From Starkeya sp. ORNL1 (GTDB taxonomy: Bacteria; Pseudomonadota; Alphaproteobacteria; Rhizobiales; Xanthobacteraceae), in NCBI RefSeq assembly GCF_012971745.1, contig NZ_CP048834.1, positions 2,976,001 through 3,040,000 of the forward strand: a DNA stretch of 64,000 nucleotides, written 5' to 3'. Below are positions 1 to 64,000 of this stretch, one piece after another. Made by a program: the position numbers and the translations under genes. The notes under the pieces are model-generated. The model ran no database searches. It was not told where the DNA came from and saw only the letters and a list, made by a program, of their open reading frames with translations. Each line of letters begins with the position of its first letter. Position 1 is the stretch's first letter.

Positions 1-50
1 CGCAGCCGCGGCGGCAGGTCGGCGATGAGGTAGGCGGCGCGCTCGCTCAT
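1..50 (-). CDS. 5' end of an unidentified CDS (partial)
   Basis: An ATG on the minus strand at 48-50 opens a frame that runs off the window. It reads MSERAAYLIADLPPRLR. The 17 visible residues are too few to identify a family. It would be transcribed away from the DUF1488-like gene and lies inside the integrative element. Confidence 0.35.
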   Translation of the reverse strand, partial: MSERAAYLIADLPPRL

Positions 51-160
51 GGCGCAGCCCTCCGCGCGCTGGCCATCCGCGACGTGCGACAAATCGTGAA
101 GAAACCCGCCTTAAATCGCGGCGTTAAGCCGGCACAACTCACCTCCCCATAGGTGTCGCA

Positions 161-403
161 ATGACAGGTACGAACCCCGCCGCAACTGCCCTTCGCTTCC
201 GCGTCCAGTACGGCACGCGCGATATCGACTGCCTCGTCACCAAGGACGCGGTCGAAGCGCTGGGCGCGGCCGAGCGAAAGCTCTCCAGCCGCCATCGCAG
301 ATTCTTGGAAGGCATTGCGGCGGAGCGGATCGAATGGAGCCGCACCCCCCAAAGCACGATCGTTATCGATGCCTGGGATATCACGACGCATCGACAGGAT
401 TGA
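161..403 (+). CDS. DUF1488-like small protein
   Basis: An 80-residue protein. The pattern resembles DUF1488: a strand region 'ALRFRVQYGTRDIDCLVTKDAVEAL', a helical middle ('HRRFLEGIAAERIEW') and a final strand ('STIVIDAWDI'). Its length suits that family, whose function is unknown. The family assignment is by pattern memory, not by a search. It starts at ATG 161. No strong Shine-Dalgarno sequence is visible. A good intrinsic terminator lies about 110 bp past its stop, consistent with a monocistronic unit. Confidence 0.55.
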   Translation: MTGTNPAATALRFRVQYGTRDIDCLVTKDAVEALGAAERKLSSRHRRFLEGIAAERIEWSRTPQSTIVIDAWDITTHRQD

Positions 404-514
404 TCGCGTGGAACCGGACCTCGCGGTCGGCGTTACATAACCGAACGCAACGGATCCACAGTAGTAAGGGCGACAATCTCCCCCCAAGTCTCGCACCCCG
501 GTCGCCCGGACCAA

Positions 515-551
515 GGCGCCGCTCTTACCCCGAGAGCGGCGCCATTTTTTT
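515..551 (+). terminator. intrinsic terminator
   Basis: A perfect 11-bp stem (GGCGCCGCTCT, 515-525, with AGAGCGGCGCC, 533-543) around a 7-base loop is followed by seven T (545-551). It should end plus-strand transcripts, most simply that of the gene at 161-403. The rest of 404-802 holds no convincing gene, because the short frames there have poor starts and composition. A small RNA ending at this terminator cannot be excluded. Confidence 0.85.
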
Positions 552-802
552 GCCGCTGCGAAGTCACGCCCCTCCAGTCGAGCGGCTTCCGCGCTGCAAT
601 TCCTTGAAATAACAAGTAATTGCTTGACGGCTAAAATTCTTGGCCTCGGGAACCTTGCAGACTGCGTTCTGTTACTTCCGCATGGGGACCCTGCAGCCCC
701 ATTCCACTCTACCCAGGCGCGCCACAACTTCGCGGGTCGTTTCCCCGACACCAATAACCGCGGGGGCGAGATCGGCGCGCCTGGGCTTTTTGAGGACGGG
801 CT

Positions 803-1099
803 ATGCACCACCTCGCAACGCTGTCCGGCACGGGATCCCTTCTCACGCGCGAAGCTGCATCCGCGGTCGCCACCTATCGAATTGCCATATATCGACACAC
901 GTCTGGCCCCCAACAGGGCGTAACGGTCACGCAAGGGGTTCTCGCCACGGCGCCCTGGGCGGTTGTGGCGGCACGAAACGACGGCAGTGCGATCCTGATG
1001 CTCGACACCGGCGAAGCGGTCGATGTTCGCTTCGTTGACCTGGGCGCCAGCGACACGACGGCCATTTTCATCCTCACCGGCAAGCTGCCAGCATTCTGA
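803..1099 (+). CDS. hypothetical protein
   Basis: A 98-residue protein that begins MHHLATLSGTGSLLTREA. It has alternating hydrophobic strands and a C-terminal 'AVDVRFVDLGASDTTAIFILTGKLPAF', which suggests a small all-beta fold. I do not recognise the family. It lies convergent with, and 5 bp from, the DnaA-like gene inside the integrative element. No clear Shine-Dalgarno sequence precedes the ATG. Its balanced composition and exact fit against the neighbouring stop favour a real gene. Confidence 0.5.
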   Translation: MHHLATLSGTGSLLTREAASAVATYRIAIYRHTSGPQQGVTVTQGVLATAPWAVVAARNDGSAILMLDTGEAVDVRFVDLGASDTTAIFILTGKLPAF

Positions 1100-1104
1100 A
1101 AATC

Positions 1105-1779
1105 TCATCGGCCCGCCTCCGGCGTCTCGCCTTCGGCAGGCTTCACCGCTGACAGGGCACCGAGCAGCGCGCTGACATCTGCGGCGAGCGCGGCATTCGT
1201 TGTCAGCAGGCCCGTGATCTTGCGGACGCCATGCAGGATGGTGGTGTGGTCGCGCCCGCCGAAGCGGCGGCCAATGTCGGGATAGGAGCGCGTGGTCAGC
1301 ACCTTGGTCAGGTACATCGCCACCTGGCGCGGCCGGACAACGCCCACGCTGCGTCGACGCGCAAGGATGTCGCCGACAGCGACATCATAGAATGCGGCGG
1401 TAGCTGCGATGATCGTCGCAACCGGCACACCGAACGAACCGCGCCGCGTTGGGCGCGCCGCGACGCTCAGCCAGTCGCGGGGCGCCTCGATCTTCGGCGC
1501 CGGCGAAGGCGGCGTGTCGTCCTCATCATCGTCATCGAAATCCACCCGGAGTGGCGGCGGGCCGAGCCGGAACACCAGACGCGTTACGCCACCATCCGTC
1601 ACTCGAGCGATGGCTTGGACAACCGGCACCGCGGCCGGCAACATCTTCGCGCGGAAAGCGCTCCTCGGGCGGAACAGTTCGACGGGTTCCGGGCGTGGCG
1701 GCAGGGTCGGCTCCGGCGTTCTGGCTGCCGGCTCCAGCCAGGCGATGCGCGGCATGGAAGGTCGACGATCATCGCTCAT
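1105..1779 (-). CDS. DnaA C-terminal (domain IV) protein of the element
   Basis: A 224-residue protein. The C-terminal third matches the DNA-binding domain IV of the initiator DnaA. The signature '[18 protein letters not shown]' (about residues 172-187) is what DnaA uses to read the DnaA box. The AAA+ domains are absent. In their place is a proline-rich N-terminus with an acidic stretch (DFDDDDEDD) near residues 80-88. Phages and islands carry such stand-alone domain-IV proteins, probably to bind DnaA boxes for replication or regulation (inference). The start at 1779 (MSDDRRP) is preferred over upstream in-frame codons because these would enter the neighbouring gene. It follows the CII-like gene by 7 bp in the same operon. 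Confidence 0.8.
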
Positions 1780-1786
1780 GGCGCCC

Positions 1787-2296
1787 TCACCCCCTGCCGC
1801 GGCGGCCGGCGATCTCGGCCACCAGCGCATAGAGGTCGGCCACCTTTGCCAGTGCCTCGCCCAGCGGCTTCACCGCCTCGCGCGCTTCGGCCGGCGTCAG
1901 TTCGGCGCCGCCGGCGGAGCCCTCGGAGATATCGGCGAACAGCAGCGCGATGGCCTCGCCGGTCTCGCGCATCACTTCGGCAGAGAGCGTCGCCACCTTG
2001 CCGGCGTCACCGTCCGGCATCGGCACGAAAACGCCGCCCGCGGCGAGCGCCAGGTGCTGCGCCGCGTCGGGGCAACCGAAATGCCGGGTGAGCATGGCAA
2101 CGCGGCCGAAGCCGAGATCACTGGGCTGGTCCGGGTCGATCTGCTTGCGCAGCGTCCAGTGTGTCACGCCAAGGAAATCGGCGGCCAGCGGCAGGCCTTC
2201 GGTCGGCGCGCCATTGGCGCCATGTGTCCGGCCGATCGCTTCGAACAGATGCACGAGCGCGTCGTGCGCCGAACCGGGGTTCGCGCGCTTCATCAT
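1787..2296 (-). CDS. phage CII-like (Phage_CP76-type) regulatory protein
   Basis: A 169-residue protein. Residues about 15-100 follow the CII/CP76 pattern: an N-terminal helix, '[34 protein letters not shown]' as HTH plus linker, then '[10 protein letters not shown]'. The family acts in the lysis/lysogeny decision as a DNA-binding activator or replication-linked regulator. The start ATG at 2296 overlaps the stop of the upstream Cro-like gene (ATGA), which indicates translational coupling. ATG 2293 is an alternative start. The Cro-like, CII-like and DnaA-like genes form a leftward early operon from the divergent switch. Confidence 0.72.
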
Positions 2297-2544
2297 GGCA
2301 AGGCCTCTGAGAGGTTGGAATTGCTGGCAAGCCGGCGGTCCGGCACTGTCGGCGGCGGATAGATGTCCGGCCGCAATTCGTGGCGCGGGATGCCGGTGGC
2401 GGCCTCGACGGCCAGGACGCGTGCAACCGGCACGCGTTTCCATTGCGAAATGGCTTGAGGTCGCACGCCAATCGCGAGCGCGAGGGCGCTCGACGTTTCC
2501 GAATGGGTGATCGCTTTGAGTAGCGCTTCGTCGCGGGTGTCCAT
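2293..2544 (-). CDS. Cro/YdaS-type HTH repressor
   Basis: An 83-residue protein with one helix-turn-helix: 'SSALALAIGVRPQAISQWKRVPVARVLAVEAATGIPRHELRPDIYP'. The 'QAISQWKR' recognition helix and the 'RHELRPD' tail are typical of Cro/YdaS proteins that oppose a CI-type repressor. It is the first gene of the leftward early operon and is divergent from the CI-type gene. Two palindromic operators lie in the 85 bp between the two starts. It probably binds them and represses ci (inference from arrangement). Confidence 0.8.
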   Translation of the reverse strand: MDTRDEALLKAITHSETSSALALAIGVRPQAISQWKRVPVARVLAVEAATGIPRHELRPDIYPPPTVPDRRLASNSNLSEALP

Positions 2545-2555
2545 GGCTGCGGAAT

Positions 2556-2618
2556 TTAAGCCGTGCTTTAATCAAAAATCAAGTGACACTTTCTCGCCTG
2601 ATGTAAAGGAGCGCTTTA
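2556..2618. promoter_or_regulatory. two operators of the genetic switch
   Basis: Two copies of a 15-bp palindrome with consensus TAAAGC-N3-GCTTTA lie between the divergent repressor genes. They are TTAAGC-CGT-GCTTTA at 2556-2570 and TAAAGG-AGC-GCTTTA at 2604-2618, each with one mismatch. Their centres are 48 bp apart. The same palindrome recurs twice at 4460-4509, so it is most likely the binding site of the CI- and/or Cro-type protein. Confidence 0.75.
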
Positions 2619-2629
2619 CTCTCGGCTTC

Positions 2630-3301
2630 ATGTCGCGCGGCACTCGAATTCGTCAGATCCGGAAACAGATTGGCCTCAACCAAACGGAGTTTGGTGAGCG
2701 GGTCGGCGTCACGCCGCAAGCCGTCTCGCAGTGGGAGCGAGGCTTAACTGAGCCGGAACTCGACCGCCTGCAGGCCATTGCGGGCCAATTTGCGGTGGAC
2801 TTTGAGTGGTTGGCCAGCGGCAAAGGCGACGCACAGCTGGTTGAGCCCCGGCCTACAATCGAAGCTCAGCGCCCAATTCCCGCGGAAGACCTTATCGGCT
2901 TGCGAGACTTCCCTGTTTTCGCTGCCGCAATGGGCGGCGAGGGCCACCTGATCGTCAGTTTCGAGCAGATCGAGACGGTCAAGCGGCCGTCTATCCTCGA
3001 GGGCGTCCGCAATGCTTATGCGTTGCTGATCAGCGGTGACTCGATGCGCCCGGCCTTCAACCATGGCGATATGGCCCTGGTGCACCCTGGCCTGCCGACC
3101 GCGCGCGATAAGATCCACATTTTCTATGATCACCCACCCTTCGGCGAGGCCGGAGAGGTGGAAGCCATGATCAAGAACCTGGTCGGCTGGACGAACGACA
3201 AGTGGAAGCTGGAGCAGTACAATCCAGCGAAGCTTTTCGACGTCGATAAGATCGATTGGCCTACAGCCCACCGCGTCGTCGGCAGGTATGACGCGCGATA
3301 G
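2630..3301 (+). CDS. CI-type repressor, HTH plus S24 (LexA-like) domain
   Basis: A 223-residue protein. An XRE-type helix-turn-helix covers residues 5-60 ('LNQTEFGERVGVTPQAVSQWERG'). An S24 autoprotease domain covers about 95-215, with the nucleophile serine in 'SGDSM' (Ser138), a candidate catalytic lysine in 'AMIKNL' (about Lys182) and an 'AMGGEG' segment where Ala-Gly self-cleavage would be expected. It should keep the element silent and be inactivated by RecA/SOS (family knowledge). The start at 2630 (MSRGTRIRQ) is preferred because the longer frame would cross both operators. It is divergent from the Cro-like gene. Confidence 0.88.
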   Translation: MSRGTRIRQIRKQIGLNQTEFGERVGVTPQAVSQWERGLTEPELDRLQAIAGQFAVDFEWLASGKGDAQLVEPRPTIEAQRPIPAEDLIGLRDFPVFAAAMGGEGHLIVSFEQIETVKRPSILEGVRNAYALLISGDSMRPAFNHGDMALVHPGLPTARDKIHIFYDHPPFGEAGEVEAMIKNLVGWTNDKWKLEQYNPAKLFDVDKIDWPTAHRVVGRYDAR

Positions 3302-3336
3302 GCGAGACAGCTCCCGACCCCATGGCAGACGCTTCC

Positions 3337-3894
3337 TCAGTCGGCGATCGAACGAATGATCCTCGCCGGGTTTCCTCCGACAAGGGTATTCGCGGGCACG
3401 TCCTTGGTGACTACGGAGCCCGCCGCAACAACAGAGTTTTCGCCCACCGTCACTCCGCCGATGATCGTTGCGCCGGCTGCGATCCAGACGTTTTTCTCAA
3501 TCGCGATGGGCTCTGCGATCACGAAGGCGCGCCGCTGGGAAGGTTCAATGGGATGCCCAGTTGTGATGATGCTCACGTTCGGCCCAATCATCACGTCGTC
3601 GGCAATGTCGAGCCCGCCGAGGTCATAGAATGTGCAATTCTGATTTACGAAGACATTGCGCCCGACACTAATATCGACCCCGTTGGCTGTGTAGAATGGC
3701 GGGATCAATAAAAAACTGTCGTCCACCTTCTTGCCGATGAGATCGCTGAACAAGGCCCGGACTTCATCCGCATCGTCGAACGTCAAACGGTTGAGGATGG
3801 CGGTGATCGCCATCGCTCGTTTGACGTTCGCTGACATGGCCGCAGATTCCGGCGTTCTCCTGGGAATTATCTTGGTGCGATCATCATTCGCCAT
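3337..3894 (-). CDS. sugar O-acetyltransferase (maltose/galactoside acetyltransferase type)
   Basis: A 185-residue left-handed beta-helix acetyltransferase. Hexapeptide repeats run from about residue 70 to 170, for example 'VDISVGRNVFVNQNC', 'IADDVMIGPNVSI' and 'IGGVTVGENSVVAAGSVVTKDVPANTLVGGNPARII'. The catalytic histidine should be that of 'TTGHP'. The family transfers acetyl from acetyl-CoA to a sugar hydroxyl. The N-terminal Mac-type extension is replaced by a charged, probably disordered stretch. The gene is convergent with the repressor gene and sits in the element without a metabolic partner. It is most likely cargo that alters surface sugars in the lysogen (inference). Confidence 0.85.
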   Translation of the reverse strand: MANDDRTKIIPRRTPESAAMSANVKRAMAITAILNRLTFDDADEVRALFSDLIGKKVDDSFLLIPPFYTANGVDISVGRNVFVNQNCTFYDLGGLDIADDVMIGPNVSIITTGHPIEPSQRRAFVIAEPIAIEKNVWIAAGATIIGGVTVGENSVVAAGSVVTKDVPANTLVGGNPARIIRSIAD

Positions 3895-3956
3895 TCGTTA
3901 TTTTCCTGCGAGCGAGGTCGAGCGAGCATTCGCCGCATGACGGCGTATCGAGATTC

Positions 3957-4009
3957 GCTGTGTGTAGCCACACAGCAGAACGGCCGGAATCCACTCATCT
4001 CGGCCGTTC
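3957..4009. other. two consecutive hairpins
   Basis: GCTGTGTG (3957-3964) pairs with CACACAGC (3969-3976) around a 4-base loop. GAACGGCCG (3978-3986) pairs with CGGCCGTTC (4001-4009). They lie between the leftward gene ending at 4065 and the start of the acetyltransferase. Neither has a T-run on either strand, so termination is uncertain. Nothing else is seen in 3895-4064. Confidence 0.4.
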
Positions 4010-4064
4010 CGGTTATTGGTTCACGACCCAGTAATGCGCCCACTCTATTGGCGATCGCTGATAA

Positions 4065-4361
4065 CTAGGCCGGAATTGCCTCCGGCCATTCGCGCCGGCG
4101 GCCGCCAACTGCATCCGCAACCTGCATCGGCACCTCTCCGAACGTCGCCAGCACCACAGCGTCTTCCCAGTCACCAAGGTCGGGATCGCCAGTCTTTGAA
4201 AAGGCCACCGCACCACCTGCCGCCCCTACCCGCTTCGCCATCGCTTCCGCCATGCGCCTCGCCTGCAGTGCGCTTGCGGCCGGCTGCGCTTCCCCCTCTT
4301 TCAACCGGCCCTTGGCGGTTGGCAGGTAGGGCATCGCGACGTGATAGGTAAGCTTGGCCAT
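4065..4361 (-). CDS. hypothetical element protein
   Basis: A 98-residue protein, MAKLTYHVAMPYLPTAKGRLKEG..., with an Ala-rich helical middle and the segment 'GDPDLGDWEDAVVLATFGEVP'. No family is recognised. The start ATG at 4361 has GAGGGG 9-13 bases upstream. An overlapping ATG at 4365 belongs to another frame. It is transcribed leftward from the AT-rich control region 4362-4547 that carries two repressor operators, so it is probably repressor-controlled. Confidence 0.6.
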   Translation of the reverse strand: MAKLTYHVAMPYLPTAKGRLKEGEAQPAASALQARRMAEAMAKRVGAAGGAVAFSKTGDPDLGDWEDAVVLATFGEVPMQVADAVGGRRREWPEAIPA

Positions 4362-4459
4362 CCATTGGTCCCCTCTATTTACGGTATCATTCTGACTCCC
4401 TTAACGAGAACAATGCAAGAACGAATGATTCGTGCGCACACAATCGTCGACTTGCAGAT

Positions 4460-4511
4460 TGAAGCATTGCTTTAATTTTGCCTTGACCGTGATTTAAAGC
4501 AATGCTTTCAT
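4460..4511 (+). promoter_or_regulatory. second operator pair and candidate promoter
   Basis: Two more copies of the switch palindrome are present: TGAAGC-ATT-GCTTTA (4460-4474) and TAAAGC-AAT-GCTTTC (4495-4509), centres 35 bp apart. A candidate promoter has TTGACC at 4483-4488, a 17-bp spacer and TTTCAT at 4506-4511. The second operator covers the spacer and -10, the expected place for repression of the rightward genes starting at 4548. The whole 4362-4547 gap is AT-rich compared with its surroundings. Confidence 0.7.
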
Positions 4512-4547
4512 TTTCTCCATCGAACCACCCGATGGGAGAACTCGGCC

Positions 4548-4826
4548 ATGCAGCCGCACACCGAACCGAACTACCGCATCCTCAAGCCCGGCCAGCCGGT
4601 CGCCGCCCGCCGCGAAACCGCGGCGCAGCGCGCTGAGCGCGAGATCTCCGAGCACAATGAGAAGGTCCAGCACCTCGCGCAGGACATCGAGAACGTCGTG
4701 GCCCGCGAGGGTCACGTGAAGGATGTCGATCTCCTCACCCTCGGCTGGTCGCTGCCGACACTGAACGAGTTGCAGGACGAGGCGCTGCAGACGGTCCGCG
4801 CCCGCGCCGAGCGCCGCATCGCCTAG
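4548..4826 (+). CDS. hypothetical element protein, probably coiled coil
   Basis: A 92-residue, highly charged protein. Residues 20-60 ('ETAAQRAEREISEHNEKVQHLAQDIENVVA') have coiled-coil character. No family is recognised. ATG 4548 is preceded by GGGAGAA at a suitable distance. It is the first gene downstream of the second operator pair and the head of the rightward run 4548-8083. Confidence 0.6.
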   Translation: MQPHTEPNYRILKPGQPVAARRETAAQRAEREISEHNEKVQHLAQDIENVVAREGHVKDVDLLTLGWSLPTLNELQDEALQTVRARAERRIA

Positions 4827-4936
4827 CTCCCCAAACTCGGCCCGCCGCAGGGCCAGGCCGGAGCATGCGTCGCACTCCTCCCGCGATCCCCCAACGCGCG
4901 CTCCGGCCAATTTCATTCACCACTCAGGAGGCTGTC

Positions 4937-5224
4937 ATGCCGAGCGTATTTCCGCGCCGCCTGCTGTTCCCGCGCATGTCCGGCCCCGCCCGCCTCGCCG
5001 CGGTGCTTTGGCTTCTCACGGCCATTGCTGTCGGTGCCATCCTCATCGTCGCCACGCTGCGTCCCGCCGCAGCGGCCGGCCCGCTCGACATCATCGCCCC
5101 GACGGGCCAGCCCGTCGGCCAGTTGATGGCGCTCGGCGTCGTCACCGGCGCCGCCATCATCGGCTGCGTCGGCGCCATCCTGTTTGTCGGCGCCGGCGGC
5201 CATCCGCGCCGTCGTCGCATCTGA
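4937..5224 (+). CDS. small membrane protein
   Basis: A 95-residue protein with two predicted membrane segments (about residues 20-44 and 63-85) and basic ends (RRLLFPR, HPRRRRI). An upstream in-frame ATG exists at 4865. The 4937 start is chosen because AGGAGG lies 6 bases before it. No family is recognised. It lies between a coiled-coil protein and the GapR-like gene in the element's rightward operon. Confidence 0.6.
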
Positions 5225-5234
5225 GGGCTGGCAG

Positions 5235-5630
5235 ATGGCGCGCGCAAAGAAATCCGCCACCGAGCGATGGGGCGATGTCGGCCCGCGCGGCATGCCCGCA
5301 CCGGAGCCCGAGCCGAACGATCAACCCCTGTCCGATGCAGCTGCCGGCTTCGCCAGGGATCAGTTGAAATCCTTCATCGAGCGCATCGAGCGCCTCGATG
5401 AGGAGAAGAAGACCATTGCCGACGACATCAAGGATGTCTTCGCCGAGGCAAAGGGCAACGGCTTCGACACCAAGGCCCTGCGCACTATCCTGCGCATCCG
5501 CAGGCAGGACGCCGACCAGCTCGCCGAGCACGAAGCGATCGTCGATCTCTACAAGCAGGCGCTCGGCATGCTCGGCGACACGCCTCTTGGCCAGGCGGCC
5601 ATACAGAGGGCCGGCCATGCTGGTCGGTGA
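5235..5630 (+). CDS. DUF2312 / GapR-like DNA-binding protein
   Basis: A 131-residue protein. Residues 45-115 match the DUF2312/GapR domain: '[51 protein letters not shown]'. GapR in Caulobacter is a nucleoid protein that clamps overtwisted DNA ahead of replication and transcription. This copy has an extra N-terminus of about 40 residues and is element-borne, so it may serve element replication or chromatin (inference). The start at 5235 ([11 protein letters not shown]) is preferred over 5184, which overlaps the previous gene. The stop overlaps the next gene by 14 bp. Confidence 0.85.
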
Positions 5631-6687
5631 TGACGATCCCGGCACTCTGTTCGTAAACGAGGACTGGCGCGAGGAAGCCGGCGCGCGAGCGCATGCGCTG
5701 TTCCCGTCCAATCGCGGCATGCAAACCTTGGCCGGCCTGATGGCGCGCAGCCATCGCTTTGGCATCCAATATCTTGAACAGGCGCCGGCAATCATCCCCT
5801 TCATCACCGCTGGCGGTTGGGCGAAGACGCGCCCCGAGCGAATGATGATCTCCCGGCATTTCGGCGAAGCAGTTCACTCCGGGCCGCGCCTCAAGGATCT
5901 GCTTGCCAGATGGCAGGCGCCTTTGCCAATCCGTCGCATCAGTAGCTCGGCAGTCTGCCGCGAGAGCTTCGCGACCATCTTCATGCTGCGTCAGATCGCG
6001 CCGTCGGATCTCGCTCAGATGGTGCCGGAGAAGTCGCGCCATCAGAGTGAATGGCTTCGCGCCATGCGTGAGTGGCGCGGCCGGGAGCAGTGGTGTTCCC
6101 GGCTTGCGAGCCCAGAGATGCGGCGCTGGGCGGGCCTGGCCCTCAGCCGCGAAATCGTGGCTGGGCACCATCCGCAGCGACAAGTCCGAGATCTGACGGA
6201 CTTCATTATGCGCGAGCCCACCCGATTCAGTCCGAAATGGAGTTGGATGGCCGCCCTCGGCTCCATGGAGGAGTGGCATCAGGTACTCGCCAAGCGCAGC
6301 AACGAGGAGAAGTTCCTGCATCAGCACGGCTTTCGTTTCGAGCAGCAGGTTGACTATACGCCGCTGCCGGAGAGCGCCGATGTGCACGGCGTCCGCTTCA
6401 CCGCGTTGCGTTCCGGCAAGGATCTCTGGACGGAAGGCGCCGCGATGCGCCACTGCGTCTCCACCTATGTCCGCGACGTGATGACCGGCAAGAGTCGGAT
6501 CTATTCGATCACGCTCGGCGAGCGCCGTGTGGCGACCATGGAGCTGCAGCCGTTCGGCAAGGGCTGGCGCATCATCCAGATCAAAGGCCCTTGCAACGCG
6601 GTGCCGGTGATCGGCGCTCGGCAGGCCGCCGCCCTGCTTGTCGAGGGCATCAACAAAAGCATCGCTACCGATGAGGTCGCAGCATGA
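5617..6687 (+). CDS. PcfJ-domain protein
   Basis: A 356-residue protein. The C-terminal third has the PcfJ hallmark '[29 protein letters not shown]' (EGxxMRHCVxxY near residues 273-284) and a following 'GPCNAVP' that may hold a second conserved cysteine. PcfJ was named in an enterococcal conjugative plasmid, and its biochemical role is unknown. The start at 5617 (MLVGDDD) has GAGGG upstream and overlaps the GapR-like stop by 14 bp. The stop overlaps the next start (ATGA). This gives a coupled trio GapR-like, PcfJ-like and HTH. Confidence 0.78.
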
Positions 6688-6968
6688 GTGTCGAACACCG
6701 TCACCAGGTGCTCCCCATGTCCCTGCCGCCGCGCGGGCTCTCGCGTATCGAGGCGGCGGCCTATGTCGGCGTTTCGCCCTCGATGTTCGACATCATGGTT
6801 GTGGATGGCCGCATGCCGCCGCCCAAGTCTATCAATGCGCGTACGGTGTGGGATCGACACCGGCTTGACGAATGCTTCTCCGCGCTCCCCGATAAGGGCG
6901 ATGCTGCCAGGAGCGCGGCGGCGCAGGGCGCCGGGGGCTATGATCCCTGGGCAAATTGCAGGGCCTGA
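6684..6968 (+). CDS. small HTH protein, AlpA/excisionase-like
   Basis: A 94-residue protein. 'LSRIEAAAYVGVSPSMFDIMVVDGRMPPPKSINARTVWDRHRLDECF' (residues 19-66) is an AlpA/MerR-type winged helix as used by excisionases and prophage activators. Lying directly before the integrase, it is the best candidate for a recombination directionality factor (inference). The ATGA overlap with the PcfJ-like gene shows coupling. Confidence 0.7.
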   Translation: MSVEHRHQVLPMSLPPRGLSRIEAAAYVGVSPSMFDIMVVDGRMPPPKSINARTVWDRHRLDECFSALPDKGDAARSAAAQGAGGYDPWANCRA

Positions 6969-6976
6969 CGGGCAGA

Positions 6977-8083
6977 ATGGAGCTACGGTACAAATACCTC
7001 TATGAGGATCTGGACCGCCACGGCAACGTGCGGATCTACGTCTGGCGCGGCAAGGGCCACAAGAAGGTCCGGATCCGCGAGGAGGTCGGCACGCCCGCGT
7101 TTCGCCGCGCCTATGACGCGGCATTGGAGGCCGAGGCTGAGCCCGCCGATCCCGTGGTCGCGGTCGGGAGGAAGGATCGCAAGCCTCCGAAGCCGGACAC
7201 CCTTCGCTGGCTGTGCGAGCGCTACCGCAAGGAGTGCGCCGAGTTCCTGCTGCTGGGCGACCAGACGCGGCACGTGCGCGGCCTGATCTTCGAAAGCATC
7301 TACGAGGAGCCGACCGAGCCCGGCGCATCCACGCTCTATGGCGACTTCCCGAATGATCGCCTCAGCGTCAAAGCCATCCGGGTACTGCGCGATCGGAAGA
7401 TAGAGTATCCCGAGGCCGGAAATGGCCGGGTAAAGGCCCTCCGCCAGGTGTTCAAATGGGCGATCGAGGAAGAGGTACCGGGCGTCAGGGTGAACTATGC
7501 CCGCGACGTTCCCTATTTTGAGGGATCGAAGGACGGGTTCCACACCTGGACCATTGAAGAGATCGAGCAGTTCGACGCCCGCTGGCCGCTTGGCACCAAG
7601 GCCAGGCTGGCAAAGGATCTGTTGCAGTACACCGGCGCCCGCCGCTCCGACGCAGTCACCTTCGGCCGGCAGATGATTCGCAACGGCAAGATCCACTTCA
7701 CCGAGATGAAGGGGCGACGCCGCGTCCTCAAGGAGCGGGAGCTGCCGGTGCTGCCGCAGCTTCAGGAGAGCATCGACGCCATGCCGGGCGATCACCTCAC
7801 CTTCCTGGTGACCGAGTTCGGTGCGCCGTTCACTGAGGCCGGATTCGGCAACTGGTTTCGCGACCGGTGCGACGCGGCTGGGCTTCCGCAGTGCTCGGCC
7901 CACGGCCTGCGCAAGGCCGGCGCCACGATCGCAGCGGACAACGGCGCGACGGAGCATCAGCTGATGGCGATCTATGGATGGGAAAGCCCGAAGCAGGCCG
8001 CCGTCTACACGAAGAAGGCGAACCGAAAGAAGCTCGCAGGCGACGCCATGCACCTCGTCGTCCCGGTCAAATCCGGAACATAG
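6977..8083 (+). CDS. tyrosine recombinase / integrase of the element
   Basis: A 368-residue site-specific recombinase. An N-terminal arm-binding region is followed by a core-binding region (about 75-175) and the catalytic domain (about 185-350). The catalytic set is visible: Arg222 in 'YTGARRSDA', His309 and Arg312 in 'HGLRK', Trp335 in 'YGWES' (the usual His/Trp position) and the nucleophile Tyr344 in 'AAVYTKK'. Start ATG 6977 (MELRYKY) is chosen over a TTG at 6956 that would overlap the previous gene. The 3' end faces tRNA-Phe 84 bp away, so the tRNA 3' end is the likely attachment site. Confidence 0.9.
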   Translation: MELRYKYLYEDLDRHGNVRIYVWRGKGHKKVRIREEVGTPAFRRAYDAALEAEAEPADPVVAVGRKDRKPPKPDTLRWLCERYRKECAEFLLLGDQTRHVRGLIFESIYEEPTEPGASTLYGDFPNDRLSVKAIRVLRDRKIEYPEAGNGRVKALRQVFKWAIEEEVPGVRVNYARDVPYFEGSKDGFHTWTIEEIEQFDARWPLGTKARLAKDLLQYTGARRSDAVTFGRQMIRNGKIHFTEMKGRRRVLKERELPVLPQLQESIDAMPGDHLTFLVTEFGAPFTEAGFGNWFRDRCDAAGLPQCSAHGLRKAGATIAADNGATEHQLMAIYGWESPKQAAVYTKKANRKKLAGDAMHLVVPVKSGT

Positions 8084-8101
8084 TTCTTTCCCACCAAATC
8101 A

Positions 8102-8122
8102 TTCCCACCTGTCCGGTGGGAA
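8102..8122. other. hairpin behind the integrase
   Basis: TTCCCACC (8102-8109) pairs with GGTGGGAA (8115-8122) around a 5-base loop, 18 bp after the integrase stop. Another TTTCCCACC copy precedes it, so alternative pairings exist. There is no T-run on either strand. It may be a weak terminator or part of the attachment region. Confidence 0.4.
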
Positions 8123-8167
8123 AAATAGGGCGAAAAACCCTTATTTATCAATATGATGAGAAATGGA

Positions 8168-8243
8168 TGGTGCCCAGGGACGGAGTCGAACCGCCGACAC
8201 TGCGATTTTCAGTCGCATGCTCTACCAACTGAGCTACCTGGGC
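8168..8243 (-). tRNA. tRNA-Phe (GAA)
   Basis: On the minus strand a full cloverleaf is readable: acceptor GCCCAGG / CCTGGGC, D-arm AGCTCAGTTGGTAGAGC, anticodon arm with GAA in the loop ACTGAAAAT, and T-arm GGTTCGACTCC. An encoded CCA lies at 8168-8170, for 76 nt in total. The 3' end points toward the integrase, so this gene is the probable attB/attR of the element. The tRNA remains intact. Confidence 0.96.
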
Positions 8244-8280
8244 GTAGCCGGCAACGGCCAGGGCCGTGCGGAGCGGGCGG

Positions 8281-8309
8281 GTTATAGAGTCTCGTTTCCG
8301 CTCTGTCCA
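8281..8309 (-). promoter_or_regulatory. promoter of tRNA-Phe
   Basis: Read on the minus strand there is TGGACA (8309-8304), a 17-bp spacer and TATAAC (8286-8281), about 38 bp before the mature tRNA 5' end. This is close to the housekeeping sigma-70 consensus and well placed. Confidence 0.75.
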
Positions 8310-8365
8310 TACGACGCCAGGCGGAAAATAGCGGTCTTCCCCAGACGCTTCCGCTCCGACGCTAC

Positions 8366-8578
8366 TCAGCCGCGCCGCGGCGGTTCCGGCGCCAGCGGCG
8401 GGGTGTCGCCGTCCTCGTCGTCCTCCTCCACTGCCGGAATGGCGTAGCTGCCGCTCAGCCAGCGGTGCAGGTCGACATCGGCGCAGCGCGACGAGCAGAA
8501 CGGGCGATACTTCTCCACCGCCGGCTTGCCGCAGATCGGGCAAGGCTTGTCCTGAGAGGATTTCGCGGGCGCGCTCAT
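8366..8578 (-). CDS. yacG: DNA gyrase inhibitor / zinc-binding protein YacG
   Basis: A 70-residue protein with the YacG zinc site 'CPICGKP...FCSSRCADVDLHRWL' (four Cys at about residues 13, 16, 28 and 32). The C-terminal acidic/proline tail is typical. YacG binds GyrB and inhibits gyrase in E. coli. The order maf - yacG - tRNA-Phe is the usual one in related alphaproteobacteria. It is transcribed with maf, 30 bp apart. Confidence 0.92.
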   Translation of the reverse strand: MSAPAKSSQDKPCPICGKPAVEKYRPFCSSRCADVDLHRWLSGSYAIPAVEEDDEDGDTPPLAPEPPRRG

Positions 8579-8608
8579 GATACGTCCCGCCTCATTGTAC
8601 GTTCCGTC

Positions 8609-9232
8609 TCATGCCGGGTTGGTCCAGCTGTAGCGCACCGGATAGCCCTCGCCGGCCAGCAGCGCCACGGTCTCGGCGAGCGGCAGGCCGACCACATTGG
8701 TGTAGGAGCCCACCAGCTTCACCACGAAGGTGCCGGCAAAGCCCTGGATGGCATAGCCACCGGCCTTGCCGCGCCATTCGCCGGAGGCGAGATAGGCCTC
8801 GATATCCTCGCGCGACAGCCGCTTGAAACGCACCCGGGTTTCGACGAGGCGCGAGCGCAGCGCGCCCTTCGCCGTTACCACCGCCACGCCCGAATAGACG
8901 CGGTGGGCGCGGCCGGAGAGCAGGCGCAGGCAATCGGCCGCCTCTTCCGCGATCTCGGGCTTCGGCAGGATGCGCCGGCCGACCGCGACCACGGTGTCGG
9001 CCGCGATCAGATAGGCGCCGGGAAACTCGCCGCTGGCCTCGCGCCTGGTCTGCGCCACCTGCGCCTTCTCCTTGGCGAGCCGCAAAGCAAGCCGGCGCGG
9101 CAGCTCGCCGCGCTCCGGCGTCTCGTCGATCTCGGCGGGCATGAGCGCATCAGGTTCGAGGCCGGCCTGGGCAAGCAGCGCGAGACGGCGCGGCGAGCCC
9201 GAGGCCAGCACCAGGGTCGGGCGGCCGTTCAC
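8609..9232 (-). CDS. maf: Maf-family nucleotide pyrophosphatase
   Basis: A 207-residue protein. The N-terminal '[14 protein letters not shown]' is the Maf nucleotide-binding loop. It is followed by 'EIDETP', 'AADTVV' and 'GYAIQGFAG', all diagnostic. Maf proteins hydrolyse dTTP/UTP or modified nucleotides and prevent their incorporation. A GTG start at 9232 is preferred because AAGGAG stands 8 bases upstream. An ATG at 9286 would add 18 atypical residues. In many related genomes infA sits just before maf. Here the 93 bp between the phosphatase stop and this start cannot hold it. Confidence 0.9.
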
Positions 9233-9325
9233 GCGGGAACTCCTTGTTCCGCCGGAGGACCCGGCGGCATTCGAATGCGCCGGCACGCTAATGGAAAGCT
9301 CGGCTTCTGTGAACGGGGCGCGGCC

Positions 9326-9913
9326 TCACCGTGCACGGAAACGGGCGCGGATGCGCATCTCCAGCTCGTCACGCACTGCGCGATAGGCGTCGAGCTGCTG
9401 TTCGCGGTTTCCCGTCGCCAGCGTCGGATCCGGCGTCGGCCAATATTCGATGGCGATGGCATTGGTGCGGGTCAGCTCCAGCGCGCGGTGATGGGCGTCC
9501 GGCGAGAGGGTGATGACGAGGTCGAAGCCGAGGCCCTCATTCTCCTCCAGCTCTTCCAGCGTCTGCGGGCGGTGGCGGCGATTCTCCAGGCCGACCTCAT
9601 CGAGCACGGCGCTGACGAAGGGGTCGATCTCGCCCTTCATCACGCCGGCCGAGCCGATATAGAGCGAGCGGCCGAACAAATGCTTGGCCAGCGCCGCGGC
9701 CAGCGGCGAGCGGACGCTGTTCTGCCCGCACATGAAGAGCACGGATTGCGGACGCGCCAGAGCCCTTTCCGATCGGATGGAATCATCCGGTCGCCAAGAA
9801 AGTGCTCTAGGTTCAACAGGCTGGAGCATTTTCTCATCGCAAAAGTCATTCAACTTTTGTGGAAAATGCTCAAGGCGCGGCGCCGCGCCGGGAAGGATGG
9901 GGGCCAGGTCCAT
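9326..9913 (-). CDS. low-molecular-weight phosphatase family protein with repeat-encoded insert
   Basis: A 195-residue protein. The P-loop 'CGQNSVRS' (Cys62, Arg68) and the later 'PTPDPT' acid loop are those of low-Mr protein tyrosine phosphatases and arsenate reductases. The reaction would be phosphoester hydrolysis through a phosphocysteine. It starts at 9913, one base after the UPF0262 stop, so it is coupled. Residues 15-52 (EHFPQK...RSERAL) are encoded by a copy of a palindromic intergenic repeat lodged in frame. Without it the protein would read MDLAPILPGAAPRL-ARPQSVLFMC, the normal family N-terminus. Internal Met29 is an alternative start. Confidence 0.82.
   Translation of the reverse strand: MDLAPILPGAAPRLEHFPQKLNDFCDEKMLQPVEPRALSWRPDDSIRSERALARPQSVLFMCGQNSVRSPLAAALAKHLFGRSLYIGSAGVMKGEIDPFVSAVLDEVGLENRRHRPQTLEELEENEGLGFDLVITLSPDAHHRALELTRTNAIAIEYWPTPDPTLATGNREQQLDAYRAVRDELEMRIRARFRAR
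9759..9872. repeat. palindromic repeat inserted in a coding region
   Basis: About 114 bp resemble a dispersed Rhizobiales-type repeat. It starts like 'AGAGC..TTTCCGATCGGATGGAATCATCC', has 'GGAGCATTTTCTCATCGC' in the middle and ends 'GGAAAATGCTC'. It forms nested stem-loops and is normally intergenic. Its length is a multiple of three, so the phosphatase frame stays open through it. Confidence 0.75.
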
Positions 9914-9914
9914 C

Positions 9915-10412
9915 TCAGCCCTTCCAGTGCAGCGCGCAGACTAGCGTGAAAAGCCGCCGGGCGGTGCCGAAATCGACGTCGATCTTGTCCTGCAGCCGCT
10001 CGCGCAGGACTTCGGAGCCCTCATTGTGCAAGCCGCGCCGGCCCATATCGATCGCCTCGATCTTCGAGGGGGTCAAAGTGCGGATGGCGGCGTAATAGCT
10101 CTCGCAGACCAGGAAATAATCCTTCACGACCTTGCGCAGCGGGCTGAGCGAGAGGTGGTGGGTGACGACCGGGGCGCCGTCCTCGCGGGTGATCTCCAGC
10201 ACCAGCCGGTTGTCGGCGAGCGCGATGGCCAGCAGATAAGGTCCGGGCTCGGGATCGCCGATGGGGCAGAAGCTGTTCTGCTCGACCAGGTCGTAAATGG
10301 CGATGGCGCGCTCATGCTCGATATCGCGCGAGGCATGGCCGATCGACGCCGCGTCCAGCGTCACCGCGGCGAGGCGGCGCGTGGCATGATGCGGATCATC
10401 GCCTTCGGCCAT
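9915..10412 (-). CDS. UPF0262 family protein
   Basis: A 165-residue protein, [24 protein letters not shown]... The segments '[17 protein letters not shown]', '[18 protein letters not shown]', '[24 protein letters not shown]' and '[20 protein letters not shown]' are characteristic of UPF0262, an alphaproteobacterial family of unknown function. It sits between hisD (11 bp upstream) and the phosphatase (1 bp downstream), the normal order in Rhizobiales. The start at 10412 is chosen because the longer frame overlaps hisD. Confidence 0.9.
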
Positions 10413-10423
10413 CGGCGCTCCCG

Positions 10424-11716
10424 CTAGAGATTGAGGCGGATTGCGACGGAGCGGGCGTGGGCGTCGAGCCCTTCCGCCTCGCCGAGCGCGATGGCGGCGG
10501 GACCGAGCGCGCGAAGCTGCTCCGGCCCGCATTTCAGGATCGAGGTGCGCTTCATGAAGTCGAGCACACCGAGCCCGGAAGAGAAGCGCGCCGAGCGCGC
10601 GGTCGGCAGCACATGGTTGGAGCCGCCGACATAATCGCCGATGGCTTCCGGCGTGTGGGCGCCGATGAAGATCGCCCCGGCGTGGCGGATGCGTTCCACC
10701 AGCGCCTCGGCGTCGGCAGCCATGATCTCGAGATGCTCCGGCGCGACGCGGTCGACCAGGGTCGGGGCCTCATCGAGCGAGGCGAGCCGGATCACCGCGC
10801 CATAGTCGCGCCAGCTCTGCGCAGCGATGGCCTCGCGCGGCAGCGTGACGAGCTGGCGTTTCACCGCGGCGATCACCGCCTCGATCAGCGCGTCATCGTC
10901 GCTCATCAGGATGGATTGGGCAGCGGTGTCGTGCTCGGCCTGGGCCAGCAAATCGGCGGCGATCCAGTCCGGATTCTGCTGGCCATCCGCCACCACCAGC
11001 ACTTCTGACGGGCCGGCCACCATGTCGATGCCGACGGTGCCGAACACCTGGCGCTTGGCGGCGGCGACATAGGCATTGCCGGGCCCGACGATCTTCGCCA
11101 CCGGGGCGATGGTGTCAGTGCCATAGGCCAGCGCCGCCACCGCCTGCGCGCCGCCGACGCGATACACCTCGTCGACGCCGGCAAGCTTTGCTGCGGCCAG
11201 CACCAGCGGATTGAGCACGCCGCCGGGCGCCGGCACCACCATGGCAATGCGCGGCACGCCGGCGACCTTGGCCGGCACCGCATTCATCAGCACCGAGGAG
11301 GGATAGGCCGCGGTGCCTCCCGGCACGTAGAGGCCGACGGCATCCACCGGCGTCCAGCGGCTGCCGAGCTCGACGCCGAGCGGGTCGACATAGCGTCCGC
11401 TCTCGGGGAGCTGCTTTGCATGGTGGGAGCGGATGCGCTCATGAGCGAGCTTCAGGGCGTCGAGCGTCTCCGGATCGGCGGCAGCCAGCGCGGCATCGAG
11501 CTCGGCATTGGTGACGCGGATGCCGCGCTCCGCGAGGTCGATCCGGTCGAAGCGGCGGGACAGCTCGACCAGCGCGGCGTCGCCATGCGAGCGCACATCC
11601 TCGATGATGCCGGCCACCGCCTGCACGACGTCTTCCGCCACCTCGCGCTTGGTGCCGAGAAAGGCCTGGAAGCGCGCGGCAAAGTCGGGCGAGCGGGTGT
11701 CGAGGCGAAGCGGCAT
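10424..11716 (-). CDS. hisD: histidinol dehydrogenase
   Basis: A 430-residue enzyme for the last two steps of histidine synthesis: histidinol to histidinal to histidine, with 2 NAD+ and Zn2+. Diagnostic segments are '[27 protein letters not shown]', '[33 protein letters not shown]' (family signature), 'DLLAQAEHD', the catalytic 'VAPEHLEIM' and 'GGSNHVLPT'. The start at 11716 (MPLRLDTRS) gives the usual length. ATG 11734 is an alternative. It heads the hisD - UPF0262 - phosphatase - maf - yacG run. Confidence 0.95.
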
Positions 11717-11811
11717 GTCGGGTTCCAGTCGCATAGTTCCGACAGTCCTATCGCAATCGGCACCTCGGAACACAAGAGCGGCAGGCGCCAACATCAGGGA
11801 AGCACCCCCAG

Positions 11812-11892
11812 ACGTCATGGCCGGGCTCGTCCCGGCCATCCACGGTTGCTCACCCGTCGCGGTCGTGGATCCCGGGCGAGCCCGGGGATGAC
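11812..11892. repeat. intergenic palindromic repeat (GTCATGGCCGGG type)
   Basis: The segment runs from CGTCATGGCCGGG to CCCGGGGATGAC and folds on itself. Its inner arms contain GGCCGGG/CCCGGCC and GGATCCCGGG. It is of the dispersed 'GTCATsCCGG' class and lies between hisD and the divergent esterase gene. The unit at 13191 is related. Confidence 0.6.
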
Positions 11893-11926
11893 AAACATCT
11901 CTCGTCGAATTGTGAACTGCATTCTG

Positions 11927-11956
11927 TTGACAGGTGACAATTCTCCAATCGATATT
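11927..11956 (+). promoter_or_regulatory. candidate sigma-70 promoter of the esterase gene
   Basis: TTGACA (11927-11932), an 18-bp spacer and GATATT (11951-11956) lie in a short AT-rich tract 56 bp before ATG 12012. Confidence 0.5.
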
Positions 11957-12011
11957 TTATAGATCGCTAAATTACTTGATCAAGAACCTACAAATAATTG
12001 GGAGTTAACGC

Positions 12012-13172
12012 ATGAAACGGGGCCATTTCGGCGGCTTCCTCGCCGGACTCACCCTCGCCGGCGCGGGGCTGTTCGCCGCCAGCGCCGGTGCGCAGGAGGC
12101 GGCGCTGCCGCCGGTCACCATCGCCAGCCAGGGCGTGTTCTATGCCGGCGGCGCCTATACGCAGTCCAAGGACGGCCAGATCACCACCGGCCAGATGTTC
12201 GTGCAGTACCAGATCCCCGCCGAGAAGAAGCACCCCTACCCGATCGTGATGATCCATGGCGGCGGCCAGACCGGCTCCAACTTCCTGTCGACGCCGGACG
12301 GGCGGCCGGGCTGGGCGGATTATTTCCTGCGCCAGGGCTATGCGGTCTATGTGGTCGACCAGGCGGCGCGCGGGCGCTCGGGCTATTTCACCGATGCCTA
12401 TGGCCCGACGCGGCGGCCCAACACCAAGGCAATGGCCGACCGCTTCACCGATCCGCAATCCTCCGGCCTCTATCCGCAGGCCAAGCTGCATACCCAGTGG
12501 CCGGGCGGCGGACGCGCCGGCGATCCCGTCTTCGACCAGTTCTTCGCCTCGCAGGTGGAGGACATCGCCGACGTCTCCGCCATCGAGACGCTGAACCGTG
12601 CCGCGGGTGCGGCGCTGCTCGACCGGATCGGCCCGGCGGTCATCCTGGTGCACTCGCAATCCGGCGCCATCGTCTGGGGGCTCGCTAATGACCGGCCGGA
12701 CAAGGTGAAGGCGATCGTCGCGGTGGAGCCGAACGGCCCGCCCTTCTATGAGAATACGCTGGTCGGGTCGCCGGACTGGTTCAAGGACGGCCAGATCGGC
12801 CGGCCCTACGGCATCACCCGCACCGCGCTGACCTATGATCCGCCGGTGACCAAGCCCGAGGACCTGGCGCCGACCCGCGAGGCGACCTCCGACGATCCCG
12901 GCCATGTGCGCTGCTGGCTGCAGGGCGAACCCGTGCACAAGTTGCCGAAGCTCGCCGGGCTACCGATCCTGATCGTGACCAGCGAGGCCTCCTATCATGT
13001 GCCCTACGATCACTGCACCTCGCGCTTCCTGACCCAGGCCGGCGTGAAGAACCAGTTCGTCCGCCTGCCGGATGTCGGCATCAAGGGCAATGGTCACATG
13101 ATGATGCTGGAGAAGAACAATCTGGAGATCGCCAAGTACCTGGATGGCTGGATCGCCAAGGCGGAGGACTGA
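12012..13172 (+). CDS. secreted alpha/beta-hydrolase (esterase-like)
   Basis: A 386-residue protein. Residues 1-28 form a signal peptide ending ASAGAQEA. The mature part is an alpha/beta hydrolase: oxyanion loop 'IHGGGQTGSNF' (81-91) and nucleophile elbow 'HSQSG' (Ser216). The late acid and His are probably supplied by 'LPDVGIKGNGHMMMLEKNN'. Similar periplasmic proteins are annotated as esterases or as alpha/beta-fold hydrolases, and the substrate is unknown. It is a single gene between two repeats, with its own candidate promoter and a plausible start at 12012. Confidence 0.82.
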   Translation: MKRGHFGGFLAGLTLAGAGLFAASAGAQEAALPPVTIASQGVFYAGGAYTQSKDGQITTGQMFVQYQIPAEKKHPYPIVMIHGGGQTGSNFLSTPDGRPGWADYFLRQGYAVYVVDQAARGRSGYFTDAYGPTRRPNTKAMADRFTDPQSSGLYPQAKLHTQWPGGGRAGDPVFDQFFASQVEDIADVSAIETLNRAAGAALLDRIGPAVILVHSQSGAIVWGLANDRPDKVKAIVAVEPNGPPFYENTLVGSPDWFKDGQIGRPYGITRTALTYDPPVTKPEDLAPTREATSDDPGHVRCWLQGEPVHKLPKLAGLPILIVTSEASYHVPYDHCTSRFLTQAGVKNQFVRLPDVGIKGNGHMMMLEKNNLEIAKYLDGWIAKAED

Positions 13173-13190
13173 CTTTCCGTCCACATACGC

Positions 13191-13296
13191 CGTCATCGCG
13201 GCCGCAGCCCGCAGGGCGGAGAGCCGGGATCGTAGGAAGGTGAAGAGTGTTTGCGCGATCCCGGATACGGCCTGACGGCCGTTCCGGGATGACGAC
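13191..13296. repeat. intergenic palindromic repeat
   Basis: The unit begins CGTCATCGCGGCCG and ends TTCCGGGATGACG, with inner GGGATCGT / GCGATCCC arms. It belongs to the GTCATsCCGG class of dispersed repeats and separates the convergent esterase and DUF2948 genes, where it may also act as a terminator. Confidence 0.6.
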
Positions 13297-13322
13297 ATCC
13301 CTATAACTCCAAGAAAGCGAAA

Positions 13323-13805
13323 TCACCGCGCGTCGTGGCAGGGTGTGCCCTTGGCGTCCCAGGCGGGGCCGAGATCCTCTAGGCCGGCTTCCATGCACTC
13401 GACGGTGAGCTGGAGTTCGCCGCCGCCGGAAAAAAGGAAGGTGACGACGCCGGACGGGGCGTCGGTCTCCTCGAAGGTCAGCGCCAGCAGGTTCAGCACC
13501 GCCTGCTTCTGCGTGAGGTCGAAGCCGCGCACCTTGGCGTTCAGCACCCGCTCGAAATGCATGCCGGCGCGGCGGCGCACACAGGGCCCCTTGGCAGGGC
13601 GCTCCTCGGCGGCACCAGCCGGCACCAGCCCGAACACCTCCGCCTTCACCGCGGCTTCCCAGTCGAACCGGTTGGCGAGCAACGCAAAGCGGCGCTCGCG
13701 CGGCAGATAGGCCATGTCGCCGACGGTGATGACAGCGTCCTGCAAATGCGCTGACAGTACGGCGAGGTCCTCGCCGTCGAGCGCGATCAGTTTCACGCCG
13801 CCCAT
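13323..13805 (-). CDS. DUF2948 family protein
   Basis: A 160-residue protein, MGGVKLIALDGEDLAVLSAHLQDAVITVGDMAYLPRERRFALLANRFDWE..., which closely follows the DUF2948 pattern. The C-terminal segment is 'GGGELQLTVECMEAGLEDLGPAW'. The function is unknown. In Rhizobiales the gene commonly lies between murA and hisD, as here. The start at 13805 is chosen because the upstream extension is basic and atypical. Confidence 0.9.
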   Translation of the reverse strand: MGGVKLIALDGEDLAVLSAHLQDAVITVGDMAYLPRERRFALLANRFDWEAAVKAEVFGLVPAGAAEERPAKGPCVRRRAGMHFERVLNAKVRGFDLTQKQAVLNLLALTFEETDAPSGVVTFLFSGGGELQLTVECMEAGLEDLGPAWDAKGTPCHDAR

Positions 13806-13864
13806 GTTCTTAACTCCACGACTATCCCCGCGCCGCATCCATTGCTCGCGCAGATGGCAATGGA

Positions 13865-13894
13865 CGGGCATTACCGCAAGGGGCGGAATGCCCG
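13865..13894 (-). other. hairpin between murA and DUF2948 gene
   Basis: CGGGCATT-a-CCGC (13865-13877) pairs with GCGGAATGCCCG (13883-13894), with one bulged base. It lies 14 bp after the murA stop. It lacks a T-run, so it may stabilise the murA transcript end or only attenuate into DUF2948. Confidence 0.45.
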
Positions 13895-13907
13895 CTTCGA
13901 TAGGGTG

Positions 13908-15197
13908 TTAGCCGGAGATGCGCTCGATTTCGGCGCCGCAGGCGGAGAGCTTCTCCTCCAGCCGCTCGAAGCCGCGGTCGAGATGATAGACGCGGTGGAT
14001 CATGCTCTCGCCTTCCGCCGCGAGCGCGCCGATCACCAGCGACACCGAGGCGCGCAGGTCCGTCGCCATCACCGGTGCGCCGGTGAGGCGCTCGACGCCC
14101 TCGATGGTGGCGTTCTGGCCGTCGAGCTGGATGCGCGCGCCGAACCGGGCCAGTTCCTGCACATGCATGAAGCGGTTCTCGAAAATGGTCTCGGTGATGC
14201 GCGAGGTGCCCTTGGCCCGCGTCGTCAGCGCCATCAATTGGGCCTGAAGATCGGTCGGGAAGCCCGGAAACGGCTCGGTGGTCACCGCCACCGGCGCGAT
14301 GCCGGCGCCGTTGCGCTTCACCCGCAGCCCCTCGTTCGAGACCGTGATGTCGGCCCCGGATTCGCGCAGCGTGTCGAGCGCGGTGTCGAGCAGATCGGCG
14401 CGGGCACCGGCGAGCATGACGTCGCCCCCGGTCATCGCCACCGCCATGGCATAGGTGCCGGTCTCGATGCGATCCGGCAGCACGGCGTGGCGGGCGCCGC
14501 GCAGCCGCGGCACGCCGACGATGCGGATGGTTTCGGTGCCCTGGCCCTCGACGCGCCCGCCCATGGCATTGATGCAATCGGCGACATCGACGACCTCCGG
14601 CTCGCGCGCGGCGTTCTCGATGATGGTCTCGCCGTCGGCGAGGCTGGCCGCCATGATGGCGGTGTGGGTGGCGCCGACCGAGACCTTCGGGAACACGATG
14701 CGCGCGCCCTTCAGGCCTTTCGGCGCCCTGGCGACGACATAGCCGGCGTCGATCTCGATCTCGGCGCCGAGCGCGCGCAGCGCATCGAGGTGGAAGTCCA
14801 CCGGCCGTGTGCCGATGGCGCAGCCGCCCGGCAGCGAGACCCGCGCCTCACCCATGCGGGCGACCAGCGGGGCGATGACCCAGAAGCTGGCCCGCATCTT
14901 GGAGACCAGCTCATACGGCGCGGTGGTGTCGACGATGACGCGGGCGTCGATCTCCATGGTCTGGCCGGCATAGGCATCGTCGCCGCGCCGCTTGCCGTTG
15001 ACCGTGATATCGATGCCGTGATTGCCGAGGATGCGTTGCAGCTGGGCGACGTCGGCGAGACGCGGCACGTTCTCCAGCACCAGCTTTTCTTCGGAGAGCA
15101 TGCCGGCGATCATCAGCGGCAGCGCGGCGTTCTTGGCGCCGGAGATCGGAATATTGCCTGAGAGCGGGTTGCCGCCGACAATGCGGATGCGGTCCAT
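13908..15197 (-). CDS. murA: UDP-N-acetylglucosamine 1-carboxyvinyltransferase
   Basis: A 429-residue cytoplasmic enzyme. It transfers enolpyruvate from PEP to UDP-GlcNAc, the first committed step of peptidoglycan synthesis. '[18 protein letters not shown]' (N-terminus), the active-site loop '[16 protein letters not shown]' with Cys126 (the fosfomycin target), and the C-terminal '[24 protein letters not shown]' are all typical. The start at 15197 (MDRIRIVGG) matches the family. It is followed by a DUF2948 gene on the same strand. Confidence 0.97.
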
Positions 15198-15308
15198 CTT
15201 GCTCAACGCCTCCTGAAAGCCGAGGGCCGGCAATCGCCGCCCCGGAATACCGGCATGCATATGGGCGCTACGCACGACTCCCGCAGCCCCACACCCGAAC
15301 CCTGTTCT

Positions 15309-15518
15309 CTAGCGCTTGTGAGGCGGCGCGGCAACGCGGCCTGCTTCCTCGGCTACCTCGGGGGAAGCGCTGTCCACGGCGGGTGTCGCGGCGGCCACAG
15401 CGGCGCGTTCTTCGGCAACCCGTCCCTTGGCCTGCACCTTGCGCCGCTTCAGGTTCTCGCGCAGCGCCGCGGCAAGGCGCTCGGCACGGCTGGCTTCGGA
15501 ATCGGGAATGCGGCTCAT
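15309..15518 (-). CDS. small hypothetical protein upstream of murA
   Basis: A 69-residue basic/Ala-rich protein. 'DSEASRAERLAAALRENLKRRKVQAKGRVAEE' gives one amphipathic helix, and the C-terminus is low complexity. I know similar short proteins from this position in related genomes but no function. It starts at 15518, and the longer frame upstream crosses a repeat. It may be co-transcribed with murA (111 bp apart). Confidence 0.6.
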   Translation of the reverse strand: MSRIPDSEASRAERLAAALRENLKRRKVQAKGRVAEERAAVAAATPAVDSASPEVAEEAGRVAAPPHKR

Positions 15519-15626
15519 GGCTGGCGTGCCTGGATGGCGTGATCCGGCAAGGCTTAAAGTGCCACGCCGGGGTGGACAAGGGCTGAGGCCGAGCCGGGCT
15601 GAGGCCAAGCCGGCCTGTGGCAACCA

Positions 15627-15671
15627 CCTCATCTTGAGGCGCGAGCGATCGGCGAGCCTCGAAGGATGTTG
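15627..15671. repeat. half copy of the CCTCATCCTGAGG repeat
   Basis: CCTCATCTTGAGGCGCGAG...GCCTCGAAGGATG corresponds to the left half of the full repeats at 27176, 31426 and 56684. Nothing else is seen between 15519 and the tRNA at 15811. Confidence 0.7.
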
Positions 15672-15810
15672 AAACAGAACACCATTACCGGGGATGATCA
15701 TGCCGCGGAGCCGCTTCGCTGTTCGAAGCTGCACCCAGACGCTTGCGCACATGCCGTCGCTGTGGCAAACGTCCCCCCGCTTCGGGGAGCCCACCTCCCC
15801 CGCACGCGGC

Positions 15811-15885
<75 letters not shown>

Positions 15886-15950
15886 TGAATTTCCTGATCC
15901 ATCCCTGATGTCCGGCACCGACGGCGCGGTTCTGCCGCTGGCACATGTTC

Positions 15951-16424
15951 ATGGCTAAGCGCATCGCCCGGCTGCTTCTCCTCCCTCTGGAGGCGCTGCT
16001 TACACTCCTCATCGTCCTGGATGAGCTTGCCCGCCCGCTCTACCGGCCGCTGCTGCGGTGGGTGGCGACGTGGCGGCTCATGCACCGGCTGGAGGCGTGG
16101 GTGGCGGCACGGCATCGCTTCACCATCCTCGTCCTGCTCGCCATCCCCTTCGCCATCGTCGAGCCGCTGAAAGTGCTCGCGCTGCTGTGGATCGGCCGCG
16201 GCGCGGTGGTGCCGGGGGGCATCCTGCTCGCCTTCGCCTATCTCGCCGGCTTCGTGCTGGTGGAGCGGGTCTACAGCGCCGGACGCGACAAGCTGCTCAC
16301 CATCGGCTGGTTCGCATGGCTCATGGGGGTCGTGACCGGGGTGCGCGAGGCCGTATCGGCGTGGGCGCGGCAAACGGCGGTGTGGCGACTGGCGGCGCGC
16401 ATACGGGCGAGGCTGAAGCGTTAG
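15951..16424 (+). CDS. membrane protein of unknown function
   Basis: A 157-residue protein with about three to four hydrophobic segments (residues 6-22, 59-78, 84-105 and 116-132) and strongly basic ends. No family is recognised. The start at 15951 (MAKRIARLL) is slightly preferred over 15945, and neither has a strong Shine-Dalgarno sequence. It lies 65 bp after tRNA-Thr. Confidence 0.65.
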   Translation: MAKRIARLLLLPLEALLTLLIVLDELARPLYRPLLRWVATWRLMHRLEAWVAARHRFTILVLLAIPFAIVEPLKVLALLWIGRGAVVPGGILLAFAYLAGFVLVERVYSAGRDKLLTIGWFAWLMGVVTGVREAVSAWARQTAVWRLAARIRARLKR

Positions 16425-16551
16425 CCTCCTCTGGCCTCACGACGAACAATCGTCACGTTCCCGCGATGCACCCTTCTCCTCTCTAGTCGCGCCCTATGTC
16501 GTACGCCAGCAAGCCGCCGACCCGGTGCCTTGCTCGATCAGGAGAATTTCG

Positions 16552-16740
16552 ATGGCTAGCCACGAGAAGGACAAGGGTACCCAGCATGGTGCCGGCGCAC
16601 ATTCCGGCAAACCCTCCGACATGAACAAGCAGCACGAGCAGCAGGCCGGCAAGACCAGCCAGGCCGGCGGCAGCGAGAAGACCCGCCACATGGAAGAGAG
16701 CGAGAAGGGCAAGAGCGGCAGCCACACGCAGCGGCGCTAG
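16552..16740 (+). CDS. small hydrophilic, probably disordered protein
   Basis: A 62-residue protein, MASHEKDKGTQHGAGAHSGKPSD..., made almost only of Gly, Ser, Lys, Glu, His and Gln. It resembles small stress-induced hydrophilins, but no defined family can be named. CAGGAGA stands 6 bases before ATG 16552, which is the main support for the start. Confidence 0.6.
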   Translation: MASHEKDKGTQHGAGAHSGKPSDMNKQHEQQAGKTSQAGGSEKTRHMEESEKGKSGSHTQRR

Positions 16741-16823
16741 TCTCCTCATACGCGTTCATTCGCCAGGCCCGTCTCGGGATCGCACCGGGGCGGCCTGATG
16801 TCGTAGCCCACCGGACGCTTGGC

Positions 16824-17333
16824 TCATCTGGCAGGCCGCTCCTCGATCGCCCTGCCGAGCCGTTCAAGCTCCAGCGAATAGCAGAACAGCGAGAACAGCA
16901 CCGCCAGCACGGCGAACACCGTGGCGAAGCTCTGCGCCAGCGGCGGCAGGGCGTCGAATTCGGGGATATGTCGGAAGAAGAATACCGAGAACAGCGCGCC
17001 GCCGAAGAAGAAGCTGGCGCGGCTGGCGAACAGGAAGAGATGGCCGATGAAGACGCTGTGCAGTGGCGCGTGCACCTTCACGAAGCGCAGCCGCACCCAA
17101 TAGCAGCATTGCAGGATGATGACGCCGCCGACGATGGTGAACTCGGTCGCGCCGTTCAGTTCCTGCGGCTGGCCGATCTGCGCGATGATCCGCCGGAAGA
17201 TCGGGAAAATGGTCCAGAACAGGACGCTCGCCGCGGCGGTCTGCGCCAGGAGCAGGAACGCATAGGCCCGCGCGCCCGAATGTGAGCCGCGTGCGATCGG
17301 TGCGGTGTCCTCGCCCACCATGCGTGCCGCCAT
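16824..17333 (-). CDS. four-helix membrane protein of unknown function
   Basis: A 169-residue protein with four hydrophobic segments (about residues 22-42, 62-80, 90-112 and 128-152), 'WVRLRF' between helices 2 and 3 and a charged C-terminus 'ELERLGRAIEERPAR'. No catalytic motif and no recognised family. Start 17333 (MAARMVGED) is chosen. 17321 is possible. Confidence 0.65.
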   Translation of the reverse strand: MAARMVGEDTAPIARGSHSGARAYAFLLLAQTAAASVLFWTIFPIFRRIIAQIGQPQELNGATEFTIVGGVIILQCCYWVRLRFVKVHAPLHSVFIGHLFLFASRASFFFGGALFSVFFFRHIPEFDALPPLAQSFATVFAVLAVLFSLFCYSLELERLGRAIEERPAR

Positions 17334-17565
17334 TCTTCGTGTACCCGCCGAGGTGTGCCGAGGGCGCAGACATTCCATGGCCGCGCCGGCGCGGCAACCC
17401 TGCCGCAACGTCAAGGACGCACCCGATATTTCCCGGACGTGGCGGTTTTGCAGAAAGCCGTCACCAAAAGCGGACCGTTGCGAGGCAAACGGGTTGAAAC
17501 CATTTGCTGGCCTGCCAATTTACCGCCTAGACGGACATTCCGCCTTCGCACCCCGGGGACATCTC

Positions 17566-18492
17566 ATGCACGCAACCCTCGACCGGCGCATCCTGCTGCT
17601 CTCGCTAGGTGCCCTCGCTGTGCTGCGCCCCGGCGCGGCGCGCGCGGCGGCCAATGTGGTGGTCGGTTCGAAGATCGACACCGAGGGTGCGGTGCTCGGC
17701 AACATCATCGCGCTGCTGCTGGAGAAGGGCGGCATACCGGTGACGCGGCGCATCCAGCTCGGCCCGACCAAGATCGTTCGCACCGCGCTGCTCGCCGGCG
17801 AGATCGACATCTATCCGGAATATACCGGCAATGCCGGCTACTTCTTCAATATCGACAGCGATCCGCTCTGGAAGAACGCGAAGGCGGCCTATGAGAAGGC
17901 GCGCGACCTCGATGCGGCCAACGGGCTGGTCTGGCTGGCGCCGGCGCCGGCCGACAACACCTGGGGCATCGCCGTGCGCGGCGATGTCGCCGCAAGCCAG
18001 AAGCTGGCGACGCTGGAGGATTTTGCGCGCTGGACCAATGGCGGCGGCGACGTGAAGCTCGCCGCCTCGGCCGAGTTCGTCGAGAGCGCCGCGGCGCTGC
18101 CGGCATTCCAGGCGGCCTATGGCTTCAAGCTGAGCGGCGACCAGTTGCTGGTGCTCTCCGGCGGCGACACCACCGCCACCATCAAGGCGGCGGCGGAAGG
18201 CACTTCGGGCGTCAACACCGCCATGGTCTATGGCACCGACGGCGCCATCTCGGCGCTCGGGCTGAAGGTGATGGAAGACACCAAGCACGTGCAGCCGGTG
18301 TATCAGCCGGCGCCGGTGGTGCGCAAAGCCACGCTCGACGCCTATCCGAAGATCGCGGAAATCCTCGCCCCGGCCTTTGCCGGCCTGACCTTGCCGGTGC
18401 TGCAGAAATTGAACGCCCAGGTGCAGCTCGAAGGGCTCGATGCCCGGGCGGTGGCGGAAGCCTATCTGCGCGAAAAAGGCCTGCTCGGATGA
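17566..18492 (+). CDS. osmoprotectant ABC transporter, substrate-binding protein (OpuAC/OsmF type)
   Basis: A 308-residue periplasmic protein. The signal peptide covers residues 1-27 (ends AARAAAN). The mature part begins 'VVVGSKIDTEGAVLGNIIALLLEKGG' and has 'TKIVRTALLAGEIDIYPEYTGNA', the glycine betaine/choline-binding fold of the OpuAC family (YehZ/OsmF, OpuCC). It would deliver a quaternary amine to the permeases encoded downstream. The start at 17566 is fixed by the signal peptide. It is the first gene of the operon with permease 1 and the ATPase. Confidence 0.88.
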   Translation: MHATLDRRILLLSLGALAVLRPGAARAAANVVVGSKIDTEGAVLGNIIALLLEKGGIPVTRRIQLGPTKIVRTALLAGEIDIYPEYTGNAGYFFNIDSDPLWKNAKAAYEKARDLDAANGLVWLAPAPADNTWGIAVRGDVAASQKLATLEDFARWTNGGGDVKLAASAEFVESAAALPAFQAAYGFKLSGDQLLVLSGGDTTATIKAAAEGTSGVNTAMVYGTDGAISALGLKVMEDTKHVQPVYQPAPVVRKATLDAYPKIAEILAPAFAGLTLPVLQKLNAQVQLEGLDARAVAEAYLREKGLLG

Positions 18493-19696
18493 GGACGCGC
18501 CGCTGCCCGCACTAGCGCGCTCCTCTCCTGTCACGCCGGTCGCGGATGCCAGCGCCTTGCCGCTGCTGCTGGCCGGTTTCGCCTGTGTGGCGCTCGCTTC
18601 CTTCGGCTTCGTGACGGTGGCGCCGAACCGCCTGCTCTCCGGCGCGCCGCTCGCCCTGTGGCGTGCCGCCGGCATTGGCGGCACGCTCACTGTTGCGCTG
18701 CCGCTGCTGGCGCTGGCGGCGCTCGGCTGGCTACGCGAGGTTCCCGGCCGGCAGATGCTGATCGCCGTCGCCGCCGGCGTGCTGCTGGTCGGCGCCACGG
18801 CCGCGGCGGGATGGGCGGCGAGCGCGCATATGGCGGACGCCGGAGCGCTGACGCGGGTGGCGCTCGGCCCGGCCTATTGGTGCGTCGCCGCCAGCGGCTT
18901 CTTCGCCCTGGCCGACGCGGTGGGGCGGCTGAGCCATGGCATTGCCAAGGCATTGCTGGTGCTGGCGGTCGGCATTGCTCTGGCAATGCTTGCCGCCTCC
19001 GGCCAGCTTTCCGAGCTGTCGATGGCCCGCGAATTCGCGGTGCGGCGCGACAGCTACCTCCATGAGTTCGGCCGGCATCTGCGATTGACCGCTTCCGGCC
19101 TTGCGCTGGCCTTGCCGCTCGGCGGCGCCATCGGCATCCTCGCTTTTCGCAATCCGCGCCGCGCCGGTCCGGTGTTTGCGGTGCTCGACATCGTGCAGAC
19201 CATCCCCTCGCTTGCGCTGTTCGCCTTGCTCATCGGCCCACTGGCGGCGCTGGTGACGCTGGTGCCGATACTGGGAGATGCCGGCATTGGCGGCATTGGC
19301 AGCTTTCCGGCGATCCTGGCGCTCGGCCTCTATGGCCTGCTGCCGGTGGCGCGCGGCGTCCATGCCGGCCTGGCCAGCGTGCCGGGCGCCGTGGTGGAGG
19401 CGGCGCGCGGCATGGGCATGAGCGGACGGCAGATCCTCGTGCACACGCTGCTGCCGCTCGCCGCGCCGGCGCTGGTGCAGACGCTGCGTATCACCGTCGT
19501 CCAGCTCATCGGCCTCGCCACGCTCGCCGCGCTGATCGGCGCCGGCGGGCTCGGCACCTTCATCTTCCAGGGATTGGGGCAGACGGCGAGCGACCTCGTG
19601 CTGCTCGGCGCGCTCTCCGCCATCGGCCTCGCGCTGGTCGCCGACCTCACTTTGCGCGCGCTCGCCCGGCTGGCGTCCAGACGGGGCGCGGCATGA
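18440..19696 (+). CDS. osmoprotectant ABC transporter permease 1 (OpuCB/YehY type)
   Basis: An inner-membrane protein of up to 418 residues. The first half has additional membrane helices, as in YehY-type permeases. The second half carries the BPD_transp_1 domain with the EAA loop 'VPGAVVEAARGMGMSGRQILVHTLLPLAAPAL' and 'GAGGLGTFIFQGL'. The start is uncertain. ATG 18440 overlaps the binding-protein gene by 53 bp, and a later TTG/GTG-type start could be used. The stop overlaps the ATPase start (ATGA). Confidence 0.85.
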   Translation: MPGRWRKPICAKKACSDEDAPLPALARSSPVTPVADASALPLLLAGFACVALASFGFVTVAPNRLLSGAPLALWRAAGIGGTLTVALPLLALAALGWLREVPGRQMLIAVAAGVLLVGATAAAGWAASAHMADAGALTRVALGPAYWCVAASGFFALADAVGRLSHGIAKALLVLAVGIALAMLAASGQLSELSMAREFAVRRDSYLHEFGRHLRLTASGLALALPLGGAIGILAFRNPRRAGPVFAVLDIVQTIPSLALFALLIGPLAALVTLVPILGDAGIGGIGSFPAILALGLYGLLPVARGVHAGLASVPGAVVEAARGMGMSGRQILVHTLLPLAAPALVQTLRITVVQLIGLATLAALIGAGGLGTFIFQGLGQTASDLVLLGALSAIGLALVADLTLRALARLASRRGAA

Positions 19697-20619
19697 TCCG
19701 GTTCGAAGGCGTCACCAAGATTTTCGGCGCGTTGCGGGCGGTGGACGAGGTCTCGCTGAACGTCGAGCCGGGCACGCTGTGCGCGCTGCTCGGCCCGTCC
19801 GGCTCCGGCAAGTCGACACTGCTGCGCCTCGTCAACCGGCTGGTCGAGCCCGATGCCGGGCGCGTGCTGATCGCCGGCGAGGACATTGCCGGCCTGCCCC
19901 CGGTCGAGCTGCGCCGGCGCATCGGCTATGTCATCCAGTCCATCGGGCTGTTCCCGCACTGGAGCGTGGCGCGCAACATCGCCACCGTGCCGCGCCTCAT
20001 CGGCTGGCCGCGCGAGCGCATCAAGGCGCGGGTCCGCGAGCTGATGGAGCTGGTCGAACTCGACCCGGTTCAGCATGGCGCGCGCTATCCGGACCAGCTT
20101 TCCGGCGGGCAGCAGCAGCGCGTCGGCGTGGCGCGGGCGCTCGCCGCCGATCCCGACGTGCTGCTGATGGACGAGCCGTTCGGCGCGGTCGATCCGCCAA
20201 CGCGCCGTGGGCTGCAGGACAGCCTGACCGCGATCCAGCGGCGCACCGGCAAGACCGTGCTGTTCGTCACCCATGATGTCGAGGAGGCGATCCGCCTCGC
20301 CGGCACCATCGCCGTGCTGTCACACGGCAAGCTGCTGCAACTCGGCCCGCCGGCCGAGATATTGCGCCGGCCGGCGGATGAGGAGGTGGCGCGCTTCTTC
20401 GGCGGGCCGCTGCTCGGCCTGCATCTGTTGCAGGCGACCATGATCGGCGCCCGCGCCGATTTCGGCGAGGCGGCCGACGGCGAACCGATCGATGCGAGCG
20501 CTCCGCTGGAAGAAGCACTGGCGCGCATGATCACGGAACGTGCGCTACGCCTGCCGGTGATCGACCGCGCCAATGGCCGGCACGGCGTGATCACGCTCAG
20601 CGATCTGGTGGCGCGATGA
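19693..20619 (+). CDS. osmoprotectant ABC transporter ATPase (OpuCA/ProV type)
   Basis: A 308-residue protein. Walker A 'GPSGSGKST', 'YVIQSIGLFPHWSV' (the ProV/OpuCA Q-loop), signature 'LSGGQQQRVGVARAL', Walker B 'VLLMDEPFGAVD' and the H-loop 'VTHDVEEA'. The C-terminal 60 residues are a short CBS-type regulatory segment ending 'HGVITLSDLVAR'. It energises uptake through permeases 1 and 2. The stop is in an ATGA that was almost certainly the start of permease 2 before an insertion separated them. Confidence 0.93.
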   Translation: MIRFEGVTKIFGALRAVDEVSLNVEPGTLCALLGPSGSGKSTLLRLVNRLVEPDAGRVLIAGEDIAGLPPVELRRRIGYVIQSIGLFPHWSVARNIATVPRLIGWPRERIKARVRELMELVELDPVQHGARYPDQLSGGQQQRVGVARALAADPDVLLMDEPFGAVDPPTRRGLQDSLTAIQRRTGKTVLFVTHDVEEAIRLAGTIAVLSHGKLLQLGPPAEILRRPADEEVARFFGGPLLGLHLLQATMIGARADFGEAADGEPIDASAPLEEALARMITERALRLPVIDRANGRHGVITLSDLVAR

Positions 20620-20801
20620 TCCATTATACTAGCGTCCGTGGCTGTCCGCAGGCATCCTTCAGACACCAGCAACGTCAAGTCAGGGTTTGCGTTATCCCTC
20701 ATGACGCGTAGGGTCGCACATCACCTGCTCATCGCTTTTCCCGGGCACCAGGTGACTGAGAGACGCTCCAGCGCTCCCGCCTTCAAGCAGGACGCATTGC
20801 A

Positions 20802-20993
20802 ATGGCGCTGTCAGGCCCAGTACTGAATTCCGATCTTACCTTTGCATGCACGAAGTGCGGCCATCCGTTCGTCCGGCTTGGGAGCTGGTTTCTCGCGTTC
20901 AGCAGGTTCAGGTGCGAGGGATGCCATTGCCTGGTCCAGATGACCCACGTGCAAAAAAACGAGTTGTTCAAAAGACATGCGCTCATCACATAG
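20802..20993 (+). CDS. small zinc-ribbon protein
   Basis: A 63-residue protein with two Cys pairs, 'CTKCGHPFV' and 'CEGCHCLVQ', spaced like a zinc ribbon, with 'GSWFLAFSRFR' between them. I recognise similar short proteins in Rhizobiales but know of no function. It lies inside the insertion, and composition is less GC-biased than its neighbours. ATG 20802 is chosen. Confidence 0.6.
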   Translation: MALSGPVLNSDLTFACTKCGHPFVRLGSWFLAFSRFRCEGCHCLVQMTHVQKNELFKRHALIT

Positions 20994-21195
20994 TGGTTTC
21001 TGACACGAGGGTGACGGAACTCCGCACCTTTTGTTGACCGCCGATATTTCGAATCTCATAGCGCCACGGCGCCCAATGAGATTACCGTCCAAAATCCGCC
21101 GCTGAACTGAACGCGAGCGCAAACAAAACGACCGGGTAACCCAATCTTGGCATCCGTGGGTCGGCTCAGCGTGGCTGAGATTTGGACCTCCACCA

Positions 21196-21393
21196 ATGGA
21201 CTTCGAATTCGATGTGACCCGCACCTTGCGGTGCGTCGGATGTGGCTCCGAGGCCATCGTGGTCAATAAGACCCGCCTCGCTGTCATGGAAATTGAATGT
21301 GCGGACTGCGGGAAGATCCGCTTCCGGCATTTCGGCCGTGACAAAACGCCGACCCAGCCCGGCACTGACGCCGACGACCAGCGCGGAGACTGA
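21196..21393 (+). CDS. second small zinc-ribbon protein
   Basis: A 65-residue protein with the Cys pairs 'CVGCGSEAIV' and 'CADCGKIRF', strand-rich between, and an acidic disordered tail (DADDQRGD). It has the same general architecture as the protein at 20802, so the two may be diverged duplicates. The function is unknown. Confidence 0.55.
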   Translation: MDFEFDVTRTLRCVGCGSEAIVVNKTRLAVMEIECADCGKIRFRHFGRDKTPTQPGTDADDQRGD

Positions 21394-21514
21394 GGTCACA
21401 GAGCGGTATATCGACATCGCGAAGATGGACGGCGGGCGCTGGGAGTGAACCTTGGCGGCGTGGGGATGACGCAGGCGCGATAGGCATCCCCAAATCTGGG
21501 GAGTCGAGCGCCGC

Positions 21515-21793
21515 TCAGATCAGGTCAGGCGGCGTGTCGCCGTAGCGCGCGAGCACCAGAGGCGCTCCCTCAAAATAGGCCACGACGAGTACGCCCGGCT
21601 CGCGGGAGGACATCTCGCCTGCCGACTGGATCGCTCGCGTGCAATCGGGCGCTTTGACCTTCTCGCCCAGCAGGTAGGAGCCCGCCTCATCGCGCAAGAC
21701 GGGCACGATGATGCAAGCGCCTTCGCGGGCCGAGCCGTCCGAAAACAGCTGTTCGAAGGCCGCCCAGGTCGAGGGTGCGGCAAGGTTCGTCAT
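21515..21793 (-). CDS. hypothetical protein
   Basis: A 92-residue protein, MTNLAAPSTWAAFEQLFSDGSAREG..., with alternating hydrophobic strands and a balanced composition. No family is recognised. It is convergent with the zinc-ribbon genes inside the insertion. The reading frame looks more protein-like than the alternatives, but support is modest. Confidence 0.45.
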   Translation of the reverse strand: MTNLAAPSTWAAFEQLFSDGSAREGACIIVPVLRDEAGSYLLGEKVKAPDCTRAIQSAGEMSSREPGVLVVAYFEGAPLVLARYGDTPPDLI

Positions 21794-22184
21794 CTGATGA
21801 GCGTTCGCACTTGAGAATGACAGGCGGCCAGGATGGGCGTTGCCTGATCGTTTAATTCAACGCGGACCTTGAGGCCGCCGCGAGCCTGAGAGGGTAAACT
21901 AAAGCGTGCGGCGTGTCCTGATCGTCACCTCACATATCGATGATTGTTTTTGAGCCGTGAGCGGCACGAATACCGCCGAACCCTTCAGTTCAGGACACGT
22001 TGAGTCAATGGTATCGTTGATCGCCGTCTCGGCGACGGATCCCTCATCGAGACGCAGGGCTTCTAATGCAAAGCGTGAACGGCGTTGAAGCCGCAGTAGG
22101 TTTAAATCACCTGCGGCACCTGCCGGCGAGCCTCATAAATATATGATATTTATCAATTATTTATCAAAAATCCATAGTGGCACG

Positions 22185-22916
22185 ATGATCCACCTGGTGG
22201 CGCGCCCGGTACTCTGGGTGGGCGCTGCCTTTCTCGGCCTCACCTTCGCGATGAATGCCATCGCGCCGCATCTCGGCCCGCTATTCCCGGCAGGCACGAG
22301 GCTGGTCTATAGCCGCGCCGGCTTCCCCGAACTGGCGCTCTCCCACGCGCTGCTGACCGGCAGCGCCAGCCTGATCGCCGTCGTGCTCGGCACCGCGGCC
22401 GGCATCTTCGCCACCCGGCCGAGAGGGCGGGCCTATGCGGCGACGCTGGAGATGATCACCGCGCTTGCCCAGACCTTCCCGCCGGTGGCGGTGCTGGCGC
22501 TCGCGGTGCCGGCCATGGGCTATGGCGCGGCGCCGACGGTGCTGGCGCTGGTGCTCTATGGCGTGCTGCCGGTAATGGGCGGCACGCTCGCCGGTTTGCG
22601 CAGCGTGCCGCCAAGCGTGATCGAGGCGGCGGACGGCACCGGCTTCTCGCCGTTCGGCCGGCTGTGGCGGATCGAGTTGCCGCTCGCCGCGCCGCTCATC
22701 CTCGCCGGAGTGCGGACCTCGGTGATCATCGGCATCGGCACCGCGACGATCGGCTCGACGGTCGGCGCGCTCACGCTGGGCTCACCGATCATCGATGGCC
22801 TCTCCGGCGGCAATCCCGCCTTCGTGCTGCAAGGCACGGTGCTGGTGGCGCTGTTCGCGGTCGCGGTGGACCTGGCGTTCGGCGAGGTGGAACGACGGTT
22901 CCGGCGGCGTATCTGA
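22185..22916 (+). CDS. osmoprotectant ABC transporter permease 2 (OpuCD/YehW type)
   Basis: A 243-residue inner-membrane protein with about six helices. The EAA loop 'VPPSVIEAADGTGFSPFGRLWRIELPLAAPLILAG' is followed by 'IGIGTATIGSTVGALTLGSPIIDGL', typical of the OpuCB/OpuCD family. The start is ATG 22185 (MIHLVARP). An ATG at 22143 would add an atypical leader coded by the AT-rich insertion end. It was probably once coupled to the ATPase gene. It now needs its own promoter and ribosome site, and no Shine-Dalgarno sequence is obvious. Confidence 0.85.
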   Translation: MIHLVARPVLWVGAAFLGLTFAMNAIAPHLGPLFPAGTRLVYSRAGFPELALSHALLTGSASLIAVVLGTAAGIFATRPRGRAYAATLEMITALAQTFPPVAVLALAVPAMGYGAAPTVLALVLYGVLPVMGGTLAGLRSVPPSVIEAADGTGFSPFGRLWRIELPLAAPLILAGVRTSVIIGIGTATIGSTVGALTLGSPIIDGLSGGNPAFVLQGTVLVALFAVAVDLAFGEVERRFRRRI

Positions 22917-22997
22917 GCCGGCTTTGCCCTCGCTCTTGGCCTTCCTCGTCCGGCCCTGCTAAGAGGCAGCAGCAAAGTTGAGCGGAAGAGAGCGCTC

Positions 22998-24149
22998 GTG
23001 GGTTCCGATTCCAGCGATCATCTATCCGGGGCCGCCAATGCCTGGCGGGTCGGCGTGCTGTTCTCGCGCAAGGGCTATATGCAGGTGCCCGAGAGCGAGC
23101 ATTTCCGCGGCACCGCGCTCGCCATCGAGGAGATCAACCTCGCCGGCGGCGTGCTCGGCCGGCCGATCGAACCGGTCTGCTACGATCCGGAATCGAGCCC
23201 GGAGCTGTATCGCCGCTCCGCCGAGAAGCTGCTGACCGAGGACGGCATCAGCACCATTTTCGGCTGCTGCACCTCGTCGAGCCGCAAGGCGATCCTCGCT
23301 ACCGTCGAGCGCCGCAATGCGCTGCTGTGGTATCCCTCGCTCTATGAGGGCTTCGAGTATTCGCCGAACGTGATCTATACCGGCGCGGCGCCGAACCAGA
23401 ACAGCCTGCAGCTTGCCCGTTACCTGTTCGCCACCTATGGCCGCACCTTCTACCTTGTCGGCTCCGACTACATCTATCCGCGCGAATCCAACCGCATCAT
23501 GCGCGATGTCGTCGCCCGCGAGGGCGGTGAGGTGGTGGCCGAGACCTATGTGCCGGTGACGCCGCATCACGACCAGATCCGCCGCGTGGTCGAGGACATC
23601 CGCCGCAAGGCGCCCTCCGTGGTGTTCTCCACCGTGGTCGGACAGGGCGGGCAGGCGCTCTACCGCATCTTCCGCGAGGCCGGCCTTGATCCGCGGACCA
23701 TGCCGATCGCCAGTCTCACCATGGGCGAAGGCGAGATCCGCGCCATCGGCCCGGAGCTGTGCGTCGGCCACATCACCTCCGCACCCTATTTCTCGACGGT
23801 CGCGACGCCCGCCAATCGCCGCTTCGTCGAGGCCTATCGTGCCCATTTTGGCCGCGATGCGCCGGTGACGATGTATGCCGAAGCCGCCTATTTCCAGATC
23901 CATGTGTTCGCCGATGCGCTGCGCCGGGCGAAATCACTCGACACCCAGCGCCTGGCGGAAGCCGCGCTCGGCACCGAGTATGACGCGCCGCAGGGCCGCA
24001 TCCGCATCGATCCGGACAACAACCACACCTTCCTGCGCCCGCGCATCGGCATGGTGAACGAGCATGGCGATTTCGACGTGGTGTGGGAGGCGAAGGCCGC
24101 GGTGAAGCCCGACCCCTATCTCGTCGACCATGTGTACGACCATGCGTGA
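22998..24149 (+). CDS. amiC: AmiC-like amide sensor (type I periplasmic-binding fold)
   Basis: A 383-residue protein without a signal peptide. 'WRVGVLFSRKGYMQVPESEHFRGTALAIEEINLAGGVLGRPIEPVCYDPES', 'EDGISTIFGCCTSSSRKAILATVERRNALLWYPSLYEGFE' and 'NHTFLRPRIGMVNEHGDFDVVWE' are close to AmiC and the urea-binding family. In Pseudomonas AmiC sequesters AmiR and releases it when a short-chain amide binds. The cytoplasmic form, and amiR next door (27 bp), support that role here. UrtA-type transport binding is the alternative, but the missing signal peptide argues against it. Confidence 0.85.
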   Translation: MGSDSSDHLSGAANAWRVGVLFSRKGYMQVPESEHFRGTALAIEEINLAGGVLGRPIEPVCYDPESSPELYRRSAEKLLTEDGISTIFGCCTSSSRKAILATVERRNALLWYPSLYEGFEYSPNVIYTGAAPNQNSLQLARYLFATYGRTFYLVGSDYIYPRESNRIMRDVVAREGGEVVAETYVPVTPHHDQIRRVVEDIRRKAPSVVFSTVVGQGGQALYRIFREAGLDPRTMPIASLTMGEGEIRAIGPELCVGHITSAPYFSTVATPANRRFVEAYRAHFGRDAPVTMYAEAAYFQIHVFADALRRAKSLDTQRLAEAALGTEYDAPQGRIRIDPDNNHTFLRPRIGMVNEHGDFDVVWEAKAAVKPDPYLVDHVYDHA

Positions 24150-24176
24150 CGGGCGCTCCCGCGAGAGGCGGGCGGC

Positions 24177-24791
24177 GTGAGCGCCTCCTCGCTCATCCAG
24201 AATCTGCGCAACACGCGCGTCGCCGTGGTGCATCCGCGCGACCAGGATGGCGACGACCTGGTGCGCCAGCTCCAACGCATCGGCTGCCAGGTGCAGATGG
24301 TGTGGCCGCCGCCCACCCAGCTGCCGCAGCCGCTCGATGCGGTGTTCTTCCTGCTCGACCGCGACACCAAGAGCTCGATGCCCTGGCGCATGGCCGATCT
24401 CAGCATCGCCCATATCGCCATCGTCGATTACGAGAACCCGACGGTGCTGAAGGCGCTGCTGGATTCCAGCGCCCACGGCGTGCTGGTGCGTCCGATCCGT
24501 GCCTCCGGCGTGCTGTCGAACCTGGTGCTGGCGCTCTCCATGCGCGGCTATGAAAGCCGGCTGCTGGCCAAGATCTCCAAGCTCGAGGACACGCTGCGCA
24601 CGCGGCGCGAGATCGAGAAGGCGACGCGGCTGTTGATGAACCTGCGCAACCTCTCGGAGGATGACGCCTACCAGTTCATCCGCAAGCAGGCGACCGCCAA
24701 GCGCGTGCCGATGGGCACCATTGCGGGCTCGATCATCAATGCCCACGCCATGCTCGCGGAGCTGAGCCGCGACGGCGAGGGAGAGAAGTAA
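24177..24791 (+). CDS. amiR: AmiR-like ANTAR antiterminator
   Basis: A 204-residue protein. Residues 10-125 form a receiver-like domain without a phosphorylatable pattern ('VAVVHPRDQDGDDLVRQLQRIGCQVQMVWPPP'). A coiled-coil linker (about 127-150) follows, then a C-terminal ANTAR RNA-binding domain (about 150-195, 'EIEKATRLLMNLRNLSEDDAYQFIRKQA'). Start GTG 24177. Released by AmiC, it should bind dual-hairpin RNA and block a terminator. A leader with an A1/G4 hexaloop hairpin and terminator lies just downstream, before the amidohydrolase. Confidence 0.88.
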   Translation: MSASSLIQNLRNTRVAVVHPRDQDGDDLVRQLQRIGCQVQMVWPPPTQLPQPLDAVFFLLDRDTKSSMPWRMADLSIAHIAIVDYENPTVLKALLDSSAHGVLVRPIRASGVLSNLVLALSMRGYESRLLAKISKLEDTLRTRREIEKATRLLMNLRNLSEDDAYQFIRKQATAKRVPMGTIAGSIINAHAMLAELSRDGEGEK

Positions 24792-24862
24792 GGCTCGGAA
24801 ATAGGCGCGTCGCACACATTATGTGCACGTTCGAAATTGCCGCCGTCTTCGGCAGTTTTACC

Positions 24863-24992
24863 TTGACTTGGTCCCCTCCCTGCGTTTCGATCGTAACCCT
24901 TAGCGCTCCATGAGCGCGGCGGCAGCGTTGCCGTCCCACATTCAGGCTGTGCAGCCCTCGTCGGCGCCGGAAGGCGCTGCGGGGGCTTTTTT
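24863..24992 (+). promoter_or_regulatory. amidase leader: candidate promoter, ANTAR-type hairpin and terminator
   Basis: A candidate -35 TTGACT lies near 24863. Downstream, GCGCTC-CAT-GAGCGC (24903-24917) is followed by a 6-bp stem (24918-24923 with 24930-24935) closing the hexaloop AGCGTT. A at loop position 1 and G at position 4 fit the ANTAR target rule. Then comes an intrinsic terminator: AGCCC...GCGCC (24953-24968), loop GGAA, GGCGC...GGGCT (24973-24987), and T's 24987-24992. The terminator stands 46 bp before the gene start, so transcription into the amidohydrolase operon should require antitermination. Confidence 0.72.
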
Positions 24993-25038
24993 GTTTTCGC
25001 GACGCGGGCAACCGCGGCGCCTGGCGGAGTGCATCCAA

Positions 25039-25908
25039 ATGCCGAGCTCGAGCCTCGTTCGCGTCGCCTGCATCCAGATGGAGCCGCGCTTCGGCGACAC
25101 CGCTACCAATGTCGCGCACAGCGTCGAGCTGATCGAGCGCGCGGCGGATGCAGCCGCGAAGCTCATCGTGCTGCCGGAGCTGGCGAACACCGGCTATGTG
25201 TTCGAGACCCGCGAGGAAGCCTTCGCGCTGGCCGAGACCATTCCCGGCGGGCCTACCTCGATCGCCTGGAGCGAGGTCGCGGCGCGCCGCGGCCTGCACA
25301 TTGTCGCCGGCATCACCGAGCGCGCCGGCACCGCGCTCTATAACAGCGCCGTGGTGATCGGTCCGGAAGGCCATATCGGCACCTATCGCAAGATGCATCT
25401 GTGGGGCGCGGAGAACCTGTTCTTCGAGCCCGGCAATAACGGCTTCCCGGTGTTCCACACCGCCATCGGCCGGATCGGCGTCGCCATCTGCTACGACGGC
25501 TGGTTCCCCGAGACCTACCGGCTGCAGGCGCTGCAGGGCGCGGACATCATCTGCGTGCCCACCAACTGGGTGCCGATCCCCGGCCAGGCCGAAGGCCGCG
25601 AAGCGATGGCGAACATCCTCACCATGGCCGCCGCGCATTCCAACTCGATCTTCATCGCCTGCGCCGATCGCATCGGCACCGAGCGCGGCCAGCCCTTCGA
25701 GGGCCAGAGCCTGATCGTCGCCCATACCGGCTGGCCGGTCGCCGGACCGGCAAGCCGCACCGACGAGGAGATCGTCAGCGCCGAGATCGATCTCGGCGCC
25801 GCCCGGCGCGATCGCAACTGGAACGACTTCAACCAGGTGCTGCGCGACCGCCGCACCGACGTCTACGCCGAGATGCTCGGCTCCGACATCACCCGCGGCT
25901 GGTACTGA
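25039..25908 (+). CDS. nitrilase-superfamily amidohydrolase
   Basis: A 289-residue protein with the Glu-Lys-Cys triad of the superfamily: Glu47 in 'LPELANTG', Lys118 in 'YRKMHLW' and Cys151 in 'ICYDGWFPE'. It would hydrolyse a C-N bond, an aliphatic amide, carbamoyl or nitrile compound, to release ammonia. Regulation by AmiC/AmiR suggests a short-chain amide substrate (inference). The start at 25039 (MPSSSLVRV) has GGAG upstream. The longer frame from 24910 would translate through the terminator hairpin and is rejected. It is followed at 48 bp by the ABC binding-protein gene. Confidence 0.88.
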   Translation: MPSSSLVRVACIQMEPRFGDTATNVAHSVELIERAADAAAKLIVLPELANTGYVFETREEAFALAETIPGGPTSIAWSEVAARRGLHIVAGITERAGTALYNSAVVIGPEGHIGTYRKMHLWGAENLFFEPGNNGFPVFHTAIGRIGVAICYDGWFPETYRLQALQGADIICVPTNWVPIPGQAEGREAMANILTMAAAHSNSIFIACADRIGTERGQPFEGQSLIVAHTGWPVAGPASRTDEEIVSAEIDLGAARRDRNWNDFNQVLRDRRTDVYAEMLGSDITRGWY

Positions 25909-25956
25909 GCCCGCCGCGGCATCGCCAACAATCATAAACCTTCCGGAGAACACGAC

Positions 25957-27111
25957 ATGTCCCGCTCATCTCTCCTGCTCGCCGGCGCACTTGCGGCGAG
26001 CCTTCTCTCCAGCGCCGCCTTCGCTGCGGACGTCATCACCATCGGCATCCCGGTCGGCCTTTCCGGCGCCAACAGCGTGGTCGCGCCGTCCGTCGTGCAG
26101 TCGGCCGAGCTTGCGGTCGAGGAGATCAATGCCAAGGGCGGCATCCTGGGCAAGCAGGTGAAGCTGGAAGTTGCGGATGATGCCTCCGGCGCCGCAGGCG
26201 CACAGAAGGCGTTCGATTCGCTGATCTTCCAGAAGAAGGTCGACGTGCTGATCTCGATGGAAACCAGTGCCGCGCGCAATGCCGGCCTGCCGATCGTCAA
26301 TCGCGGCAAGACCCCCTACATCTACACGTCCTTCTATGAAGGCCGCTCGTGCAGCCCGTACATGTATGTGAATGCCTGGGTGCCGGACCAGCAGGTCGCC
26401 CCCATCGTCGACTACTTCAAGAACCAGGGCGCCAAGACCTATTTCCTGATCGGCTCGGACTATGCGTTCGGCCGCGGCATGCTGGCCTTCACCAAGAGCT
26501 ATATCGAGAAGGTCGGCGGCAAGGTGGTCGGCGACGAATACGCGCCGATGGACGCCACCGACTGGACCGCCATCCTCTCCAAGGTGAAGGCGGCCAACCC
26601 CGACGCCATCATCACCTCGACCGCCGGCGGCGCGCCGAACGTGACCCTGACCAAGCAGCTGCGCGCCGCAGGCATCAAGTCGCTCTACGGCAATCTCGCG
26701 GTCGATGAAGGCACGGCGAAGAGCATGGGCGCGGATGCCGAGGGCATCTTCATCTCCGGCTCCTACTTCACCAATATCGACAGCCCGGCCAACAAGGCCT
26801 TCCTCGCCGCCATGGAGAAGAAGTTCGGCACCGGTCTCAAGACCCCGAACGATCTCTCGGTCCCGCAATACGAGGCGGTCTATGCCTACAAGGCGGCGGT
26901 GGAAAAGGCCGGCACGACGGACGCCGCCAAGGTGATCCCGGAACTCGCCAAGGTGAGCGTCGACGGCCCGCGCGGCACCATCACCATGAGCAAGCAGCGC
27001 CATGCGCCGCTGACCATGTATCTCGGCCAGGTGCAGGCCGACGGCAGCGTGAAGATGCTCTCCACCTTCAAGGACGTCGATCCGGGCGACCAGTGCCCGA
27101 AGCTGAACTGA
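25957..27111 (+). CDS. HAAT-family ABC transporter substrate-binding protein
   Basis: A 384-residue periplasmic protein. The signal peptide is 1-23 (ends AAFAAD). The fold is Peripla_BP_6: 'ITIGIPVGLSGANSVVAPSVVQSAELAVEEINAKGGILGKQVKLEVADDASGA', 'YFLIGSDYAFGRGM'. By context it should bind an amide or urea-like compound for hydrolysis by the upstream enzyme. A 9-bp GC-rich hairpin follows the stop, a common device for making more binding protein than permease. Confidence 0.9.
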   Translation: MSRSSLLLAGALAASLLSSAAFAADVITIGIPVGLSGANSVVAPSVVQSAELAVEEINAKGGILGKQVKLEVADDASGAAGAQKAFDSLIFQKKVDVLISMETSAARNAGLPIVNRGKTPYIYTSFYEGRSCSPYMYVNAWVPDQQVAPIVDYFKNQGAKTYFLIGSDYAFGRGMLAFTKSYIEKVGGKVVGDEYAPMDATDWTAILSKVKAANPDAIITSTAGGAPNVTLTKQLRAAGIKSLYGNLAVDEGTAKSMGADAEGIFISGSYFTNIDSPANKAFLAAMEKKFGTGLKTPNDLSVPQYEAVYAYKAAVEKAGTTDAAKVIPELAKVSVDGPRGTITMSKQRHAPLTMYLGQVQADGSVKMLSTFKDVDPGDQCPKLN

Positions 27112-27121
27112 GGTTGTGCGT

Positions 27122-27143
27122 CGGGGCGGCCCGTGCCGCCCCG
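27122..27143 (+). terminator. hairpin after the binding-protein gene
   Basis: CGGGGCGGC (27122-27130), loop CCGT and GCCGCCCCG (27135-27143) form a perfect 9-bp stem 10 bp after the stop. It is followed by GTTTGCTTCTT. The weak T-run suggests partial termination or transcript stabilisation. Confidence 0.6.
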
Positions 27144-27175
27144 GTTTGCTTCTTGCAACGTCCTATCGGGAGCGG

Positions 27176-27286
27176 CCTCATCCTGAGGTGCCCGGCACAG
27201 CCGGGCCTCGAAGGATGCCCGCCCCCGATGGCGCCCTCTGCTTGAACATCCTTCGAGGCTCGCTGCGCTCGCACCTCAGGATGAGG
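27176..27286. repeat. full CCTCATCCTGAGG palindromic repeat
   Basis: About 111 bp. The outer arms CCTCATCCTGAGGTGC and GCACCTCAGGATGAGG and the inner arms GCCTCGAAGGATG and CATCCTTCGAGGC are inverted. It is the same unit as 31426 and 56684, with a half copy at 15627. It lies inside the transporter operon. Confidence 0.85.
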
Positions 27287-27315
27287 TCGTGCGCAGCACC
27301 CATGAAAGACACCGC

Positions 27316-28152
27316 ATGATCGGCCAGACGCTCGATATCGTGACCACCGCCGCCATCCTCTATGCGGTGGCGACCGGGCTGCTGCTCGTGTTCGGCGTCA
27401 TGAAGATCATCAATTTCGCCCATGGTGGACTGATGACGCTCGGCGGCTATGCCGCGCTCGTCACCACCCAGCTCGGGCTCAACCCGTGGCTCGCCATTCC
27501 CGTCGCCGCGCTGTTCGGCGGTGTCGCCGGCATGGCCATCGAGCGCTTCGTGGTGCGCCCGCTCTATGCCCGCCCGCTCGATGCCATCCTCGCCACCTGG
27601 GGACTGAGCATCATCATCGGGCAAGTCATCACGATTGCCTTCGGGCGCGGCGTGCAGTTCGCGCAGGCGCCGCTGGAAGGCACGCTCGATCTGCTCGGCG
27701 AGAGCTATTCGGCCTATCGGCTCGCCCTCGTGGGGATCGCCGCCTTGCTCGGCATCGCGCTCACCGTGCTGCTGCAGGGGACCCGGCTGGGACTGGAGAC
27801 CCGCGCCGTCATCATGAACGAAGACCTCGCCCGTGGGCTCGGCATCAATAGCGGGCTGGTGCGCTTCCTCACCTTCACGCTCGGCTCGGCGCTGGCCGGC
27901 ATTGCCGGGGCGCTCATTACCCCGCTGTCGAGCGTCGATCCGAACATGGGGGTGCCCTGGCTGGTGAACGCGTTCATGCTGGTGCTGGTCTCCGGTGCCT
28001 CGCTGGCGAGCCTGCTGATCTCCTGCCTGGTGCTGGGCGGCGCGCAGGTTCTGGTGAGCACCTATTTCAGCCCGGTGCTGGGCGGGCTCACCATCGCCGT
28101 GCTGGCCGCCATCATCCTGCGCATCCGCCCGCAGGGGTTCGCCCGTGACTGA
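27316..28152 (+). CDS. branched-chain/amide ABC permease (LivH/UrtB type)
   Basis: A 278-residue inner-membrane protein with about eight helices. 'LLVFGVMKIINFAHGGLMTLGGYAAL' is the LivH hallmark. The 'GLETRAVIMNEDLARGLGINSGLVRFLTFTLGSALAGIAGAL' loop contacts the ATPase. Start 27316 (MIGQTLDIV) is chosen over 27289, which lies next to the repeat. It overlaps the next gene by 8 bp (GTG start). Confidence 0.9.
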   Translation: MIGQTLDIVTTAAILYAVATGLLLVFGVMKIINFAHGGLMTLGGYAALVTTQLGLNPWLAIPVAALFGGVAGMAIERFVVRPLYARPLDAILATWGLSIIIGQVITIAFGRGVQFAQAPLEGTLDLLGESYSAYRLALVGIAALLGIALTVLLQGTRLGLETRAVIMNEDLARGLGINSGLVRFLTFTLGSALAGIAGALITPLSSVDPNMGVPWLVNAFMLVLVSGASLASLLISCLVLGGAQVLVSTYFSPVLGGLTIAVLAAIILRIRPQGFARD

Positions 28153-29974
28153 GACCCGGCGCCTCTCGCTCATCCTCGGCTGCGCGATCCTCGCCTTCGC
28201 GGTGATCGGCGTCGGTCCCTATGTGCTCGACACCTATTCGGTGAACGTGCTGACCCGCTCGCTGCTCTATGCCGCGGTGGCGCTGACGGTCGACCTGCTG
28301 TGGGGCTATCTCGGCATCCTCACCTTCGGCCAATCGGTGTTCTTCGCCGCCGGCGCCTATGCGGCGGGGCTGGTCTTCACCCATATGGACTTCACCGAGA
28401 CCAACGCGCTGCTGGCGCTCGGGCTCGGCATCGGCGGGGCGCTGCTCACCGCTTCCATCGTCGGCTGGCTCGCCTTCTGGCACGGCGCCTCGGCGCTCTA
28501 TGCCTCGGTCATCACGCTGGTGCTGCCGATCGTGGCGACGCAGCTGCTCTATTCCGGCGGCACCTTCACCGGCTCATCCAGCGGGCTGTCCGGCTTCATG
28601 AGCTTCGACCTTTCGATGGAGGCGTGGTTCTGGCTTGCCGGTGGCTTCCTCGTCGCGGTGACGACGCTCGCCTACATCTTCGTCAAGAGCGATGCCGGGC
28701 GGCTGCTGGTGGCGGTGCGCGAGAACGAGCAGCGCTGCAAATATCTTGGCCTCAACACCTCGCGGCTGAAGATCGTGGTCTATCTCGCCTGCTCGGTGAT
28801 CGGCGCCATCGCCGGCTACATCTATGCCTGCTACGCCATGGTGGTGGCGCCGGAGTTGGCCGGCTTCGTGTTCGGCACCGAGCTGGTGATCTGGACCGCG
28901 CTCGGCGGGCGCGGCACGCTGCTCGGCCCGGTGTTCGGCGCGCTGATCGTCGACTATGAGAGCGCGCAGCTCTCCGGCGACTATCCCTTCATCTGGCAGC
29001 TCATCATCGGCACCGTGTTCGTGCTGGTCATCGTCGCCTTTCCGCGCGGCCTGCTGCCGGTGGTCTTCGATATTCCGCGCAAGCTGATCGGGCTGGTGCG
29101 CAAGCGCCCGGAGGCAGTGCCCGCCATCGTGACGCTCTCCACGCTCGACGCAATAGAGACGCAAGGAGCGGAGCCCGGCGACGGGCCGGCGCTCGCAGTC
29201 GAGGGCGTCGCCAAGCATTTCGGCAGCCTCACCGTGCTGGACGGCATCGACTTCTCGGCCCGCGCCGGCGAACTGGTCAGCCTGGTCGGGCCGAATGGGG
29301 CCGGCAAGACCACGCTGATGCGCTGCATCGCCGACGGCGCCGAGCGCTCGGCCGGCACCATCATCGTCAATGGCCACGACATCGGCCGCCGTCCGCCCGA
29401 GGGGTGCGTCGCGCTCGGGGTGGGCCGCAAGTTCCAGATGGCGAACGTGTTCGACACGCTGACCGTGGCGCAGTGCCTGCAGATCGCGCGGGTCCGCCAC
29501 CAGCGCCCCTCGCTGTGGCGTCGTGCGTCCGAGCTACCGTTGCCTGAGGCGGCAATGCATGTGCTGGCGACCACCGGGCTCGACCGGCAGCTGTCGACCC
29601 CGGCGCATCTGCTCTCGCACGGCATGAAGCAGGCGCTGGAATTGTCCATGGTGCTGGCGCTGGAGCCGCGCGTGCTGCTGCTCGACGAACCCACCGCCGG
29701 CCTCACCAAGACCGAGCGCATGCAGATCGGCGACATATTGATCGAGCTGACGAAGAAGCAGGGGCTCTGCATCCTGCTGGTGGAGCACGACCTCGATTTC
29801 GTACGCGAAATCTCATCGCGGGTCATTGTGCTGCACCAGGGCCGCATCGTGCTCGACGGCTCGGTCGAGGAAGTGGTGCAGTCGGAGCTGGTGAAGCAGG
29901 TCTATGCCGGCTCCGGTCATGCCGGCATCGCGCATCAGGCGGCCTCGCCTTCCAGCCACGAGGTGCCGGCATGA
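28145..29974 (+). CDS. ABC permease-ATPase fusion (LivM/UrtC plus LivG/UrtD)
   Basis: A 609-residue protein. Residues 1-320 are a LivM-type permease ('YLGILTFGQSVFFAAGAYAAG', 'AVRENEQRCKYLGLNTSRLKIVVYLAC'). Residues 350-600 are an ATPase: Walker A 'GPNGAGKTT', signature region 'LSHGMKQALEL', Walker B 'VLLLDEPTAGL', H-loop 'LVEHDLDFV'. The LSHG signature is that of UrtD. Usually these are two genes. The linker 320-350 is hydrophilic. GTG start. The stop overlaps the second ATPase (ATGA). Confidence 0.9.
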   Translation: MTETRRLSLILGCAILAFAVIGVGPYVLDTYSVNVLTRSLLYAAVALTVDLLWGYLGILTFGQSVFFAAGAYAAGLVFTHMDFTETNALLALGLGIGGALLTASIVGWLAFWHGASALYASVITLVLPIVATQLLYSGGTFTGSSSGLSGFMSFDLSMEAWFWLAGGFLVAVTTLAYIFVKSDAGRLLVAVRENEQRCKYLGLNTSRLKIVVYLACSVIGAIAGYIYACYAMVVAPELAGFVFGTELVIWTALGGRGTLLGPVFGALIVDYESAQLSGDYPFIWQLIIGTVFVLVIVAFPRGLLPVVFDIPRKLIGLVRKRPEAVPAIVTLSTLDAIETQGAEPGDGPALAVEGVAKHFGSLTVLDGIDFSARAGELVSLVGPNGAGKTTLMRCIADGAERSAGTIIVNGHDIGRRPPEGCVALGVGRKFQMANVFDTLTVAQCLQIARVRHQRPSLWRRASELPLPEAAMHVLATTGLDRQLSTPAHLLSHGMKQALELSMVLALEPRVLLLDEPTAGLTKTERMQIGDILIELTKKQGLCILLVEHDLDFVREISSRVIVLHQGRIVLDGSVEEVVQSELVKQVYAGSGHAGIAHQAASPSSHEVPA

Positions 29975-30669
29975 GCGGGCTTTCGGTCGATCACCTCTCC
30001 AGCGGCTATGCCGGCGCGGTGGTGGTGCGCGAGGTGAGCTTTGAGCTCGCGCCCGGTGAGATCCTTGCCGTGCTCGGCAAGAACGGCATGGGCAAGAGCA
30101 CGCTGCTCAAAGCCATGATGGGCTTCCTGCCGAAGATGACCGGCGCCGTCACCATCGGCGGCACGGAGGCGACACGGCTGCCGCCGCACCGGGTGGCGCG
30201 GCTCGGCGTTGGCTATGTGGCGCAGGAGAAGGCGCTGTTCCAGGATCTCACCGTAGAGGAGAATCTGCGCCTCGCGGTGCGCGGGCCGGATTTCGACGCG
30301 GCGCTGAGTGAGGTCGAAAAGTCCTTCCCCTTCCTGCTGCAACGATTGAGGCAACGCGCCGGCACGCTCTCCGGCGGCGAACAGAAGATGCTGCTGATGG
30401 CGCGCTCGCTGGCGGTCGGCGCCAAATTCCTGCTGGTCGACGAGATCACCGAGGGACTGCAGCCCTCGGTCATCGACCGGCTGGCGGGTGTCATCCGCGA
30501 TGCACGGGCGCGGCACGGCACCACCATGCTGCTGGTCGAGCAGCATCTGCCCTTCGCCCTGGCGGTGGCGGACCGCTGGGCGGTGCTCGATCGCGGCGAG
30601 ATCGCGGAGACCGGCGCCACCAGCGAGCCGGACGCCGCCGGCCGCGTGCTGCGACACCTGAGCGTGTGA
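29971..30669 (+). CDS. ABC transporter ATPase (LivF/UrtE type)
   Basis: A 232-residue protein. Walker A 'GKNGMGKST', Q-loop 'GYVAQEKALFQDLTVEENL', signature 'LSGGEQKMLLMARSL', and Walker B 'FLLVDEITEGLQP', where Glu-Ile replaces the usual Glu-Pro. H-loop 'LVEQHLPFAL'. It is the second ATPase of the HAAT transporter. Confidence 0.9.
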   Translation: MSGLSVDHLSSGYAGAVVVREVSFELAPGEILAVLGKNGMGKSTLLKAMMGFLPKMTGAVTIGGTEATRLPPHRVARLGVGYVAQEKALFQDLTVEENLRLAVRGPDFDAALSEVEKSFPFLLQRLRQRAGTLSGGEQKMLLMARSLAVGAKFLLVDEITEGLQPSVIDRLAGVIRDARARHGTTMLLVEQHLPFALAVADRWAVLDRGEIAETGATSEPDAAGRVLRHLSV

Positions 30670-30676
30670 GGCCATC

Positions 30677-31408
30677 ATGACCTTCTCCATCGCTGCGCGT
30701 TGCGAACAATCCGGCCGGCTCGGCGTCGCGGTGGCGACCGCGGTGCCGGCAGTGGGCTCGATGTGCCCGTTCACCCGCGCCGGCGTCGGGGCGGTGTCGA
30801 CCCAGTCCTGGGTCAATCCCTATCTCGCCATTGCCGTGCTCGACTCGATGGCCGGCGGCGCCTCCGCGCCCGATGCGCTGGCTGCCGTGATGGCGACGGA
30901 CGAGGCCCGCGAATTGCGGCAGATCGGCGTGGTGGACGCGCAAGGCCGCGCTGCTGCCTGGTCCGGCGCGGAGTGCACGCTCTGGTATGGCCACGCGATC
31001 GGCCCCGGCTTCGCGGTGCAGGGCAACATGCTGACCGGGCCGGAAGTGGTCGCGGCGATGGCGCATGCCTGGCGCACCAGTGCCGGCGCGCCGCTCGACG
31101 AGCGGCTAATGCGGGCGATGGAGGCAGGCGACGCGGCCGGCGGCGACAAGCGCGGCAAGCAGTCGGCGTCGCTGCGCATCCATGGCATGGAGGATTATCC
31201 GGCGCTCGACCTGCGGGTCGACGATCATGCGGAGCCGGTTCGCGAATTGCGCCGCGTGCTGGAGATCGCGCGGCTACAGCTGGTGCCCTTCATCGAGGGT
31301 ATGCCGAAACGCAGCGCGCCGCCCGGCCCGGCGCCGGAGGCGGTGACGACGATGCTGGCGCTCTCCCCGCCCGATCGGCCGGGCGGAGGCGGGAGTAGGC
31401 CTCGCTAG
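30677..31408 (+). CDS. DUF1028 family protein
   Basis: A 243-residue protein. 'MTFSIAARCEQSGRLGVAVATAVPAVGSMCPFTRAGVGAVSTQSWVNPYL' and 'AVQGNMLTGPEVVAAMAHAW' are the DUF1028 hallmarks (an Ntn-hydrolase-like fold). The family has no assigned reaction but often lies beside amide/urea or amino-acid transport genes. Position 8 bp after the last ATPase suggests it acts on the imported compound (inference). GAGG precedes ATG 30677. Confidence 0.88.
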   Translation: MTFSIAARCEQSGRLGVAVATAVPAVGSMCPFTRAGVGAVSTQSWVNPYLAIAVLDSMAGGASAPDALAAVMATDEARELRQIGVVDAQGRAAAWSGAECTLWYGHAIGPGFAVQGNMLTGPEVVAAMAHAWRTSAGAPLDERLMRAMEAGDAAGGDKRGKQSASLRIHGMEDYPALDLRVDDHAEPVRELRRVLEIARLQLVPFIEGMPKRSAPPGPAPEAVTTMLALSPPDRPGGGGSRPR

Positions 31409-31425
31409 GCTCTTCGTAAGGACCA

Positions 31426-31534
31426 CCTCATCCTGAGGTGCGATGGGTAGCGAGCCTCGAAGGATGCTGAAGCAGGGCAACTCCACCCGAGGCGGGCATC
31501 CTTCGAGGCCGCTTCGCGGCACCTCAGGATGAGG
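31426..31534. repeat. full CCTCATCCTGAGG palindromic repeat
   Basis: About 109 bp with the outer arms CCTCATCCTGAGGTGC / GCACCTCAGGATGAGG-type and inner GCCTCGAAGGATG / CATCCTTCGAGGC. It lies between the convergent DUF1028 and RND genes and is the only obvious transcription barrier there. Confidence 0.85.
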
Positions 31535-31554
31535 TCGCTAAATGAGTGTGAAAT

Positions 31555-34500
31555 TTACTCCGCCGGCGTCGGCGCCGGTTGGACGCCATGTCCCACGGCG
31601 TGGGGCGCGCCCACCACAGGCTTGCGCTCCGGCGCGCCCGCCGCCCAGCGCTGCAGTCGGGCGAGATAGAGATAGACCGCCGGCGTCGTGTAGAGCGTCA
31701 GCACCTGGCTGAGCGCGAGGCCGCCGACCATGGCGTAGCCGAGCGGCTGGCGCAGCTCCGAACCGGTGCCATGGCCCAGCATCAGCGGCACGCCGGCCAG
31801 CAGCGCCGCCATGGTGGTCATCAGGATCGGGCGGAAGCGCAGCCGGCACGCCTCGCGGATCGCCTCTTCCGAACTCATTCCGCGATCGCGCTCGCCCGCT
31901 ATGGCGAAGTCGACCAGCATGATGCCGTTCTTCTTCACGATGCCGATCAGCAGGATGATGCCGATGATGCCGATCACCGAGAGATCGAAGCCGCCGCCCC
32001 AGAGTGCCAGCAGCGCGCCGATGCCGGCCGACGGCAGCGTGGAGAGAATGGTCAGCGGGTGGACATAGCTCTCATAGAGCACGCCGAGGATGACATAGAC
32101 CGCGAACAACGCCGCCGCGATCAGCGCCGGCTCGCTCGACAGCGCGCTCTGGAACGCCTGCGCATTGCCCTGGAAGCTGCCGGTCAGCGTCGAGGGCGCG
32201 CCGAGCTGGGTGGAGGCCTGGTTGATCAGTTCCACCGCCTCGCCCAGCGAGACGCCGGGCTTGACGTTGAAGGAGATGGTCACCGCGGGAAACTGCGCCT
32301 GGTGCGAGACCGAGAGCGGCCCCACCGCCTTGGTGTCCAGCGACACGAAGGTGGAGAGCGGGATGGCCTGGCCGGAGATCGGCGACTTCACATAGATCTG
32401 GTCCAGCGTGCCGATGTGCTTCTGCAGGTCCGGCGTCGCCTCGATGATCACCGAGTAGGAATCCAGCTGGGTGAAGTATTGCGTCGCCTGCTGCTGGCCG
32501 AAGGCATCGTTCAGCGTGGCGTCGATCACCGCCGGCTGGATGCCGAAGCGTGCCGCCTGGTCGCGATCGATATTGATCTTCACCTGCGGTGCATTGCCCT
32601 GCTGGTCGCTGGAAACGTCGGCGAGCTGGGGCAGTTCGCGCATGCTCGCCACCAGCTTGGGCGCCCAGGTGTTGAGCTCGTCGAGATCGACGTCGGTCAG
32701 CGTGTACTGGTACTGCGCGCGGGAAACGCGCCCGCCGACCGTGATGTCCTGCGCCGGCTGGAGGAACACGGCGGCACCGGAGACCGTGGCCAGCTTGGGC
32801 CGCAGCCGCTCGATCACCTGCGCGGCGGAGACGTCGCGTTCATCGCGCGGCTTGAGGGCGATGAAGAAGCGACCATTGTTCACGGTGTTGGCGCCACCGG
32901 AGCCGAGCACCGAACCGAAGGCGGCAACCGCGGGATCCTTGGCGATGACCTCGCCGAGTTGCTGCTGGAGCCGTTTCATCTCGTCCGGCGAGACGTCCTG
33001 GGCGGCTTCCGACAGGCCGGAGATGATGCCGATATCCTGCGTCGGGAAGAAGCCCTTCGGCACCACGACGAACAGCCAGCCAGTGACGGCAACCGTGGCG
33101 AAGAACACCATCAGCGTAATGAAGCGGTGGCGCAGCGCGATGGCGAGCGTCGCCATGTAGAAGGCAAGGATGCCGTCGAAGCCGGCCTCGATCACGCGAT
33201 AGAGCCAGCCATGCTTCTCCGGCGGCGGCTTCAGGAAGCGCGAGCACAGCATCGGCGTCAGCGTCAGCGACACGCAGGCCGAGACCACGATGGCCGCGGT
33301 GACGGTGAGGGCGAATTCGCGGAACAGCCGGCCGACAATGCCGCCCATCAGCAGCAGCGGGATGAACACCGCGATCAGCGAGATCGAGATCGACAGCACG
33401 GTGAAGCCGATTTCGCGCGCGCCCTTGAGCGCCGCCTGGAAGGCGGGCTCGCCCTCCTCCATGTGGCGCACGATGTTCTCGACGACGACGATGGCGTCGT
33501 CGACCACGAAGCCGACGGCGATGGTGAGCGCCATCAGCGAGAGGTTATCAAGGCTGAAATTCAACGCGTACATAATGGCCGCGCTGCCGGCGAGCGAGAG
33601 CGGCACCACCACGGCGGGGATCATCGTCGCCCGGAGATTCCTCAGGAACAACAGGATCACCAGCACCACGAGGCCGATGGTCAATCCAAGCGTGAACTGC
33701 ACGTCCGAGACCGAGGCACGGATCGTGGTGGTGCGGTCGACGATGGTGTCGATCGTGATGCCGGCGGGCATGATGCCGTCGAGCGTCGGCAGCGTCGCCT
33801 TGATGGCATCGACGGTGGCGATGACATTGGCGCCGGGCTGCTTGAACACCAGCAGCACGACGGCCGGCTTGTTGGTGTCCCAGGCCGCGACATCGACGTC
33901 TTCGGCGCCCTCGACGGCATGGCCGACGTCGCGCACCCGGATCGGCGCGCCGTTGCGATAGGCGAGGATGACGTTGTCATAGTCGCCCGACTTGGTGATC
34001 TGGTCGTTGGCGGCGATGGTGAAGCTGCGCACCGAACCATTGATCGTGCCCTTGGCGGCAAGGGCGGTGGAATCATTCAGCGTGGCGCGCACATCCTCGA
34101 AGGTCAGGCCACTGGCGGCGAGGCGCGCCGGATCGATCTGGATGCGGATCGCCGGCTTCTGTTCGCCGCCGATGACGACCTGCGACACGCCCTCGACCTG
34201 CGACAGGCGCTGCGCCAGCACGTTGTCCGCATAGTCGTCGACCTGCGTCATCGGCATGGTCTCGGAGCGGGCGGCAAGGATCATGATCGGGCTGTCGGCC
34301 GGATTGACCTTGCGGTAGCTGGGCGGCGAGGTGAGGTCGTCGGGCAGCTGGCGCTGCGCCGCGGTGATGGCGGCCTGCACGTCCTGCGCGGCGGCATCGA
34401 TGTCGCGGTCGAGATCGAACTGGATGGTGATCGAGGTCGAGCCCAGCGTGCTGGTCGACGTCATCTGGCTGATGCCGGCGATCTGGCCGAAGCGGCGCTC

Positions 34501-34701
34501 CAGCGGCGAGGCGACCGCGGAGGCCATGGTGTCGGGGCTGGCGCCGGGCAGCCGCGCCGAGACCTGGATGGTGGGGAAGTCGACCTGCGGCAGCGGCGCT
34601 ACCGGCAGCAGCGGATAAGCGACGACGCCAAGCACCGCCAATGCGGTCATGATGAGCGAGGTCGCGATCGGGCGCGTGATGAAGGGGGCGGAGAGGTTCA
34701 T
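31555..34701 (-). CDS. RND multidrug efflux permease
   Basis: A 1048-residue inner-membrane pump of the HAE-1 family: 12 helices and two large periplasmic loops. 'FITRPIATSLIMTALAVLGVVAYPLLPVAPLPQVDFPTI' is the classic start, and TM4 holds the proton-relay 'VGFVVDDAIVVVENI' Asp pair (about residue 400). 'PLPQVDFPTI' and the overall length fit the MdtB/MdtC/MexW-like branch. It works with the adaptor encoded 9 bp upstream and an outer-membrane channel not present here. Confidence 0.92.
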   Translation of the reverse strand: MNLSAPFITRPIATSLIMTALAVLGVVAYPLLPVAPLPQVDFPTIQVSARLPGASPDTMASAVASPLERRFGQIAGISQMTSTSTLGSTSITIQFDLDRDIDAAAQDVQAAITAAQRQLPDDLTSPPSYRKVNPADSPIMILAARSETMPMTQVDDYADNVLAQRLSQVEGVSQVVIGGEQKPAIRIQIDPARLAASGLTFEDVRATLNDSTALAAKGTINGSVRSFTIAANDQITKSGDYDNVILAYRNGAPIRVRDVGHAVEGAEDVDVAAWDTNKPAVVLLVFKQPGANVIATVDAIKATLPTLDGIMPAGITIDTIVDRTTTIRASVSDVQFTLGLTIGLVVLVILLFLRNLRATMIPAVVVPLSLAGSAAIMYALNFSLDNLSLMALTIAVGFVVDDAIVVVENIVRHMEEGEPAFQAALKGAREIGFTVLSISISLIAVFIPLLLMGGIVGRLFREFALTVTAAIVVSACVSLTLTPMLCSRFLKPPPEKHGWLYRVIEAGFDGILAFYMATLAIALRHRFITLMVFFATVAVTGWLFVVVPKGFFPTQDIGIISGLSEAAQDVSPDEMKRLQQQLGEVIAKDPAVAAFGSVLGSGGANTVNNGRFFIALKPRDERDVSAAQVIERLRPKLATVSGAAVFLQPAQDITVGGRVSRAQYQYTLTDVDLDELNTWAPKLVASMRELPQLADVSSDQQGNAPQVKINIDRDQAARFGIQPAVIDATLNDAFGQQQATQYFTQLDSYSVIIEATPDLQKHIGTLDQIYVKSPISGQAIPLSTFVSLDTKAVGPLSVSHQAQFPAVTISFNVKPGVSLGEAVELINQASTQLGAPSTLTGSFQGNAQAFQSALSSEPALIAAALFAVYVILGVLYESYVHPLTILSTLPSAGIGALLALWGGGFDLSVIGIIGIILLIGIVKKNGIMLVDFAIAGERDRGMSSEEAIREACRLRFRPILMTTMAALLAGVPLMLGHGTGSELRQPLGYAMVGGLALSQVLTLYTTPAVYLYLARLQRWAAGAPERKPVVGAPHAVGHGVQPAPTPAE

Positions 34702-34710
34702 GCCGCGCTC

Positions 34711-35949
34711 CTACGGCCGGGCGCTGGTGGCGCCACCCTTGGCGGCAGTGTCCTTGCCGGCATCGTCTTCGGCGACGTTTTCGTTGGCGGTCTTGGCGAT
34801 GATGGCGACGCGGCTCTTCGGACGCAGCCGGTACTGGCCGTTGGTAACCACCTGATCGCCGGCGGCGAGGCCCTTCTGCACCACGACGGCGCCGTCGGTG
34901 ACCTGTCCGGTCTCGATCGGCTTCATCACCGCATTGCCGTCGGCCGTTACCACCCAGGCGTACAGCCCGTCCGGCCCGCGCTGCACCGCGGCTTCCGGCA
35001 CGGTGAGCGCATCCTTCAAGGTGGCGATGTTCACGCTGGCATGGACGAAGGCGCCCGGCCAAAGGCGCTCATCCTTGTTCGGGAACACGCCCTTGAGGCG
35101 GGCGGTGCCGGTGGTGGAGTCGATCTCGTTATCGACCACGGACAGCGTGCCGGTGCCGAGCACGGTGCCGTCCTCACGGGTGGCGACCACGGTGACGGGG
35201 CCGGCGGCCATCGCCTGCTGCACCGCAGCAAGGTCCTTCTCCGGCAGAGTGAACAGCACGGAGATCGGCTTGAGCGTGGCGAGCACGGCGATCGGCGTGG
35301 AGTCGCTGGCGTGGATGACATTGCCGGCATCGAGCTGACGGATACCCATGCGGCCATCCACCGGCGCGGTGATGGTCATGTAGTCGAGATCGGTCTGCGC
35401 GCTCTGGATGGCGGCGACGTCGGCGGCGATCGAGGCTTTCAGCTGATCGACGGTCGCCTGCTGCTGGTCGAGCTGTTGCTTGCTGGCGTAATCCTTCTGC
35501 GCCAGCTGGGAAAAGCGGACGAGGTCGGCCTGCGCGCCGCGCAGCTGGGCTTCGTCCTTAGCCTTGCCGGCCTGGGCCTGTGCCAGCGCCGCTTCGGCGA
35601 GGCGCGGATCGAGCTTGGCCAATACGTCGCCGGCCTTCACGTTCTGGCCTTCGGTAAAGGTCACGGATTGCAGCGTACCGTCGACCCGGGTGTGGATATT
35701 GACGGTCTGCGAGGCCTGGACCGTACCGAGCCCGGAGAGGATGACGCTCACGTCGCGGCGCTCGACAGAGGCGACGCTCACCGGCACGGCGGCGCGGATG
35801 GCAGCGCCGGCAACAGGCGGCGGGGCGGCGACAGCAGCGTTCTCACGCCACACATAGATACCAACGGCGAGCGCCGCGATCGCAAGAAGCACGAAAGCGA
35901 CCGATCCTCGCTTTCGCTTGCGGATAGGGGTCTCGTCCGTCGCCGTCAT
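34711..35949 (-). CDS. RND efflux periplasmic adaptor (membrane fusion protein)
   Basis: A 412-residue protein. An N-terminal membrane anchor (residues 15-34), a biotinyl-lipoyl half 'VNIHTRVDGTLQSVTFTEGQNVKAGDVLAKLDPR', a helical hairpin (about 110-175), then 'YMTITAPVDGRMGIRQLDAGNVI' and a beta-barrel. It is typical of MdtA/AcrA-like adaptors. It is co-transcribed with the pump, with the adaptor first. A perfect inverted repeat lies about 100 bp upstream, in the divergent promoter region. Confidence 0.92.
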   Translation of the reverse strand: MTATDETPIRKRKRGSVAFVLLAIAALAVGIYVWRENAAVAAPPPVAGAAIRAAVPVSVASVERRDVSVILSGLGTVQASQTVNIHTRVDGTLQSVTFTEGQNVKAGDVLAKLDPRLAEAALAQAQAGKAKDEAQLRGAQADLVRFSQLAQKDYASKQQLDQQQATVDQLKASIAADVAAIQSAQTDLDYMTITAPVDGRMGIRQLDAGNVIHASDSTPIAVLATLKPISVLFTLPEKDLAAVQQAMAAGPVTVVATREDGTVLGTGTLSVVDNEIDSTTGTARLKGVFPNKDERLWPGAFVHASVNIATLKDALTVPEAAVQRGPDGLYAWVVTADGNAVMKPIETGQVTDGAVVVQKGLAAGDQVVTNGQYRLRPKSRVAIIAKTANENVAEDDAGKDTAAKGGATSARP

Positions 35950-36047
35950 TCCGTCACCTCGCCTGTCTCACCATGCGCACAATGGCCCATGCTGCATCGC
36001 AGGTACATGACGACGAAATTAAATCCTGTTTAGAAATAAGACGTTAG

Positions 36048-36067
36048 GTAAGGTGCCACAACCTTAC
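36048..36067. promoter_or_regulatory. inverted repeat in the efflux/epimerase divergent promoter
   Basis: GTAAGGT (36048-36054), 6 bp, ACCTTAC (36061-36067), perfect. It sits in an AT-richer stretch between the divergent adaptor and NAD-epimerase genes. This is a plausible binding site for a TetR/MarR-type regulator encoded elsewhere. Confidence 0.5.
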
Positions 36068-36198
36068 GTTTGGTCACCCCATCCGGACACCGCGACGGAT
36101 GGAAATCGCGGATCAGCCATGTTGCCACGAACGGTGGCCACGACAGGGCATTTGGCGGAGAAGGTCAGCTGTGAGCGTGCGACCGGAGTGAGGATCAG

Positions 36199-37224
36199 AT
36201 GAGCACCGTTCTTGTCACCGGCGGCTCCGGCTTTCTCGGCAGTCACGTCATTGTGCAACTGCTCACAGCCGGCCACACGGTGCGCACCACGCTGCGCAAC
36301 CTCGCTCGTGCGGATGAGGTGCGGGCCATGCTGGCCGAAGGCGGTGCGACCGCGCCGGGCAATGTGGAGTTCGTTGCCACCGATCTGGAGAACGACACGG
36401 GTTGGCCGGGCGCCGTCGCTGGATGCGATTACGTGATCCATGTGGCCTCGCCCTTCCCGGCCGGCGAACCGGTCCATGAAGACGAACTGATCGTGCCGGC
36501 GCGCGAGGGCGCGCTGCGGGTGCTGCGCGCCGCGCGCGATGCCGGCGTCCGCCGCGTGGTGATGACCTCGTCCTTCGCCGCGGTCGGCTATGGCCACGCT
36601 CCGCGCGCGACGCCGTTCAACGAGACCACCTGGACCAATACGCAGGCCCCTAATCTCAGCGCCTATGTTAAGTCGAAGGCGCTGGCGGAGCGGGCGGCCT
36701 GGGATTTCATGGCGCGCGAGGGCGGCGGCCTGGAGCTTTCCGTCGTCAATCCGGTCGGCATATTCGGGCCGGTGCTGGGCCCGGACCTCGCGGCTTCGAC
36801 GCTGATCGTCAAGACCCTAATGGACGGCGGCATTCCGCTTTGCCCGCCGGTCCATTTCGGTGCGGTCGACGTGCGCGACGCCGCCGACCTCCATATCCGG
36901 GCGATGCTGCACCCGGAGGCGAAGGGCGAACGCTTCCTGGCCATTGCCGGCGACTGCCTGTCGCTGCTCGATGTCGCAAAGGCGTTGCGGCAGGGCATGG
37001 GTGCGCGCGCCGCCAAGGTGCCGACCCGCGAGGCACCGGACTGGCTGGTGCGCATCGTGGCGCTGTGGAACGCGAATGCGCGCCGGGTGCTTCCGGACCT
37101 CGGCAAGGTGCGCAATTCCACCAGCGCCAAGGCGCAGCGCGTGCTCGGCTGGACGCCGCGGCCGCGCGAGGAAGCCATTGTCGCGACAGCGGAAAGCCTG
37201 GTTCGGCTGGGGCTGCTGAAATAG
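36199..37224 (+). CDS. NAD(P)-dependent epimerase / dihydroflavonol-4-reductase-like aldehyde reductase
   Basis: A 341-residue extended-SDR protein. Nucleotide site 'VTGGSGFLGSHV' (residues 6-17), 'VIHVASPFP', 'RVVMTSSFAAVGYG' and the active-site 'YVKSKALAERAAW' (Tyr-x3-Lys). The subfamily reduces aldehydes or ketones such as methylglyoxal or dihydroflavonols. The actual substrate is unknown. GAGGAT precedes ATG 36199. It is a single gene, divergent from the efflux genes and followed by the tau region. Confidence 0.88.
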   Translation: MSTVLVTGGSGFLGSHVIVQLLTAGHTVRTTLRNLARADEVRAMLAEGGATAPGNVEFVATDLENDTGWPGAVAGCDYVIHVASPFPAGEPVHEDELIVPAREGALRVLRAARDAGVRRVVMTSSFAAVGYGHAPRATPFNETTWTNTQAPNLSAYVKSKALAERAAWDFMAREGGGLELSVVNPVGIFGPVLGPDLAASTLIVKTLMDGGIPLCPPVHFGAVDVRDAADLHIRAMLHPEAKGERFLAIAGDCLSLLDVAKALRQGMGARAAKVPTREAPDWLVRIVALWNANARRVLPDLGKVRNSTSAKAQRVLGWTPRPREEAIVATAESLVRLGLLK

Positions 37225-37244
37225 TCGACCCAATGGTCAACTTA

Positions 37245-37269
37245 ATTTCCTATCTTTTTTATAGGAAAT
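37245..37269. promoter_or_regulatory. 9-bp inverted repeat upstream of the tau operon
   Basis: ATTTCCTAT (37245-37253), 7 bases including a T-run, ATAGGAAAT (37261-37269), a perfect palindrome. A TTGACG -35-like hexamer starts at 37273. Because the T's are in the loop, it is not a classical terminator for the preceding gene. An operator for a sulfur-starvation activator is the better reading (inference). Confidence 0.55.
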
Positions 37270-37373
37270 AGATTGACGCCACCCGTCGACTTTGCTCACA
37301 TGGCGTTGCCACGCTGGACACGGCCCGCGCGCAGCGCTGCGGGCTCGGCGTCCGTTCGATAAGGGGTGCATCC

Positions 37374-37400
37374 ATGACCTGGATCTGTCGACGCTGCTGA
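37374..37400 (+). CDS. Cys-rich leader peptide MTWICRRC
   Basis: An eight-codon ORF (Met-Thr-Trp-Ile-Cys-Arg-Arg-Cys-stop) with an excellent Shine-Dalgarno sequence (AAGGGG, 37361-37365) 8 bases before the ATG. Two of eight codons are Cys and the last sense codon is Cys. A GC-rich hairpin with a T-run starts two bases after the stop. It precedes taurine (sulfonate) uptake genes. This is the layout of a transcription attenuator or ribosome-stalling switch that senses cysteine supply. Function is inferred, but the parts are directly visible. Confidence 0.7.
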   Translation: MTWICRRC

Positions 37401-37401
37401 C

Positions 37402-37422
37402 ACCGCCGGCACGGCCGGTTTT
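37402..37422 (+). terminator. attenuator-like hairpin after the leader peptide
   Basis: ACCG-CCG (37402-37408) pairs with CGG-C-CGGT (37412-37419), with one bulge and a 3-base loop, and runs into TTTT (37419-37422). It starts two bases after the leader stop, so a ribosome at the stop would cover it. A ribosome stalled at the first Cys codon would leave more RNA free for alternative folding. Confidence 0.6.
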
Positions 37423-37490
37423 CACTTGATATCGCACTCGGCCCGAACGTCGGCGACCTCAGCCGCGCGGCCTTTTCCATGGAAATTTCA

Positions 37491-38504
37491 ATGTCCCGGT
37501 TTTCCCGCCGCGCCACGCTCGCGGCCACGGCAGCTCTCGCCCTCGGCGTCGCTCTTCCCACGCTTCCGGCGCACGCTGCCGACTTCACCGTCGCCTACCA
37601 GACCGGCGCCGACCCGGCGAAGGTGGCGCAGGCAAACGGCGCCTATGAGAAGGCAACCAAGTCGAACATCGCCTGGCGCAAATTCGATTCCGGCGCCGAC
37701 GTGATCGCCGCCATCGCCTCGGGCGACGTGCAGATCGGCTATGTCGGCTCGAGCCCGCTCGCCGCCGGCGCCAGCCGCGAACTGCCGATCGAGACCATCT
37801 ATGTCGCCGCCCTGCTCGGTGATGCCGAAGCCCTGGTGGTGCGCAACGGCGCCGGCATCGAGAAGCCGGAGAACTTCACCGGCAAGAAGGTCGCGGTGCC
37901 GTTCGTCTCGACCACGCATTACAGCCTGCTCGCCGCGCTGAAGCATTGGGGCGTCGATCCGAAAAGCGTGCAGATCCTGAACCTGCGCCCGCCCGAGATC
38001 GCCGCCGCCTTCACCCGCGGCGACATCGATGCCGCCTATGTGTGGGATCCGGCGCTCGGCAAGATCAAGGAGACCGGCAAGGTGTTCGCAACCTCCGCCG
38101 ACGTCGCCAAATGGGGTGCGCCGACCTTCGATGCCTGGATCGTGCGCAAGGACTTCGCGCAGAAGGACCCCGAGATCGTCGCCCAGTTCGTGAAGGTGAC
38201 GGCGGATTCCTATGCCGACTATGCGAAGAACGGCGCCTCCTGGACGGCGAGTTCGCCGCAGGTCGCCGCCATCGCCAAGCTCACCGGTGCCAAGCCGGAA
38301 GAGATCCCCGATCTGCTCAAGGGCAACAAATATCCCCTGCTCGACGAACAGCTCTCCGAAGCACTGCTCGGCGGCGGCACGCTGGACGCCATCGTCCAGA
38401 CCTCCGGCTTCCTCAAGGAGCAGGGCCGCATCGACACGGTGCTGAAGGATTATAAGACCTATGTCGGCCGCGCCTATGCCGAGCAGGCCTCCAAGCTGAA
38501 CTGA
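37491..38504 (+). CDS. tauA: taurine ABC transporter substrate-binding protein
   Basis: A 337-residue periplasmic protein. A signal peptide ends at PAHAAD (about residue 26). 'FTVAYQTGADPAKVAQANGAYEKATKSNIAWRKFDSGADVIAAIASGDVQIGYVGSSPLAA' and 'VAVPFVSTTHYSLLAALKHWGVDP' closely follow E. coli TauA. It binds taurine for use as a sulfur source. Start 37491 (MSRFSRRATL) is preferred over 37479. It is first in tauABC, behind the leader-peptide attenuator. Confidence 0.93.
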   Translation: MSRFSRRATLAATAALALGVALPTLPAHAADFTVAYQTGADPAKVAQANGAYEKATKSNIAWRKFDSGADVIAAIASGDVQIGYVGSSPLAAGASRELPIETIYVAALLGDAEALVVRNGAGIEKPENFTGKKVAVPFVSTTHYSLLAALKHWGVDPKSVQILNLRPPEIAAAFTRGDIDAAYVWDPALGKIKETGKVFATSADVAKWGAPTFDAWIVRKDFAQKDPEIVAQFVKVTADSYADYAKNGASWTASSPQVAAIAKLTGAKPEEIPDLLKGNKYPLLDEQLSEALLGGGTLDAIVQTSGFLKEQGRIDTVLKDYKTYVGRAYAEQASKLN

Positions 38505-38549
38505 CGTTCCCGAGCGTCGTGGTTGGGTGAGACCCCGCGGCGTAGCCTG

Positions 38550-38597
38550 GCCCGGCATCCGAACGCTTTCTGGCGGGGGCGGATGCCGGGCATTTTT
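38550..38597 (+). terminator. terminator-like hairpin between tauA and tauB
   Basis: GCCCGGCATCCG (38550-38561) pairs perfectly with CGGATGCCGGGC (38580-38591), followed by ATTTTTA. Placed 46 bp after tauA, it should reduce transcription into tauBC, giving excess binding protein over permease/ATPase. Confidence 0.75.
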
Positions 38598-38615
38598 ATT
38601 CACCGGTGATCGACC

Positions 38616-39401
38616 ATGACCGATCCGAAACTCAGCATCGAGCGTCTCGCCATCCGCTTTGCTGCGCCGGATGGCGGCACCGCCACCATTCTCGAGGGCA
38701 TCAACCTCGCGGTTCCCGCCGGCGAACTGGTGGTGCTGCTCGGCGCCTCCGGCTGCGGCAAGTCGAGCCTCATGAACGCCGTCGCCGGCTTCAATGCGGA
38801 GTTCGAGGGCACCATCCGCGTCGACGGCCGCGCGGTACGCGCGCCCGGCGCCGATCGCGGCGTCGTGCTGCAGACCGACGCGCTCTATCCCTGGCTCAAT
38901 GCGCGCGACAATGTCGGCTTCGGCCTCAAGCTGCGCGGTCTCGACAAGCGGGCGCGCGACGCCCGCGCCGAGGAAGCGCTGGATCTGGTCGGCCTCGGCA
39001 AGCATGGCGACCACGCGACGTGGCAGCTCTCCGGCGGCATGCGCCAGCGCGTCAGCCTCGCCCGTGCCCTCGTCGCCGATCCGCAGATCCTGCTGATGGA
39101 CGAGCCGCTCGGCGCGCTCGACGCGCTGACCCGCGAGCAGATGCAGGACCTCTTGCTCGATGTTTGGCGGCGCACCGCCAAGACCATACTGTTCGTCACC
39201 CACGGCCTCGACGAGGCGCTCTATCTCGGCACCCGCATCGTGGTGCTGGCCGGCAGGCCGGGCCACGTGGTGCATGACGAGCCCTGCGAGTTCGGACGCC
39301 TGGCGCTGGAGCAGGGGTTGGGTCCCCGCATCAAGTCGGTTCCGGAATTCGCCGCCGCGCGCGACCGGCTGCGCACCGCCATATTCAGCGGGGCCGAATG
39401 A
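38616..39401 (+). CDS. tauB: taurine ABC transporter ATPase
   Basis: A 261-residue protein. Walker A 'GASGCGKSS', 'VVLQTDALYPWLNARDNV' (TauB/SsuB-type Q-loop), signature 'LSGGMRQRVSLARAL', Walker B 'ILLMDEPLGALD', H-loop 'VTHGLDEA'. It is the ATPase of the taurine importer. The stop overlaps the tauC start region (ATGATG). Confidence 0.93.
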   Translation: MTDPKLSIERLAIRFAAPDGGTATILEGINLAVPAGELVVLLGASGCGKSSLMNAVAGFNAEFEGTIRVDGRAVRAPGADRGVVLQTDALYPWLNARDNVGFGLKLRGLDKRARDARAEEALDLVGLGKHGDHATWQLSGGMRQRVSLARALVADPQILLMDEPLGALDALTREQMQDLLLDVWRRTAKTILFVTHGLDEALYLGTRIVVLAGRPGHVVHDEPCEFGRLALEQGLGPRIKSVPEFAAARDRLRTAIFSGAE

Positions 39402-40285
39402 TGTCCACGCCCCTGCCCATTCCGGTCACCGAGATCGCGCTGCCGCTGGTGGTGCCGATGGAAGGGCTGCCGCGCGGCGTCTACGAGGCGGTGCCGGCAC
39501 GGCGGGCGACGCGGCCCGCGATTCCGTCGCGCCTCCTGATCTCGGCGGCGACCATCGCCAGCTTGCTGGCGCTGTGGTGGGCGGCGAGCGCCTCGGGCGC
39601 GGTGCCGGCGCTGTTCCTGCCCTCGCCGGCGACGGTGCTGGCGCGGCTCGGGCGCATCGCCACCGACGGCTTCATGGATGCGACGCTGGCCCAGCATCTC
39701 GGCGCCAGCCTGTTTCGGGTGTTCACCGCGCTCGCCGTCTCGCTGGTCGTCGGCGTGCCGGCCGGGCTTGCCATCGGGCTCAGCACGGTCGGGCGCGGCA
39801 TACTCGACCCCATTGTCGAGTTCCTGCGGCCGATCCCGCCGCTCGCCTATCTGCCGCTCGTCATCATCTGGGCCGGTATCGGCGAAGCGGCGAAGGTGCT
39901 GGTGATCGCGCTCGCCATGCTGCCGCCGATCATCATCGCCACCGCCGCCGGCACTCGCGGCGTCGCCAAGGATCGGCTGAACGTGGCGCGGGCGCTCGGC
40001 GCGACGCGCGCGCAGCTGGTGCGGCTGGTGGTCATCCCCTCCACCCTGCCCTCGATCCTCACGGGCACGCGGATCGCGCTCGGCGCCGGCTGGTCGACGC
40101 TGGTGGCGGCGGAACTGGTGGCGGCGACGCGCGGCGTCGGCTTCATGATCCAGTCCGCGGCCAATTTCCTCGCCACCGACGTGGTGATCGCCGGCATCCT
40201 GGTCATCGCCGCGGTGGCCTTCGCGCTGGAACTGAGCATCCGGCTGCTGGAGCGCGCGCTGGTCGGATGGGCGGCGCACGCCTGA
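39398..40285 (+). CDS. tauC: taurine ABC transporter permease
   Basis: A 295-residue inner-membrane protein with six helices after a hydrophilic N-terminus of about 40 residues. The EAA loop 'LNVARALGATRAQLVRLVVIPSTLPSILTGTRIALGAGWSTLVAAELVA' is typical of TauC/SsuC. No taurine dioxygenase gene follows, so desulfonation must be encoded elsewhere. Confidence 0.93.
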   Translation: MMSTPLPIPVTEIALPLVVPMEGLPRGVYEAVPARRATRPAIPSRLLISAATIASLLALWWAASASGAVPALFLPSPATVLARLGRIATDGFMDATLAQHLGASLFRVFTALAVSLVVGVPAGLAIGLSTVGRGILDPIVEFLRPIPPLAYLPLVIIWAGIGEAAKVLVIALAMLPPIIIATAAGTRGVAKDRLNVARALGATRAQLVRLVVIPSTLPSILTGTRIALGAGWSTLVAAELVAATRGVGFMIQSAANFLATDVVIAGILVIAAVAFALELSIRLLERALVGWAAHA

Positions 40286-40507
40286 ACGGCCCGGACCATC
40301 GGTAACTGATTATGGATAGCTGTGCCCTCGGCGCAACTCGTCCTCGTATTCTTAAATGCGGAGGACGTTCCAACGGCCGGCGCCGTTGTGGAATCGCTTC
40401 CCCTCCATCAACCTATGCAGTCATCAAGCGACGGTGGCGCTTCGGATTTCCAAGTAGAAACAGGCTGTTGATTGAATCTCGACCGCGTTGATTTCGGGAA
40501 GGTGAAC

Positions 40508-40891
40508 ATGGCTCTTGAGAGAGAGCTGGGTGAGCAGCCACTGAGCCTAGCGTGCGCCGGCAACCCAGGCCGTGCCGGTCATACCGGAACGCTTTCCGAT
40601 GTTCGCCTGAAGCACAAGGTCGTGCGGCTGGCCGTGCTGCCTTCCGGGCTCAATCTTTACCGGTTCGTCTATAGCTGGAGCGACCAGGCGGTGGTCGGCG
40701 TGATGGCGCAGGAAGTGCTCCTGATCGATCCTTCGGCAGTCCTGATCGACGCGGATGGCTTCTACCGTGTGATCTATGATCGGCTCGGCATCGAGATGAT
40801 CACCTACTCGGACTGGCAGCAGCGGATTGCCGCCGGGACAGTCCCGTTCGGCGCCCGGCTGCTGAACCAGGGCAGCGAACAGGCGGCGTGA
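40508..40891 (+). CDS. S74 (intramolecular chaperone) domain protein
   Basis: A 127-residue protein. 'SDVRLKHKVVRLAVLPSGLNLYRFVYSWSDQAVVGVMAQEVLLIDPSAVLIDADGFYRVIYDRLGI' matches the peptidase S74 / endosialidase-chaperone domain, which trimerises phage tail fibres and then cleaves itself off. Here it is not attached to a fibre and there are no phage genes nearby. Start ATG 40508 has GGAAGG upstream. A TTG at 40472 is possible. No gene is seen in 40286-40507. Confidence 0.72.
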   Translation: MALERELGEQPLSLACAGNPGRAGHTGTLSDVRLKHKVVRLAVLPSGLNLYRFVYSWSDQAVVGVMAQEVLLIDPSAVLIDADGFYRVIYDRLGIEMITYSDWQQRIAAGTVPFGARLLNQGSEQAA

Positions 40892-40980
40892 GCCGCCGTT
40901 TAAGCTGCCCGCTGGCGCAAGCCCGATAGCCGCCTGCGTTGCCTCGGCTCCGGAAGCCGACGCGCCCATCCCCTCGCGCC

Positions 40981-41067
40981 CTCATCTCCGGACTTGATCC
41001 GGGGATTCAGCCCATCCGCATGCCCCCGGTCGAAGTCTGGCTCCCCGGATCAAGTCCGGGGATGAGG
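40981..41067. repeat. intergenic palindromic repeat (CTCATCTCCGGACTTGATCCGG type)
   Basis: Arms CTCATCtCCGGACTTGATCCGG and CCGGATCAAGTCCGGGGATGAG are inverted around about 40 bp. It belongs to a dispersed class common in this order and separates the S74 gene from the GntR-family gene. Confidence 0.8.
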
Positions 41068-41230
41068 GCGATATTGAATTGTCTGTCAACCTCTCTCGAC
41101 AGACCGCGCTACCTTCTCAGCGGCGTCACATTATTTCGATCTTTAAAGTGTCAACAGTTGAACATAGGGCAATCTTCCGTTGACAGCACGGAGGACGAGT
41201 CCTACAGAATTCTCGCAGGGAGGATCGCCT

Positions 41231-41899
41231 GTGCCCACCAGCGCCATCGAACTGCTCAAGTCCCGATCGCTGCCGATGCTCATCGAGGAGGAGATCCAGC
41301 GGGTCATCCTCGGCGGCGAGTACGCTCCCGGCGATCGCATCAATGAGAAGGAGCTGGCGCTGCGCTTCGGCATCAGCCGCGGCCCGGTGCGCGAGGCGCT
41401 GCGCTCGCTCGAGGCCAGCGGCCTGATCGAGCAGGTTCCCAATCGCGGCGTGTTTGTGCGCCGGCTCACGGCGGCGCAGGCGGCCGACATCTATGATGTG
41501 CGCGCCTTCCTGTTCGCCCTCGCCGGCCGGCTGCTGGCGATCCGCGCCACCGACGAGGAGATCGCCCAGCTCCGCGCCTTCGTCGCCGCCATGGACGAGG
41601 CAATCGCCCGGGACGATTTCGAGAGCTATGTGCGGGAGAATTTCGCCCTGCACGAATTCATCGTCGAGCATGCCGGCAACCCGGTGCTGGCCAGCCAGTA
41701 TCTTTCGCTCATCAAGCAGCTTCGGCTCTATCGCAGCCGCAACCTGATGCTCAGGGACTCGATCGAGGCTTCGAACAAGGAGCATCACGAGATGGTGGAT
41801 GCCATCGCCGCGCACGATCCCGACCGTGCCCAGGCCGTCCATCTCAAGCATGTGGCAACGGCGAAAGAGCGCCTGATGTCGAACCCCAGTCTTACCTGA
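41231..41899 (+). CDS. GntR-family transcriptional regulator (FCD domain)
   Basis: A 222-residue protein. A winged HTH covers residues 15-75 ('GDRINEKELALRFGISRGPVREALRSLEASGLIEQVPNRGVFVRRL'). An all-helical FCD ligand domain covers about 85-210 with metal/ligand residues in 'NFALHEFIVEHAGNP' and 'EHHEMVDAIAAHD'. It is presumably the local regulator of the carboxylate cluster downstream. Start GTG 41231 has GGGAGGA upstream. Confidence 0.9.
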   Translation: MPTSAIELLKSRSLPMLIEEEIQRVILGGEYAPGDRINEKELALRFGISRGPVREALRSLEASGLIEQVPNRGVFVRRLTAAQAADIYDVRAFLFALAGRLLAIRATDEEIAQLRAFVAAMDEAIARDDFESYVRENFALHEFIVEHAGNPVLASQYLSLIKQLRLYRSRNLMLRDSIEASNKEHHEMVDAIAAHDPDRAQAVHLKHVATAKERLMSNPSLT

Positions 41900-41979
41900 A
41901 GACCTGTCCGAACCTGAAGACCTGTCCGAACCTGAAGAACGCCCGAACCTGAAGAACGCCCGAACCTGAAGAAACGCCC
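41895..41979. repeat. short tandem repeats
   Basis: Two copies of an 18-bp unit (CCTGAAGACCTGTCCGAA, 41895-41930), two of a 17-bp relative (CCTGAAGAACGCCCGAA, 41931-41964) and a partial fifth (to 41979). They start inside the last codons of the GntR-family gene and end 3 bp before the AAGGAG of the PrpD gene. This looks like slippage-generated DNA. An effect on spacing or expression is possible. Confidence 0.85.
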
Positions 41980-41992
41980 AAGGAGTTTCCGC

Positions 41993-43435
41993 GTGAGCGC
42001 ACCAGCCACCGATATCACCCGCCAGGCCCTGCGCTTCGTGGAATCCACCTCCTATGCCGACCTCCCCGCGGAAGCGCTGCGCATCGGCCGCCGCTGCATG
42101 GTCGACGCCGTCGGCCTCTATCTTGCGGGCAGCCAGGAGCACTCGGTGCGCATCCTGGTCGAGGACGCGCTCGACCAGGGCGGTCGGGGCGACGCCGCGC
42201 TGCCGGCCGCGGGCACGACCAAGGTTCCGGCGGCGCTCGCCGCCCGGGTATGGGGCACCGCCGGCCACGCCCATGACTGGGACGACACCCAGGTCTCCAA
42301 CGATCCCGCCCATGTCTATGGGCTGCTGACCCACCCGACCATCCCGCCGCTGACCGCAGCGCTCATCGTCGCCGAGCAGATCGGCCAGCGCGACGGACGC
42401 GAAGTGATGCTGGCGTTCCAGCTCGGCTTCGAGGTGGAATGCAAGATCTCCGAATGGATGACACCGCGCCACTATCGTCGCGGCCATCATTCCAGCGGCA
42501 CCGTCGGCACCTTCGGCGCCTGCGTCGCCGCCGCCAGGCTGCTCGGCCTCACCGGCGACAGGCTGGCCCACGCCTTCGGCATCGCCGCGAGCCTTGCCGC
42601 CGGCATCCGGGTGAATTTCGGCACCATGACCAAGCCGCTGCATGTCGGCCGGGCCTGCGAGAACGGCGTGACCGCGGCGCTGCTGGCCGCTCGCGGCTTC
42701 GATGCCGATCCGACCGCGCTGGACGGCCCGTGGGGCTTCTTCTCGGTGATGGGCGAAGGCTTCGACGCCACCAAGGCCAATGAAGGCTTCGGCGCTCCGC
42801 TGACCATCGAGAGCCCCGGCGTGTCGATCAAGCCTTATCCGTCGGGCATCCTCACCCACCAGTCGATGGACGCCATGCTGAAGCTGGTGCTCGACAACGA
42901 CCTGAAGCCCGAGCAGGTGGAGCGCGTGCGCTTCTTCGCCGGCAAGAACATCATCGAGCCGATCCGCTATCCGATCGCCCGCAACCATCTGCAGGCCAAG
43001 TTCTCGATGCCGGCGCTGCTCGCCATGATCGTGCTGTGCCGCCGCGCCAGCCATCACGAGTTCGAGGACGCCTTCGTCGCCGGCCCGGCGATGCAGGATT
43101 TGCAGGCCCGCACCGAGGTGATCAACGATCCCGAGATCGATGCCCGCGGCTATGACCTGATCCGCTCGCGCATCGAGGTCGAGACCAAGGACGGACGCAC
43201 CCTGGTGCAGTGGGCGGACGAGCGCTATCGCGGCGGCCCGCTCAACCCCATCAGCGACGCCGACCTCGACGGCAAGTTCTTCATGTGCGCCGAGGGCGTG
43301 CTCGACGAGGCTTCGCAGCGCGAGCTGCTCGGCCTGGTGCGCACCATCGACCAGGGCGCCGACCTCGCCCGCCTGATGAGCCTGATCGCCGGCACCGGCG
43401 CCGCCGCCCACGCGGTGCGCGCCGTCGCCGAATGA
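41993..43435 (+). CDS. MmgE/PrpD family protein 1
   Basis: A 480-residue protein of the 2-methylcitrate dehydratase / immune-responsive gene 1 family. 'RRCMVDAVGLYLAGS', 'GTAGHAHDWDDTQVSNDPAHVYGLLTHPTIPPLTAALIVAEQ' (active-site His/Asp region) and 'FGIAASLAAGIRVNFGTMTKPLHVGRACENGVTAALLAARGF' are typical. The reaction could be dehydration or decarboxylation of a tricarboxylate (PrpD or cis-aconitate decarboxylase-like). Substrate unknown. GTG start with AAGGAG upstream. Confidence 0.88.
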   Translation: MSAPATDITRQALRFVESTSYADLPAEALRIGRRCMVDAVGLYLAGSQEHSVRILVEDALDQGGRGDAALPAAGTTKVPAALAARVWGTAGHAHDWDDTQVSNDPAHVYGLLTHPTIPPLTAALIVAEQIGQRDGREVMLAFQLGFEVECKISEWMTPRHYRRGHHSSGTVGTFGACVAAARLLGLTGDRLAHAFGIAASLAAGIRVNFGTMTKPLHVGRACENGVTAALLAARGFDADPTALDGPWGFFSVMGEGFDATKANEGFGAPLTIESPGVSIKPYPSGILTHQSMDAMLKLVLDNDLKPEQVERVRFFAGKNIIEPIRYPIARNHLQAKFSMPALLAMIVLCRRASHHEFEDAFVAGPAMQDLQARTEVINDPEIDARGYDLIRSRIEVETKDGRTLVQWADERYRGGPLNPISDADLDGKFFMCAEGVLDEASQRELLGLVRTIDQGADLARLMSLIAGTGAAAHAVRAVAE

Positions 43436-43499
43436 GCTGAAGTATCTCTAATCGGCGAGCGCTCAGCGAAGAGGCGCCGCCATCCATGGGAGGAAGACG

Positions 43500-44468
43500 A
43501 TGAACCTCAAGGCAGGTATCGCAATTCTATTAGCCGGCGCAGTGACTGGCATGGTCGGACTGGCGGACAAGGCAGCGGCGCAGCCGGCGCCCTATCCGCA
43601 GAAGGTGGTCACTCTGGTCACCCATTCCAGCCCCGGCGGCGGCTCGGACGTGTTCCTGCGCGAACTGTCCAAGTATCTCGGCAAATATATCGACGCCACC
43701 TTCGTCGTCGAGAACGTGCAGGGCGGTTCGGGTGCCAAGGCGATTGCCCGCACCGCCTCCGCGCCGGCGGACGGGAGCGTGTTCTACGCGACGACGCCGA
43801 CCTATATCTACACCTCGTTGATGAGCAAGCCGCCTAAGACCTACAAGGATCTTGAGCCGCTGGTGAACGTCTTCGCCGACAGCGAGATCATCTACACGCG
43901 CACCGACGGCCCCTACAAGACGCTGCAGGAAGTCATCGACCACGCCAAGAAGGAGCGCGGTCGCTGGGGCGCCGCCAATCCGGCCTCGCTGGAGCGCCAG
44001 GCTGCCGAGCAGCTGAAGCGTGCCGCCGGCGTCAATGCCGCCATCGTCACCCATGAGGGCGGCGGCGACATGATGCTGAACGTGCTCAACGGCACGCTCG
44101 ACATCGGCATCGGCGAGATCCAGGAAGTGCGTTCGCAGCTTGAAGCCGGCAAGATCCGCATCCTTGCCACCTTCAATCCCGAGCGCATCCCGCAGAAGCC
44201 GGACGTGCCCACCGTCAAGGAATCCGGCTTCGACGTCCAGCTGGTGAAGTTCCGCGGCCTCGCCGGCCCGAAGGGCCTGCCGGACGACGTCACCAAGGCC
44301 TGGGACGCGGCAGTGCAGAAGGTGCTCGCCGACCCCGACTACAAGAAGGCCTATACCGAGGAAGTGCTTGTGCCCAAGTTCATCGCGCACAAGGACTATC
44401 CGGATTTCATCAACAACTTCGCCACCACCACCGAGAACTTCCTGAAGGAGACCGGCGCGATCAAGTGA
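43500..44468 (+). CDS. tripartite tricarboxylate transporter substrate-binding protein
   Basis: A 322-residue periplasmic protein of the TctC/Bug family. A signal peptide ends near AAAQPAP (residue 27). 'VTLVTHSSPGGGSDVFLRELSKYLGKYI' and 'VENVQGGSGAKAIARTASAPADGSVFYATTPTYIYTSLM' are family hallmarks. It binds a carboxylate and passes it to TctAB. GAGGAAGAC precedes ATG 43500. Confidence 0.92.
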   Translation: MNLKAGIAILLAGAVTGMVGLADKAAAQPAPYPQKVVTLVTHSSPGGGSDVFLRELSKYLGKYIDATFVVENVQGGSGAKAIARTASAPADGSVFYATTPTYIYTSLMSKPPKTYKDLEPLVNVFADSEIIYTRTDGPYKTLQEVIDHAKKERGRWGAANPASLERQAAEQLKRAAGVNAAIVTHEGGGDMMLNVLNGTLDIGIGEIQEVRSQLEAGKIRILATFNPERIPQKPDVPTVKESGFDVQLVKFRGLAGPKGLPDDVTKAWDAAVQKVLADPDYKKAYTEEVLVPKFIAHKDYPDFINNFATTTENFLKETGAIK

Positions 44469-44506
44469 TCACGACCGCGCGTCTCCTGCGTGCCTGACTT
44501 ATCGAG

Positions 44507-44532
44507 CGGCACGGGTCGAGCGACCCGTGCCG
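44507..44532 (+). other. perfect 12-bp hairpin after tctC
   Basis: CGGCACGGGTCG (44507-44518), AG, CGACCCGTGCCG (44521-44532). There is no T-run. It probably stabilises the binding-protein transcript end. Confidence 0.6.
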
Positions 44533-44541
44533 GCTACTCTC

Positions 44542-44649
44542 AGAGCATGAGGCCGAAAAGTGCGAAGCGGTTTTCGGGCGACCTCATGCTCCGGTCTATT
44601 GGACTCGATCACGTTGCATGAATTTGGATCAACTCGATCCAAATTCATC
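44542..44649. repeat. palindromic repeats between tctC and tctB
   Basis: AGAGCATGAGGCCGAAAAG...TTTTCGGGCGACCTCATGCTC (44542-44591) is a dispersed Rhizobiales-type repeat. It is followed by a second palindrome, GATGAATTTGGATC / GATCCAAATTCATC type (44617-44649). Confidence 0.75.
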
Positions 44650-44674
44650 GTGATCTTGATGATGAGAGTCTGCC

Positions 44675-45166
44675 ATGAACAAGGATAGCCTGAGCGGCCT
44701 CGTGCTGCTGGCGCTCGCTGCCGCCTATTATTGGGCGACCGGCGCCATTGCCGACAGTACTCTCTCCGACGAGGTGGGGGCGATCGGCCTGCCCCGCGTG
44801 CTCACCGTCGCCCTCGCCGGGCTGGGACTGATCCTGATCGTCCGATCCCTGCTGGCGCCGAAGCCGGCGAAGGCTGCCCATGCTGCCGGCGATGCCGAGG
44901 ATGACGAGGAGAAGGACGCGAATTTCCCCCGCGCCATCGGCTTCCTGATGTTCGGCGCCGCCTATGTGCTGCTGGTGCCCTATGTCGGCTACGCCATCGG
45001 CGTCGCTTTGCTGATCGCCTCGGTCGCGCTCTATGAGGGCGCCCCGCGCCGCTGGACCGTGCCGGTGGCGGCAATCGGCGGCGCCATTCTGTATTGGGCG
45101 GTCTTCGTCAAGTTGCTTGGCGTTCCCCAGCCTGCCGGCATCCTCTTCCAGGGTCTGTTCTCATGA
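44675..45166 (+). CDS. tripartite tricarboxylate transporter TctB family protein
   Basis: A 163-residue small membrane subunit with four helices (about 8-26, 38-56, 88-118 and 127-145), an acidic loop in the middle (AEDDEEKD) and 'GFLMFGAAYVLLVPYVGYAIGVAL'. This is typical of the TctB/DctQ-like small subunit. The stop overlaps the TctA start (ATGA). Confidence 0.88.
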   Translation: MNKDSLSGLVLLALAAAYYWATGAIADSTLSDEVGAIGLPRVLTVALAGLGLILIVRSLLAPKPAKAAHAAGDAEDDEEKDANFPRAIGFLMFGAAYVLLVPYVGYAIGVALLIASVALYEGAPRRWTVPVAAIGGAILYWAVFVKLLGVPQPAGILFQGLFS

Positions 45167-46659
45167 CGACGTTCTGGGACATCTTCCATCTGCTCACGGC
45201 CACGCCGTTGGTCTTCGTCGCCATTGCCGGCCTCATCTGGGGCATTCTCGGCGGCTCGCTGCCCGGCATCTCGGCCTCGATCACCATGGCGCTGGTGCTG
45301 CCCTTCACCTATACGATGGACCCGGCCATGGCGATCGCGCTGCTGGCCTGCGTCTATATCGGCGCGGAGTATGGCGGCTCCATCCCGGCCATCCTGATCC
45401 GCACCCCCGGCACCAACTCGTCCGCCGCGACCGTGCTCGACGGCTATGAGATGAACCGCCAGGGGCGTGCCGGCGAGGCGCTCGGCATCTCGCTGATGTC
45501 CGGCGTGGTCGGCTCGCTGTTCGGCCTCGCCATGCTGGTGCTGCTCACCGAGCCGCTGTCCTGGCTGGCGCTGGCCTTCACCCCGCCTTCCTATTTCGGC
45601 CTCGGCATACTCGGCCTCAGCGTCATCGCCTCGATGACCGGCGGCTCGCTGGTCAAGGGCCTCGCCGCCGCGGTGATCGGCCTGATGATCTCCACCGTCG
45701 GCACCGACCCGATCTCCGGCGTGACGCGCTATACCTTCGACATTCCCGACCTCTTGAGCGGCGTCGAGCCGGTGCTGGTGATGGTCGGGCTGTTCGCGCT
45801 GACCGAGCTGATGAGCCAGTCCGGCTCCTCCAATCTCACCAAGCTCAAGGATTCGGTGCGCATCCGGCTGCCCGGCCTTGCCATGATGAACAAGCTCAAG
45901 CGCTCGCAGATCATCGGCTGCATCCTCGGCCTGTTCGAGGGGCTCACCCCGGGCGGCGGCGGCTCGATTGCCGCCTTCATGTCCTACAATGAGGCCAAGC
46001 GCTGGTCGAAGACGCCGGAGAAGTTCGGCAAGGGCTCCGAGGAAGGCGTCGCGGCGCCGGAGACGGCCAACAACACGGTGGCCAGCACCGCGCTGATCCC
46101 TCTCCTGAGCTTCGGCATACCGAGCTCGAACTCAACCGCCGTGCTGCTCGGCGGCCTGCTGATGCACGGTCTGCTGCCCGGTCCGCGGCTGTTCGAGCAG
46201 AACCCGCAGGTGATCGACAGCCTCTATATCGGCTCCCTCATCGCCATCATCGCGCAGATCGGCGTCGGCATCATCATCCTGCCCGCCGCCATCTGGCTGG
46301 TGAACCGCCCGCGGCCCTACCGCGCCGGCTTCATCTTCGCGCTGATCCTGTCGGGCATCTACACGCTGAACAACTCGATGTTCGACCTCGGCCTCGCACT
46401 GGCGCTGGGTATCACCGGCTACCTGATGCGCCGCGCCAAGTTCCCGTTCCTGCCGATGATCCTCGGCGTCGTGCTCGGCCACATGGTGGAATCCAGCTAC
46501 CGGCGCTCGCTGGTGCTGTCGGGTGGCGACCTCATGGTCTTCCTCCAGGATCCGATCTGCCTCGGCCTGCTGCTCACGGCCTGTGGCTTCGTCATCTTCT
46601 CGCTCAGCCGTGAACTCCGCGACGCCCGCAAGGCCAAGCTTCAGGAAGCACATTCATGA
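45163..46659 (+). CDS. tripartite tricarboxylate transporter TctA family permease
   Basis: A 498-residue protein with about 12 helices. 'GLIWGILGGSLPGISASITMALVLPFTYTMDPAMAIALLACVYIGAEYGGSIPAILIRTPGT' and 'LTPGGGGSIAAFMSYNEAKRWSKTPEKFGKGSEEGVAAPETANNTVASTALIPLLSFGIPSS' are the duplicated TctA signatures. It is the main permease for a di- or tricarboxylate. The start at 45163 is fixed by ATGA coupling to TctB, and the stop is coupled to PrpD 2. Confidence 0.93.
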   Translation: MTTFWDIFHLLTATPLVFVAIAGLIWGILGGSLPGISASITMALVLPFTYTMDPAMAIALLACVYIGAEYGGSIPAILIRTPGTNSSAATVLDGYEMNRQGRAGEALGISLMSGVVGSLFGLAMLVLLTEPLSWLALAFTPPSYFGLGILGLSVIASMTGGSLVKGLAAAVIGLMISTVGTDPISGVTRYTFDIPDLLSGVEPVLVMVGLFALTELMSQSGSSNLTKLKDSVRIRLPGLAMMNKLKRSQIIGCILGLFEGLTPGGGGSIAAFMSYNEAKRWSKTPEKFGKGSEEGVAAPETANNTVASTALIPLLSFGIPSSNSTAVLLGGLLMHGLLPGPRLFEQNPQVIDSLYIGSLIAIIAQIGVGIIILPAAIWLVNRPRPYRAGFIFALILSGIYTLNNSMFDLGLALALGITGYLMRRAKFPFLPMILGVVLGHMVESSYRRSLVLSGGDLMVFLQDPICLGLLLTACGFVIFSLSRELRDARKAKLQEAHS

Positions 46660-48029
46660 ACCAGCACAGCCCCGTGACCGCGACGCCGGTCGCCGCGCAA
46701 CTCGCCGCCTTCGTCACCTCGGCGGCGCCCTCGCCGGCCGCGGAAGCGGTGTGCCGGAACCTGATCTTCGACATTGTCGGGCTCGCAGTGGCAGCGCGGG
46801 AGACCGACTATGTCGGCGCCGTGCTCGCCAGCGCGGTCGATGAAGGCCGCTGCACCGCGTTCGGCCATGCGCGCCGGCTCGGCATGTATGACGCGGCGAT
46901 GGTCAACGGCACCGCCGCCCATGGCGAAGACTATGACGACACCTTCGAAGGCGGCCCGGTGCATCCTGGCGCCGTGGTGGTGCCGGCGGTGCTCGCCGCC
47001 GCCGAGCAGCACGGCCTCAGTGGTGAGGCGGTGATGCGCGGCATCGCGGTCGGCGCGGAATTGATGTGCCGGCTCAGCCTCGTCGCCCCGCAAGCGACCC
47101 ACAAGGCCGGCTTCCACCCCACCGCCATCTTCGGTGCCCCGGCCGCCACTGGCGCCGTCGCCGCCGCGCTCGGCCTCGATGCCGAGACCACGGTGCGCGC
47201 CTTCGGCATTGCCGGCAGCCTCGCCTCCGGCATCATCGAATATCTCGCCGACGGCTCCTCGACCAAGCGCCTGCACGCCGGCGCCAATGCGCAGGCGGGC
47301 CTGCGCGCGGTGCATCTGGCACAGGCCGGCTTCACCGGGCCGCGCACCGTGTTCGAAGGCGCGCACGGCATGTTCAAGGCGTTCGCGCCGTCGAAGACGC
47401 CGGACTTCAACCGGTTGCTCGATGAGCTTGGCACGCGCTGGGTGATCGAGGGCCTCGCCTTCAAGCCCTATGCCTGCGGGACCATGACCCAGCCCTTCGT
47501 CGACTGCGCGCTGAAGCTGGCGGCAAGCGGCGTCAAGGCGGACGACATCGTCTCGATCATCTGCCCGGTTGGGGAGGGCACGGTGCACCGGCTGTGGGCG
47601 CCGCTCGAGGAGAAGCATCGCCCGCCGAACGGCTATGCCGGCAAGTTCTCGACGCCCTATTGCATGGCCGTCGCCTTCATCGACGGCGCGGCCGGTCTCG
47701 GCCAGTTCACCGACGAGCGCTCGCAGGACCCGGTGGTGCGCGCGCTGGCGGCGAAGATCTCCTATGAGGTCGACCCCAATGACGAGTATCCCCGCAACTT
47801 CTCCGGCCAGCTCAGGGCGGTGCTGAAGGACGGCTCGGTCAAGGAGATTCGCCAGCCGCACATGCGCGGCGGCGCCCGCGAGCCGCTCTCCGAACAGGAA
47901 CTGGCGGAAAAGCTCGAGGCCAATCTGCGCTTCGGCGGCCTCACCGCCGACGGCATCGCCGCGCTGCGTGCCGCGCTCGGCCGCATCGCCGATGGCGGGC
48001 CGGCAGACCTCGCCGCGGCGCGCGCATGA
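46656..48029 (+). CDS. MmgE/PrpD family protein 2
   Basis: A 457-residue protein of the same family as the first but clearly diverged: 'AAEAVCRNLIFDIVGLAVAARE', 'NGTAAHGEDYDDTFEGGPVHPGAVVVPAVLAAAEQ' and 'GSLASGIIEYLADGSSTKRLHAGANAQAGLRAVHLAQAGF'. The latter matches the DGS-x-K-RLH-x-G motif of PrpD/IRG1. It is coupled to TctA and the SDR by ATGA overlaps. The two PrpD-like proteins may act on different stereoisomers or successive steps (inference). Confidence 0.88.
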   Translation: MNQHSPVTATPVAAQLAAFVTSAAPSPAAEAVCRNLIFDIVGLAVAARETDYVGAVLASAVDEGRCTAFGHARRLGMYDAAMVNGTAAHGEDYDDTFEGGPVHPGAVVVPAVLAAAEQHGLSGEAVMRGIAVGAELMCRLSLVAPQATHKAGFHPTAIFGAPAATGAVAAALGLDAETTVRAFGIAGSLASGIIEYLADGSSTKRLHAGANAQAGLRAVHLAQAGFTGPRTVFEGAHGMFKAFAPSKTPDFNRLLDELGTRWVIEGLAFKPYACGTMTQPFVDCALKLAASGVKADDIVSIICPVGEGTVHRLWAPLEEKHRPPNGYAGKFSTPYCMAVAFIDGAAGLGQFTDERSQDPVVRALAAKISYEVDPNDEYPRNFSGQLRAVLKDGSVKEIRQPHMRGGAREPLSEQELAEKLEANLRFGGLTADGIAALRAALGRIADGGPADLAAARA

Positions 48030-48781
48030 GCGACACCGCGCGTGAGCTCGAAGGGCGGGTGGCGCTGGTTACCGGCGCCTCGCGCAATATCGGCCGCGCC
48101 ATCGCATTGGCGTTGGCCGAAGGCGGCGCGTCGGTGATCGTCGCCGGGCGGCGCGACCGGACGGCGGTCGACGAGGTGGTCGGCGCCATCGAGGCGAAGG
48201 GCGGCAAGGCGATCGGCGTGCTCGGCGATCTCGTCGTGCCGGCCGATGTCGAGGCCATCGTCGCTGCCGGCCTCTCGGCCTTCGGCCGGCTCGACATCCT
48301 CGTCAACAACGCCGCGGTCCGCGGCGAGGCGCCGATCGACCAGCTTACCGTCCAGGGCTGGCGCGAGGTGATGGCGCTGTCGCTCGATGCTCCCTTCATC
48401 ACGGTGAAGGCGGCGCTCGACGCGCTCTCGAAGTCGGGCCAGGGCGCCATCGTCAATATAGGCGGGCTCACCGCCTATACCGGCGCCAAGCACCGGGTCC
48501 ATGTGGTCGCCGCCAAGGCAGGCCTCGACGGCCTCACCAAGGCGCTCGCCCATGAGCTGGCCGAGCGCAACATCACGGTGAACCTGGTTTCGCCGGGACT
48601 CATCGAGACCGTGCGCGAGGGCGGCAACCGGCCGCATCACCATGCGACCGCGGCGAACTTGCTGGGCCGCCGCGGCACGCCGGACGAGGTCGCCGCCATG
48701 GTGCGCTTCCTCGCCGGCCCGGCAGCGCGCTACGTCACCGGCCAGACGATGCACGTCAATGGCGGGGCGTACCTGCCGTGA
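48026..48781 (+). CDS. short-chain dehydrogenase/reductase
   Basis: A 251-residue classical SDR. 'VTGASRNIGRAIALALAEGG' cofactor site, 'LVNNAAVRGEAP', then 'VNIGGLTAY..AKHRVHVVAAKAGLDGLTKALAHELA'. The usual Tyr-x3-Lys appears as 'HVVAAKAG', with the Tyr position occupied by Val or displaced (nearest Tyr is 'TAYTG'), so activity may be altered. The C-terminus 'GQTMHVNGGAYLP' is typical. It is the last gene of the cluster. Confidence 0.85.
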   Translation: MSDTARELEGRVALVTGASRNIGRAIALALAEGGASVIVAGRRDRTAVDEVVGAIEAKGGKAIGVLGDLVVPADVEAIVAAGLSAFGRLDILVNNAAVRGEAPIDQLTVQGWREVMALSLDAPFITVKAALDALSKSGQGAIVNIGGLTAYTGAKHRVHVVAAKAGLDGLTKALAHELAERNITVNLVSPGLIETVREGGNRPHHHATAANLLGRRGTPDEVAAMVRFLAGPAARYVTGQTMHVNGGAYLP

Positions 48782-48808
48782 GGTTGCGTGCCGCCCCCCG
48801 TCCGGCGC

Positions 48809-51154
48809 TCAGGAGCGCTCGTTGAGGAGTGCCGGCTGGCGCTCTGGCCCCGGACGCCTGGCGCTCGCCACACGAGCGTTCCGATAGATCGGCACCTCGC
48901 GCTCGAACGGACGCGGCTTCAGGAACTCGGCGGGCCTTGCCTCCGCAGGAGCCGCGGCACGCATCTCCTCAGCCTGAGCCTCCTTCACTTGGAGAGCCTT
49001 CGCTTCCTTCCGCCGCGCGTGGAGGATGAACTCGGTGTAGCCATTGGGCTGGGTGCGGCCCTCGAACGCCAGGTCGCGGGCGGCCTTGAAGGCGACGCCG
49101 TCATAGGACGGCGCCATCGGCCGGTAGGCAGGATCGCCAGCGTTCTGTGCGTCGACCACCTTGGCCATGCGGCGCAGCGTCTCCTCGACCTGCTCGGCGC
49201 TGACAATGCCGTGCAGCAGCCAGTTGGCGACGTGCTGCGAGGAAATGCGCAGCGTGGCGCGATCCTCCATCAGCCCGACATCATGGATGTCCGGCACCTT
49301 GGAACAGCCGACCCCCTGGTCGATCCAGCGCACCACATAGCCGAGAATGCCCTGGAGGTTGTTGTCGAGTTCCTCCTGCACCGCCGCCGGCTCCCAATTG
49401 CCACGGTCGAGCACGGGAATGGTCAGCAGATCGCGGCGCGAGGCCGGCTGGCGGTGGCGCAGTTCGGCCTGGCGGGCGAACACGTCGACCGCATGGTAGT
49501 GCAGCGCGTGCAGCGTCGCCGCGGTGGGCGAGGGCACCCAGGCGGTGTTGGCGCCGGCCAGCGGGTGGGCGATCTTCTGCGTCAGCATGTCGGCCATGCG
49601 GTCCGGCATCGCCCACATGCCCTTGCCGATCTGGCCATGGCCATCGAGATGGGTCTTCAGGCCGGCATCGACGTTGGCATCCTCATAGGCCTTGATCCAG
49701 GCTTGGGCCCGCATCTCGTTCTTGCGCACCATCGGCCCGGCCTCGATCGAGGTGTGGATCTCGTCGCCGGTGCGGTCGAGGAAGCCGGTATTGATGAACA
49801 CCACCCGCTCGCGGGCGGCGTGGATCGCCGCGGTGAGATTGGCGCTGGTGCGGCGCTCCTCGTCCATGATGCCGATCTTCAGCGTGCTAGGTGCCATGCC
49901 GAGCAGGGCCTCGACCCTTGCGAACAGTTCGACGGCGAAGGCGACTTCTTCGGGACCATGCATCTTCGGCTTGACGATATAGACCGAGCCGGTGCGGCTG
50001 TTGCGGATCGGGCCGGAGGCCTTCAGGTCATGCAGCGCGATCAGCGAGGTCACCGCGGCATCGAGCAAGGCTTCCGGGATCGGCTTGCCGTCGCTATCCA
50101 GCACGGCGTCGGTCATCATGTGGTGGCCGACATTGCGCACCAGCAGCAGGCTGCGGCCGTGCAAGGTGAGCGTGCCACCATCTGGCGCGGTATAGACGCG
50201 GTCCTCCGCCAGGTGGCGCTCGACGCTCTTGCCGCCCTTGTCGAAATGGGCGGAGAGGGTGCCCTTCATCAGGCCGAGCCAGTTGCGATAGACCGCGACC
50301 TTGTCCTCGGCATCGACGGCGGCGACGCTGTCCTCGCAATCGACGATGGTGGTGACTGCGGCCTCGACGACGATGTCGGCGATGCCGGCGGCGTCATCGG
50401 CGCCGATGCGGTGATTGCGGTCGATGACGATCTCGACATGCAGGCCGTGATTGACCAGCAGCACCGCCGAGGGCGCCAGCTCCGGACCACGATGGCCGGC
50501 GAAGCGGGTGGGGTCGGCAAGCGTGGTGACGGTGCCATCTTCCAGCTCGACCGCGAGCCGGCCGCCGCAGATGCAATAGCCGACGGCATCCGCGTGCGAG
50601 CCGACCGTGAGCGGCGCGACCTCATCGAGGAACGCCCGCGCCCGCGCCACCACCTGCATCGCCCGCAATGGATTGAACGGGCCGGCGCGGCCGGCGCCAT
50701 CGTCCTCGGGGATCGCATCGGTGCCGTAGAGCGCATCGTAAAGGCTGCCCCAGCGGGCATTGGCGGCGTTCAGTGCATAACGCGCATTGGTGGCGGGCAC
50801 GACGAGTTGCGGACCCGGCAGCACTGCCAGCTCGCCGTCGACATTCGCCGTCGTCACTTCGAAGGCGGGCGGCTCCGGCAGCAGATAGCCGATCTCGCGT
50901 AGAAACGCCTCATAGGCGGCCGGGTCGACCGGCGTGCCCTTGCGCGCGCCATGCCACGCATCGATCGCCGCCTGCAATTCGTCGCGACGCGCCATCAGGA
51001 CGGCGTTGCGTGGAGCGAGGTCGCGGACCAACTCGCCGAAGCCTTCCCAGAAATTCATCCGGCCGAGCGGCAATCCCGACATGGCCTCGAAGGTCACGAA
51101 TTCATAGAGCGAGGATTCAACGCGAATACCGCCAATATTGACAAAGCTCATCAT
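48809..51154 (-). CDS. glcB: malate synthase G
   Basis: A 781-residue enzyme that condenses glyoxylate and acetyl-CoA to malate. '[15 protein letters not shown]', '[27 protein letters not shown]', '[25 protein letters not shown]' and '[35 protein letters not shown]' are diagnostic. Start 51154 or its neighbours 51160 and 51151. The usual C-terminus '[15 protein letters not shown]' is followed by about 65 extra residues rich in Ala, Glu and Arg, ending '[10 protein letters not shown]', which is unusual. It lies downstream of aceA on the same strand. Confidence 0.93.
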
Positions 51155-51205
51155 GATCATGGTCCGTAAGCGTAACCGGTAAACTCGGGATCGGCGCCGA
51201 CGCGC

Positions 51206-51235
51206 CCGCAACCCGCCCGGTGGGGCGGGTTGCGG
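51206..51235 (-). other. perfect 13-bp hairpin between aceA and glcB
   Basis: CCGCAACCCGCCC (51206-51218), loop GGTG, GGGCGGGTTGCGG (51223-51235), 6 bp after the aceA stop. There is no T-run on the transcribed strand. It may set the ratio of isocitrate lyase to malate synthase or end most aceA transcripts. Confidence 0.65.
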
Positions 51236-51241
51236 CACGCT

Positions 51242-52543
51242 TCAAAACTGCGCCGTCTCGGTGGAGTCGTGCATGGCGGTGGTGGCGCTGGCGCCTTCGC
51301 TCAGCACGGTAGCGATGGCGTCGAAATAGCTGGTCCCCACCTCGCGCTGGTGCCGCATGGCAGTGAAGCCGTGCTGCTCGCTGTCGAACTCGGCGCGCTG
51401 CAGCTCCGAATACGCTGCCATGCCCTCTTCCCGGTAGCGGCGGGCGAGATCGAAGGTGGTGAAGCTGATATTGTGGAAGCCGGCCAAAGTGACGAACTGG
51501 TACTTGTAGCCCATGGCGCCGAGCTCGGCCTGGAAGCGGGCCATCGCCGCGCGGTCCATGTGCTTCGCCCAGTTGAAGGACGGCGAGCAGTTGTAGGCCA
51601 GCATCTTGCCGGGGTGGACCTTGTGCACCCCTTCCGCGAAGCGGCGTGCATCCTCCAGGCTCGGCGTCGAGGTCTCGCACCACAGCAGGTCGGCATAGGG
51701 CGCATAGGCGATGGCACGGGCAATGCCGGCCCCGAAGCCGCCCTTCAGCCGATAGAAGCCTTCCTGGGTGCGCTCGCCGGTGACGAAGGGCGCGTCTGCC
51801 TCGTCAATGTCCGAGGTGATGAGCCGCGCCGCCTCGGCATCGGTGCGCGCCATGATCACGGTCGGCACGCCCATGACGTCGGCGGCGAGCCGCGCGGCGT
51901 TCAGCGTGCGGATGAAGGTGCGGGTCGGCACCAGCACCTTGCCACCGAGATGGCCGCACTTCTTCTCCGAAGCCAGCTGGTCCTCGAAATGGATGGCGGC
52001 GGTGCCGGCCTCGATCATTGCCTTGGTCAGCTCGAAGGCATTGAGCGCGCCGCCGAAGCCGGCTTCGGCGTCCGCAATGATGGGCAGGAAATAATCGATC
52101 TCGGTGCCACCCTTGCCGTCTGCGCGCTCCATGGTCTGGATCTGGTCGGCGCGCTGGAATGCCTTGTTGATGCGGCGAATGACGTTGGGCACGCTGTCGA
52201 CCGGGTAGAGGCTCTGGTCGGGATACATGTCGCCCGACGAATTGGCGTCGGCCGCGACCTGCCAGCCGGAGAGATAGATCGCCTTCAGCCCGGCCTTGGC
52301 CTGCTGGACCGCCTGGTTGCCGGTATAGGTGCCGAGCGTCGGCAGATAGGCCTCGGTGTGCAGCAGTTCCCAGAGCCGGCGCGCGCCATGCTCGGCCAGT
52401 GTGTGGCGGATCGGCAGCGAGCCGGCGAGCCGGGCCACGTCCTCGGGACCATAGGAGCGGCGAATGCCGTGCCAGCGGTCCGGCGCCCATTCCGGCGCGG
52501 GGAAAGTTTCGGGGGCGGGTTCGGTGCGGACCTTGTCGAGCAT
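51242..52543 (-). CDS. aceA: isocitrate lyase
   Basis: A 433-residue enzyme that splits isocitrate to glyoxylate and succinate, the first step of the glyoxylate shunt. The signature 'KKCGHLGGK' (Cys196) and '[12 protein letters not shown]', '[12 protein letters not shown]' and 'IARTDAEA'-type segments are present. The start at 52543 (MLDKVRTEP) has GAGGA 5 bases upstream. ATG 52555 is an alternative. It lies opposite a ScfR-type regulator with a small unknown gene between. Confidence 0.96.
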
Positions 52544-52590
52544 TGTCGTCCTCATTGTCGAAGGTCGGAAGAAAGGTTCGGCTCGTGCGC

Positions 52591-52821
52591 TCAGCGTCGG
52601 GCGGAGCGGGCGAAGGTGGCGGCGAGCATCGGACGTCCGTCGAACAGGCCGCCGATCGGGCCGCCATCGGCGAAGGCGAAGCGGTGCCGGCCGATGCGGT
52701 GCACGATGGTGAACTGCTGCTCGGCGAGCCCCTCGGTGCGGAAGGTCTTGCTGATCTCCTCGGCGTCGCGGCCGATGATGGTGACGAATTCGTCGTCGTC
52801 GCGGGTCTCTGGGCTGGCCAT
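52591..52821 (-). CDS. small hypothetical protein upstream of aceA
   Basis: A 76-residue protein, [54 protein letters not shown]... It looks like a compact alpha/beta protein. I know similar short proteins next to aceA in Rhizobiales but no function. It is probably the first gene of the aceA transcript (47 bp before the aceA start). Confidence 0.7.
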
Positions 52822-52914
52822 CTCTGCATCTCCGTGCGGTGGTGATGTAAAGATTTGCCAAGCGACCTCGTTATGCAATAAATATATGAAAATCAGCTGG
52901 TTAAGTTGATAAGC

Positions 52915-52945
52915 CTTGTAAATTTCCGGTCCCGATCTTGTAAAT
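52915..52945. promoter_or_regulatory. paired CTTGTAAAT sites upstream of the regulator
   Basis: CTTGTAAAT occurs at 52915-52923 and again at 52937-52945, 22 bp apart (two helical turns), in the AT-rich region between the divergent regulator and aceA-side genes. A looser relative (GATGTAAAG) lies at 52844. They are likely sites for autoregulation or aceA control by the ScfR-type protein. Confidence 0.55.
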
Positions 52946-52962
52946 CGAGCAAAGGCAGGCGC

Positions 52963-54372
52963 ATGCAGGAAACCGAGCCGCGGATCGGCAGCCGCATTCA
53001 GAGGCTGCGCCGCCAGAGCCGCATCTCGCAGGCCGAGCTGGCCGGCCAACTCGGCATTTCCGCGAGCTATCTCAACCTGATCGAGCACAATCGACGCCGC
53101 ATCACCGTGCCGCTGCTGATGAAGGTTGCCGGGCAGTTCGGCATCGAGCCCGGCGAGTTGGTGGAGAATGACGAGTCGCGCCTCGTCGGCGACCTGATGG
53201 AAATCTTCGGCGACGATGTGTTCACCGAGAGCCAACTGACCAATCAGGACATACGCGACCTCGCCGCCTCGAACCCGACCGTGGGCCGCGCCATTGTCCG
53301 GCTGTTCGACCAGTACCGCGCGTTGCGCACCGCCAAGCTCACCGGCACCGTCTCGGACGAGAATGCCGGTTACCACCCGGCGACTGACGCGGTGTCGGAC
53401 TTCATCCAGGAGGCCGGCAATTATTTCCCGTTGCTGGAAGAGGCCGCCGAGCGGGTGCGGCACGACATAGAGAGCGCCTCGGATTCCTTCGAGTACGGGC
53501 TGAAGACCTATCTTTTCAATGTGTTCGGCCTGCAATGGCGGATGGCGCCGCTGCCCGCCGGCATCGCCCGGCGCTATGATCCGGACAAACGCGAGATCCT
53601 TACCTCCGACGTGCTGCCGGCGGAATCCGCCATATTCAGCATTGCCCACCAGCTCGGAACCCTGGCGGCCTCGGTGCAGATCGACGCGCTGATCGAGGCC
53701 AGCAACCTGCCGGCCGACGCACCGGTGCTGGCGCGCAACGCGCTTGCCAGCTATTTCGCCGGCGCGCTGCTGATGCCCTATGAGCCGTTCCTGAAGGCCT
53801 GCAAGGAGACGCGCTACGACATAGAGCGCATCCAGCGGCGCTTCCGCACCAGCTTCGAGCAGGTCTGCCAGCGCATGACCACGCTGCAGCGGCCCGGGCG
53901 TGCCGGCATTCCGCTGCATCTGGTGCGCACCGACATAGCCGGCAACATCTCCAAGCGCTTCTCGCTGTCGGGGATCCATATTTCCCGGCATTCGGGCGCC
54001 TGCCCGCGCTGGAATGTCTATGCCGCCTTCCTGCATCCTGAGCGGATCAATGTGCAGATCAGCCAGATGCCGGAGGGCCAGCGCTATTTCTGCATCGCCA
54101 AGGCGATCACCAAGGGCGGCCATAGACACAATGCACCGCGCCGGCATCTCTCCATCGGGCTCGGCTGCCATATCAGCCACGCACCGGCTCTGGTCTATTC
54201 AGACGGCATGGATCTGAGCGATCCCAGCCAGTCGGTGCCGATCGGTGTCGGCTGCCGGATCTGCCCGCGACTCGACTGCGAGCAGCGCGCCCATCCGCAG
54301 ACCGACCACCGCTTCACGCTCGACGAGACCGAGATGGCGGAGAGCATCTACGCATCGGCGCGCCGGCGATAG
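52963..54372 (+). CDS. ScfR/RamB-type regulator (XRE HTH, M78, DUF2083)
   Basis: A 469-residue protein. N-terminal XRE HTH ('SRISQAELAGQLGISASYLNLIEHNRRRITVPLLMKVAGQF', residues 17-57). A middle ImmA/IrrE-like (M78) region includes 'AIFSIAHQLGTLAA', in which the zinc-binding HExxH is degenerate (HQLGT). A C-terminal DUF2083 region has 'ISRHSGACPRWNVYAAF' and 'GVGCRICPRLDCEQRAHP'. Such regulators (RamB, ScfR, PrpC-type) sense short-chain acyl metabolites and control aceA or propionate genes. It is divergent from aceA. Start 52963. Confidence 0.88.
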   Translation: MQETEPRIGSRIQRLRRQSRISQAELAGQLGISASYLNLIEHNRRRITVPLLMKVAGQFGIEPGELVENDESRLVGDLMEIFGDDVFTESQLTNQDIRDLAASNPTVGRAIVRLFDQYRALRTAKLTGTVSDENAGYHPATDAVSDFIQEAGNYFPLLEEAAERVRHDIESASDSFEYGLKTYLFNVFGLQWRMAPLPAGIARRYDPDKREILTSDVLPAESAIFSIAHQLGTLAASVQIDALIEASNLPADAPVLARNALASYFAGALLMPYEPFLKACKETRYDIERIQRRFRTSFEQVCQRMTTLQRPGRAGIPLHLVRTDIAGNISKRFSLSGIHISRHSGACPRWNVYAAFLHPERINVQISQMPEGQRYFCIAKAITKGGHRHNAPRRHLSIGLGCHISHAPALVYSDGMDLSDPSQSVPIGVGCRICPRLDCEQRAHPQTDHRFTLDETEMAESIYASARRR

Positions 54373-54445
54373 ACCTGTCGCGAGGGCGTGACGCCGATCA
54401 TGCTAGCCTCAAGGCCAGCACGATCGAACGCGCACGGATGCCCGA

Positions 54446-55300
54446 ATGCCGATCCCGATGACCACGCACGCCGTCCATTCCCGCGACGGCACCCGGATCG
54501 GCTATTCCAGGAGCGGCGACGGTCCCGGCCTGGTGCTGCTGCACGGCGCGTTGCAGACCAGTCGCAGCTTCAGCCGGCTCGCCGCCGAACTCAGCGACAA
54601 CTTCACCATCTATGTTCCCGATCGCCGCGGCCGCGGCCTCAGCGGGCCGCCGGGTGACAGCTACGGCATGCAGGCGGAAGTCGATGACCTCGCGGCCCTG
54701 CTCGAGGCGACCGGAGCGCACCATGTCTTCGGCCTGAGTTCCGGCGCCCTGATCGCGCTTCAGGCAGCGACCAATTTGCCGGCTGTACGCAAACTGGCGA
54801 TCTATGAGCCGCCGCTGGAGATCGACGGCAAGCCGTCGCCTCAAGCATGGATGCCGGCCTATGAATCGGAATTGGCGGACGGAAATCTGGCGGCGGCGAT
54901 GGTCGCCATCATCAAGGGCGTCGGCGATCCCTCGATGCTTCCCCGCCTGCCGCGCTTCGTCTTCGTACCGATGATCGCGACGGCGCTGTGGACCCAGAGC
55001 ATGCTGGGCGACCGCCGCTACTCCCTGCGCCGGCTCATTCCCACCATGCAGTTCGACATCGCCCTGGTCCGCGAAATGGCGGGCCGGGTCGAGAGCTTCC
55101 GGGCCCTCGACACTCCAACGCTGCTTATGGCCGGTACCAGCAGCACGCCCTTCCTGCTTGCCGCGGTCGATGCCCTCGAGGATGTCCTGCCGAATTGCCA
55201 GCGGGTCGATTTCGCCGGGCTCGGGCACCTGGCCGCCGACGACAGCGGCGAGCCGGCGCGGGTGGCGGACGTGCTGCGGGAGTATTTTTCGCAGAACTGA
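54446..55300 (+). CDS. alpha/beta-fold hydrolase
   Basis: A 284-residue cytoplasmic protein. 'LVLLHGALQTSRSFSRLAAEL' oxyanion region, 'VPDRRGRGLSGPPGDSYGMQAEVDDLAALLEATG', nucleophile elbow 'GLSSG' (Ser98) and a late 'GLGHLAADD' (catalytic His). The substrate is unknown. ATG 54446, with 54458 (MTTHAV) as alternative. Confidence 0.85.
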   Translation: MPIPMTTHAVHSRDGTRIGYSRSGDGPGLVLLHGALQTSRSFSRLAAELSDNFTIYVPDRRGRGLSGPPGDSYGMQAEVDDLAALLEATGAHHVFGLSSGALIALQAATNLPAVRKLAIYEPPLEIDGKPSPQAWMPAYESELADGNLAAAMVAIIKGVGDPSMLPRLPRFVFVPMIATALWTQSMLGDRRYSLRRLIPTMQFDIALVREMAGRVESFRALDTPTLLMAGTSSTPFLLAAVDALEDVLPNCQRVDFAGLGHLAADDSGEPARVADVLREYFSQN

Positions 55301-55450
55301 AACTCCAGTTTTAAATACATTTCATGCGCGCGTGCAATATTTCCAGATCATCCCGCCCTGTACATGCGATGATATCGGAATAAATTGCGATGCCATCCGT
55401 TACTTTGCTGGGTCGACACAACAGACCCGTTCCACAGCGGAGTAACGGAC

Positions 55451-55819
55451 ATGAAACGACATTGGAAAATCGCTTCCGCCGCGCTCGCCGGCCTGACGGC
55501 ATTCGCCGCTCCGGCGGCGCACGCCATGGAATATGCGCGCATCGCACCCGACGTCGAGCGGCAGGCGCCGACCACGACCAATCGCAGCGACGGCAGCTTC
55601 ATCGTCGCCGGCAATAGCTCGTCGAATTCGAGCTCGAACTCGTCGTCCAACGGATCATCCAATTCGAGCTCCAATTCCTCGTCGAACTCCAGTTCGAACT
55701 CTTCCTCGAATTCGAGCTCGAATTCTTCGTCCAATCGGTCTTCGAACAGTTCGTCCAACAGTTCCTCGAACCGTTCGTCCAACGGCTCCAAGAGCTGGGG
55801 CGGCCGCTCCTGGCGCTGA
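55451..55819 (+). CDS. secreted Asn/Ser tetrapeptide-repeat protein
   Basis: A 122-residue protein. A signal peptide covers residues 1-25 (ends AAHAME). After a 29-residue mature start come 15 tandem tetrapeptides of the form Asn-Ser-Ser-Ser (some with Gly, Arg or Lys) at residues 55-114 (55613-55792), then the tail SWGGRSWR. The DNA unit is 12 bp, with synonymous variation among AAT/AAC and TCG/TCC/AGC/AGT/TCT. The repeat is thus kept at protein level rather than being recent identical slippage. Function unknown: an extracellular or surface low-complexity polymer is likely. GGAG precedes the ATG. Confidence 0.7.
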   Translation: MKRHWKIASAALAGLTAFAAPAAHAMEYARIAPDVERQAPTTTNRSDGSFIVAGNSSSNSSSNSSSNGSSNSSSNSSSNSSSNSSSNSSSNSSSNRSSNSSSNSSSNRSSNGSKSWGGRSWR

Positions 55820-55889
55820 GCGCAGCACGGGAACGGGGGCCGAATGGCCCCCGTTTCACATCGCACCCGCCCGATGACTTCACCCGACA

Positions 55890-56603
55890 TCACCGGGCTG
55901 CGCGCGCCAATTTGCGGTACCACCCCTCCCCGGCCAGCGTGCGGCGATGGATGGTGTCGCGTTCCATCGCCTCGCGCGCGGATTCCGCCCGGATCTCGAC
56001 ATCGAGCGCCGGCCCGTCGCGCCGGATCGGGATCACCTGGACCAGCGGTGTACCCATCTCGATCACATGCAGGCCGTCCGGCGCGGTAGCGAAGAACGGG
56101 AAATGGATCTCGGCATTGTAGGTGTCGGTGTCCACCAGGCCGGCGACGCACTCGAAGGGCTGCCCGGGCCGGCTGATCGGCGGTACGAAAAGGCAGCTCC
56201 AGCCCGGCGGCGTACGGATCGACCAGTAATTATGGAACTTGCACGGCGGCACCGGCTCCTTCGGATTGCCGGCAACCTGATGCGCACCATGATTGCTCAC
56301 CATGGTGCGATCGAACTCCCAGCCGGCATTGACCGAGCGCCCGCCATCGGTGATCTCCAGCCGCACGGTGGCGGCGAGCGGCAATAGCCAGCCCGTCGTC
56401 ATCGCATCGAGAAAGGGCATGCAGCGCTTGATGGTCAGGCCGTTATTGGCGACCGAGCGATGCTGCGTGTCGACGGGCGGCAGCTTCCGGAACCAGTCCG
56501 GCAGCACGGTCTTGGCCGGCACCGGCGGCGCGATAACGCCGTGATCCTCCGGTCGGCAGAGAAAGCGGACGATGCCCGGGTCTCGGGGTGTAAAGTGAAA
56601 CAT
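55890..56603 (-). CDS. DUF6065-like protein
   Basis: A 237-residue protein, MFHFTPRDPGIVRFLCRPEDHGVIAPPVPAKTVLPDWFRKLPPVD... The middle 'GWEFDRTMVSNHGAHQVAGNP' and the 'FECVAGLVDTDTYNAEIHFPFFA' strand region match what I remember as DUF6065, an uncharacterised family. This is from memory, not a search. There is no signal or membrane segment. Start 56603 is chosen because the upstream extension overlaps a repeat region. Confidence 0.6.
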   Translation of the reverse strand: MFHFTPRDPGIVRFLCRPEDHGVIAPPVPAKTVLPDWFRKLPPVDTQHRSVANNGLTIKRCMPFLDAMTTGWLLPLAATVRLEITDGGRSVNAGWEFDRTMVSNHGAHQVAGNPKEPVPPCKFHNYWSIRTPPGWSCLFVPPISRPGQPFECVAGLVDTDTYNAEIHFPFFATAPDGLHVIEMGTPLVQVIPIRRDGPALDVEIRAESAREAMERDTIHRRTLAGEGWYRKLARAAR

Positions 56604-56683
56604 GCCGGTTCTCTCCCTCGTATCTCCGAGGAAACGCGGCAGCCGGGGATTTATTCCCGTTCGGAAGTCATCCCCGAAGGCGA

Positions 56684-56794
56684 CCTCATCCTGAGGTGCC
56701 CGGCAGCGCCGGGCGTTGAAGGATGCCCCCACTGGTGGCCGCCTTCTGCGTCAGCATCCTTCGAGGCTCGCTACGCGAGCACCTCAGGATGAGG
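56684..56794. repeat. full CCTCATCCTGAGG palindromic repeat
   Basis: About 111 bp, the same unit as at 27176 and 31426, with arms CCTCATCCTGAGGTGC and GCACCTCAGGATGAGG. The remainder of 56604-57021 (after 56800) is AT-rich without a convincing gene and probably holds the promoter of the amino-acid transporter operon. Confidence 0.85.
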
Positions 56795-57021
56795 TTGTAT
56801 GCAGGAACGGCCTGACGATACGGAACTTATCAATGCCTTGCATCGATAAAAGCCGATGTAAGCTTCGCTTTATTTCTATTTTCGACCAACTCATTTTGGT
56901 CGATCATGCCGTTCAAATCTCAACAATAACTACAATTCTACCGGACCTTGGGAGGCACTACGCCAATGGAAGCGACGTATTTCTAGATAGAATACATCAC
57001 TCATGCTGCGGGGCAAAAGAC

Positions 57022-57867
57022 ATGATACCTTCTTGCTGGCTCAGGGACAGCCGCCTTTCGTCGACGATCGCTGCGGCCATAGCGGCTTCGTGGCTGTGCT
57101 TACTTTCCGGCGCCGATGCTCAGGCGAAGGACGCGCTGTCTTCCGTTAAGGCATCCGGCAAGATCGTCTATTGCAGCGACCTCTCGGCACCGCCCTTCAT
57201 ATATCTCAACCCGACCTCCATGCAGCCCGACGGCTTCGACGTCGATGTCGGGATCGCGGTCGCGAAGGAGATGGGTGTCACCGCCGAGTACAAGAACATG
57301 GCGTTCGAGGGGCTCATCCCGGCTCTCCAGGCCGGCCAGTGCAACGCCATCCTCTCCTCGCTATATGACAAGCCGGCGCGGCGCGCCGTCGTCGACTTCG
57401 TCAATTACGCGCTGGTCGGCAATGCCGTCATCGTCAAGGCCGACAGCACGCTCGCGGTCAAGGACCTCTCCGGCTTGTCCGGCAAGAAGGTCTCGGTCGA
57501 GCGCGGTTCGGTGAATGAGGAAGAAGCGGTCCAGGCCAGCAACGAACTGAAGAAGCAGGGCAAGCCGCCGATCGACGTCGTCTCGCTGCCCAAGGTAACG
57601 GACGCCATCCAGCAGCTTCTCGCCGGGCTGGTCGATGCCTTCTACAGCGGCACCGCCACGGAGGCGGATTTCAACAAGAAGAACACCGTCCAGGTCAAGC
57701 TGGCCGGCCCGCAGACGACGACCTTCTATACCGGCATTGCCACGCTGAAGGATGACGCCGATCTGCACGCCGCGATCGATGCCGCGTTCAAGAAGGCGCA
57801 GACCGACGGCACCTATGACGGCGTCGTCAAGAAGTGGAGCTTCGAGTCAATGGCCATCGCGCCCTAG
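57022..57867 (+). CDS. polar amino-acid ABC transporter substrate-binding protein
   Basis: A 281-residue periplasmic protein of the SBP_bac_3 family. Signal peptide to about residue 33 (ends GADAQAK). 'GKIVYCSDLSAPPFIYLNPTSMQPDGFDVDVGIAVAKEMGV', 'AFEGLIPALQAGQCNAILSSLYDKPARRAVVDFVNYALVG' and 'GKKVSVERGSVNEEEA'. By its neighbours it could bind glutamate-, glutathione- or gamma-glutamyl-type compounds. Start 57022 (MIPSCWLRD) gives the signal peptide. The in-frame upstream region is rejected. Confidence 0.88.
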   Translation: MIPSCWLRDSRLSSTIAAAIAASWLCLLSGADAQAKDALSSVKASGKIVYCSDLSAPPFIYLNPTSMQPDGFDVDVGIAVAKEMGVTAEYKNMAFEGLIPALQAGQCNAILSSLYDKPARRAVVDFVNYALVGNAVIVKADSTLAVKDLSGLSGKKVSVERGSVNEEEAVQASNELKKQGKPPIDVVSLPKVTDAIQQLLAGLVDAFYSGTATEADFNKKNTVQVKLAGPQTTTFYTGIATLKDDADLHAAIDAAFKKAQTDGTYDGVVKKWSFESMAIAP

Positions 57868-57897
57868 CATCCACCCGGGACGCAAGGGTTACGCCCG

Positions 57898-58659
57898 ATG
57901 GATTTCGGCTACTTCCTCAACTTCCTGCTCAACCCTCCCGCCATCGTGTGGGAGGGGCTGCTGGTGACCATTTACATCTCGGTGCTGGCGCAGGCCTTGG
58001 GCGTGGTGCTGGGGCTTGGTGTCGCGCTGGCGCGGCTCTCCACCAGTAGCTGGCTGCGTGGCTTCGCGATCTTCTATGTCTGGTTCTGGCGCGGCACGCC
58101 GCTGCTGGTGCAATTGATGCTGGCCTATACCGGCGTAGCTGCTGCCGGCATCTACCGCTACCCCGATCTGGTGCTGGGGCCCTTCGTCTTCACTGGTCCA
58201 CTGCAGGCGGCATTGCTCACGCTGGCGCTCAACGAGGCCGCCTATATGAGCGAAATCTTCCGCTCCGCCATCTCCACCATCGACAATGGCCAGACCGATG
58301 CGGCGCGGGCGCTGGGCATGACGCCCGCCGTCTCGTTCCGCTGGGTGATCTTTCCGCAGGCGCTGCGCATCGTCATCCCGCCGCTCGGGAATGAGTTCAC
58401 CCTGATGATCAAGGGCACCTCGCTGCTCAGCATCATCGGCGTGCGCGAATTCTTCGGGACGCTGCAGAACATCAATTCGGCGACGTTCCGCACTTTCGAA
58501 CTCTTCCTCTATGCCGCCATCTGGTACCTGATCCTGACGACCATCCTCGGCTTTGCGCAGAAATGGCTGGAGCGCCGCATGGCGCGGCACGAGGCCCCGG
58601 CCGCGCGTCGCCTGTCCGCTGCGCTCTCCAAGCGCTCCCTGCTGGCGGGCCAGCGATGA
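57898..58659 (+). CDS. polar amino-acid ABC transporter permease
   Basis: A 253-residue permease of the His/Glu/Gln/Arg/opine family. 'GLLVTIYISVLAQALGVVLGLGVALARLS', 'YVWFWRGTPLLVQLMLAYTG' and the EAA loop 'GQTDAARALGMTPAVSFRWVIFPQALRIVIPPLGNEFTLMIKGTSLLSIIG'. A single permease gene suggests a homodimer. The stop overlaps the ATPase start (ATGA). Confidence 0.93.
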   Translation: MDFGYFLNFLLNPPAIVWEGLLVTIYISVLAQALGVVLGLGVALARLSTSSWLRGFAIFYVWFWRGTPLLVQLMLAYTGVAAAGIYRYPDLVLGPFVFTGPLQAALLTLALNEAAYMSEIFRSAISTIDNGQTDAARALGMTPAVSFRWVIFPQALRIVIPPLGNEFTLMIKGTSLLSIIGVREFFGTLQNINSATFRTFELFLYAAIWYLILTTILGFAQKWLERRMARHEAPAARRLSAALSKRSLLAGQR

Positions 58660-59447
58660 GCCTCGCCGCCGCATCTCAGCCGACATCCGCGCCCGTGCTG
58701 CGCGTGGTGGATATCGCCAAGAAGCACGGCAGCAACTGGATCCTGCGCGGCGTCTCGCTGGAGGTGGAGAGAGGCGAGGTGCTGGCCGTCATCGGTCCCT
58801 CCGGCTCGGGCAAGACCACGCTGGTGCGCTGCATCAACCAGCTTGAGCCCATAGACGGCGGCCGCATCTATCTCGATGAGAATCTCATCGGCTATCGCGA
58901 ACGCGGCGAACGGATGGAGCGGCTCTCCGAGCGGCAGATTGCCGGCCAGCGCACCCACATCGGCATGGTGTTCCAGCGCTTCAACCTGTTCCCGCACATG
59001 GACGCGCTGGCCAATGTCATGGTCGGCCCGCTCAGGGTGCTGCATCGCCCGGAGCCGGAGGTCCGGCCCGAGGCGATCGAACTGCTGCGCCGGGTCGGGC
59101 TCGGCGAGAAGCTGCATGCCTTTCCGGGCCAACTGTCCGGCGGCCAGCAGCAGCGCGTCGCCATCGCCCGCGCTTTGGCAATGCGTCCCCGGCTGATGCT
59201 GTTCGACGAGCCGACCAGCGCGCTCGATCCCGAGACGGTCGGCGAAGTGCTCGACGCGATGCGCGAACTCGCCACGTCCGGCACGACGATGATTGTCGTC
59301 ACCCACGAGATGGGCTTCGCCCGCGATGTCGCCGACCATGTGATGGTGATGGACGCCGGCGTCGTCATCGAGCGCGGCCCGTCGCGCGAGGTGTTCGCGC
59401 GACCCGCGCATGAGCGGACCCGGGCTTTCCTCCAGGCGGTGCGCTGA
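58656..59447 (+). CDS. polar amino-acid ABC transporter ATPase
   Basis: A 263-residue protein. Walker A 'GPSGSGKTT', 'GMVFQRFNLFPHMDALANVMVGPL' (GlnQ-type Q-loop), signature 'LSGGQQQRVAIARAL', Walker B 'LMLFDEPTSALDPE', H-loop 'VTHEMGFA'. GlnQ/HisP type. Start 58656 is coupled to the permease. Confidence 0.93.
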   Translation: MSLAAASQPTSAPVLRVVDIAKKHGSNWILRGVSLEVERGEVLAVIGPSGSGKTTLVRCINQLEPIDGGRIYLDENLIGYRERGERMERLSERQIAGQRTHIGMVFQRFNLFPHMDALANVMVGPLRVLHRPEPEVRPEAIELLRRVGLGEKLHAFPGQLSGGQQQRVAIARALAMRPRLMLFDEPTSALDPETVGEVLDAMRELATSGTTMIVVTHEMGFARDVADHVMVMDAGVVIERGPSREVFARPAHERTRAFLQAVR

Positions 59448-59458
59448 GCGGGCACGGC

Positions 59459-61105
59459 ATGAGCATCCAGCAGAACGGCCCGGCCTGGCCGCACCTCGAC
59501 GCCTATGAGCAATTCCCCCACCTCGCCGGGCATCGACCGGTGCTGGGTACGCGCGGCATGGTCTCCTCGCCGCACGCCATGGCCTCATCCATCGGCTGCG
59601 ATGTGCTGAAGGCCGGCGGCAATGCGGTGGACGCCGCCATCGCCGCCAGCGCCGCACTGATGGTTGCCTGCCCGATGCAGTGCGGCCCCGGCGGCGACGC
59701 CTTCTGGCTGATCGCCGAGCCCAACGGGAAGGTTTACGCGCTCGACGCCTCCGGCCGGGCCTCCCGCCACGCCGACCCGGCAATCCTGCGCGCGCAGGGC
59801 CTTACCACTATCCCGCCGCGCTCGGGTTACGCGGTGACCGCGCCGGGCGCGGTCGAAGGGTGGAGCGCCGCGCGTCGACGCTTCGGTTCGCTGCCACTCG
59901 CCGCGCTGCTGGAACCGGCCGCCGCGCTGGCGGAGGATGGCGTGGTTGTCTCCCGCCATCTGCACGCCAGCTTCCAGGTTTGCCTGGGCGAACTCGCCGC
60001 CAAGGATGCGCTGCGCCTCTGGGGCGGGCAGAGCCCACAGGTCTATGACCGGATGAAGCAGCCGGCGCTGGCGGCGCTGCTGCGCGGCATTGGCCGCCAG
60101 GGTGCCGACCACCTTTATGGCGGCGAGATTGCCGCTGCCATCGCCCGCGCCGTTGCCGACGCCGGCGGCTGGCTCGATGCAGCCGACCTTGCCGCGCATG
60201 CCAGCCACTGGGTGGCGCCGGTGCAGGGTCGGTTCCGTGACCTCGACGTCTTCACCACGCCGCCCTCGACGCAAGGCTTCAGCCTGCTGATGGCGCTTGG
60301 CTTTGTGGAGAGCGTACCCACCGAAGGCGTGGGGCGCTTCACGCCGGAAAGCCTGCATCTGGAGATCGAGGCGTCGGCCGCGGCGCTCGCGACCCGCGAT
60401 GCCGTCAATGACGACCGCGCGCGGCTTGCCGAGCCGATAGAGCAGACATGGAGCGAGGAGCGACGCGCCGCCTTTGCCCGCGCCTTCACGAGGCAGGCGC
60501 GCGGTGCGGCGGGCATGCAGGGTACCGACCGCATCACCCGCGGCGACACCGCGCATCTGTGCGTGGTCGACGGCTCGGGCATGGCGGTGTCGCTGATCCA
60601 GAGCCTGTTCTTCGATTTCGGCGCCTGCATCGCCGTGCCGGAAGGCGGCTTCGTGCTGCAGAATCGTGGTGCCGCCTTCACGCTCGACGGCAAGGTCGCC
60701 CGGCTCGCCCCTGGCCTGCGTCCCCCGAGCACGCTGATGCCGACCATCGCGTTGCGCGAGGGCAAACCGGCCATCGTGCTCGGCTGCATGGGCGGCGACG
60801 GCCAGATGCAGACGCAGCTACAATTGCTGCGCGATCTGTGTGACGGCGGCCTCGACCCGCAGCAGGCGGTGTCGCGCCCACGCTGGTATCTCGACCGCTC
60901 CGCGCCGGGCGGACCGCGCCTTATGATCGAAGACGGCGTCGACGACGGCCTCGTCTGGGCATTGCAGGGCCTGGGCTACGAGGTCGAAAGCCTCGGGCGG
61001 TTCGAGGACCGCATGGGCCACGCACAGATCATCGCAATCCGCGACGACGGCGTCCTGGCCGGCGCCGCGGATCCGCGCTCGGATGGGCAGGTGGCAGCGT
61101 TCTAG
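59459..61105 (+). CDS. gamma-glutamyltransferase family protein
   Basis: A 548-residue Ntn-hydrolase. 'GTRGMVSSPHAMASSIGCDVLKAGGNAVDAAIAASAALMVACPMQCGPGGDAFWLI' is the N-terminal family region. The autocatalytic nucleophile is Thr364 in 'RGDTAHLCVVD', giving large and small subunits. No signal peptide is seen, so it appears cytoplasmic, unlike classical Ggt. It lies 11 bp after the ATPase, so it probably cleaves an imported gamma-glutamyl compound or related amide. The YwrD-like cytoplasmic branch is a fair comparison. Confidence 0.88.
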   Translation: MSIQQNGPAWPHLDAYEQFPHLAGHRPVLGTRGMVSSPHAMASSIGCDVLKAGGNAVDAAIAASAALMVACPMQCGPGGDAFWLIAEPNGKVYALDASGRASRHADPAILRAQGLTTIPPRSGYAVTAPGAVEGWSAARRRFGSLPLAALLEPAAALAEDGVVVSRHLHASFQVCLGELAAKDALRLWGGQSPQVYDRMKQPALAALLRGIGRQGADHLYGGEIAAAIARAVADAGGWLDAADLAAHASHWVAPVQGRFRDLDVFTTPPSTQGFSLLMALGFVESVPTEGVGRFTPESLHLEIEASAAALATRDAVNDDRARLAEPIEQTWSEERRAAFARAFTRQARGAAGMQGTDRITRGDTAHLCVVDGSGMAVSLIQSLFFDFGACIAVPEGGFVLQNRGAAFTLDGKVARLAPGLRPPSTLMPTIALREGKPAIVLGCMGGDGQMQTQLQLLRDLCDGGLDPQQAVSRPRWYLDRSAPGGPRLMIEDGVDDGLVWALQGLGYEVESLGRFEDRMGHAQIIAIRDDGVLAGAADPRSDGQVAAF

Positions 61106-61134
61106 AGCATGTTACGCAAAAGCTGACCGCAGCT

Positions 61135-61446
61135 TCAGCGCCACCAGCACTGAGTGCGCCAGCCCCATCGCGTCCAAACGCGTCGGCAGACGCGGCGGCG
61201 ACGCGGCGCGACCCAGACACGGCGACCATTGCGCCAGACCCAATAGGTGCTGTCGGCCGGCGTGCCGTCCGGTGCCTCGCCATAGACGTCATCGCTCTGC
61301 GCGGGCTCGGGCGCCGGCACATCCTTGAGCAGGTCGAGTGGCGTCGCTTCAACAGGCTGCGTCAGCAGTGGGCTGAGCGCTACCGCCCCCACTGCGGCGG
61401 TGCCCACTCCACAAAGTCCGAAAAGGAAAGAACGTCTATCCATCAC
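61135..61446 (-). CDS. small Tat-exported basic protein
   Basis: A 103-residue protein. The N-terminus MMDRRSFLFGLCGVGTAAVGAVALSPLL has a twin-arginine motif (DRRSFLF) and hydrophobic core. The mature part is Pro/Glu/Asp-rich. The C-terminal 35 residues are extremely Arg/Trp-rich ('WRNGRRVWVAPRRRRVCRRVW'). Such small proteins are common in Rhizobiales and of unknown function. ATG 61446 or 61443. Confidence 0.7.
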   Translation of the reverse strand: MMDRRSFLFGLCGVGTAAVGAVALSPLLTQPVEATPLDLLKDVPAPEPAQSDDVYGEAPDGTPADSTYWVWRNGRRVWVAPRRRRVCRRVWTRWGWRTQCWWR

Positions 61447-61604
61447 TTCCTCCCGTGCCGGCTATGGTGAAAATCTGCTCTTCAATCCCGGCAATGTCCA
61501 ATGGCGCCATTCGCAGTGGTTAAGCGAAGCCGAGCGCCATTCGGCAGCCGCCAAGTCCCGGCGCCACACTTTCGATCGCGGCGGTTGCCCGCTTGGTCGC
61601 GCCA

Positions 61605-61817
61605 CTACATGAAGTAACCGACTGTCTCCAGAATTGCGCCAATCGCCATGATTACAAGGCCGACATATGTCGTTTTGCCAGGAGCCCCGGCTCTGTCTCG
61701 GCTTCCAGCATTAGACACGCTCTGCCGCCTAGATATAGCAAATTGTACACCCGCAAGGATCGCGCCGAAGATAATCAGAGCCAGTCCAAGGGTCATCATT
61801 ATTTGCTGAGCCGACAT
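61605..61817 (-). CDS. small membrane protein
   Basis: A 70-residue protein with two hydrophobic segments (about residues 8-27 and 50-68) joined by a basic, Ser/Gly-rich loop. It has more A+T than its surroundings. No family is recognised. Confidence 0.5.
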   Translation of the reverse strand: MSAQQIMMTLGLALIIFGAILAGVQFAISRRQSVSNAGSRDRAGAPGKTTYVGLVIMAIGAILETVGYFM

Positions 61818-61925
61818 TCTTCCACCTTCATCTCAGCGCGCTATTTGCCGTCGTCGTAGCCCTTTATCTCATCGCGAGGTGGCGCTCCAGCTCATCTCAG
61901 GCAGGATCGCGGTCATATCGGCCGA

Positions 61926-62570
61926 TCACGCGTCCAACTGCGCGACGTCCCGCATCGTGCGGATCAGGAACACGCCAACCGTGGCGCCGGCGTCCTGCAG
62001 CCCCCGCGACTTCTCCTGGAAGGCGGCGGCCTTGCCGTGCTGGGCGACCATCGACTTGGTCTCCTCGAGCGCCTGCTCGGCGCTCGCAGCAGCGGCAGTG
62101 AGTGCCGGGCCGAGCGGCGCGCCGGCCTCGGCCTGCGCCTCGAGTGTGCGGGCGAGAGGATCGAGCACGTCGAGGATGGTCTTGTCGCCCACCTTCGCCT
62201 TGCCGCGCTCGGCGATGCCATTGGCGAAGGCGCGCCAGAAGACCGCGGCCTCCGCCGTGCCGATCGCCTCGGCGCTCTCCAGCGCCTTGCCGCCGCGCAG
62301 AAAACCGGTGGCGGTCAGCGTGCCCATGGTCGAGGGCGCGGCCTTCGCCATGGCCGCACCGGCGGTGCGCAGCAGCTTGGCGAGTCCCGCCGGCGCACCC
62401 TCCACCACGACGGCATCGTAGGCCGCGGCGAAGGACTTGCTCATGGTGATGCCGAGGTCGCTGTCGCCGACCTTGCCGTCGAGCGCGATCAGGAACTCGC
62501 GCTGCTCGGCGAACACGTTTCGCCAGGCTTCGAAAAGCCGGATGATTTCCGCGGGTCCGATCGCGTCCAT
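61926..62570 (-). CDS. dhaL: dihydroxyacetone-kinase-type nucleotide-binding subunit DhaL
   Basis: A 214-residue protein of the all-helical DhaL fold. The Mg/ADP-binding aspartates are in 'LDGKVGDSDLGITM' (Asp30, Asp35, Asp37), with 'APSTMGTLTATGFLRGG' and 'GDKTILDVLDPLARTL' as further hallmarks. It binds ATP or ADP and phosphorylates the sugar held by DhaK. It lies 10 bp after dhaK. No DhaM is visible, so an ATP-dependent kinase for a small ketose is likely. Confidence 0.9.
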   Translation of the reverse strand: MDAIGPAEIIRLFEAWRNVFAEQREFLIALDGKVGDSDLGITMSKSFAAAYDAVVVEGAPAGLAKLLRTAGAAMAKAAPSTMGTLTATGFLRGGKALESAEAIGTAEAAVFWRAFANGIAERGKAKVGDKTILDVLDPLARTLEAQAEAGAPLGPALTAAAASAEQALEETKSMVAQHGKAAAFQEKSRGLQDAGATVGVFLIRTMRDVAQLDA

Positions 62571-62580
62571 GGCCGTCTCC

Positions 62581-63582
62581 TCACACCGCGACGTGGGTGA
62601 AGAACGGCGTGTGCGCCGGGGCCGCCACCAGGCGATCCAGTTCCGCGTCGAGCGTCAGCACCGAGATCGAGGCGCCGGCCATTTCCATGGCGGTCGCGAA
62701 CTCGCCGATCCACACATGCTTCACTTTGGCGCCGCGCCCCTCGATCAGCTGGGACACGCGGCGGAACAGGATGTAGAGCTCCTCGCGTGGCGTGCCGCCC
62801 AGCCCGTTCACCAGAACGGCAACCTCGTCGCCCGTGGTCAGCGGATGTTCGGCGAAGATGCGCTCCATCATCTCGTCGACCACCTGGTCGGCAGGGGCGA
62901 GCTTCTTCCGGCTTATGCCCGGCTCGCCATGGATGCCCATGCCGATTTCCATCTCGTCCTCGCCGATGGAGAAGGTGGCGTGCCCCACTTCGGGAACGAC
63001 GCAGCTCGACAGCGCGACGCCCATGGTCCGGGTGTTCAGCCGCGCCTTGTCGGCGATGCGCGCCACCTCATCGAGCGAAAGACCCTCGGCCGCCGCCGCG
63101 CCTGCCGCCTTGTAAACGAAGAAGATGCCGGCGACGCCGCGGCGCTTGTGCTCTTCGCCCACCACCGAGGAGGCGACGTCGTCATTGCCGATGACCTGCT
63201 TCACGCGGATGCCGTCAATGTCCGCAAGCTCGGCCGCCATGTCGAAATTGATGATGTCGCCGCTGTAATTGCCGAAGATGTAGAGCACGCCAGCGCCTTG
63301 GTCGATGTACTTGGTGACCTCGTGCATCTGGTCGGCGCTCGGCGACTGGAACACGCCGCCCACGGCGCAGCCATCGAGCATGCCGTCGCCCACATAGCCG
63401 AGGAACAGCGGCAGGTGGCCCGAGCCGCCGCCGGTGGCGATGCCGACCTTGCCGGCCTTCCGATTGGCGACCACGAGGCAGCGCTTGTCGTCGCCGACAT
63501 AGGTCACCTGCGGATGCGCGCGGTAGATGCCCTCCAGCATCTCGTCGACGAAGGTCGTCGCGTCATTGAGAAATTTTTTCAT
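62581..63582 (-). CDS. dhaK: dihydroxyacetone-kinase-type substrate-binding subunit DhaK
   Basis: A 333-residue protein. 'KVGIATGGGSGHLPLFLGYVGDGMLDGCAVGGVFQSPSADQM' and 'NYSGDIINFDMAAELA' form the substrate pocket. The His of 'MGIHGEPGI' would form the hemiaminal with the ketone. In place of dihydroxyacetone the substrate may be a C4 ketose such as erythrulose, because a ribose-type ABC permease gene lies 44 bp upstream (inference). Confidence 0.9.
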   Translation of the reverse strand: MKKFLNDATTFVDEMLEGIYRAHPQVTYVGDDKRCLVVANRKAGKVGIATGGGSGHLPLFLGYVGDGMLDGCAVGGVFQSPSADQMHEVTKYIDQGAGVLYIFGNYSGDIINFDMAAELADIDGIRVKQVIGNDDVASSVVGEEHKRRGVAGIFFVYKAAGAAAAEGLSLDEVARIADKARLNTRTMGVALSSCVVPEVGHATFSIGEDEMEIGMGIHGEPGISRKKLAPADQVVDEMMERIFAEHPLTTGDEVAVLVNGLGGTPREELYILFRRVSQLIEGRGAKVKHVWIGEFATAMEMAGASISVLTLDAELDRLVAAPAHTPFFTHVAV

Positions 63583-63626
63583 CTTGTCCCTCTTCGGTCG
63601 CGCTATCGCTGGTTCGCAGTTTCAGT

Positions 63627-64000
63627 TCAGCTTTTTCTCTGGCACATCACGAAAAACGCGGCGGCGAGCAGGATGAAGCCGCCGACGACCACGCGCTGCC
63701 ACGTGCTCGGTATCCCCACCATCACCAGCACGCTGTTCACCACGACCACCAGCAGCACGCCGAGGATGGTGCCGAGGACCGTGCCGGTGCCGCCGGTGAT
63801 CCGCGCGCCGCCAAGCACGACCGCGGCTATCACGTTGATCTCGGTGCCGACCAGGTCGAACGGGTTGGCGTGGCGGTTGGCGCAGACATGGATGATGCCG
63901 GCCAGCCCGGCGAGCGCGCCCGCATAGGCGAAAAGGAAGACGTGGACGGTGCGCAGATTGTAGCCGACGCGCGCGGCGACATTGGCGTTGCCGCCGACCG
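63627..64000 (-). CDS. sugar ABC transporter permease (RbsC/AraH type), C-terminal part
   Basis: The open frame runs off the window. The visible 123 codons read '...VGGNANVAARVGYNLRTVHVFLFAYAGALAGLAGIIHVCANRHANPFDLVGTEINVIAAVVLGGARITGGTGTVLGTILGVLLVVVVNSVLVMVGIPSTWQRVVVGGFILLAAAFF', the end of the BPD_transp_2 family (ribose/arabinose permeases). It is transcribed toward dhaK and dhaL, so the transporter and kinase probably form one sugar-uptake operon. Confidence 0.9.
   Translation of the reverse strand, partial: VGGNANVAARVGYNLRTVHVFLFAYAGALAGLAGIIHVCANRHANPFDLVGTEINVIAAVVLGGARITGGTGTVLGTILGVLLVVVVNSVLVMVGIPSTWQRVVVGGFILLAAAFFVMCQRKS

Follow-up and report, generated by a model that had tools for sequence, protein, structure and literature searches.

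A conserved cysteine-codon leader ORF upstream of tauABC in Starkeya sp. ORNL1 and related leaders of sulfur-uptake genes in Alphaproteobacteria

Leader ORFs with Cys codons are known or have been proposed in Actinobacteria (PMC1262725). The polycysteine leaders of mycobacteria are short ORFs with Cys codons near the stop, located before cysteine genes; in the available part of that study no conserved terminator hairpin accompanies them, and Rho was suggested to act (Seliverstov et al. 2005, PMC1262725). They are called leaderless in the title of Canestrari et al. 2020 (cited in PMC13236596). In Rhodobacterales, the alphaproteobacterial uORFC-8-2 precedes cysS and is proposed to sense Cys-tRNA; its Cys codons stand in tandem near positions 14-15, its intrinsic terminator has a U run, and the available text describes it for cysS only (PMC8632094). 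Another Cys-bearing leader peptide with translation-linked control is the copper-responsive uORF CruR, a DUF2946 protein with CXXC and RAPP motifs found at copper-regulated genes (PMC9426467). The SAM-II riboswitch (RF00521) is known at metA and metZ (PMC1273637, PMC9373788), and a methionine-regulon survey with the Rfam profile SAM_alpha reports metY, metA, metX and the like (PMC4239095). The activator TauR and taurine control tauA in Sinorhizobium meliloti (PMC4254191).

We analyzed a window of 64,000 nucleotides from the genome of Starkeya sp. ORNL1 (contig NZ_CP048834.1, positions 2,976,001 to 3,040,000), in which a short ORF with Cys codons is located upstream of taurine uptake genes (Table 1). 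Whereas the mycobacterial leaders are leaderless and end in a Cys run, this ORF is preceded by a Shine-Dalgarno sequence (SD), its RNA is predicted to start about 66 nt upstream, and the tauA leaders of Ancylobacter have one conserved Cys; Cys runs of the mycobacterial kind occur in a Labrys leader (MTNCCCC; all peptides are given without their stop) and in Ancylobacter metN-type leaders. The phylum and the genes (tauABC, metN-type and others) are different as well, and no sequence kinship with the mycobacterial leaders is apparent. Unlike uORFC-8-2, the ORF has eight codons, precedes tauA and is not followed by a conserved terminator; unlike CruR, it encodes a peptide of eight residues before a taurine transporter. 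Many related Cys ORFs follow an element with a SAM-II-like core, which is absent from the window's tauA leader; in contrast to SAM-II itself, this element scores below the Rfam cut-off (21.6 versus 36 bits for L182), and its last pseudoknot strand is preceded by an additional hairpin. The top results of a literature search, mostly of open-licence papers, included neither a Cys leader at tauA nor a SAM-II variant with a Cys ORF, and the same holds for the available parts of PMC10117765, PMC11109978 and PMC6429828.

Table 1. Features of the tauA leader and the genes behind it (positions in the window)
Feature	Position	Strand	Basis or remark
Predicted promoter: TTGACG 37273-37278, 17 nt, TCACAT 37296-37301	37273..37301	+	comparison of 17 orthologues
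5' stem-loop of leader RNA, arms about 37311-37316 and 37346-37351	37311..37351	+	helix 1 of consensus of 16 leaders
Shine-Dalgarno AAGGGG of leader ORF	37361-37366	+	read in sequence
Leader ORF MTWICRRC (ATG ACC TGG ATC TGT CGA CGC TGC TGA)	37374-37400	+	read in sequence
Conserved Cys codon TGT of leader ORF	37386-37388	+	fixed in 17/17 orthologues
Arg codons CGA CGC of leader ORF	37389-37394	+	fixed in 17/17 orthologues
Second Cys codon of leader ORF	37395-37397	+	window's species alone among 17
GC hairpin then T run, claimed terminator	37405..37422	+	not conserved, 1/35 leaders
Conserved hairpin directly 5' of tauA ribosome site	37440..37472	+	helices 2 and 3 of consensus
tauA, taurine ABC transporter substrate-binding protein	37479..38504	+	TIGR01729, 467 bits, cut-off 304
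tauB-like ATP-binding protein	38616..39401	+	best hit NF008421, 282 bits, below cut-off 357
tauC-like permease	39398..40285	+	best hit NF007545, 318 bits, below cut-off 342

The leader ORF upstream of tauA

The original prediction had claimed an AAGGGG SD and an eight-codon ORF ahead of taurine uptake genes, and all of these are present: TauA scores above its NCBIfam cut-off, and TauB and TauC match tau models best, at scores below cut-off. The more likely start of tauA is ATG 37491, which is preceded by GGAAA. TauA-like matches were obtained in 27 of 30 genomes of the genus Ancylobacter, and close tauA orthologues (at least 80% identity) in 17 Ancylobacter genomes, the window's included. An ORF of the form MTW(I/T/N)CRR(C/R/H/G/D) was found upstream of tauA in 17 of these 17, in L017 with one codon more and the frame kept (MTWTCRRRG); loss of the ORF from DNA that otherwise aligns, the observation that would speak against the prediction, was seen in none. 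By a strict rule, a G-rich SD precedes it in 16 of the 17, the exception being L010. When each 300-nt upstream region is shuffled, 0-3% of the shuffles contain an ORF that is led by an SD, starts with ATG, has 4-12 codons and carries Cys within the last four; since it is present in 17 of 17 orthologues, the leader ORF is more than chance. The window's hairpin described below may be a chance occurrence.

A Cys as last sense codon, regarded in the original prediction as a defining feature, is found in 1 of the 17 ORFs (the others end in Arg in 9, Gly in 4, His in 2 and Asp in 1), and the motif CRRC is not conserved among them; the conserved Cys is codon 5. The predicted Arg pair next to it did prove to be kept in every orthologue, ATGACYTGGANCTGTCGACGC is otherwise invariant, and TGT CGA CGC is identical in all 17 leaders including the third positions. 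In nine genes of the window, none of the 14 Cys codons is TGT, and 4 of the 221 Arg codons are CGA; CGA is often a slow codon. As TGT CGA CGC is fixed despite its rare codons, Cys codon 5 and its rare-codon surroundings are kept, the terminal Cys is not, and the constraint on the leader nucleotides goes by this comparison beyond the peptide. By comparison, tauA of the 17 species keeps a single codon at 20 of 133 amino-acid-invariant four-fold sites. A search for the ORF pattern in the rest of the window's genome gave one further site with three mismatches, which has no ATG. With two mismatches, the pattern was found in 7 of 396 other genomes of the order, and five of those seven, on inspection (L033-L036, L038), fall within long ORFs.

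At E ≤ 1e-90, 22 of the 397 Hyphomicrobiales genomes have a TauA orthologue, and for the genus g81 one was obtained from 10 of its 14 genomes. The SD-led ORFs before these tauA genes are short and unlike each other, with Cys at or close to the end: they encode MTNCCCC, MTNRCRC and MNLHCC in Labrys, and MTTRLC, MTPRLC, MTNRLC, MTERLC, MTRLRC and MTRLLC in g81; further ones occur in the genera g74 (MNLRSC), g123 (MTRKCCRR) and g93 (MTLSSCRR). A strict rule, set after examples had been seen although what it tests had been predicted originally (SD, ATG, 4-12 codons, Cys in the last four), holds in 31 of 34 leaders of six positive genera and in 0 of 23 others, one of which belongs to a divergent Labrys TauA. 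The failures are L113 and L116, where Cys is further from the stop, and L193, with 29 codons and a weak SD. One Labrys species carries a 102-nt insertion inside the leader ORF, which is in frame and free of stops; SD, start and the terminal CCRC are kept.

The expectation that Cys-ended ORFs recur at sulfur genes of Hyphomicrobiales was thus borne out at tauA of Labrys, g81, g123, g74 and g93, and at a sulfate-binding (L269) and an SsuA-family gene (L285). It failed at most other loci: outside Ancylobacter, an SD-led Cys ORF of at most 25 codons precedes 6 of 68 tauA loci (one in Labrys, two at Inquilinus-like loci and three in Mesorhizobium, the last with dissimilar peptides), most Mesorhizobium tauA loci among these 68 having none. 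The sulfate-binding genes of Ancylobacter show no consistent Cys ORF, with four sporadic cases in 30 loci (30 of 59 copies), and 20 regions around other sulfonate-type genes gave just two sporadic Cys ORFs besides the tauA ORF.

The invariant third positions of TGT CGA CGC would also fit a binding site for a protein or a small RNA, with an incidental reading frame. The string TGTYGACG recurs in several families, even where YGA is a stop codon, and TGTCGAC is present in 10 of 15 Ancylobacter metN-type leaders displayed, as it is in 17 of 17 tauA leaders. Against a TGTYGACGC binding site, SD and start are fitted to the string, insertions keep the frame, and many leaders have Cys codons without the string (MTNCCCC, MIVVSGMDIEKPDGKMCCGCCCC). 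We regard this explanation as improbable.

The SAM-II-like RNA and the cysteine ORFs behind it

A SAM-II-like RNA is located directly 5' of the Cys ORF in g81, g123, g93, Inquilinus-like and other leaders. Its core comprises GATTTGA, GCTTGC, GCTAAAGC, P1 and a pseudoknot-like pairing. No Rfam riboswitch match was obtained in two sets of 20 sources; ten sources of one set hold the element, and the other set gave one tRNA alone. At E ≤ 1, SAM_alpha was matched in one of five element-bearing sources (L182). The best score below the threshold, 30.4 bits, belongs to a second locus of g81; other g81 tauA copies reach 12.6-21.6 bits, which is within the noise of the Rfam search. An aptamer model built from 18 sequences has 54 positions. 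It matches 101 of 397 genomes of the order at E ≤ 0.01 and 52 of 279 genomes of the class at E ≤ 0.001. Upstream of tauA the model found no match in the window, in L001-L017 or in the Labrys leaders, and an Rfam search of window positions 37200-37550 gave no SAM family. A weak match to the model on the reverse strand of the window (58003-58036, 18.5 bits, E 0.023) is probably due to chance.

Pairing between loop 1 and the 3' strand gave a mean helix score of 9.75 versus 7.69 (sd 0.39) with swapped partners, and 0 of 1000 swaps scored as high; of 135 leaders, 79 could be parsed, and the test used the 65 distinct ones among them; its result is inflated by the relatedness of the leaders. By this comparison, loop 1 and the strand after the inserted hairpin pair covaryingly, as predicted for a pseudoknot. 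We read the RNA as a SAM-II variant with a hairpin inserted before the last pseudoknot strand, which would presumably bind SAM.

Behind the aptamer, we searched for an SD-led ORF of at most 45 codons that starts 55-200 nt after the aptamer start and has Cys in its last ten codons. Such an ORF was found in 76 of 96 leaders of the order, and in 82 of 96 if Cys was allowed anywhere in the ORF. The 96 leaders are those of 98 matches with E ≤ 1.9e-5 that remained after G307:C301 and G291:C27 had been left out, as were 22 weaker matches; 13 of the 96 sites come from the training set of the model, and 64 of the 83 outside it pass. Control rates were 6.3% for shuffled leaders and 41 of 756 for opposite-strand windows; among the 14 canonical SAM-II leaders, which precede metZ-like genes, one has a Cys ORF. 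Aptamer-linked Cys ORFs occur at least once in 22 of 26 genera, and in 49 of the 76 leaders the ORF starts 90-99 nt from the aptamer start. Cys makes up 11.1% of the 1601 residues encoded (116 TGT versus 62 TGC codons), and the last codon is the last Cys in 23 of 76. Outside the order, a Cys ORF follows the aptamer in 13 of 30 leaders, L351 being counted as a pass and L344 as a fail; hence, the aptamer stands more often without a Cys ORF there.

In Ancylobacter, RNA and Cys ORF occur together in metN-type leaders, at 16 of 16 strong matches and 17 of 19 if three weak ones are included; L318 and L332 in this set are two copies of one genome, and L330 duplicates L256. The ORFs encode, for example, MTMCCRRPKRA, MTKMCCPCCV and MSASCCCRPRP, and the gene is unlinked to tauA. 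The window's genome has its copy at G000:C1:5015215-5015270 (L256, L330), where the SAM-II-like RNA and the Cys ORF MTQSCCTRPRRP are followed by a small ORF, a MetN-like ATPase (MetN best hit, 388 bits, cut-off 500) and a further ORF. An ABC ATPase was found in 9 of 10 genes tested after Ancylobacter metN-type leaders. The window ORF is suggested to be a member of a family of Cys-sensing leaders rather than a local oddity, the best reason being that TGTCGAC is common to the metN-type and tauA ORFs of Ancylobacter.

The genes behind the 96 leaders were tallied from 80 proteins. These are not annotated genes; for each, a rough gene search supplied the first ORF or the one with the best score. 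The remaining leaders comprise 10 with TauA by search and six outside the tally (L247, L259 and four for which no ORF was picked). ABC-transporter parts account for 28 of the 80: 15 ATPases, two MetQ/NlpA proteins, ten other binding proteins and one permease. Fourteen of the 15 ATPases carry a NIL domain or match MetN best in NCBIfam (the three NCBIfam cases all below its cut-off), and the ten binding proteins include the sulfate-binding (L269) and SsuA-family (L285) proteins, both over cut-off, and one of basic amino-acid type. With the 10 TauA, 38 leaders precede ABC-transporter genes, and 33 of the 38 have a Cys ORF. Three leaders precede methionine enzymes, namely two Cys/Met PLP enzymes and a homocysteine S-methyltransferase; a Cys ORF is absent from all three leaders, and the two recognised metY leaders both lack it. 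Four proteins may be linked to sulfur (a class V aminotransferase, two flavin monooxygenases, a gamma-glutamyltranspeptidase), 11 of the 80 belong to families unconnected with sulfur, including Na/H exchangers, class III aminotransferases, a chaperonin and a ferritin-like protein (L274), and 34 of the 80 picked ORFs gave no family match.

Leaders with the SAM-II-like RNA but no Cys ORF precede Cys/Met PLP enzyme genes at L227 and L249 within the order and, by eye, at L338, L359 and L361 in other orders; hence, at biosynthetic genes the aptamer may work by itself. In g81 (L217-L222), the RNA and a 25-codon Cys ORF (e.g. ...MCRCRRNSH) precede a small protein, MFDNYIIEIDD..., with no recognised sulfur gene adjoining. 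A protein of about 75-85 residues (...YVIEI..AAGIVVR...) was seen by eye after the Cys leader and before metN-like or other genes in L237, L238, L240 and L251.

Short Cys-Arg-rich peptides might instead sense metal or the redox state as nascent chains, as proposed by analogy with the copper-responsive CruR leader of Bordetella, which uses a CXXC motif and Rho (PMC9426467). We consider this quite unlikely: the recognised downstream genes are mostly sulfur- or methionine-type ABC transporters, with one ferritin-like ORF and no metal-export gene, and six-codon peptides ending in one Cys have no CXXC.

Promoter and RNA structure of the tauA leader

After TTGAC, which was itself the search query, a 17-nt spacing and then TCAGAT or TCACAT were found in 13 of the 17 orthologues and a related hexamer in four; a sigma-70 scan lists no promoter at this place. 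The RNA is predicted to start near 37308 in the window, and 56-93 nt before the ORF across orthologues. Immediately 5' of the tauA -35 in Ancylobacter, a palindrome-like sequence, AATCTACT-n-AGTAGATT (37240-37275), was seen by eye, as were similar sequences in Labrys and Azospirillum (L060, L170, L173); it may be the site of an activator.

An alignment of 16 Ancylobacter leaders, with L009 left out as divergent, gave a consensus with two elements, a stem-loop at the 5' end and a hairpin immediately upstream of the tauA ribosome site. In helix 1, 87% of cells are paired and two of eight pairs show changes on both sides; the corresponding values for helices 2 and 3 are 87.5% and 92.4%, with four of nine pairs changed on both sides. 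Taken together, both elements have 13 cells changed on both sides, where shuffles have 4.2 (sd 1.6); 88.8% of their cells are paired, versus at most 56.6% when slid. These scores are favoured, as the consensus was derived from the same alignment. The window's own 5' stem-loop is among the weaker copies and is missing from its lowest-energy fold.

The original prediction took the GC hairpin behind the ORF, followed by TTTT, for the terminator of a classical transcription attenuator. A stem of six pairs, GCCGGC-ACG-GCCGGT (37405-37419), does exist and leads into TTT, and it is the sole terminator-like site in 1 kb scanned, where shuffles give 0.8 (sd 0.9). The window's leader is, however, the only one of 35 with such a hairpin 3' of the ORF, which rules out an intrinsic terminator as a conserved element. 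The mutually exclusive hairpins expected between 37340 and 37490 did not emerge either: the fold of these 151 nt is no better than shuffles (z 0.05), and the Ancylobacter alignment has no covarying positions in support of the 5' arm pairing alternatively with the ORF. Among aptamer-bearing leaders, 7 of 76 have a terminator-like hairpin versus 2.9 expected from shuffles, and a minority of these leaders may use an intrinsic terminator. A classical attenuator in the window is very unlikely. C-over-G tracts did not discriminate a Rho site, the mean best 40-nt excess being 0.25 after the ORF, 0.18 upstream and 0.22 (sd 0.09) in leaders of sulfate-binding genes.

An ordinary leader ORF that raises tauA translation by reinitiation without sensing, as leader genes have been proposed to boost downstream translation (PMC4833913), is hardly probable, given that ORF and tauA are separated by 79-152 nt within Ancylobacter and by 63-173 nt across 35 leaders, and given the Cys content of the aptamer-linked ORFs.

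Proposed mechanism and its meaning

Comparison shows a leader whose ORF, SD, Cys codon, position and gene association are conserved, and whose design is like that of other sulfur-uptake leaders. We assume, with good probability and on the strength of such sequence comparison, that the ORF is translated and that its near-terminal Cys codon senses Cys-tRNA, so that a shortage of cysteine (sulfur) would allow tauABC mRNA to be made or translated. Transcription would begin at the predicted start, and the SD-led ATG would be the entry point for a ribosome. This ribosome would finish the ORF at once and depart if Cys-tRNA is sufficient; if Cys-tRNA is scarce, it would stall at TGT codon 5, which CGA follows, and remain just 5' of the pre-tauA region, and the default block of tauA would not be applied. 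Two forms of this default block are favoured about equally: transcription that ends early, probably through Rho, or a tauA ribosome site that is poorly accessible behind the conserved hairpin. The stalled ribosome would relieve the one or the other.

Of the features of ribosome-mediated amino-acid attenuators, the leader shares the short SD-led ORF upstream of the operon (ORF in 17/17, SD in 16/17, translation predicted) and conserved codons for the operon-linked amino acid (Cys TGT in 17/17, with Cys codons also in unlike leaders). Terminator and antiterminator hairpins do not belong to it (1/35; no covariation). The idea of a Cys-codon attenuator is strongly supported by comparison. Of what was put forward originally, the conserved ORF, its SD, its Cys codon and the likeness to leaders elsewhere stand, whereas the intrinsic terminator, CRRC and the Cys in last position had to be given up. 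Several points count against a codon sensor: TGT CGA CGC is fixed down to its third positions, more than a pure codon sensor would call for; Ancylobacter tauA leaders have a single conserved Cys codon; there is no conserved terminator, distinctive C-over-G tract or covarying alternative pairing; the Cys ORF is missing at most Mesorhizobium tauA and Ancylobacter sulfate-binding genes; and tauA of S. meliloti answers to TauR and taurine (PMC4254191).

On balance, we favour the view that these leaders belong to a large, overlooked family for sulfur acquisition in Alphaproteobacteria, with two sensors on one RNA. A SAM-II variant would respond to the SAM level and, about 90-100 nt further on, a Cys ORF to the Cys-tRNA level, before metN/metQ-type, tauA and other binding-protein genes; methionine-enzyme genes would have the aptamer alone. 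The window's tauA leader would have lost or never had the aptamer and kept the Cys ORF, and the Ancylobacter metN-type gene would have both. If this is true, the tauA leader is an example of a two-input leader that retains one input where the other is missing, and the leaders offer a testable circuit for genes whose control in Alphaproteobacteria is little described in the literature consulted. In many Alphaproteobacteria of soil and plants, the supply of charged Cys-tRNA would then gate how taurine, methionine and further sulfur compounds are taken up, in many leaders together with a SAM-riboswitch-like RNA.
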